From: Luteibacter jiangsuensis
GTDB taxonomy: Bacteria; Pseudomonadota; Gammaproteobacteria; Xanthomonadales; Rhodanobacteraceae
Direction: 5' to 3'
DNA length: 64,000 nt
NCBI RefSeq assembly: GCF_030812295.1
Contig: NZ_JAUSSK010000004.1
Span: 310,001 to 374,000 of the forward strand
Position numbers and translations under genes: made by a program
In this document: positions 1-64,000 of the stretch, piece by piece
How positions within the stretch are numbered: position 1 is the stretch's first letter
How the letters are laid out: every line of letters starts with the position of its first letter
The notes under the pieces: generated by a model
What the model was told of the DNA's origin: nothing
Database searches by the model: none
Seen by the model: the letters and a program-made list of their open reading frames with translations, nothing else

Positions 1-309
1 GCGAGCGTATACAAGCAGACGGCGCCCCTCGTAAACGCGGCGCGGCGCCCCGGCGAATGGCAGAGCTATGACGTCGTCTGGACGGCGCCGGTCTTCGCCG
101 CCGATGGCTCGGTGAAATCGCCGGCGTACGTCACGCTGTTCCATAACGGCGTGCTCGTGCAAAACCACACCGAGCTTTCCGGCGAGACCTTCTACATCGG
201 CAAACCCAGGTACAAGGCTTATACCGATGCGCCAATCAAGCTACAGGCGCACGGTGACCACTCCCAGCCCATCAGCTTCCGGAACATCTGGGTGAGGCCG
301 CTGGACTGA
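1..309 (+). CDS. DUF1080 (3-keto-disaccharide hydrolase-like) protein, C-terminal part
   Basis: The frame is open from the first base to the stop at 307-309, so the 5' part lies outside the window. The visible 102 residues have the end of the DUF1080 concanavalin-like fold: GEWQSYDVVWTAP, then VTLFHNGVLVQNH, and finally PISFRNIWVRPL, the characteristic last strand. DUF1080 proteins are usually secreted and act on or bind sugars (3-keto-glycosides in characterised members). The substrate cannot be told from this fragment. Family call is fairly sure, function is not. Confidence 0.8.
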   Translation, partial: ASVYKQTAPLVNAARRPGEWQSYDVVWTAPVFAADGSVKSPAYVTLFHNGVLVQNHTELSGETFYIGKPRYKAYTDAPIKLQAHGDHSQPISFRNIWVRPLD

Positions 310-391
310 ATCGGTGACCCCTCGAATGTCACGATGAGCCTGAAGGCGATGGCCCCGTCTGGCCAGCAGGTCTCGTCAAAAGCATACGGAC

Positions 392-424
392 ATCTTTCCA
401 TCTGGATGGAAAGATATTTATACT
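392..424 (+). promoter_or_regulatory. metF promoter with perfect inverted-repeat operator
   Basis: Positions 392-402 read ATCTTTCCATC and 405-415 read GATGGAAAGAT, a perfect 11-bp inverted repeat with a 2-bp spacer (TG). A good -10 box, TATACT, lies at 419-424; at 17-bp spacing the -35 position (396-401, TTCCAT) falls inside the palindrome. A protein bound there would block RNA polymerase, so repression is inferred. By family knowledge methionine regulators control metF in proteobacteria; which one binds here cannot be told. Confidence 0.65.
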
Positions 425-448
425 GCGGGCATCCACGCGAGATCGCCC

Positions 449-1279
449 ATGCCCGCCATCAGCTTCGAATTCTTCCCGCCCAAGACCGACGAGCAGCGCG
501 AGCAGCTCGATGCGGCGGTCGTCCGCCTCAAGGCGCACGCGCCGGACTATGTCTCGGTGACCTTCGGCGCGGGCGGGTCGACGCTCAGCTACACGGACGA
601 CACCGTAAAGCGCCTGCGTGCCGAACACGGTCTTTCGGTGGCGCCACACCTGTCCTGCATGGGTGGCACGAAGGCCGAGATCGCCGCGTTGCTGGACACC
701 TACAAGGCCACCGGCTGTCGCCGCATCGTCGCCCTGCGCGGTGACCTCCCTTCCGGCATGGCCACCCCTGGCGACTTCCGCTACGCGGCGGAACTGGTCG
801 CCTTCATCCGTGAGCACAGCGGCGACCATTTCCACATCGAGGTCGCGGCCTATCCGGAAACCCATCCCCAGGCCGAGAACGCGCTGACCGACCTCAGGCA
901 CTTCAAGGCCAAGGTCGATGCGGGCGCCAATGGCGCGATCACCCAGTACTTCTTCAACGCGGACGCCTACTTCCGTTTCGTGGACGACGTGGCGAAGCTG
1001 GGCGTGCAGGTGCCGATCGTGCCGGGCATCATGCCGATCGCCAATTTCAGCCAGTTGCGCCGGTTCTCCGAGCAGTGTGGCGCGGAAATCCCCCGCTGGA
1101 TCGTGAAGCGCATGCAAGCCCACGGCGACGACGCGGCCGCGGTGCGCGACCTGGGTGCCGAGGTGGTGGCGGAACTGTGCCAGCGCCTGCTCGACGGCGG
1201 CGCACCCGGGTTGCACTTCTACACGATCAACCGCGCGCGGGCGACGACCTCCGTGCTGGAGCGGCTCGCCGCGCGATAA
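449..1279 (+). CDS. metF: Methylenetetrahydrofolate reductase
   Basis: 276 residues, the usual length of bacterial MetF. It reduces 5,10-methylene-THF to 5-methyl-THF with NADH and FAD, supplying the methyl group for methionine synthesis in the cytoplasm. The N-terminus ISFEFFPPKTDE carries the catalytic Glu region of the TIM barrel; VSVTFGAGGS, IVALRGD and ITQYFFN are family motifs, and the protein ends in FYTINRA. The ATG at 449 starts at the conserved N-terminus. Only a weak ribosome site (GAG near 440) is visible. The gene stands alone behind a palindromic operator (392-415), and no methionine gene follows it. Confidence 0.95.
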   Translation: MPAISFEFFPPKTDEQREQLDAAVVRLKAHAPDYVSVTFGAGGSTLSYTDDTVKRLRAEHGLSVAPHLSCMGGTKAEIAALLDTYKATGCRRIVALRGDLPSGMATPGDFRYAAELVAFIREHSGDHFHIEVAAYPETHPQAENALTDLRHFKAKVDAGANGAITQYFFNADAYFRFVDDVAKLGVQVPIVPGIMPIANFSQLRRFSEQCGAEIPRWIVKRMQAHGDDAAAVRDLGAEVVAELCQRLLDGGAPGLHFYTINRARATTSVLERLAAR

Positions 1280-1341
1280 ACGTGCGCTTCATCACCCTTT
1301 GCCGAGGCGCCCCCGGGGATGATGGCGCACCGCTCGCCACC

Positions 1342-1854
1342 GTGTTCCGCTCCGTGATCCGCGCCACCGCCCTGCTCCTGCTTCTCTTCCTCGCCCTGCC
1401 CGCCGCCGCGCAGACCGCGATCCATCGCTGTGTCGGACCCGATGGCCGCCCGGTCTTCAGCGACCAGCCATGCACCAGCGTCGGTGCCACGTCCGTCATG
1501 CCCGCGGCGGCGTCCTCCACGTTGACGGCCGCGGCGGATGGCCCCTCCGCCGGCCTGCTCTGCGCGAAGGATCTCACCGAGTTACGCGACGGCGTGGCGC
1601 AAGCCTTCGCCTCCCGCAGCGCCAATCGCATCGGGGGGTTGATCCTGTGGAACGGCTACGGCAGCGGCGGCACGGTCGACAGCCTGCGCTCCATGGAACT
1701 GTTGGTACGGCAACCCCTGGTCTCGCTCGAAGGCAGCGAAGGCGGGGGGCTCGACGCGGTGACCGCGGGCCCGGGCGGCGACGGATCGACCCGTCGCGCG
1801 CATTTTGGCGTGGTGAGGGACTCCGGCTGCCTGTGGCTGCGGCCGCCGGGCTGA
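1342..1854 (+). CDS. Secreted DUF4124-domain protein
   Basis: About 170 residues from a GTG start at 1342, chosen because it places a clean signal peptide at the N-terminus (FRSVIRATALLLLLFLALPAAAQ). GTG at 1282 would give a long unlikely n-region and GTG at 1354 is also possible. After the signal comes IHRCVGPDGRPVFSDQPC, the DUF4124 signature (Y/H-K/R-C..DG...FSD.PC) found in many small periplasmic proteins of Xanthomonadales and Pseudomonas. The rest (about residues 60-170) matches nothing I recognise; it contains a Cys pair that could form a disulfide. Function unknown. Confidence 0.7.
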   Translation: MFRSVIRATALLLLLFLALPAAAQTAIHRCVGPDGRPVFSDQPCTSVGATSVMPAAASSTLTAAADGPSAGLLCAKDLTELRDGVAQAFASRSANRIGGLILWNGYGSGGTVDSLRSMELLVRQPLVSLEGSEGGGLDAVTAGPGGDGSTRRAHFGVVRDSGCLWLRPPG

Positions 1855-1948
1855 GACGGAAGCGCCATCCGCCGCCGCACTGACGCGACGCGCCATGTGG
1901 GCGGCGGCCGTACCCGTTATCATGGGCGGTCCCCTCCGGAGCGTACCC

Positions 1949-2866
1949 ATGTCGCAGAACTACCCCGAATGGATCTGGCAGAACGGGCAGATCAAGCCCT
2001 GGCGCGAGGCCACCGTCCACGTGATGGCGCACGCGCTGCACTATGGCTCGTCGGTGTTCGAAGGCATCCGCAGCTACGAGACACCCGACGGCGCCGCCAT
2101 CTTCCGCCTGACCGACCACCTGAAGCGCCTGTTCCTCTCGGCGAAGATCTACGACATCGAGATCCCGTACTCGGTGGACGAACTGGCCGACGCCTGCCGC
2201 GACGTCATCAAGAAGAACGACCTCAAGGCCGCCTACCTGCGCCCCGTGGCCTTCCGCGGCCTGGGCGGCTTCGGCCTCTCGGCCGAATGCCCCACCGACG
2301 TGGCCGTGGCGACGTGGCCCATGGGCCCCTATCTCGGGCCAGAGGCGCTGGAGAACGGCATCGATGCCTGCGTGTCGAGCTGGCAGCGCTTCGCGCCCAA
2401 CACGATCCCCGCCGGTGCCAAGGCCGGTGGCAACTACCTTTCCGGCCAGCTGATCGCGCGCGAGGCGCGCCGCCTGGGCTTCGGTGAAGGCATCGCGCTG
2501 GCCTCGACGGGCCTGCTGAGCGAAGGCGCGGGCGAGAACCTGTTCCTGGTCTTCGACGGCGTGCTGCACACCACGCCGGCCAGCGCCTCGATCCTCACCG
2601 GCATCACCCGGCACACGCTGATGGCGCTGGCACGCGAGGAAGGCATCGAAGTGGTCGAACGCGACCTGCCGCGCGAGTACCTCTACCTCGCCGATGAAAT
2701 CCTCATGTGCGGCACGGCGGCCGAAGTCACGCCGATCCGCTCCGTGGATGGCAAGAAAGTCGGCAGCGGCAAGGGTGGCCCGATCACCCGCCGCCTCCAG
2801 GAGCTCTACTTCGGCCTGTTCACCGGCAAGACCGCCGACCGCTGGGGCTGGCTGGAACCGCTGTAA
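1949..2866 (+). CDS. ilvE: Branched-chain amino acid aminotransferase
   Basis: 305 residues from ATG 1949, preceded by GGAG at 1938-1941; a longer frame upstream has no family similarity. Class IV PLP-dependent transaminase making Ile, Leu and Val from their 2-oxo acids with glutamate. The PLP lysine sits in GAKAGGNYLSGQL (about residue 160), and LLSEGAGENLF, LTGITRHT and MCGTAAEVTPIRSVDG are the cofactor-phosphate and substrate-loop motifs. The C-terminus FGLFTGKTADRWGWL matches E. coli IlvE closely. It is monocistronic here; the next gene is convergent. Confidence 0.95.
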   Translation: MSQNYPEWIWQNGQIKPWREATVHVMAHALHYGSSVFEGIRSYETPDGAAIFRLTDHLKRLFLSAKIYDIEIPYSVDELADACRDVIKKNDLKAAYLRPVAFRGLGGFGLSAECPTDVAVATWPMGPYLGPEALENGIDACVSSWQRFAPNTIPAGAKAGGNYLSGQLIAREARRLGFGEGIALASTGLLSEGAGENLFLVFDGVLHTTPASASILTGITRHTLMALAREEGIEVVERDLPREYLYLADEILMCGTAAEVTPIRSVDGKKVGSGKGGPITRRLQELYFGLFTGKTADRWGWLEPL

Positions 2867-2998
2867 CCCATCTGGCGCTTCCTTGCCCGGGGGGGTGACC
2901 CTCGGGTGGGAAGCGCGTCGGCGCGCGATCGTGCAACCCGATCGTAGCCGAGGCCACTTTCCACCCGGGGCCATGTTCCGGAAAGCGGGCCCTATCCC

Positions 2999-3880
2999 TT
3001 AGTTGCAGAAGCCGTTCGGATAGGTGGACGACTTATAGGCGTAGAGCCAGCTGGTCTTGCCACCGTCGTTGGCGATGTTCCAGCCGTTGCCGATCGAGCC
3101 GATCGCCTTGTTCAAGGTCTGCGAGCGGGTGAGCACCGGCGTGGTGAAGTAGTTGTCCGCATCGGCCTCGACGCGGAACGACAACTCGGCGAGCGAGGGA
3201 GTGGACGCGCCGTTGACGTACCACAGGGTCAGCGTGAACTCGGCCACCGATTGCCCGATGTCGGACTCCGGACCGTCGTATTCCTGCTGCGTCACCGTGA
3301 CGCCCGCCACCGGCGAAAGCCCCGCGGTGGAGATATCGGACAACGCCGACGCACCCGGGAACTGCTTGATGAGCGCCGAGACGGTCGTGGGCGTGGTGGT
3401 CGCATCCTGTTTGGTGGAATGCGCGAGCACAAGGCTGCCCGGCGTGACGTCGGTCTCGAACTTGGTCTCCTTGTTCTTGCCCGCACCCGATACGTCCGTC
3501 CAGTAGGACAGTTCTTCATCGGCGTGGCGGAACTTGAACTGGATGTCGCTGTGGTCGCCGGCGCGCGTACGCACGGTGTAGCCACGATTCATCAGCGAGC
3601 AACTGTGTGGCGTGTCGTAATAGGCCAGCGTGTCGCGATCGCCCGCGCTGAAGCTGCCGCTGATCGTCTTGTCGAAGGCAAGCGCGGACAGGCGCACCGA
3701 GACATCGTGCAGGAGCGTGGCGGCCGCGCTGGAGGGATTGCTGGCGAAGCGCGTGGGATCGAGCAGCACCTTGTATTCCTTGCTGTCGACATAGGCCGGC
3801 GTATTGGCATGGCTGGCCGTGGCGCCAAGCAGCAGCGTGGCGGAAAGCAAGGATAGAACCGTACGTTTCATCATGCGCAT
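2999..3880 (-). CDS. Secreted protein of unknown function, possibly CYTH-like
   Basis: 293 residues with a signal peptide (MKRTVLSLLSATLLLGATASHA). Three ATGs cluster at the start (3880, 3874, 3871); AAGG upstream suits the first two. The mature protein contains NRGYTVRTRAG and DIQFKFRHAD, alternating basic strands that recall the triphosphate-binding tunnel of CYTH proteins, but an N-terminal ExExK motif is not evident, so this is only a suggestion. It begins 6 nt after the phytase-like gene ends, so it is the last gene of that three-gene operon and probably acts in the periplasm or outside the cell on the same phosphate-bearing substrates. Confidence 0.8.
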   Translation of the reverse strand: MRMMKRTVLSLLSATLLLGATASHANTPAYVDSKEYKVLLDPTRFASNPSSAAATLLHDVSVRLSALAFDKTISGSFSAGDRDTLAYYDTPHSCSLMNRGYTVRTRAGDHSDIQFKFRHADEELSYWTDVSGAGKNKETKFETDVTPGSLVLAHSTKQDATTTPTTVSALIKQFPGASALSDISTAGLSPVAGVTVTQQEYDGPESDIGQSVAEFTLTLWYVNGASTPSLAELSFRVEADADNYFTTPVLTRSQTLNKAIGSIGNGWNIANDGGKTSWLYAYKSSTYPNGFCN

Positions 3881-3886
3881 GACCCT

Positions 3887-5494
3887 TCAGTGGTGGTGGG
3901 AGGCGGCGGTGGAACGCATGCCCGGCAAGGTCAGCCGGTACACGAGGATGCGGTTGTCGTTGTCGATGGCGGAGTCGCAGCGCCGGCCTTCCATGACGCA
4001 GCGCTTCGCGATGAAGTCGTTGTCGTTGCCGACCAGGAGGAACCAGTCGTCCGGGTAGGCCGGGTCGAGCACGGGAACGAGGTCCATCGCTTCCCACTTT
4101 TCGGACAGCATCGCCAAGCCCGCCTTGTCGCGTTCGATCGAAAGCCCGAAGCGTGCGAGGTCGGTCGGGTCCAGCAGATCGACCAGCGGTTTCCAGCTGG
4201 CCGGGTGGATCCCGGCGCGCAGGCCGTCATCCTGCCCCAGCACCGACGTCGTCGATGTCTCGTACGTGGTTCCCGCGAGGTTGCTGGCACCGTCCGTGTC
4301 CACCAGCAACACGCTCTTGAACACGATGGGCTTGCCGTTGTCGGCACCGTAGCCGTTGCCGTCCCGGGCGAGCATGAGGAAACGGTGATCGTCGATGACG
4401 CGGATCTCGCTCTGTGCCGCCGTCTTGTTCGGTGCGCCACCGTCGCCCTTGTCGTCGTATGCGGGAAGGCGAACCACGTAATGCGCCACGGGGCGCTTCG
4501 GCACCGCATTCCGGCTCACGTCGTAGACGAGTACACGGGTGAGCGTGCGGCCCGAGGCATCGCCGGGGGCACTGTCCTGAACCAGCGCGCTCTGCAACAC
4601 GACGAACAGGTGTTTGCCATCGGGCGAAAGCGCCATGCCTTCGACACCCTGGTTATTGCGCCGGCCACTGGCGGGTGCACGCAGGGAGGTGAAGTCGGGC
4701 TTGCCATCGGCGTCGAGCGGTTGCACCGACCTCGGCGGAACGATAACGCCCGCGAGCCGCCCTTTCGCATCGAAGCGATAGACGTTGGCCGCGTACTCGT
4801 CGCCCACGTAGAAGCCACCATCGCGGGTGAACTGCAACGATTCCGCATCCAGCGACACCTTGCCTTCGCCCTCTCCTGTCGCAGGCGAAGGCAGGATGAC
4901 GCCCCGCTCCGTGCGCAGGCCACCTCGTGGCTCCGCTCCCGTGAACGGCTTCCCGTCGAAGTCGCGCAACTCGCGCCCTCCGTCGGGCACCATCACAAGA
5001 CGCGCCCCCGGCGCAGGCACCGCACCGTGCGTGGGCACCGAGCCCTGTGTGGGTGCAGCGCCGTGCATCGGCGACACCGCGCCTTTTGTGGGAGCCGCTT
5101 CAGCGGCGAACGACGCCCGCCCCACCGTCATGCTGAAACGAAACCGGTGCAACCGCCCCCGGTAATCGAAGGACACGTCGTGCTCCGGATCGTTGCGGCC
5201 GCGATCCGGTAGCGTCCATAGCACGCCGGTGTACGTGTCGCCTTCACGCTTCCAACTGCCCGGCTCGATCATCAGCGACGAGAACGAGCCAAGCGTGTCG
5301 CCGAGGAAATCCAGCGTGCCCGCCGGCAGCGATCCCGCGGCGACCAGGCCCTTGTCGACATAGGTCGTGTCGCCCATCCGGATGGCGCGTGGCAACGGCG
5401 TCGAGGCGATGTCCGGTACCCGCACCTCGCCCGTCTGTGCCGCGGCGCTGCCCAGCAAGAGCACCACGGTCAGGCCGGCGACCATGCGCAGCAT
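3887..5494 (-). CDS. Secreted esterase-like/phytase-like family protein
   Basis: 535 residues with a signal peptide (LRMVAGLTVVLLLGSAAAQ). The beta-propeller of the phytase-like family (PF13449) is seen in LQFTRDGGFYVGDEYAANVYRFD, NNQGVEGMALSPDGKHLF, IRVIDDHRFLMLARDGNGY and the final NDNDFIAK...DNDNRILVY. Members are calcium-binding periplasmic phosphoesterases or related hydrolases; the exact substrate is unknown. Start ATG overlaps the TonB receptor stop by one base (TGATG), implying translational coupling. Residues about 130-163 form a low-complexity linker of PTKGA/PTQGS/PTHGA repeats that comes from a REP element inserted in frame (see 5084-5109). The C-terminus ends in HHH. Confidence 0.9.
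   Translation of the reverse strand: MLRMVAGLTVVLLLGSAAAQTGEVRVPDIASTPLPRAIRMGDTTYVDKGLVAAGSLPAGTLDFLGDTLGSFSSLMIEPGSWKREGDTYTGVLWTLPDRGRNDPEHDVSFDYRGRLHRFRFSMTVGRASFAAEAAPTKGAVSPMHGAAPTQGSVPTHGAVPAPGARLVMVPDGGRELRDFDGKPFTGAEPRGGLRTERGVILPSPATGEGEGKVSLDAESLQFTRDGGFYVGDEYAANVYRFDAKGRLAGVIVPPRSVQPLDADGKPDFTSLRAPASGRRNNQGVEGMALSPDGKHLFVVLQSALVQDSAPGDASGRTLTRVLVYDVSRNAVPKRPVAHYVVRLPAYDDKGDGGAPNKTAAQSEIRVIDDHRFLMLARDGNGYGADNGKPIVFKSVLLVDTDGASNLAGTTYETSTTSVLGQDDGLRAGIHPASWKPLVDLLDPTDLARFGLSIERDKAGLAMLSEKWEAMDLVPVLDPAYPDDWFLLVGNDNDFIAKRCVMEGRRCDSAIDNDNRILVYRLTLPGMRSTAASHHH
5084..5109. repeat. REP-type palindrome inside the phytase-like gene
   Basis: The plus strand reads TGTGGGAGCCGCTTCAGCGG within this stretch, the head and hairpin of REP sequences widespread between genes in Pseudomonas and Xanthomonadales. 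Here it lies inside a coding sequence. Decayed copies of its GTGGG(A/C) tail follow at about 5018-5083. Read on the minus strand it encodes AAEAAPTKGA, followed by degenerate PTQGS and PTHGA units. Confidence 0.75.
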
Positions 5495-7845
5495 CAGAAG
5501 CGCACGTCGAGGTTGGCGAAGTACTGGCGCGGCGCCGAGGCATGGAACACGTACGCGGTGCCCTTCGGATCGCTGGGCACGAAGGCGCTCGAATCGAAGT
5601 TGCTTGCGTAGCGCTTGTCACCCAGGTTCGTCACGTTGATCGACAGGCGGATGTCCTTGGCGAAGGAAACGGGCCCGAAGTCGTAGCCACCGGAAAGGTC
5701 CCACACGGTGAAGCCGCCAAAGCCCCGGTCGTTCGTGTACGTGTAGAAACGCTCGCCCGTGTACTTGCCGCGCAACGAGGCGAACCAGGCGCCCTGGGTC
5801 CAGTCGATCTGTGTCGCGAAGAGCTTGGCCGGCGTGTCGGTCTGGATCTTGCCCTTGGTGTGCTGGACGACGCCGGCCTGCACGTAGTCGCTGGCATAGG
5901 TGGAGCGGTTGTACGAGGCCGAGTTGTACCAGCGCAGATGGTCGGTCGGCGTCCAGACGAAGGTCACTTCGACGCCATGGCTGTCCACGCCGCCCACGTT
6001 GTAGAAGCGGTTGCCACACGACGGACCGACCGGCTGGCGCGAGTCACAAGGGTTGTACTGGAGCAGGCGGTTGTCGAAGCGCACGTTGTACGCGGCCACC
6101 GAGGCGGCCACCGGACCGGTCTCGATGCGATAGCCGGCTTCCAGGCTGCGTGACTTCTCGGGCTTGAGATCGCCCTGCGTATCCCAGATGGCCTGGCTCA
6201 CCGCCTGCGGGCCGAGCTTGAAGCCGCCCTGGAACATCGCGATGTTCTTCGCGAAGCTGGCGAACACCTCCTGGCCGTCGGCGATCTTGTAGCGCGCGCC
6301 GAACTGCGGCAGCAGGGCCTTGCTCGCACTCAGCTTGCCACTGGCGAACTGGTTGTTCGACGTGGGCTTGATCGGCTGCACCGCGTCACCGGGAAGTGCC
6401 GTGGCCTGGGACGTGACGTGCGGGCTTTTCACGCCGACATCGACGGTGAGTGCATCGTTCAGGAAACGAATCGTGTCCTGCAGGAAGGCCTGTCGCGTGT
6501 TCCATACCGTGCGCTGTGCGAAAACGCCGAGATCGGGCGTGGCGTCGATGGGTGCGCTCAGGTCGCGCGGTCCGCTGACATAGCTGCTGTAGCGCGAGGC
6601 GCTGGAGACATTGTGTTCGTACCAGACGCCGCCTTCGATGTGCTGGTTGGCGAAGTCCCACGCGGCGGAGAGGATCGCTCCGGAGCGGTTGATCGTATAC
6701 AGGGTGTTGCGGAAGATGATCGGCAACTGTCGCGGCGTACCCGGATACGAATAGGTGCCGCTGTTCCAGTTATGTCCCTCGCCGGCGTCCTCGTGGTGAT
6801 AGACCTGGGCATGGATGGTGACCGAGTCGCTGGGGAAGAAGTCACCGGCGAGGTAATAGAGGTCGTCGTCGCGCAGGATCTGTCCCGCGGTGAAGGCACC
6901 GTCCGCGTCGGTGTCCGCGCCGCTCTTGTCGCAGAGCTTCGCGTTGAGCGTACCGGTGTTGCAGTACGCCTTGCCGATCGCCCGCTGCCAGTCCGGCGCG
7001 TAACCGCCCCAGTCCCAGCCGAGCCCGCGCGCCAGCTCACTCTTGGACAGATAGAAATAGTCGGCCTGCGAGGTACGCGAGGTGTCCGCGAAGCCGGTGA
7101 GGCGGCCCCAGTCGAAGTCCCACACGGCCTTGCCGTTGAACTGCTTCGTGGTCGAGCCGTTGTAGACGCTCTGGTTGTTCCACAGGTCCGAGGTGGTGCG
7201 CGCACCGGACAGGTACATCGAGAACCCGTTGTACTCGCCGGTATCGAAGCGGGCGAAGGTACGGCGGTTCTGATCGCTGCCGAAGCCCTGCACGACGCGG
7301 CCACCCATGGTCTTGAGCGGATCGCTGGAACTGTAGGCGATGGTGCCGCCGAGATTGCTGGTGGAAGGCGTGCCGAGATTGCCGATACCTTCGGAAAGTT
7401 CCGCGCCGGCGAAGTTCTCGGAGATCAGCGCACGATTGATCGAGAGGCCGTTGTAGTTGTTGTAGGCGCTGTCGCCGAGCGGCATGCCATCCAGCGTGTA
7501 GCCCAGCCGCGTGCCGCTGAAGCCGCGCAGGCTCAGGGTCATGGATTGCTCGTTGGTGCCCAGCGCATCGACGGACTGCGCATTGACGCCAGGCAGCACG
7601 TTCAACACTTTCTGCAGGCTGGTTCCCGGCGGAAGCACCTTCTGGTCGGACGTGCGCAGGCGCTGTACCTGACGCGTCTCACCCGTACCGATGACGGAGA
7701 CGGCGTCCAGGTCCTGCGCCTTGTCGCGCTTGGCCGCGGTGGCGGGGGTATCGGCCGTGGAATCGGTATCCGTCGCATGGACGGCGGAAGCGAAAGCCAT
7801 GCCCAGGGCGATGGCCAGAACGGTCTGCTTCAACAAGAGCGGCAT
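5494..7845 (-). CDS. TonB-dependent outer-membrane receptor
   Basis: 783 residues. Signal peptide LLLKQTVLAIALGMAFASAVHA, TonB-box-like DLDAVSVIGTGE (about residues 46-57), plug domain (VLPPGTSLQKVLNVLPGVNAQ, SLRGFSGTRLGYTLDGMPLGD) and a 22-strand barrel ending in an aromatic residue (YFANLDVRF), as expected for BAM-dependent insertion. Such receptors take up siderophores, sugars or other scarce ligands using TonB energy. It is the first gene of an operon with the phytase-like hydrolase and the secreted protein at 2999-3880, so a phosphorylated or metal-chelated ligand is plausible but unproven. A two-component system lies 139 bp upstream in the same direction. Confidence 0.93.
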   Translation of the reverse strand: MPLLLKQTVLAIALGMAFASAVHATDTDSTADTPATAAKRDKAQDLDAVSVIGTGETRQVQRLRTSDQKVLPPGTSLQKVLNVLPGVNAQSVDALGTNEQSMTLSLRGFSGTRLGYTLDGMPLGDSAYNNYNGLSINRALISENFAGAELSEGIGNLGTPSTSNLGGTIAYSSSDPLKTMGGRVVQGFGSDQNRRTFARFDTGEYNGFSMYLSGARTTSDLWNNQSVYNGSTTKQFNGKAVWDFDWGRLTGFADTSRTSQADYFYLSKSELARGLGWDWGGYAPDWQRAIGKAYCNTGTLNAKLCDKSGADTDADGAFTAGQILRDDDLYYLAGDFFPSDSVTIHAQVYHHEDAGEGHNWNSGTYSYPGTPRQLPIIFRNTLYTINRSGAILSAAWDFANQHIEGGVWYEHNVSSASRYSSYVSGPRDLSAPIDATPDLGVFAQRTVWNTRQAFLQDTIRFLNDALTVDVGVKSPHVTSQATALPGDAVQPIKPTSNNQFASGKLSASKALLPQFGARYKIADGQEVFASFAKNIAMFQGGFKLGPQAVSQAIWDTQGDLKPEKSRSLEAGYRIETGPVAASVAAYNVRFDNRLLQYNPCDSRQPVGPSCGNRFYNVGGVDSHGVEVTFVWTPTDHLRWYNSASYNRSTYASDYVQAGVVQHTKGKIQTDTPAKLFATQIDWTQGAWFASLRGKYTGERFYTYTNDRGFGGFTVWDLSGGYDFGPVSFAKDIRLSINVTNLGDKRYASNFDSSAFVPSDPKGTAYVFHASAPRQYFANLDVRF

Positions 7846-7984
7846 CCTTACTCACGCTGACGCGCCGCAGCCCCTCCCCTGAGGCAGCCCGGTACACGCC
7901 GTGGAAGCGTTGGATAGTCGGGCGTCCAAATGAAATCTTGATGACAGCTGAGATGACAACGGGGAGCCGCTTGGGCTCCCGCGC

Positions 7985-9268
7985 TCAGCGGAAGTCGATC
8001 GTGGAGATCGCGCCGGCCATCTCGGGGCGTGGACGCAGGGAAACGTCCCAGTCGTAGAGTTCGCAAAGGCGGCGAACGATGGCGAGGCCGAGGCCCGCGC
8101 CGCCACCGGTGGCGCTTTCGCCGCGGATGCCACGCTGGAAGAGCTTTTCGGCATCCTCCGGCTTGATCCCGGGACCGGTATCGATGACATCGATGTGGCC
8201 ATCGAGGACACGCACGGTGACCTTGCCTTCCATCGTGTACTTGATCGCGTTGCCGATCAGGTTGGTCAAGGCCACGGAGAGCACCGATGCGGGCGCGTTC
8301 ACGGTGACCGACCCGTCCGCGATCAGTTCGATCTCGATCGGCTTGCCACCCATCTGCGGACGCTGGCTTTCGATGACGTCGGCGGCGACCCTGGCCACGT
8401 CCGTGGTCTCGCCACGCGTCGGCCCGCGGCGCTCCGCACGCGACAGCAGCAGCAAGGCTTCGATGAGTTCGGTGGCCTGGCGCGAGGCGCGCTCGATGCG
8501 TTTCAGGCGCTCGCGCAGCTTGTCGGTGAGATCCGGCGAGCCCTGCAACAGTTCCGTGGTGCTGGCGATGACCGCGAGCGGCGTGCGCAATTCGTGGCTC
8601 ACGTCGGAATTGAATTCGCGGTCGCGCTCGACCACCGAGGTCAACCGCATGGCGTATTCGTCGAGCGCCACGGCGAGCTCGCCCACCTCGTCGTCGGCGA
8701 AATGCGGGGCCAGGGCCTCGGCCTTGCCCACGCGGCGGAAGTCGCGCAGGCGACGCGCCAGGTCGGTCACCGGCCGCAAGACGCGCGACGACAGCCACAC
8801 GCCCAGCACCAGCGAAAACAGGCCGAACAGGAAAACGGCCGCGACCACGCTGGTGATCAGCTGGCGCTTGCCCAGTTCGTCGCGCGAGACGTCGAACTGC
8901 AGGAAATTGATGATCCCGCCTTCGCGCCGCACCGCCACCTTGTAATGGTGGTTCTTGCCGTCCTTGTCCGTCTCGTAGAGATCGTGCACGCCGGTATCGA
9001 GCGACTGCCAGGTCAGCGGCGCCTTGTAGATCGTGCGATCGCTGAAGGTGGACGCCTTGACGATGTTGAACTGCGGACGCTCATTGGGATTCGCGCGCAC
9101 CTGCTCGTTCAGCGAATCGACCTCGTCCTGGAGGGCCGAGTTGATCAGCTGCTCTTCGACGCGCTCACGGATGTTGATCGCCGCGAACGCGAACAGCGCG
9201 CTCAGGCCGAACCCGAACAGCGTGAATGTGACGATCAGTCGGAAACGAAGCTTACGCCTGGACCGCAT
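7985..9268 (-). CDS. Two-component sensor histidine kinase
   Basis: 427 residues. Transmembrane helices about 11-31 and 137-160 enclose a periplasmic sensor of roughly 105 residues; then a HAMP linker, HisKA with phospho-acceptor His225 (SHELRTPL), and the ATPase domain: N box NLIGNAIKYT, G1 DTGPGI, G2 GAGLGLAI. It overlaps the response-regulator gene by 17 nt, so the two are co-expressed and are surely cognate. The sensor domain has no motif that reveals the signal. Its position just before the TonB receptor/phytase operon suggests that this operon may be a target, but no operator was identified. Confidence 0.93.
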   Translation of the reverse strand: MRSRRKLRFRLIVTFTLFGFGLSALFAFAAINIRERVEEQLINSALQDEVDSLNEQVRANPNERPQFNIVKASTFSDRTIYKAPLTWQSLDTGVHDLYETDKDGKNHHYKVAVRREGGIINFLQFDVSRDELGKRQLITSVVAAVFLFGLFSLVLGVWLSSRVLRPVTDLARRLRDFRRVGKAEALAPHFADDEVGELAVALDEYAMRLTSVVERDREFNSDVSHELRTPLAVIASTTELLQGSPDLTDKLRERLKRIERASRQATELIEALLLLSRAERRGPTRGETTDVARVAADVIESQRPQMGGKPIEIELIADGSVTVNAPASVLSVALTNLIGNAIKYTMEGKVTVRVLDGHIDVIDTGPGIKPEDAEKLFQRGIRGESATGGGAGLGLAIVRRLCELYDWDVSLRPRPEMAGAISTIDFR

Positions 9269-9938
9269 CCGGATCGACCATGCGGTATCCGATACCGTGA
9301 CGCGTGTGGATCAGCGGTTTCTCGAAGGGTTTGTCGATGGCCGCACGCAGCCCGTGGATATGTACGCGAAGCGAATCCGAATCCGGCAGTTCCTCGCCCC
9401 AGACGCGCTGTTCGAGGTCCTGGCGGGTCACCACGGATGGGCTGGCCTCCATCAGCGCCTGCAACAACTTCAGGCCGATGGGGTTCAGCTGGATCGACTT
9501 GCCTTCGCGGGTCACCGTGAGCGTGTCGAGGTTGTAGGTGAGGCCGCCGACCTTGAGCACCCTGCTCTGCGGGCCCTTGCCGCGCCGTGCCAGCACTTCC
9601 AGGCGCGCCGCCAGTTCCTGCAGGGCGAACGGCTTGGTCATGTAGTCGTCGGCGCCGGACTCGAAGCCCGTGAGCTTGTGCTCCAGCGAATCGCGCGCCG
9701 TGAGCATGAGGACGGGCGTCTGCTTGTGCGCTTCGTGGCGCAGCTTCTTGGCGACATCGAGCCCGTCCATCCCCGGAAGGGTCAGGTCGAGCACGATGAC
9801 GTCGAAATCGTGCACCACGGCCAGATGCAGGCCGGTGACGCCGTCGCCGGCGAAATCGACCACGTGACCACGATCCTCGAGGTAGTCCCCGATGTTGGTC
9901 GCGATGTCGGTATTGTCTTCGATGACCAGAACGCGCAT
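9252..9938 (-). CDS. OmpR/PhoB-family response regulator
   Basis: 228 residues. The receiver domain has acidic pair E7/D8, phospho-acceptor Asp51 (IVLDLTLPG) and Lys in DDYMTKPF; the C-terminal winged helix runs from about 125 to 220 (SPSVVTRQDLEQRVWGEE, RVHIHGLRAAIDKPF, HTRHGIGYRM). DNA-binding transcription regulator phosphorylated by the kinase encoded immediately downstream. Closely similar regulators are common in Xanthomonadales, but I cannot assign a specific name. It is the first gene of the pair; a terminator for rimK lies about 80 bp upstream. Confidence 0.93.
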   Translation of the reverse strand: MRVLVIEDNTDIATNIGDYLEDRGHVVDFAGDGVTGLHLAVVHDFDVIVLDLTLPGMDGLDVAKKLRHEAHKQTPVLMLTARDSLEHKLTGFESGADDYMTKPFALQELAARLEVLARRGKGPQSRVLKVGGLTYNLDTLTVTREGKSIQLNPIGLKLLQALMEASPSVVTRQDLEQRVWGEELPDSDSLRVHIHGLRAAIDKPFEKPLIHTRHGIGYRMVDPDAVQA

Positions 9939-10020
9939 GCGGCACTCCGTTGTGCGGTCGCTTTGAGTCTTATGAGTATTGCGACGGCAAGCTTAACGGG
10001 GAAACCGTGAAGCGGACAGA

Positions 10021-10059
10021 ACTAAAAGAGAGGCCCGGACGGGGGAACCCGCCCGGGCC
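10021..10059 (-). terminator. Intrinsic terminator after rimK
   Basis: Arms GGCCCGGACGGG (10032-10043) and CCCGCCCGGGCC (10048-10059) pair with one A/C mismatch around a GGAA loop. On the minus strand the hairpin is followed by TCTCTTTTAG (10031-10022). It lies just downstream of the rimK stop and insulates the response-regulator gene. Confidence 0.75.
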
Positions 10060-10132
10060 GAAAGAACTACTGCCCCGATACCGTCACCCCGCGTCGCGGA
10101 ATCACAGTGGGACCTTTATAGGGGAGCGCCCT

Positions 10133-11068
10133 TTAAATCGCTGTTAACCCCTTCGGCGCCTTGGGCCGGCGGGCCTTCGGCACCGCCGGACGCCCGGCCA
10201 GCCGGGTCTCGCAATGGGCCACGATGGCGCCGGCGACGTCCACACCGGTGCTGCCCTCGATGCCCTCCAGCCCCGGGGATGCATTGACCTCCAGAAGCAG
10301 CGGCCCGCGCGAGGAGCGCAGCAGGTCCACGCCCGCCACCTCCAACCCCAGCGCCGAGGCGGCCTCGATCGCCACCCGGCGCTCGTCGTCGGTCAGCGTG
10401 ACCTGGGCGGCGCTGCCGCCTCGATGGAGGTTCGCGCGGAACTCGCCCGGCGCCGACGATCGCTGCATCGAAGCCACCACCTGGTCGCCGACCACGAAGC
10501 AGCGCAGGTCCTGGCCGTTCGCTTCACGGATGAACTCCTGGACCAGGAAATTGGCGTAGAGGCCACGGAACGCCTCGATGACGCTCTGCGACGCCGAGCG
10601 CTTCTCGGCCAGGACCACGCCAGCGCCCTGGGTTCCCTCGTTGAGCTTGATGACATGCGGCGGGTCGCCAAGCATCGCCATGAGGTCGGCGGTGTCGTCG
10701 GGGTTGTCGCCGAAGGCGGTCAAGGGCATGTCCACGCCGCGTGCCGCCAGCAATTGCAGGCAGCGCAGCTTGTCGCGGGCGCGCAGCACGGCGTCGGACG
10801 GGTTCGGGGTGAAGACCCCCATCAGTTCCAGCTGGCGCAGCACCGCCGTGCCATAGAACGTGCTGGAGGCCCCTATCCGGGGGATGACGCAGTCCACCGG
10901 GCCGAGCGGCTTGCCCTTGAAGTGGATGGCGAAGGATTGTGGCGCGATGCTCATGTAGCAACGCAGGGGGTCGATCACCCGCACCGTGTGCTTGCGCTTG
11001 CGCGCAGCCTCCACCAGCCGCTGGGTGGAGTAGAGCCGCGCGTTGCGCGACAGGATGGCGATCTTCAT
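10133..11068 (-). CDS. rimK: RimK-like ATP-grasp ligase (ribosomal S6 glutamylation)
   Basis: 311 residues. ATP-grasp enzyme: [18 protein letters not shown] and [20 protein letters not shown] (RimK N-domain), then [17 protein letters not shown] (ATP loop), NFLVQEFI, and [15 protein letters not shown] (metal/ATP-binding Glu-Asn). RimK adds glutamate residues to the C-terminus of ribosomal protein S6, tuning translation. The start ATG overlaps the end of the upstream protease-like gene by 4 nt (ATGA), the rimB-rimK arrangement known in Pseudomonas; no rimA is visible. A Lys/Pro/Arg-rich tail ([12 protein letters not shown]) extends beyond the fold. A longer in-frame extension upstream overlaps the protease gene and is not used. 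Confidence 0.9.
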
Positions 11069-11514
11069 GACGGGTCCCGGACGGCGCGGCGCGGCGTCTG
11101 CGAGTAGGAAAGCGAAGGATCGACCAGGAAGCGCCCGTCGAGGGCGGTCCGGCCGAGCAGGAGGGGAAACAGCATATGCCGCCGGTCGGTCAGGTTGACG
11201 TCGGCCATGAAGCGGTGGTCGGCCAGTTCCACTTCCGTGCGGATGAACCAGCGCATGGTGGTGTGACCGCCCGAGTCGGTGACCGAGCGCTGACCCGTCG
11301 CCTTCGCCTCGCAAGGCGCGGACACCCCACCCTTGCGCGTGGTGCGCACCTGGAAGCGCAGCCAGATACCGTCGGACCGCTGGTCCACCTCCAGCCATTC
11401 GACGTGCAGCGACGACGAGCGCGCGCCCGTATCCAGCTTGGCCTTGAGGACGGTGATGCCGAGCGACGGAAGTGCGAGCCGTTCGCGCCAGCCTAGGGTG
11501 ATGACGTCAGTCAT
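11065..11514 (-). CDS. rimB: Retropepsin-like protease, RimB/Zn_protease family (PF05618)
   Basis: 149 residues from the ATG at 11514. [19 protein letters not shown] holds the Asp-Thr-Gly active-site triad of single-domain aspartic proteases, and [21 protein letters not shown] is the family C-terminal motif. In Pseudomonas RimB works with RimK on glutamylated S6; the same overlapping gene pair here (4-nt overlap) supports that role. The family name includes ATP-dependent zinc protease from early annotation, which the sequence does not support. Symbol by context and family, moderately sure. Confidence 0.82.
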
Positions 11515-11701
11515 GGGGTCTGGAGCGACGGGTAGGGGGGACGACGGCGGGTCGCGGGGAACGACCCATGTTCGCGGCGGCACGCCTCGATGGGAAAAGG
11601 ATGCCGAAGGTGCGATGCCGGCGCAACTGTACCGGGCGGCCGATGGGCAGCCCTCGTCACGGGCATGAAAAATGCGTGAAGCGCAGAAGCGGCCTGGCGG
11701 C

Positions 11702-13009
11702 TCAGCCCGAGGCCACGCCCTGCCCTTTCCGCATCATGTACAGGGAGCTGGCGACGCCGACCAGGGCCACGAGGCCGACATAGTGCGCAGGCCCCAGTCC
11801 GCCCGCGGTCTTCGCCAGGTAGCCCACCAGTACCGGGGTGGCCGCGCCGCAAATGGCGTAAGCCACGTTATAGGACAGGGAGATACCCGAAAAACGAATG
11901 GCCGGCGGAAAGGCGGCGACCAGCACCGATGGCACGATGCCCGCCACGCCGGCGAACAACCCGGCCAGCGAATACAGCGCAAGCAGGTGGGTGCCGCCGC
12001 TCCTCAGGTCGAGGTACAAGGCATAGGTGCTGGCGGCCAGCCCCACCGAAGCCACCAGCATCGCACGCGCCTTGCCCTGCCAGTCCACCAGCAGGCCACC
12101 GAGCACGCAGCCGACGCACAGGGAAAACGCCGCGAGGCTGCCCCCGGTGAAGGCCCGGGCAGGCTCCACATGGAAGGCCGTCTGCATCAGCGTCGGCGTC
12201 ATCAGGATCACCACGACGATCGCCGCCGTGAGCACCCAGGTGACGACCATCGACAGGGCCACGCCCGGCAGGTGATCGCGCAGCACGACCCACGCGGGCA
12301 ACTCCGTCGTCAGTTCCTTGCGCTCGCGCATGCGCGCGAACACCGGCGTCTCGCTGAGCCAGCGTCGCAGGTACACCGCGAAGAACCCGAACACGCCGCC
12401 AAGAAGGAACGCGATGCGCCAGCCATGGTCGAGCATCGCCGCCTCGGACATGCGGGCGCTCATGGCGGCGGCGACCAGCGAACCGATGAGGATGCCGAAG
12501 GTGAGGCCGGAACTCAGGCTCGCGCACGCCAGGCCGACCCGGTGCCGCGGCACGTGCTCGGCAACGAAGACCCAGGCGCCCGGCACCTCGCCGCCGATGG
12601 CGATGCCCTGCACCACGCGCAACAGCGTCAGCAGCACGGGCGCCAGTACCCCGATCGTCGCGTACGTGGGCAGGAAACCGATGCACAAGGTCGGCACCGC
12701 CATCAGGAACACGCTGAGCGTGAACATACGCTTGCGGCCGACCCGGTCGCCGAAATGCGCCATCACCATGCCACCGAGCGGCCGCGCGAGATAGCCCACG
12801 GCGAAGATGCTGAAGGCCTGCAACTGTGCCACCCAGTCGGAGGTTCCCGGCGGGAAGAACAGATGCCCTAGCGTCTTGGCGAAGTACGCGAAGATCACGA
12901 AGTCGTAGAACTCGAGCGCGCCACCGAGCGCGGACAGGATCAACGTCTTGGCATCGCCACGGCCCAGCGGCCGGCGGTCGGTCATGTCGGTATCGATGAT
13001 GGCGCTCAT
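11702..13009 (-). CDS. MFS transporter, metabolite:H+ symporter type
   Basis: 435 residues with twelve predicted membrane helices. The N-terminal GALEFYDFVIFAYFAKTLGHLFFP and GRPxGG-like ARPLGGMVMAHFGDRVGRKRMF loop 2-3 motif mark the MHS subfamily (ProP, KgtP, ShiA relatives), which imports organic acids, osmolytes or aromatic acids with protons. RVVQGIAIGGEVPGAWVFVAEH is the helix-5 motif. Substrate cannot be deduced. No helix is missing and the start ATG is well placed. It stands between the rim pair and the GH13 gene, all on one strand but with gaps of 187 and 37 bp. Confidence 0.9.
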   Translation of the reverse strand: MSAIIDTDMTDRRPLGRGDAKTLILSALGGALEFYDFVIFAYFAKTLGHLFFPPGTSDWVAQLQAFSIFAVGYLARPLGGMVMAHFGDRVGRKRMFTLSVFLMAVPTLCIGFLPTYATIGVLAPVLLTLLRVVQGIAIGGEVPGAWVFVAEHVPRHRVGLACASLSSGLTFGILIGSLVAAAMSARMSEAAMLDHGWRIAFLLGGVFGFFAVYLRRWLSETPVFARMRERKELTTELPAWVVLRDHLPGVALSMVVTWVLTAAIVVVILMTPTLMQTAFHVEPARAFTGGSLAAFSLCVGCVLGGLLVDWQGKARAMLVASVGLAASTYALYLDLRSGGTHLLALYSLAGLFAGVAGIVPSVLVAAFPPAIRFSGISLSYNVAYAICGAATPVLVGYLAKTAGGLGPAHYVGLVALVGVASSLYMMRKGQGVASG

Positions 13010-13046
13010 GGGGACGTCCGGGGAGTGATCGCGCGACTATAGGTGC

Positions 13047-14795
13047 TTATCGCTCGAAAGAAATCACCCAGACGGAGTACGGCGGCAGGATCGTTCCATC
13101 GAGCGTGTGCGACCGGCCCAGGGAGGCGTCGCTGGCGGCCAGCGTACGCAGGCCGTGGCCCTTGACACCGGATGTCAGCGGCCTTGGCTCACCGCTGAAA
13201 TTCATGGCGACCAGCACCGGTTCCTTGCCTTCACGTACATAGGCGAGCACATCCGGGTTCTTCGTGTCGACGAAAGTCATCGCGCCGTCCCGCAACGCGG
13301 GATTGTCCCGGCGCAAGGCGGCCAGCTTGCGATACCACTGCAGGAGGGACGAGGGATCGGCCATTTCGCTGGCGACGTTGACGGTGCGGTAATTGGCGGC
13401 CACCGGCAGCCACGTCGTCGGGTTCGTGGAGAAGCCTGCTTGCGGCCCGGCCGTCCACTGCATCGGGGTGCGTTCGCCATCGCGCCCTTTTTCCTTCGGC
13501 CATCCGGTGATCCCGATGGGATCGCGCACGTCTTCCTTGCGCGCGGGCGTGCTCGTGGTCATGCCGATGGGGGCGCCATAGTACGTGAGCGCCACGCCCC
13601 GGTTCGTCAGCAGCAGGGCGGCGATGATCCGCGCGCGTGCGACGTCGTCGCGGCCATCGCCGAACCGGTCGATGGAACGCGGATTGTCATGGTTGTCGAA
13701 GACCAGCAGCGGCGGTTCGCCGAGCAAGTCGGTCTGCGCGGCCTGCAGGTGTTCGCGGAACCAGCCCGCATCGAACTTCGCCTGCCAGCCGAAGCCGGGG
13801 ATCATGTCCATCGGCAGGTGCAGTTCGTCCTTGTGTTCACCGCCGTACCAGGGCAGGAGATCGCTGGTCTCGGGTGTATAGGTTTCGCCGATGAGAACGC
13901 GATCGCCCGCGTAGCCATCCACCATCTTTCGCATGCGCCGCATGACGTCGTGCACTTCCGGCAGGTTGTCGCTGTACTGGTTGTGCAGGTTCGGATCGCC
14001 CTGCGCGTTGGTACCGCCCCGCTCGGGGTCGTTACGCAACCGCGTATCCTCGAACAAGGTGGAGATCGCATCGAGCCGAAAGCCGGCAACGCCGCGATCG
14101 AGCCAGAAGCGCATCGCGTCGAACATCGCGGCTTCCACGGCGGGATTACGCCAGTTCAGGTCCGGCTGCTGCCGATAGAAGCGGTGGTAATAGAACTGCC
14201 TGCGTGCCGGCACCCACTCCCACGCCGAACCGCCGAAGACGGACTCCCAGTTGTTCGGCGGCACCTTGCCGTCATGGACGAAACGCTTCTGGAACGCGGT
14301 CACGCCCGGTGCGTTCGCGTCCATGCCATCGTTCCAGACATACCAGTCGGCCTTCGCGTTCTGGCGCGAGCTGGCCGACTCCACGAACCAGGCATGCTTG
14401 TCGGAGGTATGGTTCAGCACCATGTCGAGGATCACATGGACGTGGCGCTTCTTCGCCTCGGCCAGCAGCCGGTCGAAATCCGCGAGGTTGCCGTACTGTG
14501 CATCCACGGCCCGGTAATCGGAGATGTCGTAGCCGAAATCGACCTGGGGCGAGGGATACATCGGCGCGATCCAGATCGCATCGGCGCCCAGCGCGCGGAC
14601 GTCGTCGAGATGGGCCGTGATGCCGTTGAGGTCGCCGACACCGTCGCCGTTGCTGTCACCGTAGCTGCGTGGGTAGATCTCGAGGATCAACGAGTGTTTC
14701 CACCACGGCGAACCCGCGTGAGGAGTGGCCATGGCCATGCCGGTGACAAGAACGGTGGCCATGCCGGCCAGGAGACGGCGCATGCGCTGGGGCAT
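13047..14795 (-). CDS. Periplasmic GH13 alpha-glucosidase/oligo-1,6-glucosidase-like enzyme
   Basis: 582 residues from ATG 14795 (GAGGA upstream); TTG 14816 and ATG 14783 are alternatives. A signal peptide (MRRLLAGMATVLVTGMAMATPHA) precedes the TIM barrel. Conserved GH13 regions: DMVLNHTS, GFRLDAIS (nucleophile Asp about 242), LIGETYTP (acid/base Glu about 304) and VFDNHDNPR (transition-state Asp about 371). WWKHSLILEIYPRSYGDSNGDGVGDLNGI is typical of the oligo-1,6-glucosidase/trehalose hydrolase subfamily, so it likely hydrolyses alpha-glucosides exported or found outside. The last 90 residues form the usual beta-domain. Specificity (alpha-1,4 or 1,6) is not certain. Confidence 0.92.
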   Translation of the reverse strand: MPQRMRRLLAGMATVLVTGMAMATPHAGSPWWKHSLILEIYPRSYGDSNGDGVGDLNGITAHLDDVRALGADAIWIAPMYPSPQVDFGYDISDYRAVDAQYGNLADFDRLLAEAKKRHVHVILDMVLNHTSDKHAWFVESASSRQNAKADWYVWNDGMDANAPGVTAFQKRFVHDGKVPPNNWESVFGGSAWEWVPARRQFYYHRFYRQQPDLNWRNPAVEAAMFDAMRFWLDRGVAGFRLDAISTLFEDTRLRNDPERGGTNAQGDPNLHNQYSDNLPEVHDVMRRMRKMVDGYAGDRVLIGETYTPETSDLLPWYGGEHKDELHLPMDMIPGFGWQAKFDAGWFREHLQAAQTDLLGEPPLLVFDNHDNPRSIDRFGDGRDDVARARIIAALLLTNRGVALTYYGAPIGMTTSTPARKEDVRDPIGITGWPKEKGRDGERTPMQWTAGPQAGFSTNPTTWLPVAANYRTVNVASEMADPSSLLQWYRKLAALRRDNPALRDGAMTFVDTKNPDVLAYVREGKEPVLVAMNFSGEPRPLTSGVKGHGLRTLAASDASLGRSHTLDGTILPPYSVWVISFER

Positions 14796-14875
14796 CGGGA
14801 GGGCATCCTCGGGCAAAGATCTCGATGAAAGCGCGCCACGGCGACAGCGTCAACAGGCCGAACTGAATTCGATAG

Positions 14876-14909
14876 AACGAAGAGCACCTCATGCGCGGTG
14901 CTCTTCGTT
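14876..14909 (-). terminator. Perfect 13-bp hairpin after the secreted-protein gene
   Basis: AACGAAGAGCACC (14876-14888) and GGTGCTCTTCGTT (14897-14909) are perfectly complementary with an 8-nt loop. It starts 13 bp beyond the stop at 14922. The following T-run on the minus strand is short (TTCTATC), so termination may be partial or aided by Rho; it may also protect transcript ends. Confidence 0.6.
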
Positions 14910-14921
14910 CCCTGGCTTCGC

Positions 14922-16208
14922 CTATTTCGGGTCCAGCGTAAGAGCCTGACCACTCACCGTGGAACTCACGGATAGCACATTGGTCGAGCTGCCAGTGTGG
15001 CCCTTGTTGTCGGTGACGCTTGCAGTGACCGTGACGTTCTTCTTCCCGTCCGTAAGCATCAGTGAACCGCCCACGACCCAGTCGGCCGTGACGCGAACCG
15101 CTCCGCTCGCGTCGACTTCGCTACCGGCGACGTCGAAAAGTCCCGCCAGGTTGGTGCCGGCGGGCACGATATTCCCATTCGGCTGACGCAGCGGCACGTC
15201 GAAGGTCAGCGTCAACCCCGGAAAGTTGCGATTGGGACCGCCCGCCTTGCCTGGTGTGGGAATGGCGGACGGATCCAGTATCAGGCCAACCGGAATAGCC
15301 GCGTTGAGTGGCTGTCCTGCCGACGTCTGCCCGGTTTCGCTGATCGCGATACCGTTATGGTTGCGATCGAGGCTGGACACCTGGATGAAGAATAGCGATC
15401 CATTGCTTGCCGTGAGGCTATTGTCGGTTGGACCCACCGCGATCGAGGTCGGCACTCGTGGCGCGATCATCGATACCTCCGGCCCCTGGCCATCGGACGT
15501 CGTGCCAGCCGGACCGGGGAACGACTCGGCCGGAGGCGTCAGATCCTGTCCCGAGGGCGCGGTCCGCGTCACCGGCACGCGGACCTGGTCCGTGGCGACA
15601 CGGCCAGCCGCATCAACGACAGCGACGGTGATGGTGACGTTCTGCGCCGTCGCCGGCAGGGATTCGAGCACGTGCCAGCCAAGCCACGTGGTGCGCCCGC
15701 CTCCCGGCGTATCGTCGGTGCCCGCCACGTTGAATGCCGACGCGAAATTGGTGAATGCCGGCATGACGGTGCCATCGGGCATGATCAGGGGCTGATCGAA
15801 GAACACATACAGGCCCGGCGCGTCGGGATTGGACTGGCCCTTGAGCAGCCGGTCGACGTGACGGATACCGAACACGGGAGCCGCTTCCGTGGCCTCACGC
15901 ACCACGAGAGGCACGCTGTCGCGCGTGATCACCTCGAGATTGAGCAGAAGATTCGTGCCGCTGAAGCTACCCGCCTGCGTCGACGAGATTCCGCCGGCTA
16001 CGGCGGAATCGGCAAGCGGAGACACGATGCGCACGATGGGAGGGAGGTCGTTGCTTGCGATCGACATTTTGCTGTCGGCAAGCAGGCGAAGAAGCGTGGC
16101 CCGACCGGCGGGGTCGGTGGGCAAGTCATCGACCGCCTGAGCCGAGGAAACGAAAAGTGCGATCAGCGAGAGGCCGAGAACGGCCTTCCGGATGTTCGTG
16201 CTGAACAT
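14922..16208 (-). CDS. Secreted protein of unknown function in the ECF regulon
   Basis: 428 residues from ATG 16208 (GGAG 5 nt upstream), giving a clean signal peptide (NIRKAVLGLSLIALFVSSAQA); an in-frame extension to 16277 lacks similarity and is ignored. The mature protein is Pro/Thr/Ser/Gly rich and repeats a theme of strand-forming segments: RGLLKGQSN-like linkers, then VFFDQPLIMPDGTVMPAFTNFASAFNVAG and TFDVPLRQPNGNIVPAGTNLAGLFDVAG, two related modules of about 150 residues each followed by VTITVAVVDAAGR and VTVTASVTDNKGH. This looks like two Ig/cadherin-like beta-sandwich domains. It shares an ECF promoter with the adhesin upstream and may be its surface partner. No enzyme motif seen. 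Confidence 0.82.
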   Translation of the reverse strand: MFSTNIRKAVLGLSLIALFVSSAQAVDDLPTDPAGRATLLRLLADSKMSIASNDLPPIVRIVSPLADSAVAGGISSTQAGSFSGTNLLLNLEVITRDSVPLVVREATEAAPVFGIRHVDRLLKGQSNPDAPGLYVFFDQPLIMPDGTVMPAFTNFASAFNVAGTDDTPGGGRTTWLGWHVLESLPATAQNVTITVAVVDAAGRVATDQVRVPVTRTAPSGQDLTPPAESFPGPAGTTSDGQGPEVSMIAPRVPTSIAVGPTDNSLTASNGSLFFIQVSSLDRNHNGIAISETGQTSAGQPLNAAIPVGLILDPSAIPTPGKAGGPNRNFPGLTLTFDVPLRQPNGNIVPAGTNLAGLFDVAGSEVDASGAVRVTADWVVGGSLMLTDGKKNVTVTASVTDNKGHTGSSTNVLSVSSTVSGQALTLDPK

Positions 16209-16278
16209 GGAGACTCCAATATAAGTGGTGGGGGGGGCTGCGAGGCGACGCGACGCATGGCATCGCAGCCTCATCATC

Positions 16279-16306
16279 TAGACGCGAAGAAATCGCTGCT
16301 TATTCC
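16279..16306 (-). promoter_or_regulatory. ECF-sigma promoter, copy 1
   Basis: Read on the minus strand: GGAATAAG (16306-16299), 14 nt, CGTCTA (16284-16279). The same two boxes at the same spacing occur before the adhesin and the sigma gene. It drives the secreted protein at 14922-16208, with about 65 nt of 5' leader. Confidence 0.75.
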
Positions 16307-16318
16307 AGGGAGCGTGCA

Positions 16319-18052
16319 TTACCAACCCATGCCGACACCCACGCCGGCGGAGGTTTCGCTTCCGCTGACGGCACCTCCGAAGGTCACGTTGGCATGACGG
16401 GTAAGCTGCCGCGAATAGCCCACGGCGAAGGCGGATCGCCCACCGTAGGCACCTGCTCCGAAACCCAACCGGTTCTCGTCGGCCACTCCCTGCGTGCTGA
16501 ATGCCATTTGCGCCATGGCCGTACCCATCGCACCCACCTGATCAAGCCGCTTGTTGACTTGCTGGAACTGGTCGGAGACCTGGCGACGGTAGTTGTCGAA
16601 GTCTCCACGGCTCACCAGATTGCCCAGCTTGCTGTCCGTGTAGCTGCGTGCCTGGTCCAGGGTATTTTGGTCCCCTGCGTCCGCGTAGCTGCGCGCCGTC
16701 GCCAGGGCCTGGTCCACCTGTCCCGTATTGGCGGCATCGGTGGCGAGCGCACCGGCGCCCACGCTGGTGATCTGACGTGTATTCGAGACCGTTCCCACCG
16801 AAACGGTGTTCGCGCGATCAGCAACGGATCCCTGCCCCAGCGCGACCGAGCTGGCGGCGCTCACGACGCTGTCACTGCCGACCGCGACGCCGCCGGATCC
16901 CACCGGAACCGATGCCTGGCGACCACCCGCCGCGCCATCGACGGCGATGGCTCCGCTACCACCCTGTCCTTGCAATGTCCGGACGCCGTCGAGGGCATGC
17001 GAGACCGCACCATCCAAAGTGCTCAGGGCCGAACCGACGTCATGATACGTATTCCCCTGAATCAGGTAAGACGGCGGCTGTACGACACCATCCATACCCA
17101 CGATGGAGCCACCTCCGAGGAACGAAGCAAAACCCGCGGCCTGCTGAACGCCGGTGGCGAACACCTGCCTGACCTGACCCACCGTAGCCGCATCGGTGTC
17201 GTCGGTACCATCGGCCACGTTGGTGATCTGCCGCTTGAGACCGAAGATAGCGTTGCCCACGGAGACGCTGGCGTCGCGGTCCGCAAAGCTGTCCGTGCCC
17301 AGTGCCACCGAGTGCTCGCCCGAGGCGATGGCTGCGGCGCCGAGCGCTACCGACTGCGCACCCATCGCGGCGCTGCGAAAGCCAAGCGCGATGGCATTCG
17401 TCGCATCGACACCCGAAAAGGGCACACCGGCTTGCGCGCCACTGCCGATCGCGATGCCATTCGTCGCGACTGTCTGCGCGTCGGAACCCAGCGCCAGGCC
17501 GTCGTCGGCGGTAACGCTGGCGTGGAATCCCGCCGCCAGCGATCGGGCGCCGTTGGCGGTGGCGGCACCACCCAGAGCGGTCGCCGCGTCGCCTGTCGCG
17601 GCACTGCCTATGCCGAGCGCGGTGGAAGACTGGCCCACCGCGTTCGCACTCGCACCGATGGCCGTCGCACCCGTTCCCGAAGCACTGGCGCCCGGCGCGG
17701 GGTCGCCGTTGGCATCGGTGACGAGAGGATTTCCGTTGGCGTCGACCGCGCGGCCACCGATGGCGACGCCACTGTCTCCGGTCGCACTGGCCTTCGCGCC
17801 GATCGCCACGCCGGTCAAACCGGTCACGATGACACCGTCACTACCGTCGCTGGCGCCGTTTGTCTGGAGCAGGCCTGAGGATGGTGTCGTGGATTGTGCG
17901 CTGGCTGCGAGCGGGGAGGCGAGAAGCATCGCGGCCACCGCAAGTGATGTCGCGAGTCCGAGGGCCTTCTTCGCAGGCGACGGCGCAATTTCATTTGCGA
18001 CAACCCGTGCATCGAGTGAAGCGTTCCAAACAGTGAAGCAGATTCGATTCAT
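16319..18052 (-). CDS. Trimeric autotransporter adhesin (YadA/Hep-Hag type)
   Basis: 577 residues from ATG 18052, chosen because NRICFTVWNASLDARVVANE is the extended signal-peptide region typical of type V secretion, followed by the ordinary signal core ending SPLAASAQ. The passenger consists of many 14-residue left-handed roll repeats (G.GA.A.G..S.ALG) from about residue 60 to 300, two neck-like SVGN/SVGTVSNTRQITSV(A/G)AG segments (about 275 and 455), a short coiled-coil stalk (FDNYRRQVSDQFQQVNKRLDQV) and the YadA anchor (residues about 505-577) ending in hydrophobic GVGMGW. Forms a trimer on the cell surface, likely for attachment or biofilm. Transcribed from its own ECF-type promoter at 18285-18312 with a 5' leader of over 200 nt. 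Confidence 0.93.
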   Translation of the reverse strand: MNRICFTVWNASLDARVVANEIAPSPAKKALGLATSLAVAAMLLASPLAASAQSTTPSSGLLQTNGASDGSDGVIVTGLTGVAIGAKASATGDSGVAIGGRAVDANGNPLVTDANGDPAPGASASGTGATAIGASANAVGQSSTALGIGSAATGDAATALGGAATANGARSLAAGFHASVTADDGLALGSDAQTVATNGIAIGSGAQAGVPFSGVDATNAIALGFRSAAMGAQSVALGAAAIASGEHSVALGTDSFADRDASVSVGNAIFGLKRQITNVADGTDDTDAATVGQVRQVFATGVQQAAGFASFLGGGSIVGMDGVVQPPSYLIQGNTYHDVGSALSTLDGAVSHALDGVRTLQGQGGSGAIAVDGAAGGRQASVPVGSGGVAVGSDSVVSAASSVALGQGSVADRANTVSVGTVSNTRQITSVGAGALATDAANTGQVDQALATARSYADAGDQNTLDQARSYTDSKLGNLVSRGDFDNYRRQVSDQFQQVNKRLDQVGAMGTAMAQMAFSTQGVADENRLGFGAGAYGGRSAFAVGYSRQLTRHANVTFGGAVSGSETSAGVGVGMGW

Positions 18053-18284
18053 GTCCATTCCAAAGGTTAGGTGCATGCCGCCGCTGGCGCTCCGCCAGTG
18101 GTGTCGTGTGAACAACCTCGATGAAGCCCTTCGCCGAAAGCGGGCAAGAGGACTCCCTGCCGGGTCGGACCCAACATGCAAGCGACAGTGAGATAGGGAT
18201 CTAGCGTGAGCAGCGAGCGCGGAATCGACGAACGCCGACCGCGGCGGCGTGCCGGGTCCGTGTTGCGTCGTTATCGCTCGTAGA

Positions 18285-18312
18285 TAGACGGCGTCGTCCG
18301 CCGCTTTATTCC
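18285..18312 (-). promoter_or_regulatory. ECF-sigma promoter, copy 2 (adhesin)
   Basis: Minus strand: GGAATAAA (18312-18305), 14 nt, CGTCTA (18290-18285). Identical in both boxes and spacing to the promoter of the sigma gene itself. The transcript would start near 18278, leaving a leader of about 225 nt before the adhesin, in which I see no gene. Confidence 0.78.
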
Positions 18313-18354
18313 TTGCGGGTTCGCCTCCCCTAAGGGCGACGAATCCGTGTCTTG

Positions 18355-19107
18355 TCAGCCAGCACTACGCATGGCGGCGTTGATAGCGGCAGCACGAGGA
18401 TCATCGGCCCGGCTGACGACAGCGAAACCATACCCGCCTTCGTACCAGTAGTGCGTAAGGAGCCCGTCCTCGTTGCGACTTCCCCGTGTTCCGCGATCGA
18501 AACGATTGCTCTGACGGATGTACAGGCTCACGCGTTGCCCGGACTTGTCCTGATAGAAGATCAGCGCAGCCGGTCCTTCCGCTGTCGCGAGCAAACGGCC
18601 ACCCAGGAGGTTGAAACCCTCTCCATGCAGATCCGGGAACGTGATCGAACGTCCCAGTCGCTTGGATAGCCACTTTTGTAGCGTGGCTTCGTTGTCGGCT
18701 CCGATTTCGACGGGGCGATTCGCATCGGCGGCGAATACGCGGTATGCCTCCACCGCATCCGCCATGGGCGCGACCGCTGCCCTCTCGCGTCCCAACTGCC
18801 ACCCACCGGCCACGCCACCAGCGACACCGACCACAAGGATCGCGGCGGCAACCATGCGTACGCGCGCGCGAAGGATCAATCGCCGGCGCACCTGGCTCAC
18901 ATCCAGTCGAGGATTGGGGCGACTCGCCACCGTATGTAAAAGATCCGACCGAAGCAGGTGTGCGGTATGGCGCCACTCGAGCACGCGCTCGAGAACTGCC
19001 GGATGGCGCTGCAGATAGGCCTCGATCTCGGCGTGGCGAGACGTATCCAGCTCACCGTCGACATAGGCGTGGAGTTCTTCTTCACTCGGAGGGATCCGCT
19101 GGTTCAT
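18355..19107 (-). CDS. Membrane-bound anti-sigma factor
   Basis: 250 residues. N-terminal cytoplasmic anti-sigma domain (PPSEEELHAYVDGELDTSRHAEIEAYLQRHP), resembling the zinc anti-sigma fold but without the two Cys ligands; one transmembrane helix at about 83-105 (MVAAAILVVGVAGGVAGGW); then a periplasmic domain of about 145 residues (LGRSITFPDLHGEGFNLLGGRLLA, ALIFYQDKSGQRVSLYI, GYGFAVVS) shared with many proteobacterial anti-sigma proteins of this type. It holds the ECF sigma factor inactive until a periplasmic or envelope signal arrives. Its start overlaps the sigma gene stop by 4 nt (ATGA). Confidence 0.9.
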   Translation of the reverse strand: MNQRIPPSEEELHAYVDGELDTSRHAEIEAYLQRHPAVLERVLEWRHTAHLLRSDLLHTVASRPNPRLDVSQVRRRLILRARVRMVAAAILVVGVAGGVAGGWQLGRERAAVAPMADAVEAYRVFAADANRPVEIGADNEATLQKWLSKRLGRSITFPDLHGEGFNLLGGRLLATAEGPAALIFYQDKSGQRVSLYIRQSNRFDRGTRGSRNEDGLLTHYWYEGGYGFAVVSRADDPRAAAINAAMRSAG

Positions 19108-19616
19108 CGTACTATCCTGAACTTGGTAGGTTTCTTGGTTGCATCCATGGCCTGACGGAATGCCTTGCGTGCCCGGGAAAGACGCGACATGACGGTACCG
19201 ATGGGGACGCCCAGCGACTCGGCGATGTCCTGGTAGGTCATGCCTTCGACGGAGACCAACAGAAGCACCGCCCGTTGTTCCGCCGACAGGTCGTCGAGTC
19301 GCTCGATAGACGAACGGTGCTCCCAGGTTTCTTCAGCGGACGGCGCCATGTCGACATCGTCGCCGCGAAGGATATCCATCCATCGGTTGAATCGCGCGCT
19401 CGCGCGACGCCCATCGAGGAACTGGCGGTAGAGAATCGCGCACAGCCATCCGTAAAGGTTTCCATCCACGCGACGGCTCGACCACTTCACGATCGCTTGC
19501 TCGATGCACGACTGCACGAGGTCGTCGGCAACGTGCATGTCTCGCGCCAATCCGAGGGCGAAGCTCCGTAATCGCAAGAGCAAGGGTCGCAATTCGGCCT
19601 CATCTATATCTTGCAT
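19104..19616 (-). CDS. ECF-family RNA polymerase sigma factor
   Basis: 170 residues from ATG 19616. Region sigma-2 (about 15-75: FALGLARDMHVADDLVQSCIEQAI...LYGWLCAILYRQFLDGRR) contacts the -10 box; region sigma-4 (about 110-160: LSAEQRAVLLLVSVEGMTYQDIAESLGVPIGTVMSRLSRARKAF) holds the helix-turn-helix that reads the -35 box. Operon partner is the overlapping anti-sigma gene. A GGAATAAA-14-CGTCTA promoter lies 32-59 bp upstream of its own start and also before the adhesin and a secreted protein, so it very probably activates itself and these two genes. An upstream in-frame extension overlaps the katG control region and is not used. Confidence 0.93.
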   Translation of the reverse strand: MQDIDEAELRPLLLRLRSFALGLARDMHVADDLVQSCIEQAIVKWSSRRVDGNLYGWLCAILYRQFLDGRRASARFNRWMDILRGDDVDMAPSAEETWEHRSSIERLDDLSAEQRAVLLLVSVEGMTYQDIAESLGVPIGTVMSRLSRARKAFRQAMDATKKPTKFRIVR

Positions 19617-19647
19617 TCCAGCGTCTGCCCAAATGAATCCATGGGGG

Positions 19648-19675
19648 TAGACGCGGGTCGATGTCGGTTTATTCC
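19648..19675 (-). promoter_or_regulatory. ECF-sigma promoter, copy 3 (autoregulation)
   Basis: Minus strand: GGAATAAA (19675-19668), 14 nt, CGTCTA (19653-19648). Predicted start of transcription near 19641, about 25 nt before the sigma ATG. The region 19676-19853 toward katG holds no gene. Confidence 0.78.
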
Positions 19676-19853
19676 CCGGCGGGCGGGCTATCGCCGTTAT
19701 AAGATTCAACCCCGGCGCAACGCAGGCCGCGCCTGCGGACCCGCACCATTCATGAACTTCTTGGGAAGTGCTTAAGGTGTGCGCAACGCTTGTAAGCTTC
19801 TGGGAAAAAGGGCAGGAAACCTGATCCGATTGCAGGAGTTGCGCTAATTCTCG

Positions 19854-19890
19854 ATAGGCGCAGCCTCTTGTCATCATAAGATCAATCAAT
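19854..19890 (+). promoter_or_regulatory. OxyR binding site upstream of katG
   Basis: Four tetramers at exact 7-nt spacing: ATAG (19854-57), CTCT (19865-68), ATAA (19876-79), CAAT (19887-90), matching the OxyR consensus ATAG-7-CTAT-7-ATAG-7-CTAT at 13 of 16 bases. It ends just before a possible -35 (TTCTGC, 19891-96) and, 17 bp later, a possible -10 (CATGAT, 19914-19). This is the activating position known for OxyR at peroxide-induced genes. Confidence 0.72.
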
Positions 19891-19930
19891 TTCTGCAATG
19901 CTCGCAATCGGGCCATGATCCAGGCACTAG

Positions 19931-22240
<2,310 letters not shown>

Positions 22241-22254
22241 AGGCGAAGGTCATG

Positions 22255-22290
22255 CAGGGCCACCATGCATCTGCGTGGTGGCCCTGTCGT
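22255..22290 (+). terminator. Intrinsic terminator after katG
   Basis: CAGGGCCACCA (22255-22265) and TGGTGGCCCTG (22276-22286) form a perfect 11-bp stem with a 10-nt loop, followed by TCGTTTC. It sits in the 52-bp gap between katG and the convergent ABC exporter. Confidence 0.75.
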
Positions 22291-22292
22291 TT

Positions 22293-23969
22293 CTAGCTTA
22301 CGCGATGCCCCGCTGCGGGGTCGCGCGCGGCATACGCCGCGCCGCCATCTCTGCGGCGGGTATCGGAAACGATGCGCCCGGCTTCGAGCTTCACCACGCG
22401 ATCGGCCAGCGAGAAATAACGGTCGTCGTGAGTGATCGCCACGACTGTCTTGCCCCGTGCTTTCAGTTCCGGCAGTAGCATGCGATAGAAATAGTCGCGG
22501 AAGTGCGCGTCCTGATCGGCGGCCCACTCGTCGAAGAAGAAGATATCGCGGTCTTCCGCATAGCACTGCAAGAGCGCCAGGCGCTTTCGCTGCCCGGTGG
22601 AAAGGGTGAGCTTCGACAATTCCCCCTGCGTCACCTGGACCTGCGAGCCCAGGCCCAGCGATACCAGCAGCGCCCGGATACGTTCGTCGGGTAGGGGATG
22701 TCCCGCCACGTCGAGGACATGCGGAAAGAGGAAGAAATCGCCGAACACGCCCGTGAAACGCTCACGATGCCGCTGTCTGTCCAGCTCTAACGGCACGCCG
22801 TCGACGACGAGTTCGCCTGTGCGTGGCGTGAGCAGCGAGGCGAGCAGGAGCAACAAGGTCGATTTGCCGCTGCCATTGCCTCCGACGATGAAGAGGAGTT
22901 CGCCGCGCCGGATTTCCATGTCGACCGGGCCGAGTGCTATTCGTCCATCCTCATCGCCCGCATAGGCGTAGCTGACGCCCCTGAGCGCGATGCTGCGCCA
23001 TTCGTCGCCGATTCCCGGGTCCGCCCCGTGTGCGGGTGGATCGACCTCACCACCAAGATCCAGGCCGACACGCTGGAGGTGTCGCAAGCTGGCGGTGCCG
23101 ACGCCCACCTGCCGTGCCGCGCTCACGATGAACGCGACCGGGCCACTGAGGAACAGTGCGCCGATCACGAAGCGCATGATCGTCGCCTGAGGCAATGCCA
23201 GGCTCGCGTAACCGACATAGACGATGACGAAGACCGATGCGTAGATCACCGCCGACGACCACGCCTCATTGAAACCAAGACCCGTGTGCACCTGGATCAT
23301 CAAGCGACGGGAACGGTGGATGGCCGGGCGGATGAGCTCATCGGCGACATGCCTGGCACGCGCGGCATTGAGCGCCAGTTCCTTCTTTCCTTCGCTGAGG
23401 TAGCGAAAGTACTCGAACACCTTTTCGTTCGCTTCGCGCAAGGCGTCGAAGCGGCGGCGTAGAAACCGCTCCAGCACCAGCGACGCCACGACCGTGACGC
23501 AGAGAAAGGCGGCGAGGATACCCAGGAGCGGCGGCGAAACGCTGGCGAGGTAACTCGCATAGAGCACGACGAGCAGCCCGTTGTACGCCAACAAGGGTGC
23601 GACGAGCACCAGCGGCGCGATGCTCGCCACGTCCTCGATGAGCGAACCGAAGATCGCGTGCTTCTCGTTGGCCAGCTTCTCGTACTCCAGGTCGATGAAA
23701 CGCCGCGAGAGGTCGATCCGCAGTTGCGCGACGAGATCGCCACCCAGACGGGCCAGGATGAACTGCGACATCGCGCCTGTCGCGAGCACGGCGACCAGCC
23801 AGCCCGCACCCTCCAGCAGGGACGTGGCGCGGCCGGCATGCACGCCGTTGGCCGCCAGCTCGTTGATATACGACAGCAGGGCCATGGTGGACAGGGCGCT
23901 CGCGGCGGACAGGGCCACGGCACCGAGTACGAGGGCACGGTGTCGAAGGATGAAGCGCTTGAGGATCAT
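22293..23969 (-). CDS. Cyclic-peptide-type ABC exporter (fused membrane and ATPase domains)
   Basis: 558 residues of the SyrD/PvdE family. Six membrane helices lie in residues 1-310, then the nucleotide-binding domain: Walker A GGNGSGKST (about 365), signature LSTGQRKRL (about 460), Walker B DIFFFDEW followed by the H-loop AITHDD. There is no N-terminal C39 peptidase domain, unlike the LanT exporters usual for class II lanthipeptides; the protein begins directly with the first helix. It is divergent from the precursor gene with a 215-bp gap, so it is the probable exporter of the modified peptide. Family members carry lipopeptides and siderophore precursors across the inner membrane. Confidence 0.9.
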   Translation of the reverse strand: MILKRFILRHRALVLGAVALSAASALSTMALLSYINELAANGVHAGRATSLLEGAGWLVAVLATGAMSQFILARLGGDLVAQLRIDLSRRFIDLEYEKLANEKHAIFGSLIEDVASIAPLVLVAPLLAYNGLLVVLYASYLASVSPPLLGILAAFLCVTVVASLVLERFLRRRFDALREANEKVFEYFRYLSEGKKELALNAARARHVADELIRPAIHRSRRLMIQVHTGLGFNEAWSSAVIYASVFVIVYVGYASLALPQATIMRFVIGALFLSGPVAFIVSAARQVGVGTASLRHLQRVGLDLGGEVDPPAHGADPGIGDEWRSIALRGVSYAYAGDEDGRIALGPVDMEIRRGELLFIVGGNGSGKSTLLLLLASLLTPRTGELVVDGVPLELDRQRHRERFTGVFGDFFLFPHVLDVAGHPLPDERIRALLVSLGLGSQVQVTQGELSKLTLSTGQRKRLALLQCYAEDRDIFFFDEWAADQDAHFRDYFYRMLLPELKARGKTVVAITHDDRYFSLADRVVKLEAGRIVSDTRRRDGGAAYAARDPAAGHRVS

Positions 23970-24184
23970 CGATGCGTCCTTCCACCCGTCGTGGCGACGT
24001 CATCGCATGGTGCCAGACACCGGACACCGGCATGCGTCGCCTGTTGCGCGCAAATTCGGCAAACAACGCAAATCCTCGTCCCGGAATCATCAGAATGCTC
24101 CGGTGGCGTCGTCGTGGACGCGCCCGCCGCGACGCGCTTCTTCAACGTCCGGGCGCACATTCGTAACACCTGAGGAGTACTCGT

Positions 24185-24373
24185 ATGCAGACCGACAAGA
24201 TCCTGGCGGGATGGTTGAGTGGCGCCGACAGCGTAGGTGGGTATGACAATCCGGCGGGTTCGCTCTACACCGAGGGCCATGCCCAGACGGTGATGGCGAT
24301 GACCAGCACGGACATCGCACTGATTTCCAACTGTAGTTCCTGTACGGCCTCCCGGCCGGGCGTCTGCTGCTAA
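24185..24373 (+). CDS. lanA: Class II lanthipeptide precursor
   Basis: 62 residues immediately before lanM; strong ribosome site GAGGAG (24172-24177). The C-terminal part, ISNCSSCTASRPGVCC, holds all four Cys (50, 53, 61, 62) and several Ser/Thr (40, 41, 42, 48, 51, 52, 54, 56) that can be dehydrated, allowing up to four thioether rings. The leader is acidic-neutral with SVGGYDNPAG at 16-25; NPAG recalls the HPAG of the actagardine leader. A Gly-Gly at 18-19 is too far upstream to be a normal cleavage point (it would leave a 43-residue core), while VMA (36-38) would leave a 24-residue core; the true site is not known. No close known peptide recognised. Confidence 0.88.
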   Translation: MQTDKILAGWLSGADSVGGYDNPAGSLYTEGHAQTVMAMTSTDIALISNCSSCTASRPGVCC

Positions 24374-24387
24374 CTCGCGGTAGCCGC

Positions 24388-24415
24388 GATAGCCGTGGCC
24401 AACACCACGGCTATC
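24388..24415 (+). terminator. Attenuator hairpin between precursor and lanM
   Basis: GATAGCCGTGG (24388-24398) and CCACGGCTATC (24405-24415) form a perfect 11-bp stem with a 6-nt loop, 15 nt after the precursor stop, followed by CCTTCG. The weak T-run suggests partial read-through, giving more precursor than synthetase transcript, as seen in other lantibiotic operons. It may also stabilise the short precursor mRNA. Confidence 0.65.
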
Positions 24416-24459
24416 CCTTCGCCATCCTAGAAACCACAACGGTATCGTCGGGACCGCCC

Positions 24460-27330
24460 ATGGATGCAACCGCGTCGCAGAACGCCTTCGCCCCAGTCAT
24501 CGCCTTCCTTGCGGACGACGCACGCCGGCGACTCGCCGAGGACATCGCCCGTCAATCCGGGCTCGATGACATGGAACGCCTCCTCGTCGCAAAGGTCGCG
24601 GAACGCGCCTTGCTCGACAACGCGGAGCGAAAGCTCAACCGCGTACTCCTGCTGGAACTGCACGCGGCAAAGCTCTCCGGTGATCTGCCCGAGGGAACCG
24701 AAGCCGAGCGTTTCGCCGCCTTCGTCGCGCAAGCCATGACGCCCGCTTTCGTCGCGGCGATCGATCGCCGCTATCCCGTGCTGATCCCCCGCCTCGCGCG
24801 GGTGTTGAACCAGCAACGCCATGCCATCGCTTCCATGCTTTCGCGGCTGGCCGCCGACCGCGAAGCCTTGTCCCTCTTCGTGGGGACCGATCTTGGTGAG
24901 CTGCGCTCGCTCTACCTCGGCGAGGGCGATGTCCACGAGGGCGGACAGTCCGTGGCACGCCTGACTTTCGCCGGCGGCACGGTCATGTACAAGCCGAGGT
25001 CGCTACGCGTCGACGCCGTACTGGATCGTTTTCTCGACACGGTGCTGCACGACGATCCTTCGCGCATACGCGTACCCGCGGTGCTCGACCGGGGCGATTA
25101 TGGATGGAGCCGCCACGTCGACCATGTTCATTGCACCGACGACGCGCAGCTTGCCGTCTTCTATCGCAACATCGGGCATTGGCTCGCGGTCATGCGATTG
25201 CTCGGCGGCACCGACATCCACTACGAGAACCTGATCGCGTCGTCCACCATCCCATACGTGGTCGATGTCGAAAGCCTGTTCGTCACGGAGATTCCGCTTC
25301 CGCCCTCGCAGAAGGGCGAAGCCGTCGACCTCGCGCAGGCGCTCATCCGCTCCTCGGTGCTGCGCACGGGACTCGTCCCCTTCCGTGCGCCAGTGCTGGG
25401 CCTGGACGGCGTCGACATCTCCGCCATCGGCGCGCTTCAGGGCGAGCAACCGAAGGTCCGCGTTCCGGAGATCGTCGATGCCGGGACGACCGACGCCCGG
25501 GTCGGACTGGTCAGCGTCGAGATAGAGACCGGCAAGAACCATCCCTGCACCAACCCCGACATCTCACGTTTCTGGGAAGACATCGTCACGGGCTTCCGCA
25601 CGATGAGCGATGCGCTCGCCGAACGGCACCACAATGGAGCGCTCACGCCCTTGCTCGAAGCCTTCGTCGGCTGCCGTATACGACGCATCCGGCGGCCGAC
25701 CCAGGCGTATGTCGAGGTGATGCGCATGCTCTGGCATCCGGCATCACTTCACGACGAACCGGCCGCCATCGAGCGGGCGCGCGATCTCCTGGCGCGGAAT
25801 GCCGCCGTCTCGCCCGTCGCCCCTTCCGATCCGGCCATCATCGCCGGTGAGATCGACGACATGCGCCATGGCGACGTTCCCGTCTTCGCCAATGTTCTGG
25901 ATGAGTCGCAGCGGGACGAGGTGTTCCAGGCCTGGCTGGACATGCGTATCGAGCTGGAGGAACTGACCATTCGCGGCGCCCTCGTTACCGCCCACCTCAA
26001 TGTGCGGCTCAACGACGACAAGCGTTCGCCCTACGATCTTTCCGCCCGGAACGCTCATGCCGGCGATCTCGATCGGCGGCGGCGGGCGATGGCCCGGGAG
26101 ACGCTCGAACAACTCCTTCGCCTGTCCGTGCGCGGTGACGACGGCACCATGACCTGGATCAGCCCGATCCTCGGCCGTGGCGGCTGGACGATGCGCACGC
26201 TGCAGTCCAATGTCTACGTCGGCCTGGGCGGTATCGCGCTGGCACTCGCCGGATACGCCGAGGAAATGCGGCATGGCCGCGTCGACGAAGTCGCCGGGGT
26301 CACCGAGGCATTGCATGGCGTGCTCCGCATCCTGCGTGCCGCCGAGGACACCGACGAAGCCGAGGCGATCGGCGGTTTCATCGGGCTGGGTTCGCAGGTA
26401 CAGACGTGGCTGACCCTCGATTACCTGCACCCGGGCGAGGAATTCCTGTCCCGCGCCGTGGCGCAGGCGACACGCATGGAACGCTGGGATATCGAGAACG
26501 AACGCGTGCTCGACATCCTGGAAGGCGTGGGCGGCGCGATCGTTCCCCTGCTCAACCTCGCGGACGCCACCGGCGATCCGCGCTGGCTGGCCCTCGCGGA
26601 GCGGGCGGGCAGGCATCTCGAGGCGACAGCCATCGTCGACGAGCGTGGCGCGCGTTGGCCCGCGTCGATCTTCAGCGAACCGATCGGGGGGTTCGCCCAT
26701 GGCGCGACGGGTACCGGCTGGGCACTCACACGCCTCGGCCTCAGCGATGCCGGAAACGCCATCGACCGCCACCGCTGGCTCAACCTCGCCGAGTTGGCCT
26801 TCGATTTCGAGGAATCGCTATACGATACGAAGGCGGGCAACTGGATCGACGTACGCAAACCGGACAGCGACGACTTCGCGAACACCTGGTGCCACGGCAG
26901 CGTCGGCATCGGACTGGCGGCATGCGACCTCTACGAGCGCACACGGCACCCACGCCACCTGGACACGCTGCGCCGCGCGGTGCGCGCCGCCGCCGAAGGT
27001 GGCTGGGGACACAGTCACACCCTGTGCCACGGTGATCTCAGCACCTGGGAGTTGCTGACGCGTGCGGCGCGGCTCGATCCGTCCCTCGTGCCGGACACGG
27101 GACTGCCAGCCGCCGCCATCGTGCTGTCCAGCATCGAGGAGCACGGCATCGTCGGTGGCCTGGCACGCGATGCGTTTACCCCAGGCCTGATGAGTGGGGT
27201 CTCGGGATCGATCCTGCAGTTGGCCCGGATGCACCCGGCATGCCGGATGCCGTCGCCGTTGCTGATGGAGTATCGCGTGGCCATAGCTTCGCACGGTACG
27301 GCTCACGAGTACGACGTGGTGGCGACTTAG
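24460..27330 (+). CDS. lanM: Class II lanthipeptide synthetase
   Basis: 956 residues, the normal LanM size. The N-terminal kinase-like dehydratase (DUF4135, residues about 90-560) phosphorylates and eliminates Ser/Thr: LTFAGGTVMYKPRSLRVD, LLGGTDIHYENLI and VVDVESLF are its nucleotide-handling motifs. The C-terminal LanC-like cyclase (about 580-950) adds Cys thiols to the dehydro residues; zinc ligands are Cys811 (TWCHGSVG), Cys856 and His857 (LCHGDLST), all present. The toroid repeats (GGAIVPLL, GFAHGATGTGWAL) are intact. Only a weak ribosome site precedes the ATG. It acts on the 62-residue precursor encoded 86 nt upstream. No sign of decay, so the cluster should be active. Confidence 0.96.
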   Translation: MDATASQNAFAPVIAFLADDARRRLAEDIARQSGLDDMERLLVAKVAERALLDNAERKLNRVLLLELHAAKLSGDLPEGTEAERFAAFVAQAMTPAFVAAIDRRYPVLIPRLARVLNQQRHAIASMLSRLAADREALSLFVGTDLGELRSLYLGEGDVHEGGQSVARLTFAGGTVMYKPRSLRVDAVLDRFLDTVLHDDPSRIRVPAVLDRGDYGWSRHVDHVHCTDDAQLAVFYRNIGHWLAVMRLLGGTDIHYENLIASSTIPYVVDVESLFVTEIPLPPSQKGEAVDLAQALIRSSVLRTGLVPFRAPVLGLDGVDISAIGALQGEQPKVRVPEIVDAGTTDARVGLVSVEIETGKNHPCTNPDISRFWEDIVTGFRTMSDALAERHHNGALTPLLEAFVGCRIRRIRRPTQAYVEVMRMLWHPASLHDEPAAIERARDLLARNAAVSPVAPSDPAIIAGEIDDMRHGDVPVFANVLDESQRDEVFQAWLDMRIELEELTIRGALVTAHLNVRLNDDKRSPYDLSARNAHAGDLDRRRRAMARETLEQLLRLSVRGDDGTMTWISPILGRGGWTMRTLQSNVYVGLGGIALALAGYAEEMRHGRVDEVAGVTEALHGVLRILRAAEDTDEAEAIGGFIGLGSQVQTWLTLDYLHPGEEFLSRAVAQATRMERWDIENERVLDILEGVGGAIVPLLNLADATGDPRWLALAERAGRHLEATAIVDERGARWPASIFSEPIGGFAHGATGTGWALTRLGLSDAGNAIDRHRWLNLAELAFDFEESLYDTKAGNWIDVRKPDSDDFANTWCHGSVGIGLAACDLYERTRHPRHLDTLRRAVRAAAEGGWGHSHTLCHGDLSTWELLTRAARLDPSLVPDTGLPAAAIVLSSIEEHGIVGGLARDAFTPGLMSGVSGSILQLARMHPACRMPSPLLMEYRVAIASHGTAHEYDVVAT

Positions 27331-27437
27331 CCGTCCTTGCCTGGCATAGCCGAGTCCGCTGGTCATGCCATCAGTCATGCCAACCATCCAGGCAGGCCAG
27401 GCATCCCACCTGCTCACTCATCAGCGCAGGGGATCAC

Positions 27438-28262
27438 ATGCATCGCTGGATATCCGCCACCCTCCTGGCCGTGGCGTCGCTCGCCGCCACGGCGCAGGAG
27501 GTGCCGAAAATGATGTTCCTCGGCTCGGGCCACCTGGCCAACCACAATCGCGACGTGGCCAATACGCATGTGGAGGACGTGCGGACGCCGGCACGCCAGG
27601 CCGAGATCGAGCAGATGGTCGCGCGGCTCGCGGCCTGGAAGCCCACGCACATCGCGATCGAATACCCCTATGCCAAGCAAGCCGAGCTCGATAAGCGTTA
27701 CGCGGACTATCGGGCCGGCCGTTACATCTTGACGGCAGACGAAACCGACCAGATCGGATTGCGGCTGGCCAAACAGCTGGGACTACCGCGTGTCGATGCC
27801 GTCGACTGGAATGGAGATGCCCCAGGCAAGGATGCCGACTACGACTGGATGGCATGGGCGAAGGCACATGGCAAGGCGGACCTGCTGGAAAACACCGTCG
27901 CCCCGTGGAAAGCCACGGCGGCGAAGGAGACCGAGTACCTGAAAGGCCACAGCGTGACCGACTGGTACCTCATGTGGAACGATCCCAAATGCATGAATCA
28001 GGATCAGAAAGGCTATTTCGAGCTACCGCTCTTCGGCGACGACACCAACAATCCGGGCGCGGCATGGGTCGGCCAATGGTATGCGCGCAACCTGCGCATC
28101 TTCACGCATATCCGCGCGCTGGCGACGAAGCCAGGGGACCGCGTGCTCGTCGTCTATGGCGCCGGCCATGGGCCGCACTTGCGTAAAGACGCGGTGGAGT
28201 CCAGCGTGTTTGAATTGGTCGAACCGCAGCCGTGGCTGACTGGGAACGCGACCGCCAGATAG
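27438..28262 (+). CDS. Secreted DUF5694 protein, TraB/GumN/TIKI-like fold
   Basis: 274 residues from ATG 27438 (AGGGGA upstream); signal peptide HRWISATLLAVASLAATAQ. Two GX2H motifs, Gly29-Ser-Gly-His32 (MFLGSGHL) and Gly241-Ala-Gly-His244 (VVYGAGHG), plus Glu75 (IAIEYP), match the metal-site plan of the TraB/TIKI/EreA-like superfamily, in which TIKI proteins are metalloproteases. It follows lanM by 107 bp in the same direction. Because the exporter here lacks a peptidase domain, this periplasmic protein could remove the leader; that is inference. DUF5694 genes also occur elsewhere without lanthipeptides, so it may be a bystander. Confidence 0.8.
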   Translation: MHRWISATLLAVASLAATAQEVPKMMFLGSGHLANHNRDVANTHVEDVRTPARQAEIEQMVARLAAWKPTHIAIEYPYAKQAELDKRYADYRAGRYILTADETDQIGLRLAKQLGLPRVDAVDWNGDAPGKDADYDWMAWAKAHGKADLLENTVAPWKATAAKETEYLKGHSVTDWYLMWNDPKCMNQDQKGYFELPLFGDDTNNPGAAWVGQWYARNLRIFTHIRALATKPGDRVLVVYGAGHGPHLRKDAVESSVFELVEPQPWLTGNATAR

Positions 28263-28353
28263 GTGGCCAAGAAACCACCCGGACGAGCGGTATCGTCGAT
28301 CTACACGTCTCCGGGTATCGCCCGGTCGACAGCATGGAAGAGCCGAGCCCCAT

Positions 28354-29238
28354 CTACCTCAGCGGTACGGTGAACGATCCGCTGGGGTACTGCTGCGCCA
28401 TGAATTCCACGAAAGCCCGTACTTTCGGGCTTTGCAGACGTCGCGACGTATGCAACACCCAAAGCTCGACGTCATCACCCGCGATCCCCCATGTCACGAG
28501 GTCTCCGCTTTCGAGCAGGCTTCCCACGATCGATTGCGGCAGCAAGGCAACACCCGCGCCCGAGGCAACGGCATCGCGGACCATCAGGAGCGACGACAGG
28601 CGCAGCACGGGTTGCGGCTCGATGGCGAGCTTGCCATTGCGAACGGTCCACACATCGCCATCGCGATAGGTGGACATGACCACGGCCGGCATTTTGAAAA
28701 GTCCGTCCCGGCGACCCTTGGGCATCGGGACGGATGGCGCCGCGATGAGGACCAACCGATCCCGGGCGAAGCAACGCCCGACGAGGTCGCTGTCCTTCTG
28801 CGGATTGATGCGGATAGCCACATCGAAATGTTCATCGACCAGGTCGACGAAACGATCCTCCGACACGGTCTCGATCTGTACTTCCGGGTAACGCTCGAGG
28901 AATTTCGCGGCCAGCCCTCCCAAGGCGAGTTGCGAGAACAACTGCGGTGCCGCGATACGTAAACGACCGCGTGGCATGGCAAGCCCATCGCGCACGGCCG
29001 CGAACGCTTCGGCAACTTCGCGCATGGGCCCTTCCGTGCGCCCCACCAACAACTGGCCTGCGTCCGTCAGCTCCAGGCGTTGCGTGCCGCGCTCGATAAG
29101 ACGAGCCCCTAGCTCTTCTTCCAGATCGCCAACCCGACGCGACAGCGTCGCCTTGGATCGGCCCGTGGCACGAGCGGCCTTTCCAAAGCCTCCGTGGGTT
29201 GCCACGAGACGGAAATCATCGAGCGCATTGAGATCCAT
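28354..29238 (-). CDS. LysR-family transcriptional regulator
   Basis: 294 residues. N-terminal winged HTH (DLNALDDFRLVATHGGFGKAARATGRSKATLSRRVGDLEEELGARLIER) followed by the periplasmic-binding-protein-like effector domain (LRIAAPQLFSQLALGG, FDVAIRINPQKDSDLVGR, GAGVALLPQSIV). Unlike most LysR proteins the recognition helix has KATLSRRV, the variant of the subfamily that regulates quinone/NAD(P)H reductases. It is divergent from an NmrA-like oxidoreductase with a 156-bp shared control region, the standard LysR-target layout, so it probably controls that gene in response to an electrophile or small aromatic. Effector unknown. Confidence 0.93.
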   Translation of the reverse strand: MDLNALDDFRLVATHGGFGKAARATGRSKATLSRRVGDLEEELGARLIERGTQRLELTDAGQLLVGRTEGPMREVAEAFAAVRDGLAMPRGRLRIAAPQLFSQLALGGLAAKFLERYPEVQIETVSEDRFVDLVDEHFDVAIRINPQKDSDLVGRCFARDRLVLIAAPSVPMPKGRRDGLFKMPAVVMSTYRDGDVWTVRNGKLAIEPQPVLRLSSLLMVRDAVASGAGVALLPQSIVGSLLESGDLVTWGIAGDDVELWVLHTSRRLQSPKVRAFVEFMAQQYPSGSFTVPLR

Positions 29239-29267
29239 GGTGTCTCATATTTAGTACCAGGTGTCTC
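29239..29267. promoter_or_regulatory. Direct repeats in the LysR/oxidoreductase control region
   Basis: GGTGTCTC occurs at 29239-29246 and again at 29260-29267, 21 bp apart (two helical turns), immediately before the LysR start codon. Between them lies TAGTACCA. Such same-face repeats fit binding of a LysR tetramer, giving autorepression and activation of the divergent gene. Inference from position only. Confidence 0.4.
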
Positions 29268-29394
29268 GATTCTATGGTCTGTGTATCGAATGTGGAACCC
29301 TCTATCGTTTGGTTCGTACCTCACCGGTCGCCGTCCATTTCTCCCTCTGAATCCGTATTCCCCACCACTCGCTTAAATAACCGGAGTAATCATC

Positions 29395-30264
29395 ATGACC
29401 ATCCTCGTTACCGGAGCCACAGGCAATGTCGGCCGCCACGTCGTCGAGCAGCTCGCGAAGCGCGGCGCCGACGTCCGCGCACTCGTACGCGATCCTTCGA
29501 AGGCGAACTTCCCGGCAACTGTTGCCGTCGCTCAAGGCGACCTGCTCGACGTCGACTCCCTGCGGGCGGCCTTCTCGGGCGTCTCCACGCTGTTCCTGCT
29601 CAATGCCGTGACCGCCGACGAGTACACCCAGGCACTCATCGCGCTAAACATCGCCCGCGAGTCAGGCATCGAACGCATCGTCTACCTGTCGGTGATCCAC
29701 AGCGACGTCTACGTGAACGTTCCGCACTTCGCCGGGAAGTACGGCGTCGAGCGCATGATCGAGGACATGGGCCTCCACGCGACGATCCTGCGTCCGGCCT
29801 ACTTCATCAATAATGATCTTTCGATCAAGGATGTGGTCACCGGGTATGGTGTTTACCCCATGCCCATCGGCAGCAAGGGCCTGGCGATGGTCGATACGCG
29901 GGACGTCGGCGAGATCGTGGCCATCGAACTGCTCCGCCGCGAGCAAGCGGCCGAACCGCTGCCGCTCAACCGGATCAATGTCGTCGGCCCTGACACGCTC
30001 ACCGGAGCGGATGTCGCCGCGATCTGGACGGACGTGCTTGGCCGGCCGGTCGCCTACCTGGGTGAAGACATGGATGGATTCGAGAAGAGCCTCCGCCAGT
30101 ACATGCCCAGCTGGATGGCTTTCGACATGCGCCTGATGGGTGAGCGGTTTGTCACGGAGGGGATGGTTCCGGAGGCTGGCGATGTCGAGCGGCTGGTGGC
30201 GCTGCTGGGGCGGCCGCTTCATTCGTATCGGGGGTTTGTGGCGGAGGTTGTTGCGGCGGGTTGA
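29395..30264 (+). CDS. NmrA/NAD(P)-binding oxidoreductase
   Basis: 289 residues. Rossmann motif ILVTGATGNVGRHVVEQLAKRG (GxxGxxG, residues 7-13), then VRDPSKANFPATVAVAQGDLLD, VSTLFLLNAV and IVYLSVIHSDV; the catalytic Tyr-X3-Lys of classical short-chain dehydrogenases is replaced by a GKYGVERMIEDMG segment, as in NmrA/QOR2-like proteins. These enzymes sense or reduce with NADPH, often acting on quinones. Ribosome site CCGGAGTAATC before the ATG. Regulated, by layout, by the divergent LysR gene. The substrate cannot be told. Confidence 0.9.
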   Translation: MTILVTGATGNVGRHVVEQLAKRGADVRALVRDPSKANFPATVAVAQGDLLDVDSLRAAFSGVSTLFLLNAVTADEYTQALIALNIARESGIERIVYLSVIHSDVYVNVPHFAGKYGVERMIEDMGLHATILRPAYFINNDLSIKDVVTGYGVYPMPIGSKGLAMVDTRDVGEIVAIELLRREQAAEPLPLNRINVVGPDTLTGADVAAIWTDVLGRPVAYLGEDMDGFEKSLRQYMPSWMAFDMRLMGERFVTEGMVPEAGDVERLVALLGRPLHSYRGFVAEVVAAG

Positions 30265-30339
30265 GGTCTTAGGATGGTTTAGGTCATCGCACGCGGTGTT
30301 GATAGCCTGAGGATAACCGACGAGCCCCATGACGTTATC

Positions 30340-31668
30340 TCAGTCTCGCGACACCACGGCCAGGGCATCGCTCGTTGGCTCATTGGCCAAAATGAAGGCC
30401 TTGATCAATATCCGGTTGGACACCAGGATTGACGGCCACTGATGTGCCCACGCCTTGTAGGCACCCCATGAATAGCCCCGCTTCCAATTGCTGGCCATGG
30501 TATCCATGGACCGCTTGCTTGCGGCAAGGAAGGATGCTTCGATGGCGGTGCCTCTGAGTTCCAGGATGCTGGCCAGGTACACAAGCCATTTGGCCAGATG
30601 CTCGTATTGCTCCCAGGCGCCATCGTCACCCGTGAGTTTGGTCTTGTCGTCCAGCACGCGTCCCAAGGTTGCAACGACCTTCGAGTCATTGATGCTCATG
30701 CCCGTGGCGCCTATGGACGCCACAATCTCATAGAACGAATGCTCAAGCTTCAAGTACGCCGATGCATAAGAGACGTGCTTGTTTTGAATGACATTCCGGA
30801 TGTTTTCGACGGAGCGTTCCACCTTCTCTGCGCTGGGCAGGTCCGCATTGACCTCCGCGAAGAAGTCCACGACCTCCATTTCGTCGATCACGCGGATGCC
30901 AAAACAATGGGCGTAGTAGTCCTTGATGTGGGGGCTCACTGCCTCACGAGAGACCAAGAAAATGTTGGATCCGAGCACCTGTGCGCGGGAGAATCCCTTG
31001 TAGTCGCTCAAGATGGCTTTCAGGTTCGTGTCACCCAAGGAGTATCCGAGGATGACGACTGTGTTCTCGTGCAGGATGGTGCTCAGCTTGCGCGAAAAGT
31101 AGCTCTGCCCGTTAATGAAGCGGAAGTAGTCTTCCGAGGTCACAACCATGTTGTCTGGAGAATCTACCGAGCCGTGAACGTGGTACACCGTGATGCGCGC
31201 CTTGGAGCGGGGCACCGGGAGGCCTGGCGTGAGCGAGTGACACGCTTGGAGTCCCGCAAGCTGCTCGAGTAGCTTGTCGTAATTGGTCGTGATTGCGCTT
31301 AGCTCGTGCTTTGACAGGAACGCCTGAATAGGTTCGTTGCCTTTGCCAAGTGTCAGCCCGGACACTTGGGCGGCGATGTCGGTGTAGATGTCCCTGCCAA
31401 GCTTACGCAGTTCCAGCTGGAGCACCTGTGCGGCCTCTTCCATGGCCAGCGGATGCGGATGGTCGCGCGGGAACAGCGCGACCAGCAACTCATCTTTCTT
31501 CGGTAGCGGCTCGCAAACAGCCTCCAACAGGCCCTGCCAGGTGGGAGCCTGCCCGTCGGTGACCGCTTTGGAAAACCCGGTGCCGGTGAATAGGCAGAGG
31601 CGCCCGGAGGCGGCGGCATAAGCGATTTCGAAGATTCCGTTGGCCTTGGGCATGCATGCTGCTTCCAT
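30340..31668 (-). CDS. SIR2-like domain protein, probable phage-defence NADase
   Basis: 442 residues from ATG 31668 (AGGGG upstream); a longer in-frame extension has no similarity. SIR2-type NAD site: GRLCLFTGTGFSKAV (residues about 20-34), AITTNYDKLLEQL (Thr-Thr-Asn-Tyr-Asp), YHVHGSVDSPDNMV (His of the active site) and VVILGYSLGDTNLKAI. In defence systems such as DSR, Thoeris ThsA and prokaryotic Argonaute partners this fold degrades NAD+ upon phage infection. The C-terminal 170 residues are alpha-helical and match nothing I know; they could sense the phage. It is cargo of a tRNA-linked island, which supports defence. Codon use is less GC-skewed than the neighbours, consistent with transfer. 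Confidence 0.85.
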   Translation of the reverse strand: MEAACMPKANGIFEIAYAAASGRLCLFTGTGFSKAVTDGQAPTWQGLLEAVCEPLPKKDELLVALFPRDHPHPLAMEEAAQVLQLELRKLGRDIYTDIAAQVSGLTLGKGNEPIQAFLSKHELSAITTNYDKLLEQLAGLQACHSLTPGLPVPRSKARITVYHVHGSVDSPDNMVVTSEDYFRFINGQSYFSRKLSTILHENTVVILGYSLGDTNLKAILSDYKGFSRAQVLGSNIFLVSREAVSPHIKDYYAHCFGIRVIDEMEVVDFFAEVNADLPSAEKVERSVENIRNVIQNKHVSYASAYLKLEHSFYEIVASIGATGMSINDSKVVATLGRVLDDKTKLTGDDGAWEQYEHLAKWLVYLASILELRGTAIEASFLAASKRSMDTMASNWKRGYSWGAYKAWAHQWPSILVSNRILIKAFILANEPTSDALAVVSRD

Positions 31669-32256
31669 AATGATGCCCCTGTAGCGGCACGCTGTTTCAA
31701 TTCTTGACGGCGCTGGAGAGGGGTACCAGGCAGGCGGTGCCTCAAGCTCCCGGAAGAACACCCGATAACAGCAGCTCCTTTCCCACAAGGCCGCCGCGTG
31801 CTGCCCCTCCTTCGATCGCTTCTCGCCCGCCTTGACCAAGTTGCCTTAGCCACCGGCGTTGCCTTGATGTTGCTGGCCCCAGGACGATGGCTAGGTTTAT
31901 ACTTTTCGCGATCGGAAGCTTCCTTCCCATCTGGCGGTCCTCGCTACCTATCGCGAAGGTCATCGCCACCAGGGCGGTACGGCGGATCAAATGTCTGGCA
32001 GCATCGTGTCCACGCCGACGCTTCGCGCTGTCCCGCGTGCTGATCGCCCCATCTTGGCTGGCCGCTGCTTGGCTCGCCATGCTCTGGCTGGTGTTGCTCG
32101 CATCCCTCCCGATGCTCGCTCGCGACCGAGAGCCGAACGAACCGTGCTTCGTCTGGGCCATCCAGATAACGCTGCTGGTAACGCCCGCACCGATCCACGA
32201 CCAATTGAAGCTCGGCGGGGGAGCAGGTCAGTCGACGAGGACATGGTTGGTGCGCA
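31669..32256. other. Island interval without a convincing gene
   Basis: About 590 bp between the SIR2 gene and the integrase. A plus-strand frame at 31887-32330 (147 codons) could encode a small protein with one hydrophobic stretch (WLAAAWLAMLWLVLLASLP), but it lacks a good ribosome site, overlaps the integrase 3' end on the other strand and competes with an equally long minus-strand frame (31742-32161). Neither is supported. Possibly remains of deleted island genes. Confidence 0.4.
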
Positions 32257-33770
32257 TCAACCTCCCTCCTTCTGGCGCCTTGGCCGCAAAGGAATGGCAA
32301 ATTGCCCCCGCCTGTACGCGGGAACCTTGACGCACGGGTCGAACCTGGCGAGTGCGGTCACACGTTCCGGCAGACTTGGTGCATCGATGTAGAACTTGGG
32401 CAAAACACCGCCTTCGAGCGTGTGGCCGGTGATGCGGGAAATCGTCCCATGGCCCACGCCCGCCCGGTCGAGCCTGGTTGCAAAGGTGTGGCGGAAGGCA
32501 TGAAAGCCCATGCCGGGGTCGGCAACACCCCGCGCCTTGATGTAGACGGAAAACTGCCGGCTCATCTGCCTGCCGAACCCGTTGCCGTCGTTGTTTGGGA
32601 GGTGTGGGAATAATCGCTCGTGGTTGGCACTGCGCATGTCCTCGACAAAGTCGAGGAATCCAGCGTCCAGCAAAGGTTTCGCAATGGGGATGAAGCGGAG
32701 GGAGCCTTTGTTTTTGAGCTTCTGACCCGGCTTTCCCTTCCGGATGTAGAACCCCGGCACGCCGTGTTCCACGGCAATGTCATCGACATGCAGCTGGGAG
32801 AGACCTCGGTCACCCGCGCACCTGTGAACAACCCGATGAGCGGCGCCCAGAACCGGTGCGGGTATTTCGCAGACCATGCGGCAAAGGCCACGGGCTCAAA
32901 GATGGCATCGAGCTCGGCTTGGGTAAACGCACGCCCCGTGTCTTCATCCGTATCAAAACTCGACGCTTTGGCAATGCCCTTCAACGGATTCCGCTGAACC
33001 TTGTCGTTCTCGATGAGGAAGTTGAAGAACGCCGACAGGCGCTGCCGGTGCTTGCTCAGGGTGTGACCGGCGGGTGGTTCGACACCAACGGCCTTGGCCT
33101 TCCTGATGATGTCCCGCACGGACAAATCCTTGTTGCCGGGAATCTTCGACGCGTTTCGCGGCCAAAAGCACACCTCGTCGAAGAACAACCGGCAGTCGTC
33201 CGAGGTCAGGGCGGCGACCGGCTTGTCGCCGATAATGCCGGCAAACAGGCGAAGGGTATGGCGACTGTCGAGAATGGTTTTCTTCTCACTTCCCGCCCGC
33301 TCCAAGTCACGCACATGCACCCCAAGCTGGTGGGTCAGCATGTCTTCCTGCTTGACCCGGCCCGGGCGCTGCACTGCCGGACCTTTTGCTTGTGGGGACG
33401 CCGCCTGCTCGCTCGCCTCTCTCACGATGGCCTGGAACTGCCGAGCATCCTGGTCGTTGTCGATTTGGACGTTGCGGAGGACGGTGCCGTTGGGCAATGC
33501 GACCTCTCCCAGCGTGAGGTCACCGCGCCCACCGCTGCGGGCAGCATCCAGCGCCTTTTTTAGGTCCACGACATTCCCCTGTCTGAGTCGGTCGAACGCC
33601 TCGGAGAGTGCCACAGCCATGGTCTCGGCAACCAGCCGAGCGCGGTCACCTTTGACCATCCGGAGAGGGCGAACAAGGAAGCGGGAGCCAACGACGGGCA
33701 GCAGGTCCGCAGGCACACGAAAGCGGACATAGAGTCCAGCAGGCCGATGCAGAAAAAGGGGCTTTGGCAC
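32257..33770 (-). pseudogene. int: Tyrosine-recombinase integrase, frameshifted
   Basis: The N-terminal two thirds (33770 to about 32804) and the catalytic C-terminus (about 32800 to 32257) are in different frames. The break lies in GAGAGA at 32798-32803: removing one GA restores FTGARVTEVSQLHVDDI. The joined protein would be about 503 residues: N-terminal domain, SAM-like core-binding domain (about 140-260), then catalytic Arg (TGARVTEV), His-X2-Arg (FHAFRHTFATR), GHT and Tyr (LPKFYIDA). The gene begins 95 bp from the 3' end of tRNA-Gly, the usual integration site, and runs away from it. A 2-bp duplication makes it inactive unless it is a sequencing error or rescued by frameshifting. Confidence 0.88.
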
Positions 33771-33864
33771 GAAGGCGATACCTCAAACGATACCTTTTTG
33801 AAGGGCCGTGATGGGTATCGCTGATTGCCTGCAACCGTTGTGCCGCAAGGGCTACAAAGGAAGC

Positions 33865-33938
33865 TGGAGCGGGTGAAGGGAATCGAACCCTCGTCAGTAG
33901 CTTGGGAAGCTACAGCTCTACCATTGAGCTACACCCGC
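33865..33938 (-). tRNA. tRNA-Gly (anticodon CCC)
   Basis: Minus strand from 33938: acceptor GCGGGTG, D arm GCTC/GAGC, anticodon stem GTAGC/GCTAC with loop TTCCCAA (anticodon CCC), T arm GAGGG-TTCGATT-CCCTT, acceptor CACCCGC, discriminator T and encoded CCA (33867-33865). All four stems pair (one G-U in the T stem). It serves as attachment site for the adjacent island. A second copy of its 3' end marking the far island border was not found. Confidence 0.95.
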
Positions 33939-34073
33939 GTCGGGCATGGATGGTAATACGACAGTGGCGATGGGGGAAAGGTGGCGGGTGGCTGAACGCG
34001 TCCGTGGGTTCTTACGCCGGCTCCAGGCCCTGCGCGCATAATCCGGCGAGGGAATCCCTACGAGGGTCGTGCC

Positions 34074-34772
34074 ATGCGTCGTGCGTTTTCGCTTTCCATC
34101 GCCATCGGGCTCGCGCTCGGCGCGGGTGTCGCGGGTGCGCAATCGCGCACCGTGTCCACGGCCGACATGCCCAAGCCGGGGGTCAGCTACATTTCCGGCC
34201 CCTCCGTACCCGTTCGCAAGGACACCGTGAGTACCGGAAGCCTGCCCCAGCCGCCACGGTTCTATGCAGGCGGGCAGGATGCCGTGGGTGGCGATGGCTA
34301 TCGTGCCCCCTCCGGCTACGGCGATGGCTCCGTGGCGGAAAGCGGTTATTACTACGGCGGTGGCTATCCCCCGGGCTACGGTTACGGCTACGACCGGGAT
34401 GACCGGCGCGGACACGGGCACGACGGCCACGACAACGGGCATGGACACGACCACGACGGTCCGGGCAATGGTCACGACGGCGGGCACGATCACGACCATG
34501 GCCGGAACGGCTCGGTGAGCCTGGCCGCCCCCTCCGGCGGAAACGCCTCGGCCAGCGGAGCCGGCGTGAAACTGGCGCCGCAGCGGCCTGCGGAGCGGGA
34601 CAACCGCTGGCGGAATGGCTGGAATGGTGGCTACGGGAATCCCCAGCCGCAGCCTGGCACGGGCATGACGAACAGCAGGGCGCCGCTTCCGGGCACCGGC
34701 ATGGGATCGGGCAACCAGCCAGGGACGGGGATTCCGTTGCAGGGTGGTGGGAATGGTTGGCGGGGGCGGTGA
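34074..34772 (+). CDS. Secreted His/Gly/Asp/Tyr-rich low-complexity protein
   Basis: 232 residues with signal peptide RRAFSLSIAIGLALGAGVAGAQ. After about 60 ordinary residues comes a Tyr/Gly-rich part (SGYYYGGGYPPGYGYGYDRDD), then about 45 residues in which His, Asp and Gly alternate (GHGHDGHDNGHGHDHD), then Gly/Asn/Pro-rich repeats with PGTGM and PGTGI. The His/Asp cluster could bind zinc, copper or nickel in the periplasm; the rest is probably disordered. An antisense frame of 315 codons covers it, but the signal peptide and start context favour the plus strand. No homologue recognised. Confidence 0.72.
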   Translation: MRRAFSLSIAIGLALGAGVAGAQSRTVSTADMPKPGVSYISGPSVPVRKDTVSTGSLPQPPRFYAGGQDAVGGDGYRAPSGYGDGSVAESGYYYGGGYPPGYGYGYDRDDRRGHGHDGHDNGHGHDHDGPGNGHDGGHDHDHGRNGSVSLAAPSGGNASASGAGVKLAPQRPAERDNRWRNGWNGGYGNPQPQPGTGMTNSRAPLPGTGMGSGNQPGTGIPLQGGGNGWRGR

Positions 34773-34818
34773 GGGTCGTTGCGGTTTTTCCGGAAGGTGG
34801 GTTGGGTACAATTGGCGG

Positions 34819-35019
34819 ATGCTGATCACTCTTAACGGCGACGCGCGCGAATGCGCGCCCGGCACTTCCGTGTCCGCCCTGCTCGACGCCGCCGGTTATG
34901 CCGGCAAGCGCGTGGCGGTGGAGGTCAACTTAGAGATCGTGCCGCGCAGCGCGCACCCGACGCACCTGCTTGCCGAAGGCGACCGGGTGGAGATCGTCCA
35001 CGCCATTGGCGGCGGCTGA
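34819..35019 (+). CDS. thiS: Sulfur carrier protein ThiS
   Basis: 66 residues, beta-grasp fold: [58 protein letters not shown]. The C-terminal Gly-Gly(-Gly) is the site of adenylation and thiocarboxylation; ThiS then gives sulfur to ThiG for the thiazole ring of thiamine. A third terminal Gly is slightly unusual, as most end in GG. Followed 29 nt later by thiG. No TPP riboswitch is visible upstream. Confidence 0.93.
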
Positions 35020-35048
35020 CGCCCCGCGCCCTCCCACGGATAGCCCGC

Positions 35049-35849
35049 ATGAACCATTTCTCTCCCGCCGCCGACGACCTGCTCACCGTTGCCGGCCGCA
35101 CGTTCCACTCGCGGCTGCTCACCGGCACCGGCAAGTACAAGGATTTCGACGAGACCCGCCGGGCCACCGAGGCCGCGGGCGCGCAGATCGTCACCCTGGC
35201 GATCCGCCGCGTGAACATCGGCCAGGACGCCAGCCAACCGAACCTGCTCGATGCGCTGCCACCCGACCGTTTCACCCTGCTGCCGAACACGGCCGGCTGC
35301 TACACCGCCGACGATGCCGTGCGCACCTGCCGTCTCGCACGTGAACTGCTCGACGGGCACAACCTGGTGAAGCTGGAGGTGCTCGGCGACGAACGCACGC
35401 TCTATCCCGACGTGGTGCAGACCCTGGCCGCGGCCGAAAAGCTCGTGGCCGATGGATTCGACGTGATGGTCTACACCTCCGACGATCCCATCCTCGCCCG
35501 TCGCCTGGAAGAGATCGGCTGCGCCGCGATCATGCCGCTGGCGGCACCGATCGGCTCGGGCCTGGGCATCCAGAATCGCTACAACCTGCTCGAGATCGTG
35601 GAGAACGCGAAGGTGCCGGTCATCGTCGACGCGGGCGTCGGCACCGCCTCCGATGCTGCCATCGCGATGGAGCTCGGCTGCGACGGCGTGCTGATGAACA
35701 CGGCCATCGCCGGCGCGAAAGATCCCGTGCTGATGGCGCATGCGATGAAGCTCGCCGTCGAGGCGGGCCGCGCCGCCTTCCGTGCGGGGCGCATCCCGCG
35801 CAAGCGTTTCGCCTCGGCCTCGAGCCCCGTCGACGGACTGGTCGGTTGA
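35049..35849 (+). CDS. thiG: Thiazole synthase ThiG
   Basis: 266 residues, TIM barrel. Makes the thiazole phosphate of thiamine from deoxyxylulose phosphate, dehydroglycine and ThiS thiocarboxylate. [48 protein letters not shown] (the Schiff-base Lys), [13 protein letters not shown] and [14 protein letters not shown] are all family motifs. The start ATG at 35049 matches the usual length. It shares an operon with thiS upstream and trmB two bases downstream. Confidence 0.96.
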
Positions 35850-35851
35850 CC

Positions 35852-36577
35852 ATGGCACACGACGACGACACACCGGGCGACGCCCCGTTCCACCGCCGCA
35901 TCCGCAGCTTCGTACTGCGTGAGGGTCGCATGACCCCGGCGCAGCAGCGCGCGTTCGACGATCACTGGGCACGCTTCGGTCTCGACTACACGGGCCATGA
36001 GCGCGACCTCGACGCCACCTTCGGCCGACACGCGCCGCGCGTGCTCGAGATCGGTTTCGGCAACGGCGAAGCCTTGGCATGGGCGAGCGAACACGATCTC
36101 GCGCGCGACTACATCGGCGTCGAAGTACACGGCCCCGGCGTCGGCCGCCTGATGAACGCGCTGGCCGCGCGCGATGCGTCCAACGTGCGCCTGTACAAGC
36201 ACGACGCCGTCGAGGTACTGGAAAACGAGATCCCCGCGGGCAGCTTGTCCGAGGTACGCATCTGGTTCCCCGATCCCTGGCACAAGAAGCGTCACAACAA
36301 GCGTCGCCTCGTGCAACCCGCCTTCGTGGCGTTGCTCGCATCGCGCATGGCACCCGGCGGTTTGCTGCATCTGGCCACCGATTGGGAAGCCTACGCGGAG
36401 CACATGCGCGAGACGATGGAAGCCGCCGATGGCTGGCGCAATCGCGTCGGGCCGGGCGAAGCCGCGGAGCGTCCGGCATGGCGCATCGAGACGCACTTCG
36501 AGCGCAGGGGCACGCGACTCGGTCATGGCGTATGGGATTACCTATACGAATGGATAGGCGCGACGACGGCCTCTTGA
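35852..36577 (+). CDS. trmB: tRNA (guanine-N7-)-methyltransferase
   Basis: 241 residues. SAM-dependent enzyme forming m7G46 in t[21 protein letters not shown] (N-terminal family motif), [13 protein letters not shown] (SAM site), [34 protein letters not shown] (catalytic and tRNA-contact segment, the family hallmark) and [12 protein letters not shown]. Starts 2 nt after the thiG stop, so translation is coupled. Confidence 0.96.
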
Positions 36578-36624
36578 CCGTCGTCGCGGCATAACATGGA
36601 ACTTCGTGCCCACGGAGTTTCCCC

Positions 36625-38358
36625 ATGTCCATCTCCAACCTTGCCGACCTGATCGCCGAGACCCTCGAAGAAGCCGGTATCCGTCGTATCTACGGCGTGG
36701 TGGGCGACAGCCTCAATGCCATCACCGATTCGCTGCGCGAGCGGCACCGCATCGACTGGGTGCATGTACGCAACGAAGAGGCTGGCGCATTCGCCGCCGG
36801 CGGCGAATCGCAGCTCACGGGACAACTCGCCGTTTGCGCAGGAAGTTGCGGCCCCGGCAACCTGCACCTGATCAACGGCCTGTTCGACTGCCATCGATCG
36901 CGCACGCCGGTGCTGGCCATCGCCGCGCACATCCCCAGCGCGGAAATCGGCAGCGGGTACTTCCAGGAAACGCATCCGACGGAACTCTTCCGCGAATGCA
37001 GCGTGTATTGCGAAATGGTGTCCGATCCGGCGCAGATGCCCTTCGTGCTCGATGCGGCGATCCGTGCGGCGGTCGGGCAGCGCGGCGTGGCCGTGGTGGT
37101 GATTCCCGGCGACGTGGCCATGCGCGCGTCGCCGGTGAAGAAGGTGACGCCAGCGGCGGGCTTGCTTCCGCCCGCGCCGAAGGTCATCCCGGCCGAGCGC
37201 GAACTCGATGCATTGGCTGCCCTGCTCAACGCCGGCAAGCGCGTCACCCTGCTTTGCGGGCGCGGCACGGCCGGTGCGCACGGCGAACTCATCGCGCTCG
37301 CCGATGCGCTGAAATCACCCATCGTGCATGCGCTCGGCGGCAAGGAATTCGTCGAGTACGACAATCCCTTCGACGTCGGCATGACCGGCCTGATCGGCTT
37401 CAGCTCGGGCTATCACGCGATGGAGGATTGCGACACGCTGCTGATGCTCGGCACCGATTTCCCGTATCGCCAGTTCTACCCGGAGGACGCGAAGATCGCG
37501 CAGGTGGACATTCGTCCCGGCAACATCGGCCGGCGTTGCCGCGTGGACCTGGGCGTGGTCGGCGATGTCGGCGAGACTCTTCGCGCACTGCTTCCGCGCA
37601 TCGAGCCCAAGCGCGTGCGCGGCCATCTCGATCGCTGCCTCGCCCACTACGCCCGCGCCCGCGAGGGCCTGGACGAACTGGCGAGGATCGAGCCCGGCCA
37701 TGACCTGATCCATCCACAGCAGGTGTCCCGCCTGGTCAGTGAATTGGCCGAGGACGATGCCGTGTTCACCTGCGACGTGGGCACGCCCACCGTATGGGCC
37801 GCACGCTACCTGCGCATGAACGGCAAGCGCCGCCTGCTCGGCTCCTTCGTGCACGGCTCCATGGCCAACGCCATGCCCCAGGCCATCGGCGCACAGGCCG
37901 CCTATCCGGGTCGCCAGGTGATCTCGCTGTCCGGCGACGGCGGCTTCTCGATGCTGATGGGCGACTTCATCACCCTGGCCCAGGAAAAGCTGCCGGTGAA
38001 GGTCATCGTGCTCAATAACGGCACGCTCGGCTTCGTCGAACTGGAGATGAAGGCGGCGGGCCTGCTCGAAACCGGCGTGGAATTGCGCAACCCGGACTTC
38101 GCCGCCATGGCCAACGCGATGGGTATCCATGGCCGCCGCGTGACCCGCGCCAGCGACCTGCCCTCGGCCATCGCCGAAGTGCTCTCGCACGAGGGCCCCG
38201 CGCTGCTGGACGTGGTGAGCAACCGCCTGGAGCTGTCCATGCCGCCGAAGATCACCGCGGAGCAGGCGAAGGGCTTCAGCCTGTACGCGCTGAAGGCGGT
38301 GATGAGTGGCCGTGGCGATACGATCGTCGACCTGGCGCTGAGCAACCTCAGCCGATGA
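36625..38358 (+). CDS. poxB: Pyruvate dehydrogenase (quinone), PoxB-like
   Basis: 577 residues, as E. coli PoxB. TPP/FAD flavoenzyme converting pyruvate to acetate and CO2 and passing electrons to membrane quinone. N-terminal [32 protein letters not shown] with the catalytic Glu in [15 protein letters not shown]; central FAD domain ([21 protein letters not shown]); TPP motif [20 protein letters not shown]...VLNN (about 440-470). The C-terminal membrane-binding helix is less obvious. GGAG 8 nt before ATG. It uses the cofactor to which the upstream thiSG genes contribute, though operon linkage across 47 bp is not proven. Confidence 0.92.
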
Positions 38359-38501
38359 GCGGATAGGAGCCAACGAGGATCGGGAGCCGTCAGCTTCAGC
38401 CGGGAGCCACGCCCAGCGCGTATACTCCTGCGGCAATATCCACAGCCTGGCAAGACCATGCCACCGCACGCCTCAACCGACCGGATCCGGACAGCCGGCT
38501 A

Positions 38502-40343
38502 GTGGCACTGACCCTCACTCCCGAAATGATCCTCGTGCTGGGCCTGGTGGGCTTCACCATGCTCATGCTCGTTCTGGAGTGGATCCGGGCCGACATGGTG
38601 GCCCTGCTGGTGGTGGTCACGATCGGCCTGACCGGGCTGATCCCCGGCGACCAGGTGTTCAACGGCTTCGCCGGCAACGCGGTCATCGCCATCATCGCCA
38701 TCATGATCATGGGCGCGGGCCTGGACCGCGCCGGCGTGCTCAACCTCACCGCCGCCTTCGTCATGCGCATGGCCCGTGGCGTGGAATCGCGCCTGGGCGT
38801 GGTGATCAACAGCGTCACCAGCCTGTTCAGCGCGGTCATTCCCAGCCAGGCGCTGGCCGCGCTGATGATCCCGGTCACCAGCCGCCTGTCCGCGCGCACG
38901 GGCGTGCCGATGTCGCGCCTGTTGCTGCCGATGGCGTTCTGCATCCTCACCGCCACCAACACCACGCTGATCGCCAACTCGCCGCTGATCGTCCTCAACG
39001 ACCTGATCGCCAGCGCGAACAGCAACCTGCCGCCGGGCGCGCACACCATCCCGAAGTTCGGTCTTTTCAGCGTCACGCCCGTGGGCCTGGTGCTGGCGGT
39101 GACCGGCGTGCTGTTCTTCTACTTCTTCACCCGCAAGCTGCTCCCGGAGCGTGAGGACGAACGCCTCAAGGTCACCCCCGGCCGTACCGAGAGCTACTTC
39201 GCCGACACCTACGGCATCGCCGGCGAGACCGCCGAGCTGACCGTCACCGCCGAGAGCCCGCTGGTGGGCATGAGCATCGGCGAGGTGGAGCAACTGCATG
39301 GCGCCCCGCTGATCCTCGCGATCAAGAACGGCAACGAGAGCCGCGTGGCGCCACCCTCGGACCAGATGATCTGGGTGGGCACCGTGCTCGGCGTGCTGGC
39401 CCCGCGCGATGCCATCAACGCCTTCGCCAACAACCAGCTCTGTCGCGTGTCCATGCGCATGCGTCAGCTGGGCGACCAGTTCAACACCACCCGCGCCGGT
39501 ATTTCCGAAGCCGTGGTACCGCCGAGTTCGCGCTTCATCAAGCAGACGGTGGGCGACCTGCGACTGCGCAAGCGCTTCGGTATCTCGGTGCTGGCGGTGA
39601 ACCGCGGCGACGAGGTCTACCGCGAGGACGTGCGTTCCGTGACGCTGCGCGCGGGCGACACCCTCGTGCTGCACAGCAAGTGGCGCGACCTGATGCTGGC
39701 CGAGGAAGACCGCGACATCGTCGTGGTCACCGACATCCCCAAGGAAGAGCAGCGCCCCGGCAAGATCTGGCAGGCGGTGGGCTTCTTCGTGCTGGCCAAG
39801 TGCCTGGCCCTGTTCACCCATCTCGACCTCTCCGTGGCGATGATGACCGGCGCGGTGGGCATGCTGCTCACCGGCGTGCTCAACATGGACGAGGCCTACA
39901 AGGCGATCAACTGGAAGACCATCTTCGTCACCGCCTGCCTCATTCCGCTGGGCTGGTCGATGGATTCCACGGGCACCGCCTCCTGGATCGCCCAGGAAGT
40001 GCTGGCCATCCTCGGCCACGCGCCGCAATGGACGCTGCAGCTCTCCATCGCCGTGCTGACCCTGATGTTCTCGCAGGTGATGTCGAACGTGGGCGCCACG
40101 GTGATGATGGTTCCCATCGCGATCAGCGTGGCGGTCAGCACGGGCGGCAATCCGTCGGCATACGCGCTGATCGTGGCGGTATCGTCGTCGAACACGTTCC
40201 TGCTGCCGTCCGGCCATCCCGCCTTGATGATGGTCGCCGGACCCGGCGGCTACCGCTCGAAGGATTTCCTCCGCGTGGGCCTGCCGCTGACGATCCTGAT
40301 CCTCGCGCTGACGCTGGTGACCATCAATCTGATGTACCGGTAG
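38502..40343 (+). CDS. SLC13/DASS-family permease with two TrkA-C domains
   Basis: 613 residues from GTG 38502. Two halves of membrane helices (residues about 1-220 and 420-613) flank two cytoplasmic RCK_C/TrkA-C domains (about 235-310 and 325-400; GMSIGEVEQLHGAPLILAIKNG, RLRKRFGISVLAVNRGDEVYRE). Family members of this layout move sulfate, di/tricarboxylates or other anions with sodium or protons; TrkA-C domains may sense a nucleotide. ATNTTLIANSPLIVLNDLI and SNVGATVMMVPIAISVAV are the paired SNT-type substrate motifs. Substrate not assignable. Its last 20 nt overlap the convergent Rieske gene. Confidence 0.9.
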   Translation: MALTLTPEMILVLGLVGFTMLMLVLEWIRADMVALLVVVTIGLTGLIPGDQVFNGFAGNAVIAIIAIMIMGAGLDRAGVLNLTAAFVMRMARGVESRLGVVINSVTSLFSAVIPSQALAALMIPVTSRLSARTGVPMSRLLLPMAFCILTATNTTLIANSPLIVLNDLIASANSNLPPGAHTIPKFGLFSVTPVGLVLAVTGVLFFYFFTRKLLPEREDERLKVTPGRTESYFADTYGIAGETAELTVTAESPLVGMSIGEVEQLHGAPLILAIKNGNESRVAPPSDQMIWVGTVLGVLAPRDAINAFANNQLCRVSMRMRQLGDQFNTTRAGISEAVVPPSSRFIKQTVGDLRLRKRFGISVLAVNRGDEVYREDVRSVTLRAGDTLVLHSKWRDLMLAEEDRDIVVVTDIPKEEQRPGKIWQAVGFFVLAKCLALFTHLDLSVAMMTGAVGMLLTGVLNMDEAYKAINWKTIFVTACLIPLGWSMDSTGTASWIAQEVLAILGHAPQWTLQLSIAVLTLMFSQVMSNVGATVMMVPIAISVAVSTGGNPSAYALIVAVSSSNTFLLPSGHPALMMVAGPGGYRSKDFLRVGLPLTILILALTLVTINLMYR

Positions 40344-40701
40344 GGGTTCTCGGTTCTTCAGAGTCGAGGCGTACGGCGCCGTCGAACACCCCTACCGGCA
40401 CGGCCCGCAGGCGGTCTCCCCGGCATGGCCCCGCCGTGCAATCCCCGCTTTCGGCCGTGAAGGTCGCCCCATGAGCGGCGCAGATGATCTGCCCGCTGCG
40501 GACAAGGAATTTCCCGGGGGCGTAGTCCAGTCGCCGGCCCGCGTGCGGGCATACGTTGAAGTAGGCATGAGCCTCGTCGCCGTGCCGGTAGACCAGCAGG
40601 GACTCCACCTCGCCATCGACCAGGGTCTCGATTTCGATGGCATTGCCATCGGGAATGTCCGCCAGCAGGCAGAGAGGAGCGGTGTCGGCGGTAGTAGTCA
40701 T
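40324..40701 (-). CDS. Rieske [2Fe-2S] protein
   Basis: 125 residues. Cluster ligands Cys-X-His (NVCPHAG, about residues 51-53) and Cys-X2-His (CAAHGATF, about 74-77). A stand-alone Rieske ferredoxin-like protein of the NirD/assimilatory type, likely a small electron carrier in the cytoplasm; no oxygenase partner is nearby. 3' end overlaps the SLC13 gene convergently by 20 bp, so the two transcripts are antisense at their tails. Confidence 0.88.
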   Translation of the reverse strand: MTTTADTAPLCLLADIPDGNAIEIETLVDGEVESLLVYRHGDEAHAYFNVCPHAGRRLDYAPGKFLVRSGQIICAAHGATFTAESGDCTAGPCRGDRLRAVPVGVFDGAVRLDSEEPRTPTGTSD

Positions 40702-40781
40702 GGCACTTGTCTATGAGGATCGATTGCCCCAAGGTAAAGAGGCTCGCACGCATGTCATTGTGCCATACGGATTTTTAACCA

Positions 40782-41060
40782 ATGCGCTTCGTCTTCCCAC
40801 CCATCCGCCGTTCGCGTAATCCCCTCGTCCGCGCCCTGTCGCTGGTGCTGGGCCTCGCCGTGGTGGGGGTGCTGCTCGTCTTCGGCGTGGTCGTGCTCGG
40901 CGTCCTGATGGCCGGCGGGCTGGTTTTCCTCGCCGTGCGCCAGTGGAAGCTCGCCCACGGCCGCGCGGCCGGCACGGCGCGGCCCGCCTCGCCGAAAGAC
41001 CCGGACGTGCTGGAAGGCGAGTTCGTGGTGATCCGGCAGAACACGCCCATCCACCACTGA
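40782..41060 (+). CDS. Small membrane protein of unknown function
   Basis: 92 residues. Basic N-terminus (RFVFPPIRRSRNPLVR), then one long or two closely packed hydrophobic helices (ALSLVLGLAVVGVLLVFGVVVLGVLMAGGLVFLAVRQWKLA in about 20-60), and a soluble tail KDPDVLEGEFVVIRQN. The VLEGEF.VI tail is common in small Xanthomonadales inner-membrane proteins. Function unknown; no operon partner is evident. Confidence 0.72.
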   Translation: MRFVFPPIRRSRNPLVRALSLVLGLAVVGVLLVFGVVVLGVLMAGGLVFLAVRQWKLAHGRAAGTARPASPKDPDVLEGEFVVIRQNTPIHH

Positions 41061-41132
41061 TCGGGTCCGCAAGAAGCGGATGGTGACGGGGCGCCGCCCC
41101 GCTTACGCTGGCCTCCCATGAAGGAGGCCACC

Positions 41133-42011
41133 ATGAACTCTCAGGCTTACGCCATGCGTCCCGCCGCCGACGATGCACTCGAACGCGTCCGCGCCGCCCT
41201 GGAGCAGGCCGACGGCGCCACCGATCTCGCCAGCCTCGCCACCATCGCGGGGCTGAGCCCGACCCATCTGCAGCGCGCCTTCCGGCGCCGCTACGGCGTC
41301 AGCCCCGCCGAATACGCCCGCGCCCGCCGGTTCCATCAGCTGCGCGAGGTCCTGCGCGACGGTGCGGCGGTCACCGATGCCGTTTACGAAGCAGGCTTCG
41401 GCTCCGGTAGCCGGGTCTACGAGGAAAGCGACCGCCGCCTTGGCATGACTCCCGCCAGCTACCGGGCCGGGGGCGCCGGCGCCTCGATTCGCTATACCAC
41501 CACGCACACGCCACTGGGCCGACTGCTGGTCGCCACCACCGCGAAGGGCATCTGCTCGGTGACGCTGGGCCAGGACGATCGTGAACTCGAGACGCGTCTG
41601 GCGGAGGAATTTCCCCTTGCCGAGCGGGAACGGGTCGACGAGGGCCGCGAGGAATGGCTCGACGCGGTCATCGCCCGCGTGGCCCACGACCTCGGCTGGA
41701 GCGATCGCGATGCCCCCGCCCTGCCACCGCTGGATGTCGCCGCCACCGCTTTCCAGTGGCGCGTATGGGATGCGCTCACGCGCATTCCCCGTGGCGAGAC
41801 GCTGAGCTACGGCGAACTGGCCGCGGCGCTGGGCGTACCTAAGGCGGCGCGTGCCATCGGTCGCGCCTGTGGCAGCAACAAGCTGGCCCTGCTCGTCCCT
41901 TGTCACCGCATCATCCGCGAGGACGGCAGCCTCGGCGGGTGGCGATGGGGCATGGACATCAAGCAACAACTGCTGGCCACCGAGCGTGCCATGAAAGCCA
42001 CTCAAGGCTGA
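41133..42011 (+). CDS. AraC-type HTH fused to methylated-DNA-cysteine methyltransferase
   Basis: 292 residues; start chosen at 41133 because AAGGAGG (41121-41127) lies 5 nt upstream. Residues about 10-105 form an AraC HTH (DLASLATIAGLSPTHLQRAFRRRYGVSPAEYARARR); residues about 120-292 the alkyltransferase, with acceptor Cys257 in LVPCHRII and FQWRVWDALTRIPRGETLSYGELA before it. It repairs O6-alkylguanine. Compared with Ada it lacks the N-terminal zinc domain (the Cys that takes methylphosphotriester methyl groups), so it cannot be switched on in the Ada manner. Confidence 0.93.
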   Translation: MNSQAYAMRPAADDALERVRAALEQADGATDLASLATIAGLSPTHLQRAFRRRYGVSPAEYARARRFHQLREVLRDGAAVTDAVYEAGFGSGSRVYEESDRRLGMTPASYRAGGAGASIRYTTTHTPLGRLLVATTAKGICSVTLGQDDRELETRLAEEFPLAERERVDEGREEWLDAVIARVAHDLGWSDRDAPALPPLDVAATAFQWRVWDALTRIPRGETLSYGELAAALGVPKAARAIGRACGSNKLALLVPCHRIIREDGSLGGWRWGMDIKQQLLATERAMKATQG

Positions 42012-42106
42012 CCGTCGAACCTTTCGCTACCGTCCGTCCGGCGGCGGCGATATCTTGCGAGATTGCGCCGCACGACGCGGTGCGCTCCCGCCCTGGATCC
42101 CCCCGC

Positions 42107-43021
42107 ATGTCAGACGCCGCCTGTAGCACCAGCCAAGCTCCCGCCTCCGCCCTCAGCGATCCACGCTGGATGGTGCCGCTGTCGCTGTTCGCGCTCTACG
42201 TGATCTGGGGCTCGACCTACCTCGCCATCCGCTATGCGCTGGTGAGCTACCCGCCGTTCCTGCTGGCCGCCATTCGCTTCGCCGTGGCCGGGGTGTTGCT
42301 CTTCGCCGTGCTCCGCCTGCGTGGGGCCGCGCTGCCCACCACGCGCCAGTGGAAGAACGCGGCCATCGTCGGCACCCTGCTGCTCGCCGGCGGCAACGGC
42401 CTGGTCTGCTTCGCCGAACAGACGGTCAGCTCCGGCATCGCCGCCGTGGCGGTGGCGAGCATGCCGCTGTTCGCCGCGCTGTTCGGCGGCATCTATCGCG
42501 AGTGGCCCACACGCGGCGAAACCGCCGGCCTGCTGCTCGGCTTCGTCGGCGTGATCGTGCTGAACCTGGGCGCGGGTCTTTCCGGCTCGCCGCTCGGCGC
42601 CATCGCACTGATCTGCGCGGCGATGGCCTGGGCGTTCGGTTCCGTGTGGTCGAAGCGGCAGGACATGCCGAAGGGACCGATGAACACCGCCGCGCAGATG
42701 CTGTGCGCCAGCGTCTCGCTGACGATCATCGCGCTGCTGCACGGCGAACGCTTTCCGGCGCACCCGGAAACCGGCGCCACGGCCGCCCTCGCCTACCTCG
42801 CGGTGTTCGGTTCGATCATCGCCTTCAGTGCCTATCTTTACGTGCTCAAGACCGTCCGCCCCGCTCTCGCAACGAGCTATGCGTACGTGAATCCGCCGGT
42901 GGCCGTGTTGTTCGGCGTGGCGATGGCCGGCGAGCACGTGGGTCCGTTCGACCTCGGCGGCATGGCGATCATCCTGGTCGGCGTGGGCATCATCACGATG
43001 ATGCGCGTGCGCAAGGCCTGA
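42107..43021 (+). CDS. yedA: EamA-family exporter, YedA-like
   Basis: 304 residues, ten membrane helices in two EamA halves. LFALYVIWGSTYLAIRYALV (helix 1), GGNGLVCFAEQTVSSGIAAV, AWAFGSVWSKR and FGSIIAFSAYLYVLKTVRPA with ALATSYAYVNPPVAVLFG closely follow E. coli YedA throughout. These are drug/metabolite efflux proteins of the inner membrane; the natural substrate is not established. Start ATG at 42107 is followed by a 20-residue cytoplasmic lead-in. Monocistronic. Confidence 0.9.
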   Translation: MSDAACSTSQAPASALSDPRWMVPLSLFALYVIWGSTYLAIRYALVSYPPFLLAAIRFAVAGVLLFAVLRLRGAALPTTRQWKNAAIVGTLLLAGGNGLVCFAEQTVSSGIAAVAVASMPLFAALFGGIYREWPTRGETAGLLLGFVGVIVLNLGAGLSGSPLGAIALICAAMAWAFGSVWSKRQDMPKGPMNTAAQMLCASVSLTIIALLHGERFPAHPETGATAALAYLAVFGSIIAFSAYLYVLKTVRPALATSYAYVNPPVAVLFGVAMAGEHVGPFDLGGMAIILVGVGIITMMRVRKA

Positions 43022-43152
43022 GCGCGGGCGCTTGCATGGGAATGTGACGCAGGTCGCAAGACGGCCCGGCAGCGGGTGTTTTTCAGAATCCTTCGATGTC
43101 CATGCGAGATACGACTCCCTAGGCTGCCCTCCTCGTTCGTGGGAGAGATACG

Positions 43153-43362
43153 ATGGCTGGGGCCGGATCGGCGCGCTTCGCCTGCTCGCGCAGGCTTCGA
43201 TGGTGGATGGCGCGCATGACGACGGTGTTCGGCATCGGCATCGCCGCGCTGGCGGCGTGCCAACCCTTCCGGGAAGGCACGCCCGGCGAGGCTACAACTC
43301 CCTCAACGCCGTCGTCACCGGCACCCGTGCCGCACGCAGGGCTGGGAACAGTCCACCGATGA
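43153..43362 (+). CDS. Possible small lipoprotein
   Basis: 69 codons with a plausible ribosome site (GGGAGAGA) before ATG 43153; ATG 43213 (MTTVFG) would give a more usual signal. GIGIAALAACQPF has a lipobox (LAAC) and is followed by Thr/Pro/Ser-rich residues. Against it, the last 71 nt overlap the 3' end of the convergent permease gene. The rest of the 43022-43291 gap holds nothing else I can see. Confidence 0.3.
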   Translation: MAGAGSARFACSRRLRWWMARMTTVFGIGIAALAACQPFREGTPGEATTPSTPSSPAPVPHAGLGTVHR

Positions 43363-44614
43363 ACCCGATGGCCAGGGCCCACTTGATGCCCGTCCACAGG
43401 AGTTCGCCACTGACGTGGAAACGAAAGACCACCTGGCTGAAGTTCGCCCCCAGTGTGGACGCGGTGTAGCCGTTGAAGACGATCCACACGATGCCCGCAC
43501 CGACGATGCCACCAAGCAGCGCCAGCAGCATCGTCTCCAGCATCACCGATACCACCACGGGCACGCCTCGGAAGCCGATGGCCCGAAGCGTGGCGATCTC
43601 GCGGGCGCGCGCCTGGATGGCGGCGAACATCGTGTTGAGCGCGCCGAATACCGCGCCGATCGCCATGATGACGCCCACCGTGATGCCGACCGCGCGCAGC
43701 ACCTTGGTCAGCCCTTCGGACTGCTTGCCGAAGTACTCGCGAGTCGTCGAGACATCCACCTTCAAGCGAGGGTCCGCCACCAGCGCGGCCTTGAATGCAT
43801 CGAACGCCTTGGGCGAGTCGAGCAGCACGGTCACCGATTGCACGCTGCTGCCCCGGCGATAGGCCGAGGCGACACTCTGCGTGTCACCCCATAGTTCCGA
43901 CTCCAGGGCGTCCTTCGATTCGAAGGCGCCGACGATGGTCCATGTCTGCCCGGCAAGCCGAATGGACTTGCCGACATCGAGGCCTTCGAACTGCGCCTTG
44001 GCGCCCTTGCCGACGATCAACTCGCGCAGCCCCGGCTGGAACTTACGGCCCTCGACGATCTTCACCTGGTCGCGCAGGTTCCAGACGTCCTCGCTCACGC
44101 CACGGATGGGTACGTTCGAGTCGCTGGCGGGATCGCCCTTGCGTGGCAGGTTCGCCACGACCACCAGTTCGCCGGAAGCGATCGGCCTGCCCTTCGCATC
44201 CTTCTTCACACCCGGCGCCTGGATCACCACGTTCGCGCTGTCGCGATCGAGGATCGAATTGAGTTCCGCCTGCGAACCGCCGCGAAGGACGATCGCGGTG
44301 TGCTCGTTGCCCGTGGAGCGCAACGTTTCGGCGAAGCCTTCGCTCATGGCCAGCATCGCCACCAGCACGCCGACCACGCCGGCGATGCCCACGACGACGA
44401 CCGACGACGAACCCAGCCGCTGGGTGACCGTCGCCAGGCCCACCTTGGTCACCTCCCAGGTCTGCCGGCCGCGGCGGGTCAGCGCCATCCACAGTGCGAG
44501 TACCACCGCCAGCGCCACGATGCCCGGCCACGGCAGGGCGATCCATACGGCGAGAAAGACCGCGATCACCAGCAACGTGAGGACGCCGGCACCGAATTTC
44601 TTTGCGGATTTCAT
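43292..44614 (-). CDS. ABC transporter permease, MacB/FtsX type (second)
   Basis: 440 residues. Two N-terminal hydrophobic segments (about 8-45), a third at about 72-92 starting the MacB-like periplasmic domain (to about 310), and the FtsX core with three helices at the end (GVIMAIGAVFGALNTMFAAIQARAREIATLRAIGF, LLALLGGIVGAGIVWIVFNG, ALAIGFIGGLFPALRAARV). It is the last gene of the four-gene operon and pairs with the permease upstream (11-nt gap). The complex probably uses ATP to expel a peptide, lipid or drug via a mechanotransmission mechanism. Confidence 0.9.
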   Translation of the reverse strand: MKSAKKFGAGVLTLLVIAVFLAVWIALPWPGIVALAVVLALWMALTRRGRQTWEVTKVGLATVTQRLGSSSVVVVGIAGVVGVLVAMLAMSEGFAETLRSTGNEHTAIVLRGGSQAELNSILDRDSANVVIQAPGVKKDAKGRPIASGELVVVANLPRKGDPASDSNVPIRGVSEDVWNLRDQVKIVEGRKFQPGLRELIVGKGAKAQFEGLDVGKSIRLAGQTWTIVGAFESKDALESELWGDTQSVASAYRRGSSVQSVTVLLDSPKAFDAFKAALVADPRLKVDVSTTREYFGKQSEGLTKVLRAVGITVGVIMAIGAVFGALNTMFAAIQARAREIATLRAIGFRGVPVVVSVMLETMLLALLGGIVGAGIVWIVFNGYTASTLGANFSQVVFRFHVSGELLWTGIKWALAIGFIGGLFPALRAARVPVTTALREL

Positions 44615-44625
44615 CGTGTGTTCCC

Positions 44626-45792
44626 TCAGCGCCCGGCGAGCGCATCGACAATGTTGAGGCGCATGGCGCGGATGGCGGGCAACAAGCCGACGAGCGCACC
44701 GATGACCAGCATCAGGACGATGCCGAGTATCCAGGTCTGCATGCCGATCGGCGGCAGGTTGAGCATGCCCCCGCTGCCCTTCGCCACGATCGGCACGAGC
44801 ACGCCGGCCAGCGCGAGCCCCAGTACACCGCCGAGCACGAGCAGCAACACGCCCTCCGCCAGCACCATGCAAAGCACACTGCGGCTGGAGAAGCCGATCG
44901 TCTTCAACACCGCGAGTTCGTTGGTCCGTTCGCGGACCGCCTGCGCCATGGTGTTGCCGGTGAGCAGGATCAGGGTGAAGAACACCGCGCCCATGATCGC
45001 CGAGACGATCAGGCCGATATCGCCCAGCTGCTTGGCGAACGAGGCATTGAACGCCTGCTCCGTCTGCGTCTTGGTTTCATGGTCCGAGTTGGCCGACAAG
45101 GCATCGATGGCCTTGGCCACGCGATCCGCCTGGTCGGCCGAGGTCAGCTTCACCACGTACCAGCCCACGGTGGTGCCGACGCTCTGGAACGCGTTCGCAT
45201 CCTCGAAATACTTGTGGTGGAAGAAGAACTGCTGGTCGGTGCCGTTCGCCGCGCCCTTGGCCGGCGTGTAGATGCCGACGATGTCGAACGGCCAGGTCTT
45301 GTCGCCATTGCGCTGCGGGAAGATCGTGGATTGCAGCGGAACCTTGTCGCCCACCTTCCAGCCGAAGCGCTTCGCCAACGCCTCGCCCACGATCGCACCG
45401 GTTCGTGTCGCCTCGTACGCCTTGCGCTGCTCCGGCGGAAGCACGATCTCGTGGTAGATATCGAGGTAGTTGTCGCTCACCGCGAAACTGAGCACGAAGT
45501 TCTTCGGGTCCTGGTAGATGCCGCCGAACCAGTTGGCATGACCCACCGACTTCACGCCGGGGACGGCCTGCATGCGCGTGGCGAGGCTGGCCGGAAGCGA
45601 CTGGATGATGGAATAGCGCGAGGTGGTGATGAGGCGGTCGACGCCGATCACGCTGCCGCCCGAGGAAAACGCCGCACGCGTCGCATCGAGCATGCCGAAC
45701 AGAAGGAACGCGGCGAGGATCGAGATCAGCGTGAAGAAAGTCCGGGCCTTGCGCCGGAACAGCGCGGCCCAGATGAGGTGCAGGTATTTCAT
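44626..45792 (-). CDS. ABC transporter permease, MacB/FtsX type (first)
   Basis: 388 residues: helix 1 (about 18-38), MacB_PCD periplasmic domain (40-250; YSIIQSLPASLATRMQAVPGVKSVGHANW), then FtsX helices (VSAIMGAVFFTLILLTGNTMAQAVRERTNELAVLKTIGF, LAEGVLLLVLGGVLGLALAG and the last near 355-380). The VRERTNELAVLKTIGF segment is the coupling loop to the ATPase. A 16-nt gap separates it from the ATPase gene. Two different permeases indicate a heterodimer, unlike the MacB homodimer. Confidence 0.92.
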   Translation of the reverse strand: MKYLHLIWAALFRRKARTFFTLISILAAFLLFGMLDATRAAFSSGGSVIGVDRLITTSRYSIIQSLPASLATRMQAVPGVKSVGHANWFGGIYQDPKNFVLSFAVSDNYLDIYHEIVLPPEQRKAYEATRTGAIVGEALAKRFGWKVGDKVPLQSTIFPQRNGDKTWPFDIVGIYTPAKGAANGTDQQFFFHHKYFEDANAFQSVGTTVGWYVVKLTSADQADRVAKAIDALSANSDHETKTQTEQAFNASFAKQLGDIGLIVSAIMGAVFFTLILLTGNTMAQAVRERTNELAVLKTIGFSSRSVLCMVLAEGVLLLVLGGVLGLALAGVLVPIVAKGSGGMLNLPPIGMQTWILGIVLMLVIGALVGLLPAIRAMRLNIVDALAGR

Positions 45793-45808
45793 GCCGGCAT
45801 CCTCCGCG

Positions 45809-46495
45809 TCAGGCCACGGTCTGTTCGACGAGGGTGCCCTTGTCGAGATGCAGGGTATGGTTGGCGTATTCGGCGGCCTTGGGATCGTGGGTCACCATCA
45901 CGATGGTCTTGCCGTGCTCACGGTTGAGTTCGCGCAGCAATCCCAGGATTTCCTCGGCGGATTGGCGATCGAGATCGCCCGTCGGTTCGTCGCAGACCAG
46001 CAGGGTGGGGTCCGAGACGATGGCGCGCGCGATCGCTACGCGCTGCTGCTGTCCGCCGGAAAGCTCGGAAGGCTTGTGCGTCGCCCGGTCGGCGAGGCCG
46101 ACCAGCTGCAACGCGATCGCGGCATTCTGCTTGCGCTGCGCGCCAGACAGCTTCGTCAGCAGCAGTGGCAGCTCGACGTTGCGTTGCGCACTCAGCATCG
46201 GCATGAGGTTGTAGAACTGGAAGACGAAACCGACGTGGGCGGCCCGCCATTTCGCCAGCGCGCCGGAGCCCAACTGGTCGATGCGGTCGCCAGCCACGGC
46301 GATGCTGCCGCCCGTGGGCGTGTCCAGGCCGCCGATCAGGTTCAGCAGGGTGGTCTTGCCGGAACCGGACGGGCCCATCAGGGCGAGGAAGTCGCCTTCC
46401 TCGATGCGCAGGTTCACGCCATGCAGCACTTCGACCTTCTGCCGGCCGCGCTCGTAGACCTTGGAAAGATCCTGGATGTCGATCAGGGTGGCCAT
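45809..46495 (-). CDS. ABC transporter ATP-binding protein, MacB/LolD type
   Basis: 228 residues from ATG 46495 (GGAGA upstream). Walker A GPSGSGKTTL (about 39-48), Q-loop FVFQFYNLMPMLSA, signature LSGGQQQRVAIARAI, Walker B LLVCDEPTGDLD and H-loop VMVTHD. The Q-loop FQFYNL and EPTGDLD are typical of the MacB/LolD/FtsE group. Energises the two downstream permeases. Confidence 0.95.
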   Translation of the reverse strand: MATLIDIQDLSKVYERGRQKVEVLHGVNLRIEEGDFLALMGPSGSGKTTLLNLIGGLDTPTGGSIAVAGDRIDQLGSGALAKWRAAHVGFVFQFYNLMPMLSAQRNVELPLLLTKLSGAQRKQNAAIALQLVGLADRATHKPSELSGGQQQRVAIARAIVSDPTLLVCDEPTGDLDRQSAEEILGLLRELNREHGKTIVMVTHDPKAAEYANHTLHLDKGTLVEQTVA

Positions 46496-46514
46496 CGCTA
46501 TGTCTCCGTGCGTA

Positions 46515-47765
46515 TCAAGGTGTCTGGGTGGCGACGCGAACGGCGGCGCCGTCGGCGAGCGCATCGGGAGGAGAAACGATCACGGTGTCGCCGGCGGCCA
46601 CGCCATCGGCCACCAGGCGAAGGTCGCCGGCGCCCTGCTTCGCTGCCGTCACCTGGCGACGGACGGCCTTGCCATCGGCGACCGTGTAGACGACCTCGTG
46701 GCCGTCACGGCTGACGATCGCCGCCGTGGGCACGAGCACGCCTATGGGCGCACTCGACTGCGCGGGGGCACGGCGTTCGAGGAACGACACGCGGACACCC
46801 ATGTCGGGCACGATGCGTGCGTCCTTGTTTTCCAGCGCCACGCGAACCTTCACCGTGGCCTTGCCGCGATCGGCGGCGGGCACGATGGCGATCACATGCG
46901 CCGGAATGCGCCAGTCCGGATAGGCGTCCAGCACGGCCTCGGCGGGCATGTCCGGCTGCACGCGGCCGATATAGGCCTCGTTGACGTCGACATCGATCTC
47001 CAGCGAATCCATGTCGACGATCGTGCCCACGCCCGTGCGGGTGAAGCCGCCTCCCGCCGACAGCGGCGAGACGATCTCGCCCACCTGGGCCGCCTTGTCG
47101 GTGATCACGCCATCGAAGGGCGCTCGGATCACCGTGTAGTCGAGGTTCACCTGGCCCACGGCCACCTGCGCCTCGGCCGCATCGGCCTGTCGGCGTACCG
47201 TATTGAGCTGGGCGCGGAGGGTATGGGCCTGGGTGCGGCTCTGCTCGGCCAACTGCCTGGACACCAGTCCGCGACCGACAAGCGCTTCCTGCCGGTCTGC
47301 ATCGCGCAACGACTGGTCGAGCTGGGCCTGGGTCTGGGCCACGTTGGCGTGCGCCGCCGCCGCGTTGGCGCGGGCCGACTCCAGGCTGGCGCGCAGGGCG
47401 TTGTCTTCGAGCCGGGCCAGCACCTGGCCCTTCTTCACCCGGTCGCCTTCCTCGATCAGTACCTCGACAAGGGTGCCGGTGATCTGTGCCGACACGGTCG
47501 CCTGCCGCCGGGCGGTGACGTAGCCGGTAGCCTGCAATACCGCCCCCGCCTCCGTTCCGGCGCTGGACGAGACGGCCGTGGCGGTGCGCACCTCCACGGG
47601 CCGGTGGGCGAGGAACACCCAGGCACCTCCGGCCGCGGCGAGCACGAGGACCAGCACGGCCACCACGACCAGCGCGCTGCGCATCCCCGCGCTGCCGCCG
47701 CCATGCGGCTCCTTCTGCGATCTGTCGATCTTCAGCTGCCGGAGCAGCTCCTTGTTCGAATTCAT
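46515..47765 (-). CDS. Periplasmic adaptor subunit, HlyD/MacA type
   Basis: 416 residues from ATG 47765. A short cytoplasmic part, one membrane anchor (about 30-52: ALVVVAVLVLVLAAAGGAWVFLA), lipoyl half-motifs (ATGYVTARRQATVSAQITGTLVEVLIEEGDRVKKGQ and YTVIRAPFDGVITDKAAQVGEIVSP) around a coiled-coil hairpin rich in Ala/Gln/Arg (about 120-185), then beta-barrel and membrane-proximal domains. Links the inner-membrane ABC complex to an outer-membrane channel, not encoded here (TolC supplied elsewhere). First gene of the operon; the divergent FAH-family gene is 133 bp away. Confidence 0.93.
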   Translation of the reverse strand: MNSNKELLRQLKIDRSQKEPHGGGSAGMRSALVVVAVLVLVLAAAGGAWVFLAHRPVEVRTATAVSSSAGTEAGAVLQATGYVTARRQATVSAQITGTLVEVLIEEGDRVKKGQVLARLEDNALRASLESARANAAAAHANVAQTQAQLDQSLRDADRQEALVGRGLVSRQLAEQSRTQAHTLRAQLNTVRRQADAAEAQVAVGQVNLDYTVIRAPFDGVITDKAAQVGEIVSPLSAGGGFTRTGVGTIVDMDSLEIDVDVNEAYIGRVQPDMPAEAVLDAYPDWRIPAHVIAIVPAADRGKATVKVRVALENKDARIVPDMGVRVSFLERRAPAQSSAPIGVLVPTAAIVSRDGHEVVYTVADGKAVRRQVTAAKQGAGDLRLVADGVAAGDTVIVSPPDALADGAAVRVATQTP

Positions 47766-47898
47766 CGTCCCCAGGGTCCCCGTGAGATTCGAGCGCATGC
47801 CCGCCGCCCCAGCAAGATCATGCGAGTCGCGCGGAACGTGCACCACTTTCGGCCATCAGTCATCTGTCGTGACAGGTGTCACCTGATACGCTTGGCGG

Positions 47899-48585
47899 AT
47901 GAATACCGTCATTCCACCGCCGGCCCAGCCGAGCATCCCCGTCGCCGGCCGCGCCGAGCGCTTCCCGGTCCGTCGTGTCTTCTGCATCGGCCGCAACTAC
48001 GCCGACCACGCGCGTGAAATGGGCGCCTCGGTCGACAAGGCGAACCCGATGTTCTTCACCAAGCCCGCGGACGCCCTCGTCACCGACGGCGCCGATGTGC
48101 CCTACCCGTCCGCCACGAACGATCTCCACCATGAAGTGGAATTGGTGGTGGCCCTGGGTGCGGGTGGATCGGATCTCTCCGTCGACGAGGCACGTGCACT
48201 GGTCTGGGGTTATGGCGTGGGGCTGGACCTCACCCGCCGCGACCTGCAGGCGCAAGCCAAGGCCAAGGGCGCACCGTGGGACGTGGCGAAGGGCTTCGAC
48301 CATTCCGCACCCGTTTCCGCCCTGGTTCCCGCCAGCGAAGCCAAGCCCTTGCCCGACACGCGCATCGCCCTGGAGATCAACGGCGAAACACGCCAGCAGG
48401 CCACGCTCGCCGACATGGTGCTCGACGTGCCGGAAATACTCAGCGCCCTGTCCAGGCTGTTCGAATTGAAAGCCGGTGATATCGTCTATACGGGCACGCC
48501 GGCGGGCGTCGCCGCCCTCCAGCGCGGCGACCGCTTCCGCGCCACGCTGGAAGGCATCGCCACGCTCGAAGGGCGCGTGGTCTGA
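47899..48585 (+). CDS. Fumarylacetoacetate hydrolase (FAH) family protein
   Basis: 228 residues, a short FAH-family protein such as fumarylpyruvate hydrolase. VRRVFCIGRNYADHAREMG, MFFTKPADALV, LHHEVELVVALG (metal-binding Glu pair), WGYGVGLDLTRRDLQAQAKAKGAPWDVAKGFD, GDIVYTGTPAGVAALQRGD. Cleaves a C-C bond of an acylpyruvate in the cytoplasm or decarboxylates oxaloacetate. No aromatic degradation genes are adjacent, so the natural substrate is uncertain. Confidence 0.93.
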   Translation: MNTVIPPPAQPSIPVAGRAERFPVRRVFCIGRNYADHAREMGASVDKANPMFFTKPADALVTDGADVPYPSATNDLHHEVELVVALGAGGSDLSVDEARALVWGYGVGLDLTRRDLQAQAKAKGAPWDVAKGFDHSAPVSALVPASEAKPLPDTRIALEINGETRQQATLADMVLDVPEILSALSRLFELKAGDIVYTGTPAGVAALQRGDRFRATLEGIATLEGRVV

Positions 48586-48626
48586 CGTCGCGAATGTTTA
48601 TTGCCATGCCATGAGGAGAAGGACCG

Positions 48627-49034
48627 ATGAGTTTCGTTGCGGAGTTCAAGAAATTCGCATTGCGCGGTAACGTGGTCGACCTCGCCGTCGGTGTCGTGAT
48701 CGGCGCCGCGTTCGGAAAGATCGTCACGTCGCTGGTCGACAACATCATCATGCCGCCCATCGGCTGGGCCATCGGCGGCATCGACTTCTCCGACTGGAAA
48801 TGGGTGCTGAAACCCGCCGATGCAGCGACGAAGACGGCCGAAGTCGCCGTGCAGTACGGCGTCTTCATCAACGTCCTGATCCAGTTCATCATCATCGCCT
48901 TCGCGATCTTCCTCGTGGTCAAGGCGATCAACCGCCTCAGCCGCCGCGAAGAGGAAGCCCCGGCGGCACCCCCGGCCGACGTGGCCCTGCTCACCGAGAT
49001 CCGCGACCTGCTGAAGTCGCAACAGCGGCCATAA
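48627..49034 (+). CDS. mscL: Large-conductance mechanosensitive channel
   Basis: 135 residues. [46 protein letters not shown] is the MscL signature; TM1 about 16-42, periplasmic loop 43-72, TM2 about 73-98, and a C-terminal helical bundle ([13 protein letters not shown]). Forms a pentamer that opens under hypo-osmotic shock. GAGGAGAAGG ribosome site. Its stop is followed at once by the repeat-rich gap. Confidence 0.97.
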
Positions 49035-49049
49035 GGGGTGGCTCGAGGT

Positions 49050-49144
49050 GGGGGAGCCGTCGGGCGTCGCCCTGGTCGCTAAGTCCTCGTCCGGCCTACG
49101 CCTCCCTGCGGAATCGCTCCCAGGGCGACGCCCGACGATTCCCC
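49050..49144 (+). repeat. Hairpin repeat element, copy A
   Basis: Arms GTCGGGCGTCGCCCTG (49059-49074) and CAGGGCGACGCCCGAC (49121-49136) pair perfectly over 16 bp; a short outer GGGG/CCCC stem closes it. The 46-nt interior (49075-49120) contains CTAAGTCCTCGTCCGG and TGCGGAATCGCTC. Copy B, in inverted orientation 200 bp away, has an almost identical interior but a different, still self-complementary stem. Confidence 0.85.
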
Positions 49145-49169
49145 TCCGGCTCGTGACGGGGATTGTTGT

Positions 49170-49205
49170 GAAAAGCGTGGTGCCATGTTGCCTCGACGCT
49201 TTTCG
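49170..49205. repeat. Imperfect hairpin between the two repeat copies
   Basis: GAAAAGCGT near 49170 pairs with ACGCTTTTC near 49196-49204, 9 bp with a loop of about 17 nt. Not part of copy A or B. May be a remnant of another element or a weak terminator for mscL. Confidence 0.4.
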
Positions 49206-49260
49206 CCTACGCGATACGCCCTCGGCGTTACGCGGTGTGACAGGTTTTCGCAAGCATCCA

Positions 49261-49284
49261 TCGCCGACAGGGTCGGCTCCCACC
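49261..49284 (-). repeat. REP sequence (single)
   Basis: TCGCCGACAGGGTCGGCTCC followed by CACC, the REP head and hairpin in minus orientation, same family as the pair at 57578-57660. Its stem (GCCGAC/GTCGGC) is intact. Confidence 0.8.
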
Positions 49285-49345
49285 TAAAAAAACCGTGCGG
49301 CCGAGCACCCTCGCGCTGCTCGTCGATCAACCCACCGCGTCGTTT

Positions 49346-49444
49346 GGGGGGGAGTCGTCGGGTGCCGTTCTCAGAGCGATTCCGCAGGGAGGCGAAGGCC
49401 GGACGAGGACTTAGCGAAGAGGACGGCACCCGGCGGCTCCCCCC
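49346..49444 (-). repeat. Hairpin repeat element, copy B (inverted)
   Basis: Plus strand arms CGTCGGGTGCCGTTCTC (49356-49372) and GAGGACGGCACCCGGCG (49419-49435) pair over 17 positions with two G-T wobbles. Interior (49373-49418) is 46 nt, exactly as in copy A; on the minus strand it reads CTAAGTCCTCGTCCGG and TGCGGAATCGCTC, differing from copy A at only a few positions. Confidence 0.85.
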
Positions 49445-49648
49445 ACGCCTCGACGCAAAAGCCACCACGATGGCGAAGCCGAGCCCGACGTCACGCCCTC
49501 TGAGCCTCAAACACAGCGAACATCATGGGGTTAGCCCGGTGAAAGGTATGCCCTGCATCGATCTTCCGGTGCTCGGTCACGCCGCGACTTTTTGCGGTGC
49601 AGCGTGACACGTCCGACTTCAGCGTCTTAATTTGCGCCCCAGGGGAAA

Positions 49649-49662
49649 TTAGATCGATCCAA
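49649..49662. promoter_or_regulatory. LacI-like operator, upstream copy
   Basis: TTAGATCGATCCAA, nearly palindromic around the central ATCGAT; an exact second copy lies at 49999-50012. Central CG and A/T-rich flanks fit LacI/GalR-family operators that control glycan-use operons in Xanthomonads. The regulator itself is not in the window. Confidence 0.55.
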
Positions 49663-49998
49663 GTTCAGCGTGCGTCGAGCCGTGCCACGGCTACGAAGGA
49701 CGCGGACCTGGGACGGGGTGGGGAAGCACCGTGACGTGCGCGTGCGCGCCGTCCGCGTGTTGCTGCCTCCCGCGAGACTATCGAACGAATGGGGAGTCGT
49801 GACGTGAAACCGATAACCGCTCGCATTTTCATCATGTCCGAACCGCGCGCCGCACAGCTGGCTGCATCCCCACGACGGGCCGCGAGCATCACCAGGCCCC
49901 GCTCCGCACACACCCTTCGCGACAGGCTTCTGCCGTAGCGACTTCCTGAGTTCGCCCATCCACGGCCGACGCGCCGACGTTCGTGGCACGCCAAAAAT

Positions 49999-50012
49999 TT
50001 AGATCGATCCAA
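49999..50012. promoter_or_regulatory. LacI-like operator, downstream copy
   Basis: Same TTAGATCGATCCAA, 115 bp before the receptor start, flanked by A/T (AAAAATT before). The 350-bp distance to the upstream copy equals about 33 helical turns, so both face one side of the DNA and could be bridged by a tetrameric repressor. Confidence 0.55.
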
Positions 50013-50126
50013 TCGACAAGAGGAGGACCACGCGTGCATCGATAAACCGCACACGTAGCAGTGATCCAACGGGGGAGTACCGCGCCGAATCCATACGGGC
50101 GCATCACTGAGGGGACATAGAAAAAA

Positions 50127-53100
50127 ATGACTTACCTGCCATATATGCTCAAGCGCAAGCCGCTCTACGCCGCGCTCGCCTCGGCGACCTTGTCGCTTGC
50201 CGGTTACCTGGGGATCCCCTCGGAAGCCTTCGCGCAGACATCCACGCCAGCCACCGCGACGGCGTCTTCGCCGGCGCAGACGTCCGATAGCGCGACAGCG
50301 GCGCAGGACGACAAGCAAAAGAAAGCCGACAAGGAAAAGAGCGGGAAATCGCCCAATCCGACGAATCTCGAAACGGTCGTCGTCACGAGCTACCGCCAGT
50401 CGATCGACCAGAACGTGCTGGACAAGCGCGAAGCCAACTCCATCGTCGAAGTCATCAACGCGCAGAACATCGCGCAGTTCCCCGCGAAGAACATCGCCGA
50501 CGCGCTGGCGCACGTTCCGGGCGTGGTCATCAGCCGTGAATCGGGCGAAGGCAAGACGGTGAGCATCCGCGGCCTCGCGCCGGAACTGACCTATACGCAG
50601 TTGAACGGCAACTACGTCGCCTCGGCCGATACCTCGGCAAGCCTGACGCGTTCGTTCAACTACACGCTGTTCCCGGCGAACATGTTCTCGGACATCAAGC
50701 TCTACAAGAGCCTCGAGGCACGCCTGGACGAAGGCGGCATCGGTGGCAACGTCGACCTGCGCACCCGCCGCCCGCTCGAAATGGGAGCGAACGAAGGCTT
50801 CGTCACCGGCACCGCCGCGAGCTCGGATACCAGTGCGAAGACGGAACCGCAGGGCGCCGCGCTGTGGTCGTGGAAGAACAAGGACGAGACGTTCGGTGTG
50901 CTCGTCGCCGGTGCCTACCAGAAGCGCCAGGCGACCACGTATTCGGCGGATGCCTCGAGCTGGCACTGGTGGTCGGACGCCTGCAAGGACCACGAGACCT
51001 GTACGCAGCCGCCGGTGGATGTCCATGGCAACCCGTACAGCTCCGGGGTCAACAACAACATCGACCTGTGGGGCAACGGCGTCGTCGACCAGGCCGGCAA
51101 CATCTCCAATGGTTTCTGGATGCCGCAGCAGTTCGCCACGAGCCGCAACGACCTGACCCTGAAGACCAAGGGCGCGCAGGCGACGATGCAGTTCAAGCCG
51201 AGCGATCACTTCCTGCTGACGGGCAACTATTTCCGGTTCGAACGCGAGCAGACCCAGATCACCAACACCCTCGAGATTCCCGAGTGGGGCCTGCCGAACA
51301 ATACGAACTACGCCGACCAGAACGGCCGGCTTCTGGCGCCCAACGGCCTGACCTTCGACAAGTCGGGCACCATCGTCACCGGTGCGAACTACGTGCTCCC
51401 GCCGGCCGGCGTCGGCTGCAACTCCACGGTGAACCCGGTCACGGGCGCCACCCGCCAGGCAGTGGACGTGTGTAACACGGAAATTCCGTGGCTCAACGGC
51501 AACTATTCCGTCGAGAAGGCGACCTCGCAGACCCTCAACCTGGAAGGCGAGTGGGATAACGGCGGCGACCTGAGCGGTTCGTTCAACGTCGGCCGGACCT
51601 GGGCGAAGGGCGGTCCCTCGATCGAACTGGGCATGGCCGCCAAGCCGCGCAACTTCGTGAACGGCCAATGGGTGAACGGCAGCACCGGCGCCGCGTGGAA
51701 CCTCAGCGGCAAGCCGGGCATCACGGCCGACCCGTCCGTGCTGCAGAACATGCAGTCCGGCGCCGGCCAGGTCGATCTCGGTTCGACGGGCTCCAACATG
51801 GTGAACACCCGCACCTCGCAGAACTTCGCGCAGGCGGACTTCACCTGGGCGTTCGATTCCTCGTGGTTGCAGTCGCTGCAGTTCGGCGCGAAGTACAGCG
51901 ATGCGAATGCCGAGCAGCAGAGCAACGAAGTGCGCTGGTACTGCAAGGGCACCACCTTGCAGTTCCAGACCTGCGATCCGAACGCGGGCCAGCTGCCGTC
52001 GAACTTCCTGCTGCCGAACTACCTCAATGGCGTGAACCATGCCTACGGCGACAGCATCTTCCCGGCCATCAACTACCCGGCGTACTACAACTACCTGAAC
52101 GACACCTACGACCGGACGATCTACAACAAGCCGCAGAACAAGTCGTCGATCGGCGAGAAGATCGCGTCGGCCTATGTGCAGGCCAACTTCGACACGGGCA
52201 CCCTGCGCGGCAACGTCGGCGTGCGCTTCGTCACCACGAAGCAGGACCTCACCGTCGCCAACCAGGTCACCACCAACAACGCGGTGTACTACCACGACGC
52301 GGGCGGCAACATCCTGATCTGCCCCGCTTCGGGAGTGAACGCGGGCGGTGGCCCGTGCGCACCGGGTGACTTCCAGTACCTGCCGCGCGAGGTGGCGGTG
52401 GTCGAGAACTTCAACAACTCGACGACCAACAAGCGTTACAACAAGCTCCTGCCGAGCTTCAACATCGCGTGGACGATCGCGGACGACTTCGTCCTTCGTG
52501 CCGCCGGCTCCCAGGCGATGGCCCGCGCCAACTACACGGACCTGGCCCAGCTGGGCCAGCTGACCAACAACACGCAGGAGTACTACAACGACCGCAAGCA
52601 GTTCGGTGCCCCGCTGCCGGGTTGGTACGGCTCCGGCGCCAACGCCGACCTGAAGCCCTTCACCGCCACCCAGTTCGACCTCGCCGGCGAGTGGTACTAC
52701 GCGCCGCACGGCGTCGTCGGTATCGATTTGTTCCAGAAGAAGGTGAAGAACTTCGTCGTGCCTGTCACCGTCAACAACATCGACGTGAACGTGGGCGGCA
52801 CCCAGACGAATTTCAAGCAGTACAGCACCAATGCCAACGGCCGCTCCGGTACATCGAAGGGCATCGAGATCTACGCGCAGCACACCTGGGACTCGGGTTT
52901 CGGCTACATCGCCAACTACACGCTCAACCACACCAACGAAACCGCGGTGTCGCTGGGCGATACGCAGGTCGGCAAGGCCGAACTGATCGGTAGCGCGAAG
53001 TACGCGGCGAACGTCTCGCTGTTCTATGAAAAGAACGGCCTGCTGCTGCGTGCCAGCGACAACTGGACGGGCCGCACGATGGAGGGTCTGGCCGCCGGCC

Positions 53101-53321
53101 TGCCGATCTACGCGCAGCCGTATCACCAGATCGACCTGAATGGCGACTACGAGTTCAACAAGCACTTCATGGTCACCGCCTCGATCATCAACTTCAACAA
53201 GGCGAGGCCGCACACCTACCTGGGTGGCGACACCCGCTCGCGCCTGGTGCAGCTGCTGTACCCGGGCCGCCAGTACTACGTGGGCGTGACTTACAAGTTC
53301 GGTGGTGACAGCAACAAGTAA
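50127..53321 (+). CDS. TonB-dependent receptor, Xanthomonas/Caulobacter glycan type
   Basis: 1064 residues. Signal peptide LYAALASATLSLAGYLGIPSEAFAQ after a short n-region (ATG 50127 or 50145), Pro/Ala-rich spacer with lysines, TonB box LETVVVTSYRQSI (about 80-93), plug (NIAQFPAKNIADALAHVPGVVISRESGEGKTVSIRGLAPELT), long barrel, last strand QYYVGVTYKFG. The NIADALAHVPGV...GEGKTVSIRG pattern defines the subfamily that imports oligosaccharides. It is followed by a GH92-GH2 enzyme, so the ligand is probably a mannose-rich or N-glycan fragment. Controlled, by inference, by two LacI-like operators upstream. Confidence 0.94.
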   Translation: MTYLPYMLKRKPLYAALASATLSLAGYLGIPSEAFAQTSTPATATASSPAQTSDSATAAQDDKQKKADKEKSGKSPNPTNLETVVVTSYRQSIDQNVLDKREANSIVEVINAQNIAQFPAKNIADALAHVPGVVISRESGEGKTVSIRGLAPELTYTQLNGNYVASADTSASLTRSFNYTLFPANMFSDIKLYKSLEARLDEGGIGGNVDLRTRRPLEMGANEGFVTGTAASSDTSAKTEPQGAALWSWKNKDETFGVLVAGAYQKRQATTYSADASSWHWWSDACKDHETCTQPPVDVHGNPYSSGVNNNIDLWGNGVVDQAGNISNGFWMPQQFATSRNDLTLKTKGAQATMQFKPSDHFLLTGNYFRFEREQTQITNTLEIPEWGLPNNTNYADQNGRLLAPNGLTFDKSGTIVTGANYVLPPAGVGCNSTVNPVTGATRQAVDVCNTEIPWLNGNYSVEKATSQTLNLEGEWDNGGDLSGSFNVGRTWAKGGPSIELGMAAKPRNFVNGQWVNGSTGAAWNLSGKPGITADPSVLQNMQSGAGQVDLGSTGSNMVNTRTSQNFAQADFTWAFDSSWLQSLQFGAKYSDANAEQQSNEVRWYCKGTTLQFQTCDPNAGQLPSNFLLPNYLNGVNHAYGDSIFPAINYPAYYNYLNDTYDRTIYNKPQNKSSIGEKIASAYVQANFDTGTLRGNVGVRFVTTKQDLTVANQVTTNNAVYYHDAGGNILICPASGVNAGGGPCAPGDFQYLPREVAVVENFNNSTTNKRYNKLLPSFNIAWTIADDFVLRAAGSQAMARANYTDLAQLGQLTNNTQEYYNDRKQFGAPLPGWYGSGANADLKPFTATQFDLAGEWYYAPHGVVGIDLFQKKVKNFVVPVTVNNIDVNVGGTQTNFKQYSTNANGRSGTSKGIEIYAQHTWDSGFGYIANYTLNHTNETAVSLGDTQVGKAELIGSAKYAANVSLFYEKNGLLLRASDNWTGRTMEGLAAGLPIYAQPYHQIDLNGDYEFNKHFMVTASIINFNKARPHTYLGGDTRSRLVQLLYPGRQYYVGVTYKFGGDSNK

Positions 53322-53326
53322 AAAGC

Positions 53327-53362
53327 GACGGGGCCGGGCACATCGCCCGGCCCCGTCTTCTT
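53327..53362 (+). terminator. Strong intrinsic terminator/attenuator inside the glycan operon
   Basis: GACGGGGCCGGGC (53327-53339) and GCCCGGCCCCGTC (53345-53357) form a perfect 13-bp GC-rich stem with loop ACATC, followed by TTCTTTCC, 5 nt after the receptor stop and 25 nt before the start of the GH92-GH2 gene. It should lower expression of the enzyme relative to the receptor. Confidence 0.8.
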
Positions 53363-53382
53363 TCCAAGCGAAGGAATCACAC

Positions 53383-56300
53383 ATGAACGCATCCACGGCA
53401 CGTTTTCCCCACCGTGCCCTCGCCGTCGCGCTGTCGATGCTCGTCGCGACCACGGCGACCGCCCTGCTGGCGAAAGACAACAAGCCCGCGACGTCTTCCG
53501 CGGCACCGGTGGACATCGCCAACCCCCTGGTGGGAACGGCCTCGCTCGACAACCAGGTGCTGCTCGGCAACGCGCCACCGCCCGGCGAACCCACCTACAC
53601 AGGCATGACGACGCCCGGCGCCAGCCTTCCGCAGAGCGCCACCGAGGCGGCGCCGGTCAACATCAACGCCGACCTGGGCTTCGCCACGGGCGTGCCGGTG
53701 GCGTACGACTACCGGCGTCCCGTCATGTTCGGTTTCACCGGCGGCGGCTCGACCTATGGGGCGCGCGGCGCGCCAATGGTCATGCCCGTCGTGGGCGACT
53801 GGACGGTGCCGCCTGACTATGCGACCTCGTATTACGACAAGGCGACCGAGAAGGCGTCGCCGGGTTACTACGCGGTCGACCTCGCGACGTTCCGCACCAG
53901 GGTGGAGCTGACGGCGACGCAGTGGACCAGCCTGATGCGTTTCACCTTCCCGGAGAGCCACCGGTCCAACGTCGTGGTCAACCTGCGCCGCGAGGGTGGC
54001 GACGTGGAAGTGGTGGGTGACCGGATTCTCCGCGGCGTCGCCGCCGCCGGGCGCAGGGACAGGGACGCCGACGGCCCCTTCTTCGTCGCCGAGTTCTCGC
54101 GGCCGTTCACCCGCTTCGGCACCTTCCACGCCGATGTGACCAACACGGGTGAAGGCCTCGGACGCGAAGACGTGCAGGCAGGGCGCCGCACGGTCTCGGG
54201 CGACTACGCGGGCGCCTATGTCACCTTCGACACGAAGACCGGCGACCAGGTCGTGGTGCGCATCGCTCACGGTCACAGCGCGGAAGAGGCCAACCAGAGG
54301 CTTCGGGCGCAGGACAGCGACACGGACTTCGATCGCGTGCATGCGAAAGCCAGGGCGAAGTGGGCGGATCTGTTCGATCGCGTCGAGGTGACCGGCGGTA
54401 CGCCCAAGCAGCGCATGCTGTTCTATTCGACGCTGTATCACTCCTTTGCCAGCCCACGCATGATCGCCCGCAAGGGCGAGCACTTCACGGACGCCGAGGG
54501 CCATGACCAGGTGGCCGACTACGACCATTACGGCCCCGTGCCGTTCTGGGACACCGGCCGCAACCAGATCACGCTCCTGATGCTGCTCCAGCCGAAGGTC
54601 ATACAGGACATCATGCGCTCCGAGCTGGACCGCGCCCGCGAGCGCGGCTACATGAACACCTCGTTCCATGGCGACCATGCCGTGTTCCTCTACGACGGCG
54701 CGTGGCAGCGCGGTATCGACTTCGACTATGCCGCCGCGTACGAATACCTGCACAAGAACGCGACCGATCCCAAGGGGCCGCGTGGCTACCTGGCCGAGTA
54801 CGTGAAGCAGGGCTGGATCTCCGACATCGTTCCGCCCGGCAACCCCAGCCCGCCCTACGCGGGCGGCAAGGCTGGCGTCGCCACCACGCTGGAATACGCC
54901 TGGGACGACCACGCGCTCGCCGACGTCGCGCGCCGGCTCGGCAAGAACGACGACGCCGCGATGTTCCTTCGCCGCGCCGCGAACTACCGCAATGTATTCG
55001 ATCCATCGGTCGGCTTCTTCCGCGGCCGCACCGACGACGGCAAATGGATCTCGCCGTTCGACCCGGCCGAGCCGTACTACAACTTCATGATGAAGGAAGG
55101 CTCGGGCTGGTCCACGCTATGGCTGGTACCGCACGACGTGCAGGGCCTGGTGAACCTGCTGGGTGGATGCGACGCGTTCAACGCCAAGCTCGATACGTTC
55201 TTCAACACGCCGTACCAGCCGAAAGGCATCTGCCGCGATTGCACCGGCGTGATCGGGCAATACGTGCAGGGTAACCAGCCGGACCAGCAGGCCGCGTACC
55301 TCTACGCCTGGAGCGGACAGCCCTGGAAGACGCAGGCACTCACGCGCCGCATCCTCGCCGACCTGTACGGCAGCGATGCCACGGGATACGGTTACCCCGG
55401 CATGGATGACCAGGGCTCGACATCGTCGTGGTATGTGCTCAGTGCGATGGGCTTCTACCCGGTCGATCCATCCCGCCCCGAGTACATCATCGGCAGCCCG
55501 ATCTTCGATCGCGTTCGCCTGCGCATGGGCAACGGCAAGGTGTTCGAGATCGTCGCGCGTAACAACTCCGCACGGAACATGTACATCCAGTCCGCCACGC
55601 TCGACGGCAAGCCATGGAACAAACCCTGGTTCAGCCATGCGGATATCCAGAACGGCGCAACGCTGGTACTCACGATGGGGCCGGAGCCGAGCAAGACCTG
55701 GGGCACCGACCCGCGCGACGCGCCACCGTCCATGTCGACAAGCGGGCCGGCTGGCGCGGCGACGGCACCCGCGCCGGAACAGGCGGCCACGTGGAGCGGC
55801 AAGAAAGCGCCCCTGGCGACGCCATGGACAGTCGAAGTCTCGCCCGACAACGCATTGCCCGAGTATCCGCGCCCGCAACTGGCGCGCCCGTCGCTGGACC
55901 ATCCCCGGTGGATGAACCTCAACGGACTGTGGCAGTACACGGCGGCCGACGAGCGGACCGCCCCGCCCTTCGGCCAGACCTTGAAGGATCGGGTGCTGGT
56001 TCCGTACCCGGTCGAGTCGGTGTTGTCGGGTGTGCAACAGCATGCGGACTTCATGTTCTATCGTCGGCTGGTCGATGTCCCCTCCGCCTTCACCGCGAAC
56101 GGCCAGCACGTACGGCTGAACTTCGGCGCCGTGGCCCAGGACGCGACGGTGTATGTCAACGGATCGGAAGTGGCCCGCCATAAAGGCGGTTACACGTCTT
56201 TCGGTGCGGACATCACGCAGGCGCTTCGTCCCGGAGGTCCGCAGGAAATCGTCGTAGCCGTGCATGCACCTGTGGACGCCGCCAACGTGATGGTGGGCAA

Positions 56301-57555
56301 GCAGCGGCTGAAGCCCGAAGGGATCTTCTATACCGCGGCCTCGGGCATCTGGCAGTCGGTGTGGTTGGAGCCGGTACCGACCGCCAGCCTCGCGCAACTG
56401 GATTTCACTCCCACACACGGCCTGGATGCCTTCACGGTCAACTCGAAACTGCATGGCGGTGACAAGGGGGCGACGCTGCATGTCACGGCCTTTGCGGATG
56501 GCGAGCCCGTGGGCGAAGCGAGTGGGCCGGCAGGCAAGCCGCTGCGCCTGGCCATCGCACATCCGCGCACGTGGAGTCCCCAAGACCCATTCCTGTACAC
56601 ATTCAAGGCCACGCTTGCGCAAGGCGACCAACGCGACGAAGTGACCAGCTATGCCGGCCTGCGCAGTATCACCATCGAGAAAGTGGGCGGACGCAACCGC
56701 ATCGTGTTGAACGGCAAGCCGACCTTCCTGCTCGCCACGCTGGACCAGGGTTACTGGCCCGACGGCATCTACACCGCCCCCACCGACGAGGCACTCAAGT
56801 TCGACATACAGAAGACCCGCGACCTCGGCTTCAACACCATCCGCAAGCACATCAAGGTGGAGCCGGCACGCTGGTATTACTGGGCCGACCGCCTCGGCCT
56901 GATGGTGTGGCAGGACATGCCGTCGCTGCCGAACGGCCACAACGACACACTCAGCGAGGCGGACAAGGCCGGTTTCCGCACGGAGGTCTCGGCCATCGTC
57001 GAGCAACTCGCAGGCACGACCTCGATCATCGGCTGGATTCCGTTCAACGAAGGCTGGGGCCAGTGGAGCATTCCGGCGGCCGCCGAACTGGCGAAGCAGG
57101 TCAAGCAACTCGATCCTTCACGCCTGGTGAACGCGCGCAGCGGCCTCAACTGTTGCGACACCAAGGGCGATCCGCAGGCCGGTGACGTCTACGACGTGCA
57201 CGACTACCAGGGACCCGGCCTGCCCCACCCCGACGCCACCCGCGCATCCATGGACGGTGAACACGGCGGCCTCACCCTCGGCGTTCCCGGCCACACATGG
57301 CCCAACACGCCCATCAACCCCTATGGCGAGGTCAAGGACAACGCCGCGTTGAACGAAGGCTACGTCGCCAACACCGCGGTACTACGCGACAAGGGCCCCG
57401 TCATCGGCGTGTCCGGTAGCGTCTACACGCAGATCACCGACGTCGAAGGCGAACACAACGGCCTCTTCACCTACGACCGCAAGGTCGAAAAGGTCGACGA
57501 AGCCAAGGTGCGCGCCATCAACGAGGCGACGATCCGCGCCGGTGCAAAACCCTGA
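53383..57555 (+). CDS. Two-module glycosidase: GH92 alpha-mannosidase fused to GH2
   Basis: 1390 residues from ATG 53383 (AAGGA upstream) with a signal peptide (LAVALSMLVATTATALLA). Module 1 (about 30-770) is GH92: VDIANPLVGTASLDN start, FYSTLYHSFASPRM, YDGAWQ, YGYPGMDDQGSTSSWYVLSAMGFYPVDP with the Asp675-Asp676 pair and YIIGSPIFDRV. A linker rich in Ala/Pro/Ser/Gly (about 785-815) leads to module 2 (about 820-1390), GH2: PRWMNLNGLWQY, jelly-roll domain, TIM barrel with acid/base Glu1223 (FNEGWGQW) and probable nucleophile Glu1293 (DGEHGGL, where most relatives have GEFGG), ending TDVEGEHNGLFTYDRK. GH92 enzymes remove alpha-mannose from N-glycans with calcium; GH2 members include beta-mannosidases. 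One chain could trim mannosides from both linkages. Confidence 0.92.
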   Translation: MNASTARFPHRALAVALSMLVATTATALLAKDNKPATSSAAPVDIANPLVGTASLDNQVLLGNAPPPGEPTYTGMTTPGASLPQSATEAAPVNINADLGFATGVPVAYDYRRPVMFGFTGGGSTYGARGAPMVMPVVGDWTVPPDYATSYYDKATEKASPGYYAVDLATFRTRVELTATQWTSLMRFTFPESHRSNVVVNLRREGGDVEVVGDRILRGVAAAGRRDRDADGPFFVAEFSRPFTRFGTFHADVTNTGEGLGREDVQAGRRTVSGDYAGAYVTFDTKTGDQVVVRIAHGHSAEEANQRLRAQDSDTDFDRVHAKARAKWADLFDRVEVTGGTPKQRMLFYSTLYHSFASPRMIARKGEHFTDAEGHDQVADYDHYGPVPFWDTGRNQITLLMLLQPKVIQDIMRSELDRARERGYMNTSFHGDHAVFLYDGAWQRGIDFDYAAAYEYLHKNATDPKGPRGYLAEYVKQGWISDIVPPGNPSPPYAGGKAGVATTLEYAWDDHALADVARRLGKNDDAAMFLRRAANYRNVFDPSVGFFRGRTDDGKWISPFDPAEPYYNFMMKEGSGWSTLWLVPHDVQGLVNLLGGCDAFNAKLDTFFNTPYQPKGICRDCTGVIGQYVQGNQPDQQAAYLYAWSGQPWKTQALTRRILADLYGSDATGYGYPGMDDQGSTSSWYVLSAMGFYPVDPSRPEYIIGSPIFDRVRLRMGNGKVFEIVARNNSARNMYIQSATLDGKPWNKPWFSHADIQNGATLVLTMGPEPSKTWGTDPRDAPPSMSTSGPAGAATAPAPEQAATWSGKKAPLATPWTVEVSPDNALPEYPRPQLARPSLDHPRWMNLNGLWQYTAADERTAPPFGQTLKDRVLVPYPVESVLSGVQQHADFMFYRRLVDVPSAFTANGQHVRLNFGAVAQDATVYVNGSEVARHKGGYTSFGADITQALRPGGPQEIVVAVHAPVDAANVMVGKQRLKPEGIFYTAASGIWQSVWLEPVPTASLAQLDFTPTHGLDAFTVNSKLHGGDKGATLHVTAFADGEPVGEASGPAGKPLRLAIAHPRTWSPQDPFLYTFKATLAQGDQRDEVTSYAGLRSITIEKVGGRNRIVLNGKPTFLLATLDQGYWPDGIYTAPTDEALKFDIQKTRDLGFNTIRKHIKVEPARWYYWADRLGLMVWQDMPSLPNGHNDTLSEADKAGFRTEVSAIVEQLAGTTSIIGWIPFNEGWGQWSIPAAAELAKQVKQLDPSRLVNARSGLNCCDTKGDPQAGDVYDVHDYQGPGLPHPDATRASMDGEHGGLTLGVPGHTWPNTPINPYGEVKDNAALNEGYVANTAVLRDKGPVIGVSGSVYTQITDVEGEHNGLFTYDRKVEKVDEAKVRAINEATIRAGAKP

Positions 57556-57577
57556 CCGGCCGGAGGTACCCGTGACT

Positions 57578-57660
57578 GGTGGGAGCCGACCTTGTCGGCG
57601 ATCCCGCGGCAGCGGGCCAGGTCGAGGCAAGCACCCATCGCCGACAAGATCGGCTCCCAC
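57578..57660. repeat. REP pair (BIME-like)
   Basis: GTGGGAGCCGACCTTGTCGG (starting 57579) and its inverted partner CGCCGACAAGATCGGCTCCC (starting 57639), separated by about 35 nt containing CAGCGGGCCAGG. The copies differ at one base in the loop. Located 23 bp after the GH92-GH2 stop; may end transcription or protect the mRNA. Confidence 0.85.
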
Positions 57661-57710
57661 AGGAGCTTCCCACCACAACTCCCTGCCAGCACCTCCTCTC
57701 CCGCGCTCAC

Positions 57711-57745
57711 AAAAAAGAGGCCGCCGATTGGGAGATCGGCGGCCT
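57711..57745 (-). terminator. Intrinsic terminator of the Oar-like receptor
   Basis: AGGCCGCCGAT (57718-57728) and ATCGGCGGCCT (57735-57745) form a perfect 11-bp stem with a 6-nt loop; on the minus strand it is followed by CTTTTTT (57717-57711). Classic Rho-independent terminator, 83 bp after the receptor stop at 57828. Confidence 0.9.
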
Positions 57746-57827
57746 ATCCGGGGAGATCGTTGCGCCCTGGGAGGAGAGCCGGGGAGGCTCGGGCGCTTAT
57801 TGTTGGTATGCGAAGGTCGGGCGAGGA

Positions 57828-60827
57828 TCAGAAGTCGTAGTTGATGCCGAAGCGCACGTAACGCGGTGTGCTCCAGTACGTGACCCGGTCGTAGTTGGTG
57901 TTGACGGCGGTCGAGCTGCCGTAGCGCACGTAGGTCGCCGTGGCCACCGACTCGTTCAGTGCGTTATAGACCATCACATTGAAGCCAAGTTTCTGGCCGG
58001 CCCACATCGGGCGGTATTCCGCCGAAAGCGAGACGATGTGTTGCCAGGGCTGGCGGCCCGCATCGCCCGGCGCGGAGGCCACGCCGCCACAGTAGTGGTA
58101 GTAGCTGCCGTAGCCGACCGGATTGCTCTCGTCCGCGCCGTAGTAGCCCAGGCACGTCTTCGGCGTACCCGACAGCAAGGCGATGTTCGCCGAAAGCATC
58201 CACTCGGGCGCTGCCTGCCATGAGCCATAGATCTTCAGCTGATGCTTGCGATCGTTCGACAGCAAGCCATTGGAGTTCTCCATGAGCTTGCCGAAATCCC
58301 AGTCGACGGTGGCCGAGACGTCGGTCTGGCCGATGTCCGAACGCACCTGCCCTTCCGTATTGCCATAGCTCTTCGAGTAGACGTAGTCGATCTTCGCCTG
58401 CCAGGTACCATCGAAGGGATGCTCGAGGAAGGTCTCCAGGCCGTAGTAGTTCCGCTTGGCCGAAGGCATGCCGAATTCGTCGGCCGACACGGTCACGTTG
58501 TAGTAACCACCCGAGCTGTTGGGAATGCGATACGTGTTGCTGCGGCCGGGATTGGAGAGGTAGCAACCGTTCAGCGCCGTCGCATCGACATCGTAACCGA
58601 GCGATTGTGCCTTCGCGGCGATCGTGTTGGTGTCGCAGATATCGTCGAGGATGTTGCGCAGCTTGCGTACCTGCGCCTTCATGCCCCAGACGTAGTCCTT
58701 GTTGATCTGCTGGGTGAAGCCGAGTAGGTACTCGTCCTGGTACTCGGACTGGATACCGCTGGCGGCCACCGTCTTCGCATCCGGCGCCTGTCCGTATTCG
58801 TTGTTGGCCGACACCGCTCCACCGGTCGAGGAAGCGAGTTGGGTAAGACCCGTCGGGTTGCCGTTCGCGTCGATGCCGGTGTAGGTGTAGTACTCGTTCG
58901 TATAGAGCGATCCCGCGGCGGCACGCAGTGCCACGGAGGCCGGCATGGCGAGGTAGTAGCGGCCCGCGTTGCCGTACACCTTCAGGGTGGAGTCGCCGTT
59001 CACGTCCCAGCTGAAGCCGAGGCGCGGCGCCCATTGCGGCTTGGTCATGCGCAGGAAGGCATCGCCATCCGGGTTGTAGTTCGTGAACTGGTCGTTGCGC
59101 AGGCCGATCTTCACCAGCCAGCGATCGTCCACCTGCCAACTGTCCTCGATGTACTGTGCACGCTGCTTCACGCGCACCGACGCCGACGTGCTGTAGAGGT
59201 ACTTGGACACGTAGTAGCCGTTCTCGCCACCCGCCCCCGTATTGGGCGCGGCAACGTACGGGCTGTCGCTGATCGCCGTGGCGGCGTCGCCGTACCCATA
59301 GATCCAGGCGCTGCCGGTTTCACCGTCGTCCATGTCATGCGAGTTCTGGTTGTCGATACCCGCCGTGATGGTGTGATCGCCCAGCTTCCACGACAGGTCA
59401 AGGCGCAGGTTGTCGCTCGTCGCGTGGTGGCTTGGATCGGCAGCCGTCAGAACGGTCTGCGAATTGACGATCGGGCTGCCGCCGGTGATCGCCGGGTTCT
59501 CGAACTCCGACCCGCTGATGTACGTCAGCGTCGGGTCGTATCCAGGCGTTTCGCTGTAATAGGTCATCTTCTGCTTGCCGTAGAGCGCGGTAAGCGTGAT
59601 GTCGTCGGTGATGTAGCTGGTGAACTTGGCCACGTAGACCGATGCGCTGTTCTTGGTCGACGTGTCGAAACTGTTGAGGTCGCTGGTGCTGTTGGTGGCG
59701 TAGTCGTAGTTGTAGAGGTTGCCCTTGTACGAGGTCTTCGTCGACGCCCCTGTCAGTTCGAGGATGTTGTTGTCGTTGATGTTCCAGTCGATCTTCGAGT
59801 ACCACTTCGGGTTGTGGTACTCGTACTTGGTGTCATACGACGATGTCACCGCGCCGACGCTGTCACCCGACTGCTTCTGCCCCTCGACGGCGGCGAAGAA
59901 GAACAGCTTATCCTTGATCAGCGGGCCACCCACATAGGCGCTCTCGGTCGTTTGCCACGACTTGTTGTCCGAATAGCGGCGATACAGGTTGCCGGCATTG
60001 GCGCCCGAAACATAGTAAGAACCCGGGCTCACGCCGCTGGCGAACGCAGGGGTCCACTGCACCTGCGCACCGAAGTGCCATTCGTTGGTGCCGCGCTTTC
60101 CGCTCTGGCTGATGACGCCGCCATCGGAACGGCCGTACGCCGCGCCATAGCCACCGCTGAGGATTTCCTGCTGGTCGATCGCCCCGTACGGCAGGCTGAT
60201 GCCACCGAAGCCGCTGAGCGGATCCGTCGTGTTGAAACCGTTGAGGTAGTACGCGTTCTCGGTCACCGACGAACCGCTGAAGGAGACCAGCGAACCGCCC
60301 GTGGTGGTGCCGGTGAAGCCGCTGTAACCCGGAACGACGCCGGGGGCCAGCAGGGCGATCGCCTCGGCGCTGCGTGCCAGCGGGAGCTTGGCCAGCTGCT
60401 GCGACGTGATCACGGTACGCGCGTCGACGCTGCTCACGTCGATGGCCGGCATGGCGTTCGCCGAGACCGTCACCGAGCTCAGGCTGGTGGCGTCCGCACC
60501 GGACGCCGCGGCGAAGGACACCTCGGTGCCGGAACCGACACGCAGGGTGATGTCGTTGCGCGTATCCACGACCTTGCCGCCCTGCACGAGCGAAACGGTA
60601 TAGGTGCCCAGCGGCAGCGAGCCGACCGTGTAGCGGCCATCGGCGCCGACGGCGACTTCGCGCGTCACGCCGGACGTGCTCTTCACCTGGACCGATTCGC
60701 CCTCGGCGACCGGTGCCTGGCCGAAGATGCTGCCGGTCGTGGACTGCGCATACGCGCCGGCGCCTGTCATCGCCAGGCCCAGCGCGAGGCTGATCCGGCT
60801 CAGGCGCATCAATTGCAGTTTGTTCAT
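57828..60827 (-). CDS. TonB-dependent receptor with carboxypeptidase-regulatory-like domain (Oar type)
   Basis: 999 residues from ATG 60827, with signal peptide RLSRISLALGLAMTGAGAYAQ; the next Met (LMRLSR) could also be used. Residues about 25-105 form a carboxypeptidase-regulatory-like beta-sandwich (TTGSIFGQAPVAEGESVQVKS...GRYTVGSLPLGTYTVSLVQGG), then plug (LSSVTVSANAMPAIDVSS, LPLARSAEAIALLAPGVVPGYSG, GGYGAAYGRSDGGVI) and a barrel ending VRFGINYDF. Such Oar-like receptors have been linked to protein or peptide uptake and adhesion. An AraC regulator gene lies 185 bp upstream on the same strand. Confidence 0.93.
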   Translation of the reverse strand: MNKLQLMRLSRISLALGLAMTGAGAYAQSTTGSIFGQAPVAEGESVQVKSTSGVTREVAVGADGRYTVGSLPLGTYTVSLVQGGKVVDTRNDITLRVGSGTEVSFAAASGADATSLSSVTVSANAMPAIDVSSVDARTVITSQQLAKLPLARSAEAIALLAPGVVPGYSGFTGTTTGGSLVSFSGSSVTENAYYLNGFNTTDPLSGFGGISLPYGAIDQQEILSGGYGAAYGRSDGGVISQSGKRGTNEWHFGAQVQWTPAFASGVSPGSYYVSGANAGNLYRRYSDNKSWQTTESAYVGGPLIKDKLFFFAAVEGQKQSGDSVGAVTSSYDTKYEYHNPKWYSKIDWNINDNNILELTGASTKTSYKGNLYNYDYATNSTSDLNSFDTSTKNSASVYVAKFTSYITDDITLTALYGKQKMTYYSETPGYDPTLTYISGSEFENPAITGGSPIVNSQTVLTAADPSHHATSDNLRLDLSWKLGDHTITAGIDNQNSHDMDDGETGSAWIYGYGDAATAISDSPYVAAPNTGAGGENGYYVSKYLYSTSASVRVKQRAQYIEDSWQVDDRWLVKIGLRNDQFTNYNPDGDAFLRMTKPQWAPRLGFSWDVNGDSTLKVYGNAGRYYLAMPASVALRAAAGSLYTNEYYTYTGIDANGNPTGLTQLASSTGGAVSANNEYGQAPDAKTVAASGIQSEYQDEYLLGFTQQINKDYVWGMKAQVRKLRNILDDICDTNTIAAKAQSLGYDVDATALNGCYLSNPGRSNTYRIPNSSGGYYNVTVSADEFGMPSAKRNYYGLETFLEHPFDGTWQAKIDYVYSKSYGNTEGQVRSDIGQTDVSATVDWDFGKLMENSNGLLSNDRKHQLKIYGSWQAAPEWMLSANIALLSGTPKTCLGYYGADESNPVGYGSYYHYCGGVASAPGDAGRQPWQHIVSLSAEYRPMWAGQKLGFNVMVYNALNESVATATYVRYGSSTAVNTNYDRVTYWSTPRYVRFGINYDF

Positions 60828-61012
60828 CAGCACAGCGAGAAGCTCCCCGAAAGATGGATGTGCGGCGTCCCCGGACCGGCGCCTTGGCGGGGCGCCGTCT
60901 CCACCCGGTCCGTGACGCGTGAAAGACGTGGTGAAAAGTGGCGGTGAAGCCACAACCTCAATTTAGTGTTAAGAAGCCGTCCGCATATGGCGGAAACTGC
61001 CTCGTAACTTGA

Positions 61013-62005
61013 TCATTCGTTGGACGTATGGACGTCCATGTACGAAACGACAGGGCGCGTTCCCGATATCGCCGTCTGCCGGTAGGCGCGGGGAGACATG
61101 CCGAAACGATCGCGAAAGCAACGACTGAAGTGGGTCATGTCACCGAATCCCCAGGCATGGGCGACCTGGGCGATGCTGCGATGGCGAAGGCTGGGATCGG
61201 CCAGCTCGCGCTGGCAACGCGCAAGGCGTTCCATGCGTACCCAACGCATCAGGGTCATGTCGTCGTCGGAAAACAACTCGAACAGGTGGCTGGGCGACAA
61301 GCCCACGCCCTTGGCGATCATTTCCACGCACAAAGCGGGGTCGGACAAATGCTCGCGGGCGAACAGGCGCACCTGCCGCTTGTGGTACTGACGTAGCCGC
61401 GAGGGCGCGGCGGCGGCCACGTCCATGGATTCGAGAGCGGCGGCGAGCATGTGCGGTATGGCATCGGCAAGCCGGTCGGCGACGGCTTCGGTGAGTCCCG
61501 ATGGGTGCGCGAACATCTCCTGGTACAACACGCGCAGGTAGCCCACCGAACTGAGGTGCCCATGCAGGCCCACCGCCGAGACCTCGTCCAGGCGAGGCAC
61601 GGCATCGCGTAGCACGGCCAGCGGGAGATGCACCGTCTGTACCGTGCAACGGCCGATCTCGAGCCGGAACGGCCGGGACAGGTCGATCAGGCAAAAATCG
61701 CCCGGCTCGATCTCGCTCCGCCGGTCGTGCTGCTCCACCCGGGCGTGTCCGTTGAGCTGGAGGGTGAGCAGCACCGCCTGGCGATGCTCGCGGGGCAATG
61801 CTTCGTCGGTGAGTACATGAGGCGCGTGCCGGAACACCCCCAGTCGCAACCGCTCCCCGGCATAGCCGTCGACCAATGTGCTCGCGGCGATGGCATGCCG
61901 GGCCGCCCCTTCCCCGAAACCCTGCCAGAACCGCCGTGCGTGGGCACGATTCGCCCCGGCATCGGACGCCACCGGGGGGTAGGACACGCACTGGCTGGAA
62001 AACAA
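61013..62005 (-). CDS. AraC-family transcriptional regulator
   Basis: 330 residues if translation begins at TTG 62005, which has GGAG 7 nt upstream (62016-62013); no ATG exists in the N-terminal part, TTG 62041 being the other option. N-terminal sensing domain (AraC_binding_2 type: LTLQLNGHARVEQHDRRSEIEPGDFCLIDLSRPF) and C-terminal double HTH (about 225-325: CVEMIAKGVGLSPSHLFELFSDDDMTLMRWVRMERLARCQ, IAQVAHAWGFGDMTHFSRCFRDRFGMSPRAYR). Similar to FeaR-type regulators. Probable target is the neighbouring Oar-like receptor, by adjacency only. Confidence 0.88.
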   Translation of the reverse strand: MFSSQCVSYPPVASDAGANRAHARRFWQGFGEGAARHAIAASTLVDGYAGERLRLGVFRHAPHVLTDEALPREHRQAVLLTLQLNGHARVEQHDRRSEIEPGDFCLIDLSRPFRLEIGRCTVQTVHLPLAVLRDAVPRLDEVSAVGLHGHLSSVGYLRVLYQEMFAHPSGLTEAVADRLADAIPHMLAAALESMDVAAAAPSRLRQYHKRQVRLFAREHLSDPALCVEMIAKGVGLSPSHLFELFSDDDMTLMRWVRMERLARCQRELADPSLRHRSIAQVAHAWGFGDMTHFSRCFRDRFGMSPRAYRQTAISGTRPVVSYMDVHTSNE

Positions 62006-62076
62006 GGCACAACTCCGGGATATACGGTACGGCCCGTTCAAGCTACCGAGCCGGCGTCACCGCCGGTTGTCCTCGT

Positions 62077-62114
62077 GTGTCAGCTTCGTGTCGGCTTTTT
62101 TGCCGGGCCGACAC
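62077..62114 (+). promoter_or_regulatory. 11-bp direct repeats and hairpin before the response-regulator gene
   Basis: GTGTCAGCTTC (62077-62087) is followed directly by GTGTCGGCTTT (62088-62098), an 11-bp tandem repeat as bound by OmpR/PhoB-type dimers. GTGTCGGC (62088-62095) also pairs with GCCGACAC (62107-62114). About 35 bp before the start at 62149, so autoregulation is plausible. Confidence 0.45.
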
Positions 62115-62148
62115 ACGGCGCTTAGACTGATCTGGTATCTAGCCACGG

Positions 62149-62868
62149 ATGCCCATGGACCTGAAGTCGTTCATCCTCGTCGTCGACGACGATCCCGAAC
62201 TGCGCGACCTGATCACGAGCTTCCTCGGTGGTCATGGATACCGCGTGCAGGCGGCCGAGAACGCTGCCCAGATGAGCGCGGCGATCGAACGCGAACGGCC
62301 CGACCTCGTCGTGCTGGACGTGATGATGCCCGGCGAGGATGGACTGAGCGCGGCACGCCGGCTGGCGGCGGGCAATGGCCCACCGGTGATCATCCTGAGC
62401 GCCCTGGGCAGCGACACCGACCGGATCATCGGCCTGGAGGTGGGCGCGGACGATTACCTGGCCAAGCCCTGCAATCCGCGCGAACTGCTGGCCCGCGTGC
62501 GGGCCGTGCTGCGCCGTTCCGGCAGCGTGGAGCCGGTCAAGTCCGAGGATGCCCGGCCCTACGGCTTCGCCGGCTGGCGCCTGGACGTGACGCGGCGCGA
62601 CCTGCGCGACCCCACGGGCATCTTCATCAATCTTTCCGACGGCGAATTCTCGTTGTTGCGTGCCTTCGTGGAGCACCCCCAGCGCATCCTGAGCCGCGAC
62701 CAGTTACTCGACCTGGTCCATGGCGGCCGGGCTGAAGTGTACGACCGCGCCATCGACACGCAGATCAGCCGCCTCCGCCGCAAGCTCAACGACCGCGCGC
62801 AGGAAGAGATGATCCGCACCATCCGCAACGAGGGCTATATGCTGCTGCCGAGGGTCTCACGCCTGTGA
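62149..62868 (+). CDS. OmpR-family response regulator
   Basis: 239 residues (ATG 62149; ATG 62155 also possible). Receiver: acidic residues Asp13-Asp15 in VVDDDPEL, phospho-acceptor Asp57 (VVLDVMMPGEDG), Lys in DDYLAKPCNPREL. Winged helix about 135-235: INLSDGEFSLLRAFVEHPQRILSRDQLLDLVHG, YDRAIDTQISRLRRKL, IRTIRNEGYML. Resembles OmpR itself. Its stop overlaps the start of the kinase gene (GTGA), so the two are translated together. Confidence 0.94.
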   Translation: MPMDLKSFILVVDDDPELRDLITSFLGGHGYRVQAAENAAQMSAAIERERPDLVVLDVMMPGEDGLSAARRLAAGNGPPVIILSALGSDTDRIIGLEVGADDYLAKPCNPRELLARVRAVLRRSGSVEPVKSEDARPYGFAGWRLDVTRRDLRDPTGIFINLSDGEFSLLRAFVEHPQRILSRDQLLDLVHGGRAEVYDRAIDTQISRLRRKLNDRAQEEMIRTIRNEGYMLLPRVSRL

Positions 62869-64000
62869 TCGCGCTTTCGCGCCTGTCGATCTTCGCCCGC
62901 AGCTTCCTGATGACGGTCTGCGCCCTGCTGCTCTCTATCGCGATCGGGCTCGCCGTGCTGGTCGTGCGCCCTCCGACGCCTCCGCCGATGGCCAGCCTGT
63001 TCGACGTGGTCGCCACGCTGCAGCCGGAGATGCCGCCCTTCGCCATGCACCCGTTCGACGGCGAGGGCCCGCCACGCGATGAAGTGGCACCGCCGGGTGA
63101 CATCGACCTGGACATCGCCACCCAGGCCGAGCCGCCCTCCGCTCCCGCGAAATTCGATGCCAACCTCTCGTCTCGCCTGACGTCACGCTTGTCGGACCTG
63201 CTGCTTCAACCAACCGACAAGCTGCGCGTGTACGCCATCGCCAGTGCGATCGATCGCCGGCCGGGACCCACGCACGCCATGCTGGGCGCGGGATCCGTGA
63301 TCGGACTGCGCCAGGACGATGGCCAATGGCGCGTGGTTTCCGTGCCGCGCGAAGCATTCCCCAACATGTTGCAGCAGGAGTTGCTGTGGCTGTTCGGTCT
63401 GGGTGCCCTGGCGCTGCTGCCGGTGGCCTGGCTGTTCGCCCGTGCCCTGGCCGCGCCGATCGACCGCTTCGCGGAAGCCGCGCAAAGGCTCGGCGCCGAC
63501 ACCCACGCCCCGCCGGTACCCCGGGAAGGGCCACCCGAGATGCGCAAGGCGGTGGACGCGTTCAACGCGATGCAGGCCCGGGTGAACCGGCTGCTGCACG
63601 AGCGCACGCACATGATCGCCGCCATCGCCCATGACCTGCGCACGCCGCTCACCCGCCTGTCGTTCCGCCTCGATGGCCTGCCAAGCCCGCTGGGCGACAA
63701 GGTCGACGCCGATATCCAGGAGATGAAGGCGATGATTTCCGCCGCGCTGGACTTCATCCGCGACCGTTCGCTGGGCGTGCAACGGCAGCCCCTGGATTTC
63801 CGCCTGCTGGTGGAAAGCGTGGCGGACGACCTGGTGGACGTTGGTCACGAGGTGGGCGTGCAGCCCGGTTCCGCGATCACCTTGCAAGGCGACCCGGTCG
63901 CCCTGCGGCGGGCCGTCGTGAACCTGGTGGAGAACGGCCTCAAGTACGGCCAGCGGGTCCGCCTTCGCCTGCGCACCAGCGGCGACGATTGCGTGCTGGA
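62865..64000 (+). CDS. Sensor histidine kinase, EnvZ-like (truncated by window end)
   Basis: At least 378 residues from GTG 62865, overlapping the regulator stop by 4 nt. TM1 about 12-33 (MTVCALLLSIAIGLAVLVV), Pro-rich periplasmic region (PPTPPPMASL, PFDGEGPPRDEVAPPGD), TM2 about 170-190 (LLWLFGLGALALLPVAWLFA), HAMP, HisKA with His256 (IAAIAHDLRTPLTRL) and the N box NLVENGLKYG before the frame leaves the window. The G boxes are outside. The HDLRTPLTR motif is that of EnvZ-type kinases. Senses the envelope environment; the signal is unknown. Confidence 0.9.
   Translation, partial: MIALSRLSIFARSFLMTVCALLLSIAIGLAVLVVRPPTPPPMASLFDVVATLQPEMPPFAMHPFDGEGPPRDEVAPPGDIDLDIATQAEPPSAPAKFDANLSSRLTSRLSDLLLQPTDKLRVYAIASAIDRRPGPTHAMLGAGSVIGLRQDDGQWRVVSVPREAFPNMLQQELLWLFGLGALALLPVAWLFARALAAPIDRFAEAAQRLGADTHAPPVPREGPPEMRKAVDAFNAMQARVNRLLHERTHMIAAIAHDLRTPLTRLSFRLDGLPSPLGDKVDADIQEMKAMISAALDFIRDRSLGVQRQPLDFRLLVESVADDLVDVGHEVGVQPGSAITLQGDPVALRRAVVNLVENGLKYGQRVRLRLRTSGDDCVL

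Follow-up and report, generated by a model that had tools for sequence, protein, structure and literature searches.

The window, that is, the whole stretch of 64,000 nucleotides of Luteibacter jiangsuensis DNA that we analysed, contains three adjacent genes that, judged from their sequences, very probably make and export a small sulphur-bridged peptide (Table 1). A short precursor gene is followed after a gap of 86 nt by a lanM gene in the same direction, and an exporter gene is divergent from both. All three lie where the initial annotation had placed them. Its description of the locus as a compact class II lanthipeptide cluster, with an exporter and a CxxC...CC core, is supported by profile matches and by conservation. 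A single LanM carries both a dehydratase and a LanC-like cyclase domain, and the gene next to its own encodes a precursor made up of a leader and a Ser/Thr/Cys core. We are highly confident that the predicted precursor, LanM and exporter constitute a minimal class II lanthipeptide cluster, of DUF6229 type and with its own exporter. The host genome (4.32 Mb) contains one LanM match and one DUF6229 match. The right end first given for the cluster (28262) is too far, because it takes in a DUF5694 gene found near the cluster in the fetched stretches of two of 14 loci of the same type, that of the window included. We rejected this gene as a cluster member.

Table 1. Features of the lanthipeptide locus (positions in the window)
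Feature	Position	Strand	Basis
ABC exporter, cyclic-peptide export family, 558 aa	22293..23969	-	TIGR01194; Pfam; adjacent in 14/14 window-type loci
Ribosome-binding site of the precursor, GAGGAG	24172..24177	+	read from sequence; 7 nt before ATG
Lanthipeptide precursor, 62 aa, DUF6229	24185..24373	+	PF19740, E 7.6e-22; 14 orthologous frames; pN/pS by region
Hairpin, 11-bp stem after the precursor stop codon	24388..24415	+	14/14 loci; pairing and covariation
LanM, class II lanthipeptide synthetase, 956 aa	24460..27330	+	TIGR03897; motifs aligned with LicM2 (6st5)

We regard the precursor as a real gene, not a chance open reading frame, because it matches DUF6229 (PF19740; 77.4 bits against a gathering cut-off of 25, model positions 3–62 of 62), because 14 genomes preserve the frame next to lanM, and because its pN/pS is low. 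The initial annotation, which had already described a Cys-rich precursor directly before LanM, had named conservation of this frame next to lanM in relatives as a test, and the frame passes it. The start codons of the relatives' precursors have similar purine-rich sites upstream, the choice of start codon itself having been weighted by such sites.

The precursor consists of a leader (about residues 1–31, with NPAG at 22–25), a variable linker (32–47) and a core (about 48–62: S48 N C50 S51 S52 C53 T54 A S56 RPGV C61 C62). The four Cys residues, noted earlier as a CxxC and a terminal CC, are invariant across the 14 precursors of this type, as are S51, T54 and S56; position 48 is S or T, and S52 is replaced by G in two. 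Calculated as uncorrected proportions pooled over pairs in 14 genomes, the leader has a pN of 0.078, residues 32–47 one of 0.275 and the core one of 0.087. With pS at 0.47–0.52 by region, pN/pS is 0.15, 0.59 and 0.17, respectively. Leader and core are thus under purifying selection. The high pN of the linker and the low pN of the core suggest that the linker is the likely region in which the leader is cut and that the core is constrained. Of the two leader motifs pointed out previously, NPAG stands. SVGG, considered as a cleavage site, was rejected because it is variable: positions 18–19 are GG in eight of 14 precursors, DG in four and NG in two.

The LanM is full length, as had been proposed. 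It scores 553.9 bits against TIGR03897 (cut-off 304), 328.5 against DUF4135 (PF13575) and 118.2 against LANC_like (PF05147). C811, C856 and H857 align with WCHG and LCHG of LicM2. Together with D252, H254, E256, N257, D269 and E271 they are invariant in all 57 aligned LanMs. We take these residues, from work on CylM and HalM2, to be catalytic or zinc binding. By alignment, then, the catalytic and zinc motifs are complete, and the earlier claim that all zinc ligands are present holds.

How widespread is this peptide? DUF6229 occurs in 42 of 233 Rhodanobacteraceae genomes, with 61 precursors over the cut-off (one row below it, G106:C157, was excluded from the set). Precursors with the CTASRP core of the window, which we call window-type, occur in 14 of the 233 genomes, one in each: 10 of 23 Luteibacter genomes and four of other genera. 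In a sample of 398 genomes of the order, with 15 candidates scored per genome, 33 match the window-type profile. Thirteen of these do so at E 2e-38 or better and are all Rhodanobacteraceae; the next match (E 9e-20) is a member of the Lysobacteraceae, G456. Its two precursors, with TRCSSCSASGGG[YQ]CC cores, share the topology of the L. jiangsuensis core and retain its four Cys as well as the four Ser/Thr positions, position 54 being S. In a sample of the class, two of 369 genomes exceed the DUF6229 cut-off, L. jiangsuensis itself and one genome of the same order; one further match, G513, lies below it at 23 bits. Among viral contigs, none of 26 pattern matches was confirmed. On the 5.7 Mb plasmid record of an actinomycete, Embleya sp. 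NBC_00888, a DUF6229-like precursor ending in CGTACSGSRTRPCC (L152, 8905–9174) lies before a LanM (9309–12119) that is 41% identical to that of L. jiangsuensis. The family therefore extends beyond the Xanthomonadales. The same record contains a second match besides this pair.

The family itself is known. Rhodanocin, a DUF6229 lanthipeptide of Dyella sp. 333MFSha, had its structure solved in 2022; according to the text passages of that study, it has four dehydrations, three rings (6–11, 8–14 and 12–23), a Dhb at position 18, and both LL-lanthionine and DL-methyllanthionine (PMC9576775). The same passages report weak inhibition of Klebsiella pneumoniae (126 µM) and that LahT150 failed to cut rhodanocin despite a possible double-Gly motif (PMC9576775). 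Strain 333MFSha is tabulated elsewhere among proposed L. mycovicinus strains (PMC11165876). In 24 mined Lysobacter genomes, the corresponding passages give DUF6229 as 21 of 27 unique class II precursors, in six precursor groups (PMC11451712). Those precursors share with ours the Pfam family and class II clusters, with several core topologies reported, and the text passages describe no product for them (PMC11451712). Few gammaproteobacterial lanthipeptides have been solved, and the 2022 study, in its available text, calls its two the first (PMC9576775). The remark that lanthipeptides from this group are rarely described is hence too strong for DUF6229, which is the family of rhodanocin (PMC9576775) and the majority class II type in those 24 Lysobacter genomes (PMC11451712). 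Likewise, the precursor is unfamiliar in its core, not in its family, whose members have already been shown to be lanthipeptide precursors. The titles, abstracts and text passages covered contained no description of the L. jiangsuensis core.

To compare the two cores, we used precursors of the CxxCTGS...C(G)A type, of which there are nine in five Luteibacter genomes. One of them (L029) ends in GG-TDMLVTDCAMCTGSIKNTIHIYCA. When counting starts at the T that follows GG, its Thr6, Cys8, Cys11, Thr12, Ser14, Thr18 and Cys23 coincide with the published ring residues, and hence we take these precursors to be of rhodanocin type, by published ring numbers rather than by published sequence. On this numbering the L. 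jiangsuensis core reads D-IALI-S6-N-C8-S9-S10-C11-T12-A-S14-RPGV-C19-C20. In this positional alignment with L029 on C8, the ring residues at 6 ([ST]), 8, 11, 12 and 14 are all present. The two systems also share the DUF6229 precursor beside a LanM and the NPAG leader. In contrast to rhodanocin, the L. jiangsuensis core is shorter and carries four Cys, the last two as a terminal CC. It ends at position 20, offers no Ser/Thr after 14 and has no counterpart of Dhb18 or of the single Cys23 onto which position 12 closes in rhodanocin. There is also no GG just before the core. Four Luteibacter genomes (L028, L030, L031, L034) have two different rhodanocin-type precursors in tandem, perhaps a two-peptide system. 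At L029 the four scanned neighbours are truA-like, PLP-enzyme, accD-like and glycosyltransferase genes. Two genomes (G004, G014) carry window-type, rhodanocin-type and CGTxCTGS-type precursors at separate loci.

The LanM tree covers 57 of 59 loci, each labelled by its first precursor only; a length filter dropped L034, which lies at a contig edge, and L085, whose LanM reading is too short. One side of the tree holds the rhodanocin type (4), the CGTxCTGS type (13) and the CCN type (3). On the other, the 14 window-type LanMs group together (SH-aLRT 99), alongside 22 of other types and G456, whose placement on that side is unresolved. The L. jiangsuensis LanM is about 39–41% identical to the rhodanocin-type LanMs and sits in the opposite deep half, which makes any transfer of ring order from rhodanocin uncertain. 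The shared CxxC[TS]xS motif either has an ancient origin or evolved on two occasions. We conclude that the locus is a variant within DUF6229 and not a separate kind of system. What is new is an untested branch of the family with an unusual cysteine pattern and an exporter.

The exporter had been called cyclic-peptide-type from the start, and it does exceed the TIGR01194 cut-off (295.3 bits against 286.2; model positions 14–552 of 554). It does not look like a processing exporter of the LanT type, given that the Pfam scan found no C39 peptidase domain and that the GG of the leader is variable. A PDB search returned 216 sequences, the best 60 of which are mainly matches to the ATPase region. Distant relatives of the exporter (44–47% identity) lie beside NRPS genes in three of five loci examined (G202, G450, G460). 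The stretches of the other two (G172, G105) are near-identical, with no NRPS gene in the ORFs read and, in G172, a beta-lactamase-like scanned neighbour. These NRPS-flanked relatives suggest that the exporter was recruited from exporters of the nonribosomal-peptide type. What sets the L. jiangsuensis exporter apart is its pairing with a ribosomal, LanM-modified peptide.

One could also argue that the exporter is an unrelated neighbour, as it is divergent here and its more distant relatives lie beside NRPS genes. This reading is strongly disfavoured, and we consider it extremely improbable. An ortholog adjoins in all 14 window-type loci in two different arrangements: in the 10 Luteibacter loci it is divergent, and in the four others it follows lanM on the same strand. 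By tblastn, the stretches fetched for 40 further DUF6229 loci, those of rhodanocin type included, contain no full-length match and, in five of them, partial matches (28–31%). Among the 23 Luteibacter genomes, orthologs of at least 71% identity occur in exactly the 10 with a window-type precursor. Relatives at 33–34% occur in two of the 23; those at 33% belong to G012 (L147) and G017 (L146). In the Rhodanobacteraceae, 17 of 233 genomes have an exporter at E 1e-100 or better. Fourteen of these, at 64% identity or above, are exactly the genomes with the window-type core; the other three, at 47–49%, are without it. The match in G001 contains an in-frame TAA, which might be only the gene's end. The linkage of exporter and core topology holds only within the Rhodanobacteraceae, because G456 has the topology and no such exporter at E 1e-50 or better.

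We infer the following route to the product. LanM would bind the conserved leader, dehydrate Ser/Thr of the core and close thioether rings. By position, two overlapping rings would form as in rhodanocin, S48–C53 (6–11) and C50–S56 (8–14), the second running from a Cys to a later Ser. A third ring would link T54 to C61 or C62; whichever of these two Cys is left over would most likely pair with the invariant S51 to make a fourth. For residues 43–62, a stretch whose N-terminus is provisional, the monoisotopic mass calculated with the loss of four waters is 1926.82. The exporter would then move the peptide through the inner membrane, and the leader would be removed within the linker by a protease whose gene lies elsewhere. 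By analogy with rhodanocin, we put the presence of rings 6–11 and 8–14 at slightly better than even. For four rings in the product the chances appear evenly balanced. We also considered one combined account, with four interlocked rings, including the one from Cys to later Ser; both residues of the terminal Cys-Cys locked; an exporter recruited from NRPS systems; trimming by a general protease after export; a core kept near constant by a fixed target or a signalling role; and a LanM branch far from that of rhodanocin. As a whole, this combination is unlikely to be correct in every part.

The product could instead be a three-ring analogue of rhodanocin, in which one terminal Cys is a free thiol or the terminal pair forms a vicinal disulfide, and we hold this to be a real possibility, if somewhat short of even. 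Rhodanocin itself has three Cys and three rings, and LanII-2B, another class II peptide in the text passages of the same study, kept a free Cys (PMC9576775). The dispensability of S52 points the same way. However, S51 and both terminal Cys are invariant not only in the 14 window-type precursors but also in both Lysobacteraceae precursors, and rhodanocin-type cores have no Ser at the position of S51. The constancy of the core raises another question, namely whether the peptide is antibacterial at all. A near-constant core might reflect one fixed receptor, as expected for a signal or a lanthipeptide with an internal role; the core pN/pS across 14 genomes and the lack of a conserved immunity gene in the ORF clustering (see below) are consistent with this idea, which we regard as possible yet doubtful. 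Antibacterials with a fixed target are also conserved, the exporter itself could give immunity, and the DUF6229 relative rhodanocin does inhibit K. pneumoniae, if weakly, in the passages cited (PMC9576775).

The three genes form a compact, conserved set that could readily be reconstituted. Such a system would test if the ring positions of rhodanocin carry over to a distant LanM branch, and in what way lanthipeptides are exported and trimmed in Gram-negative bacteria that use no LanT protease.

No protease, immunity or regulator gene is conserved at the 14 window-type loci when ORFs of at least 100 aa are clustered, because, LanM and the exporter apart, every cluster is limited to at most three of the 14. 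LanM and the exporter reached 13 of 14 each in this clustering, the ORF picker having missed one locus each, and 14 of 14 by tblastn. At three Dyella-type loci, a gene for a prolyl oligopeptidase (S9, an identity taken from a scan of the L068 protein only) lies beside the precursor (L068, 8769–11435; similar in L070 and L071). The enzyme could be the leader protease at those loci.

The hairpin between precursor and lanM is paired in all 154 cells of the alignment. Both sides have changed in four of 11 pairs (10 of 500 shuffles reach this), the score for covariation, 0.292, exceeds all 500 shuffles and all slides, and further pair types are weaker (reached by 48 of 500), all of these shuffle statistics being inflated by the relatedness of the sequences. 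Its core motif occurs at a single place in the host genome. A terminator scan did not flag the hairpin, and no T run lies 3′ of it in L. jiangsuensis; T runs do follow it in G012 and G076. The only terminator-like site in the scan is on the minus strand, away from the hairpin. The hairpin may act by partial termination or by protecting the 3′ end, and so keep the precursor above the enzyme. A promoter scan of 23900–24520 found no sigma-70-like site (0.3 expected by chance), and an Rfam scan of 22200–28400 gave nothing at the gathering score.

Two further observations concern the remainder of the window. A SIR2_2-domain protein (30340–31839) has weak PADLOC matches such as PDC-S25 and ThsA. Near it an integrase is encoded in two overlapping frames (32562–33770, DUF6538; 32257–32877, Phage_integrase) and adjoins a tRNA-Gly (33865–33938), so that 30340–33938 resembles a small integrated element that may carry a defence gene. 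On the other side of the cluster, the minus strand at 16319–18181 encodes a trimeric autotransporter adhesin that resembles YadA and has head, stalk and anchor domains.
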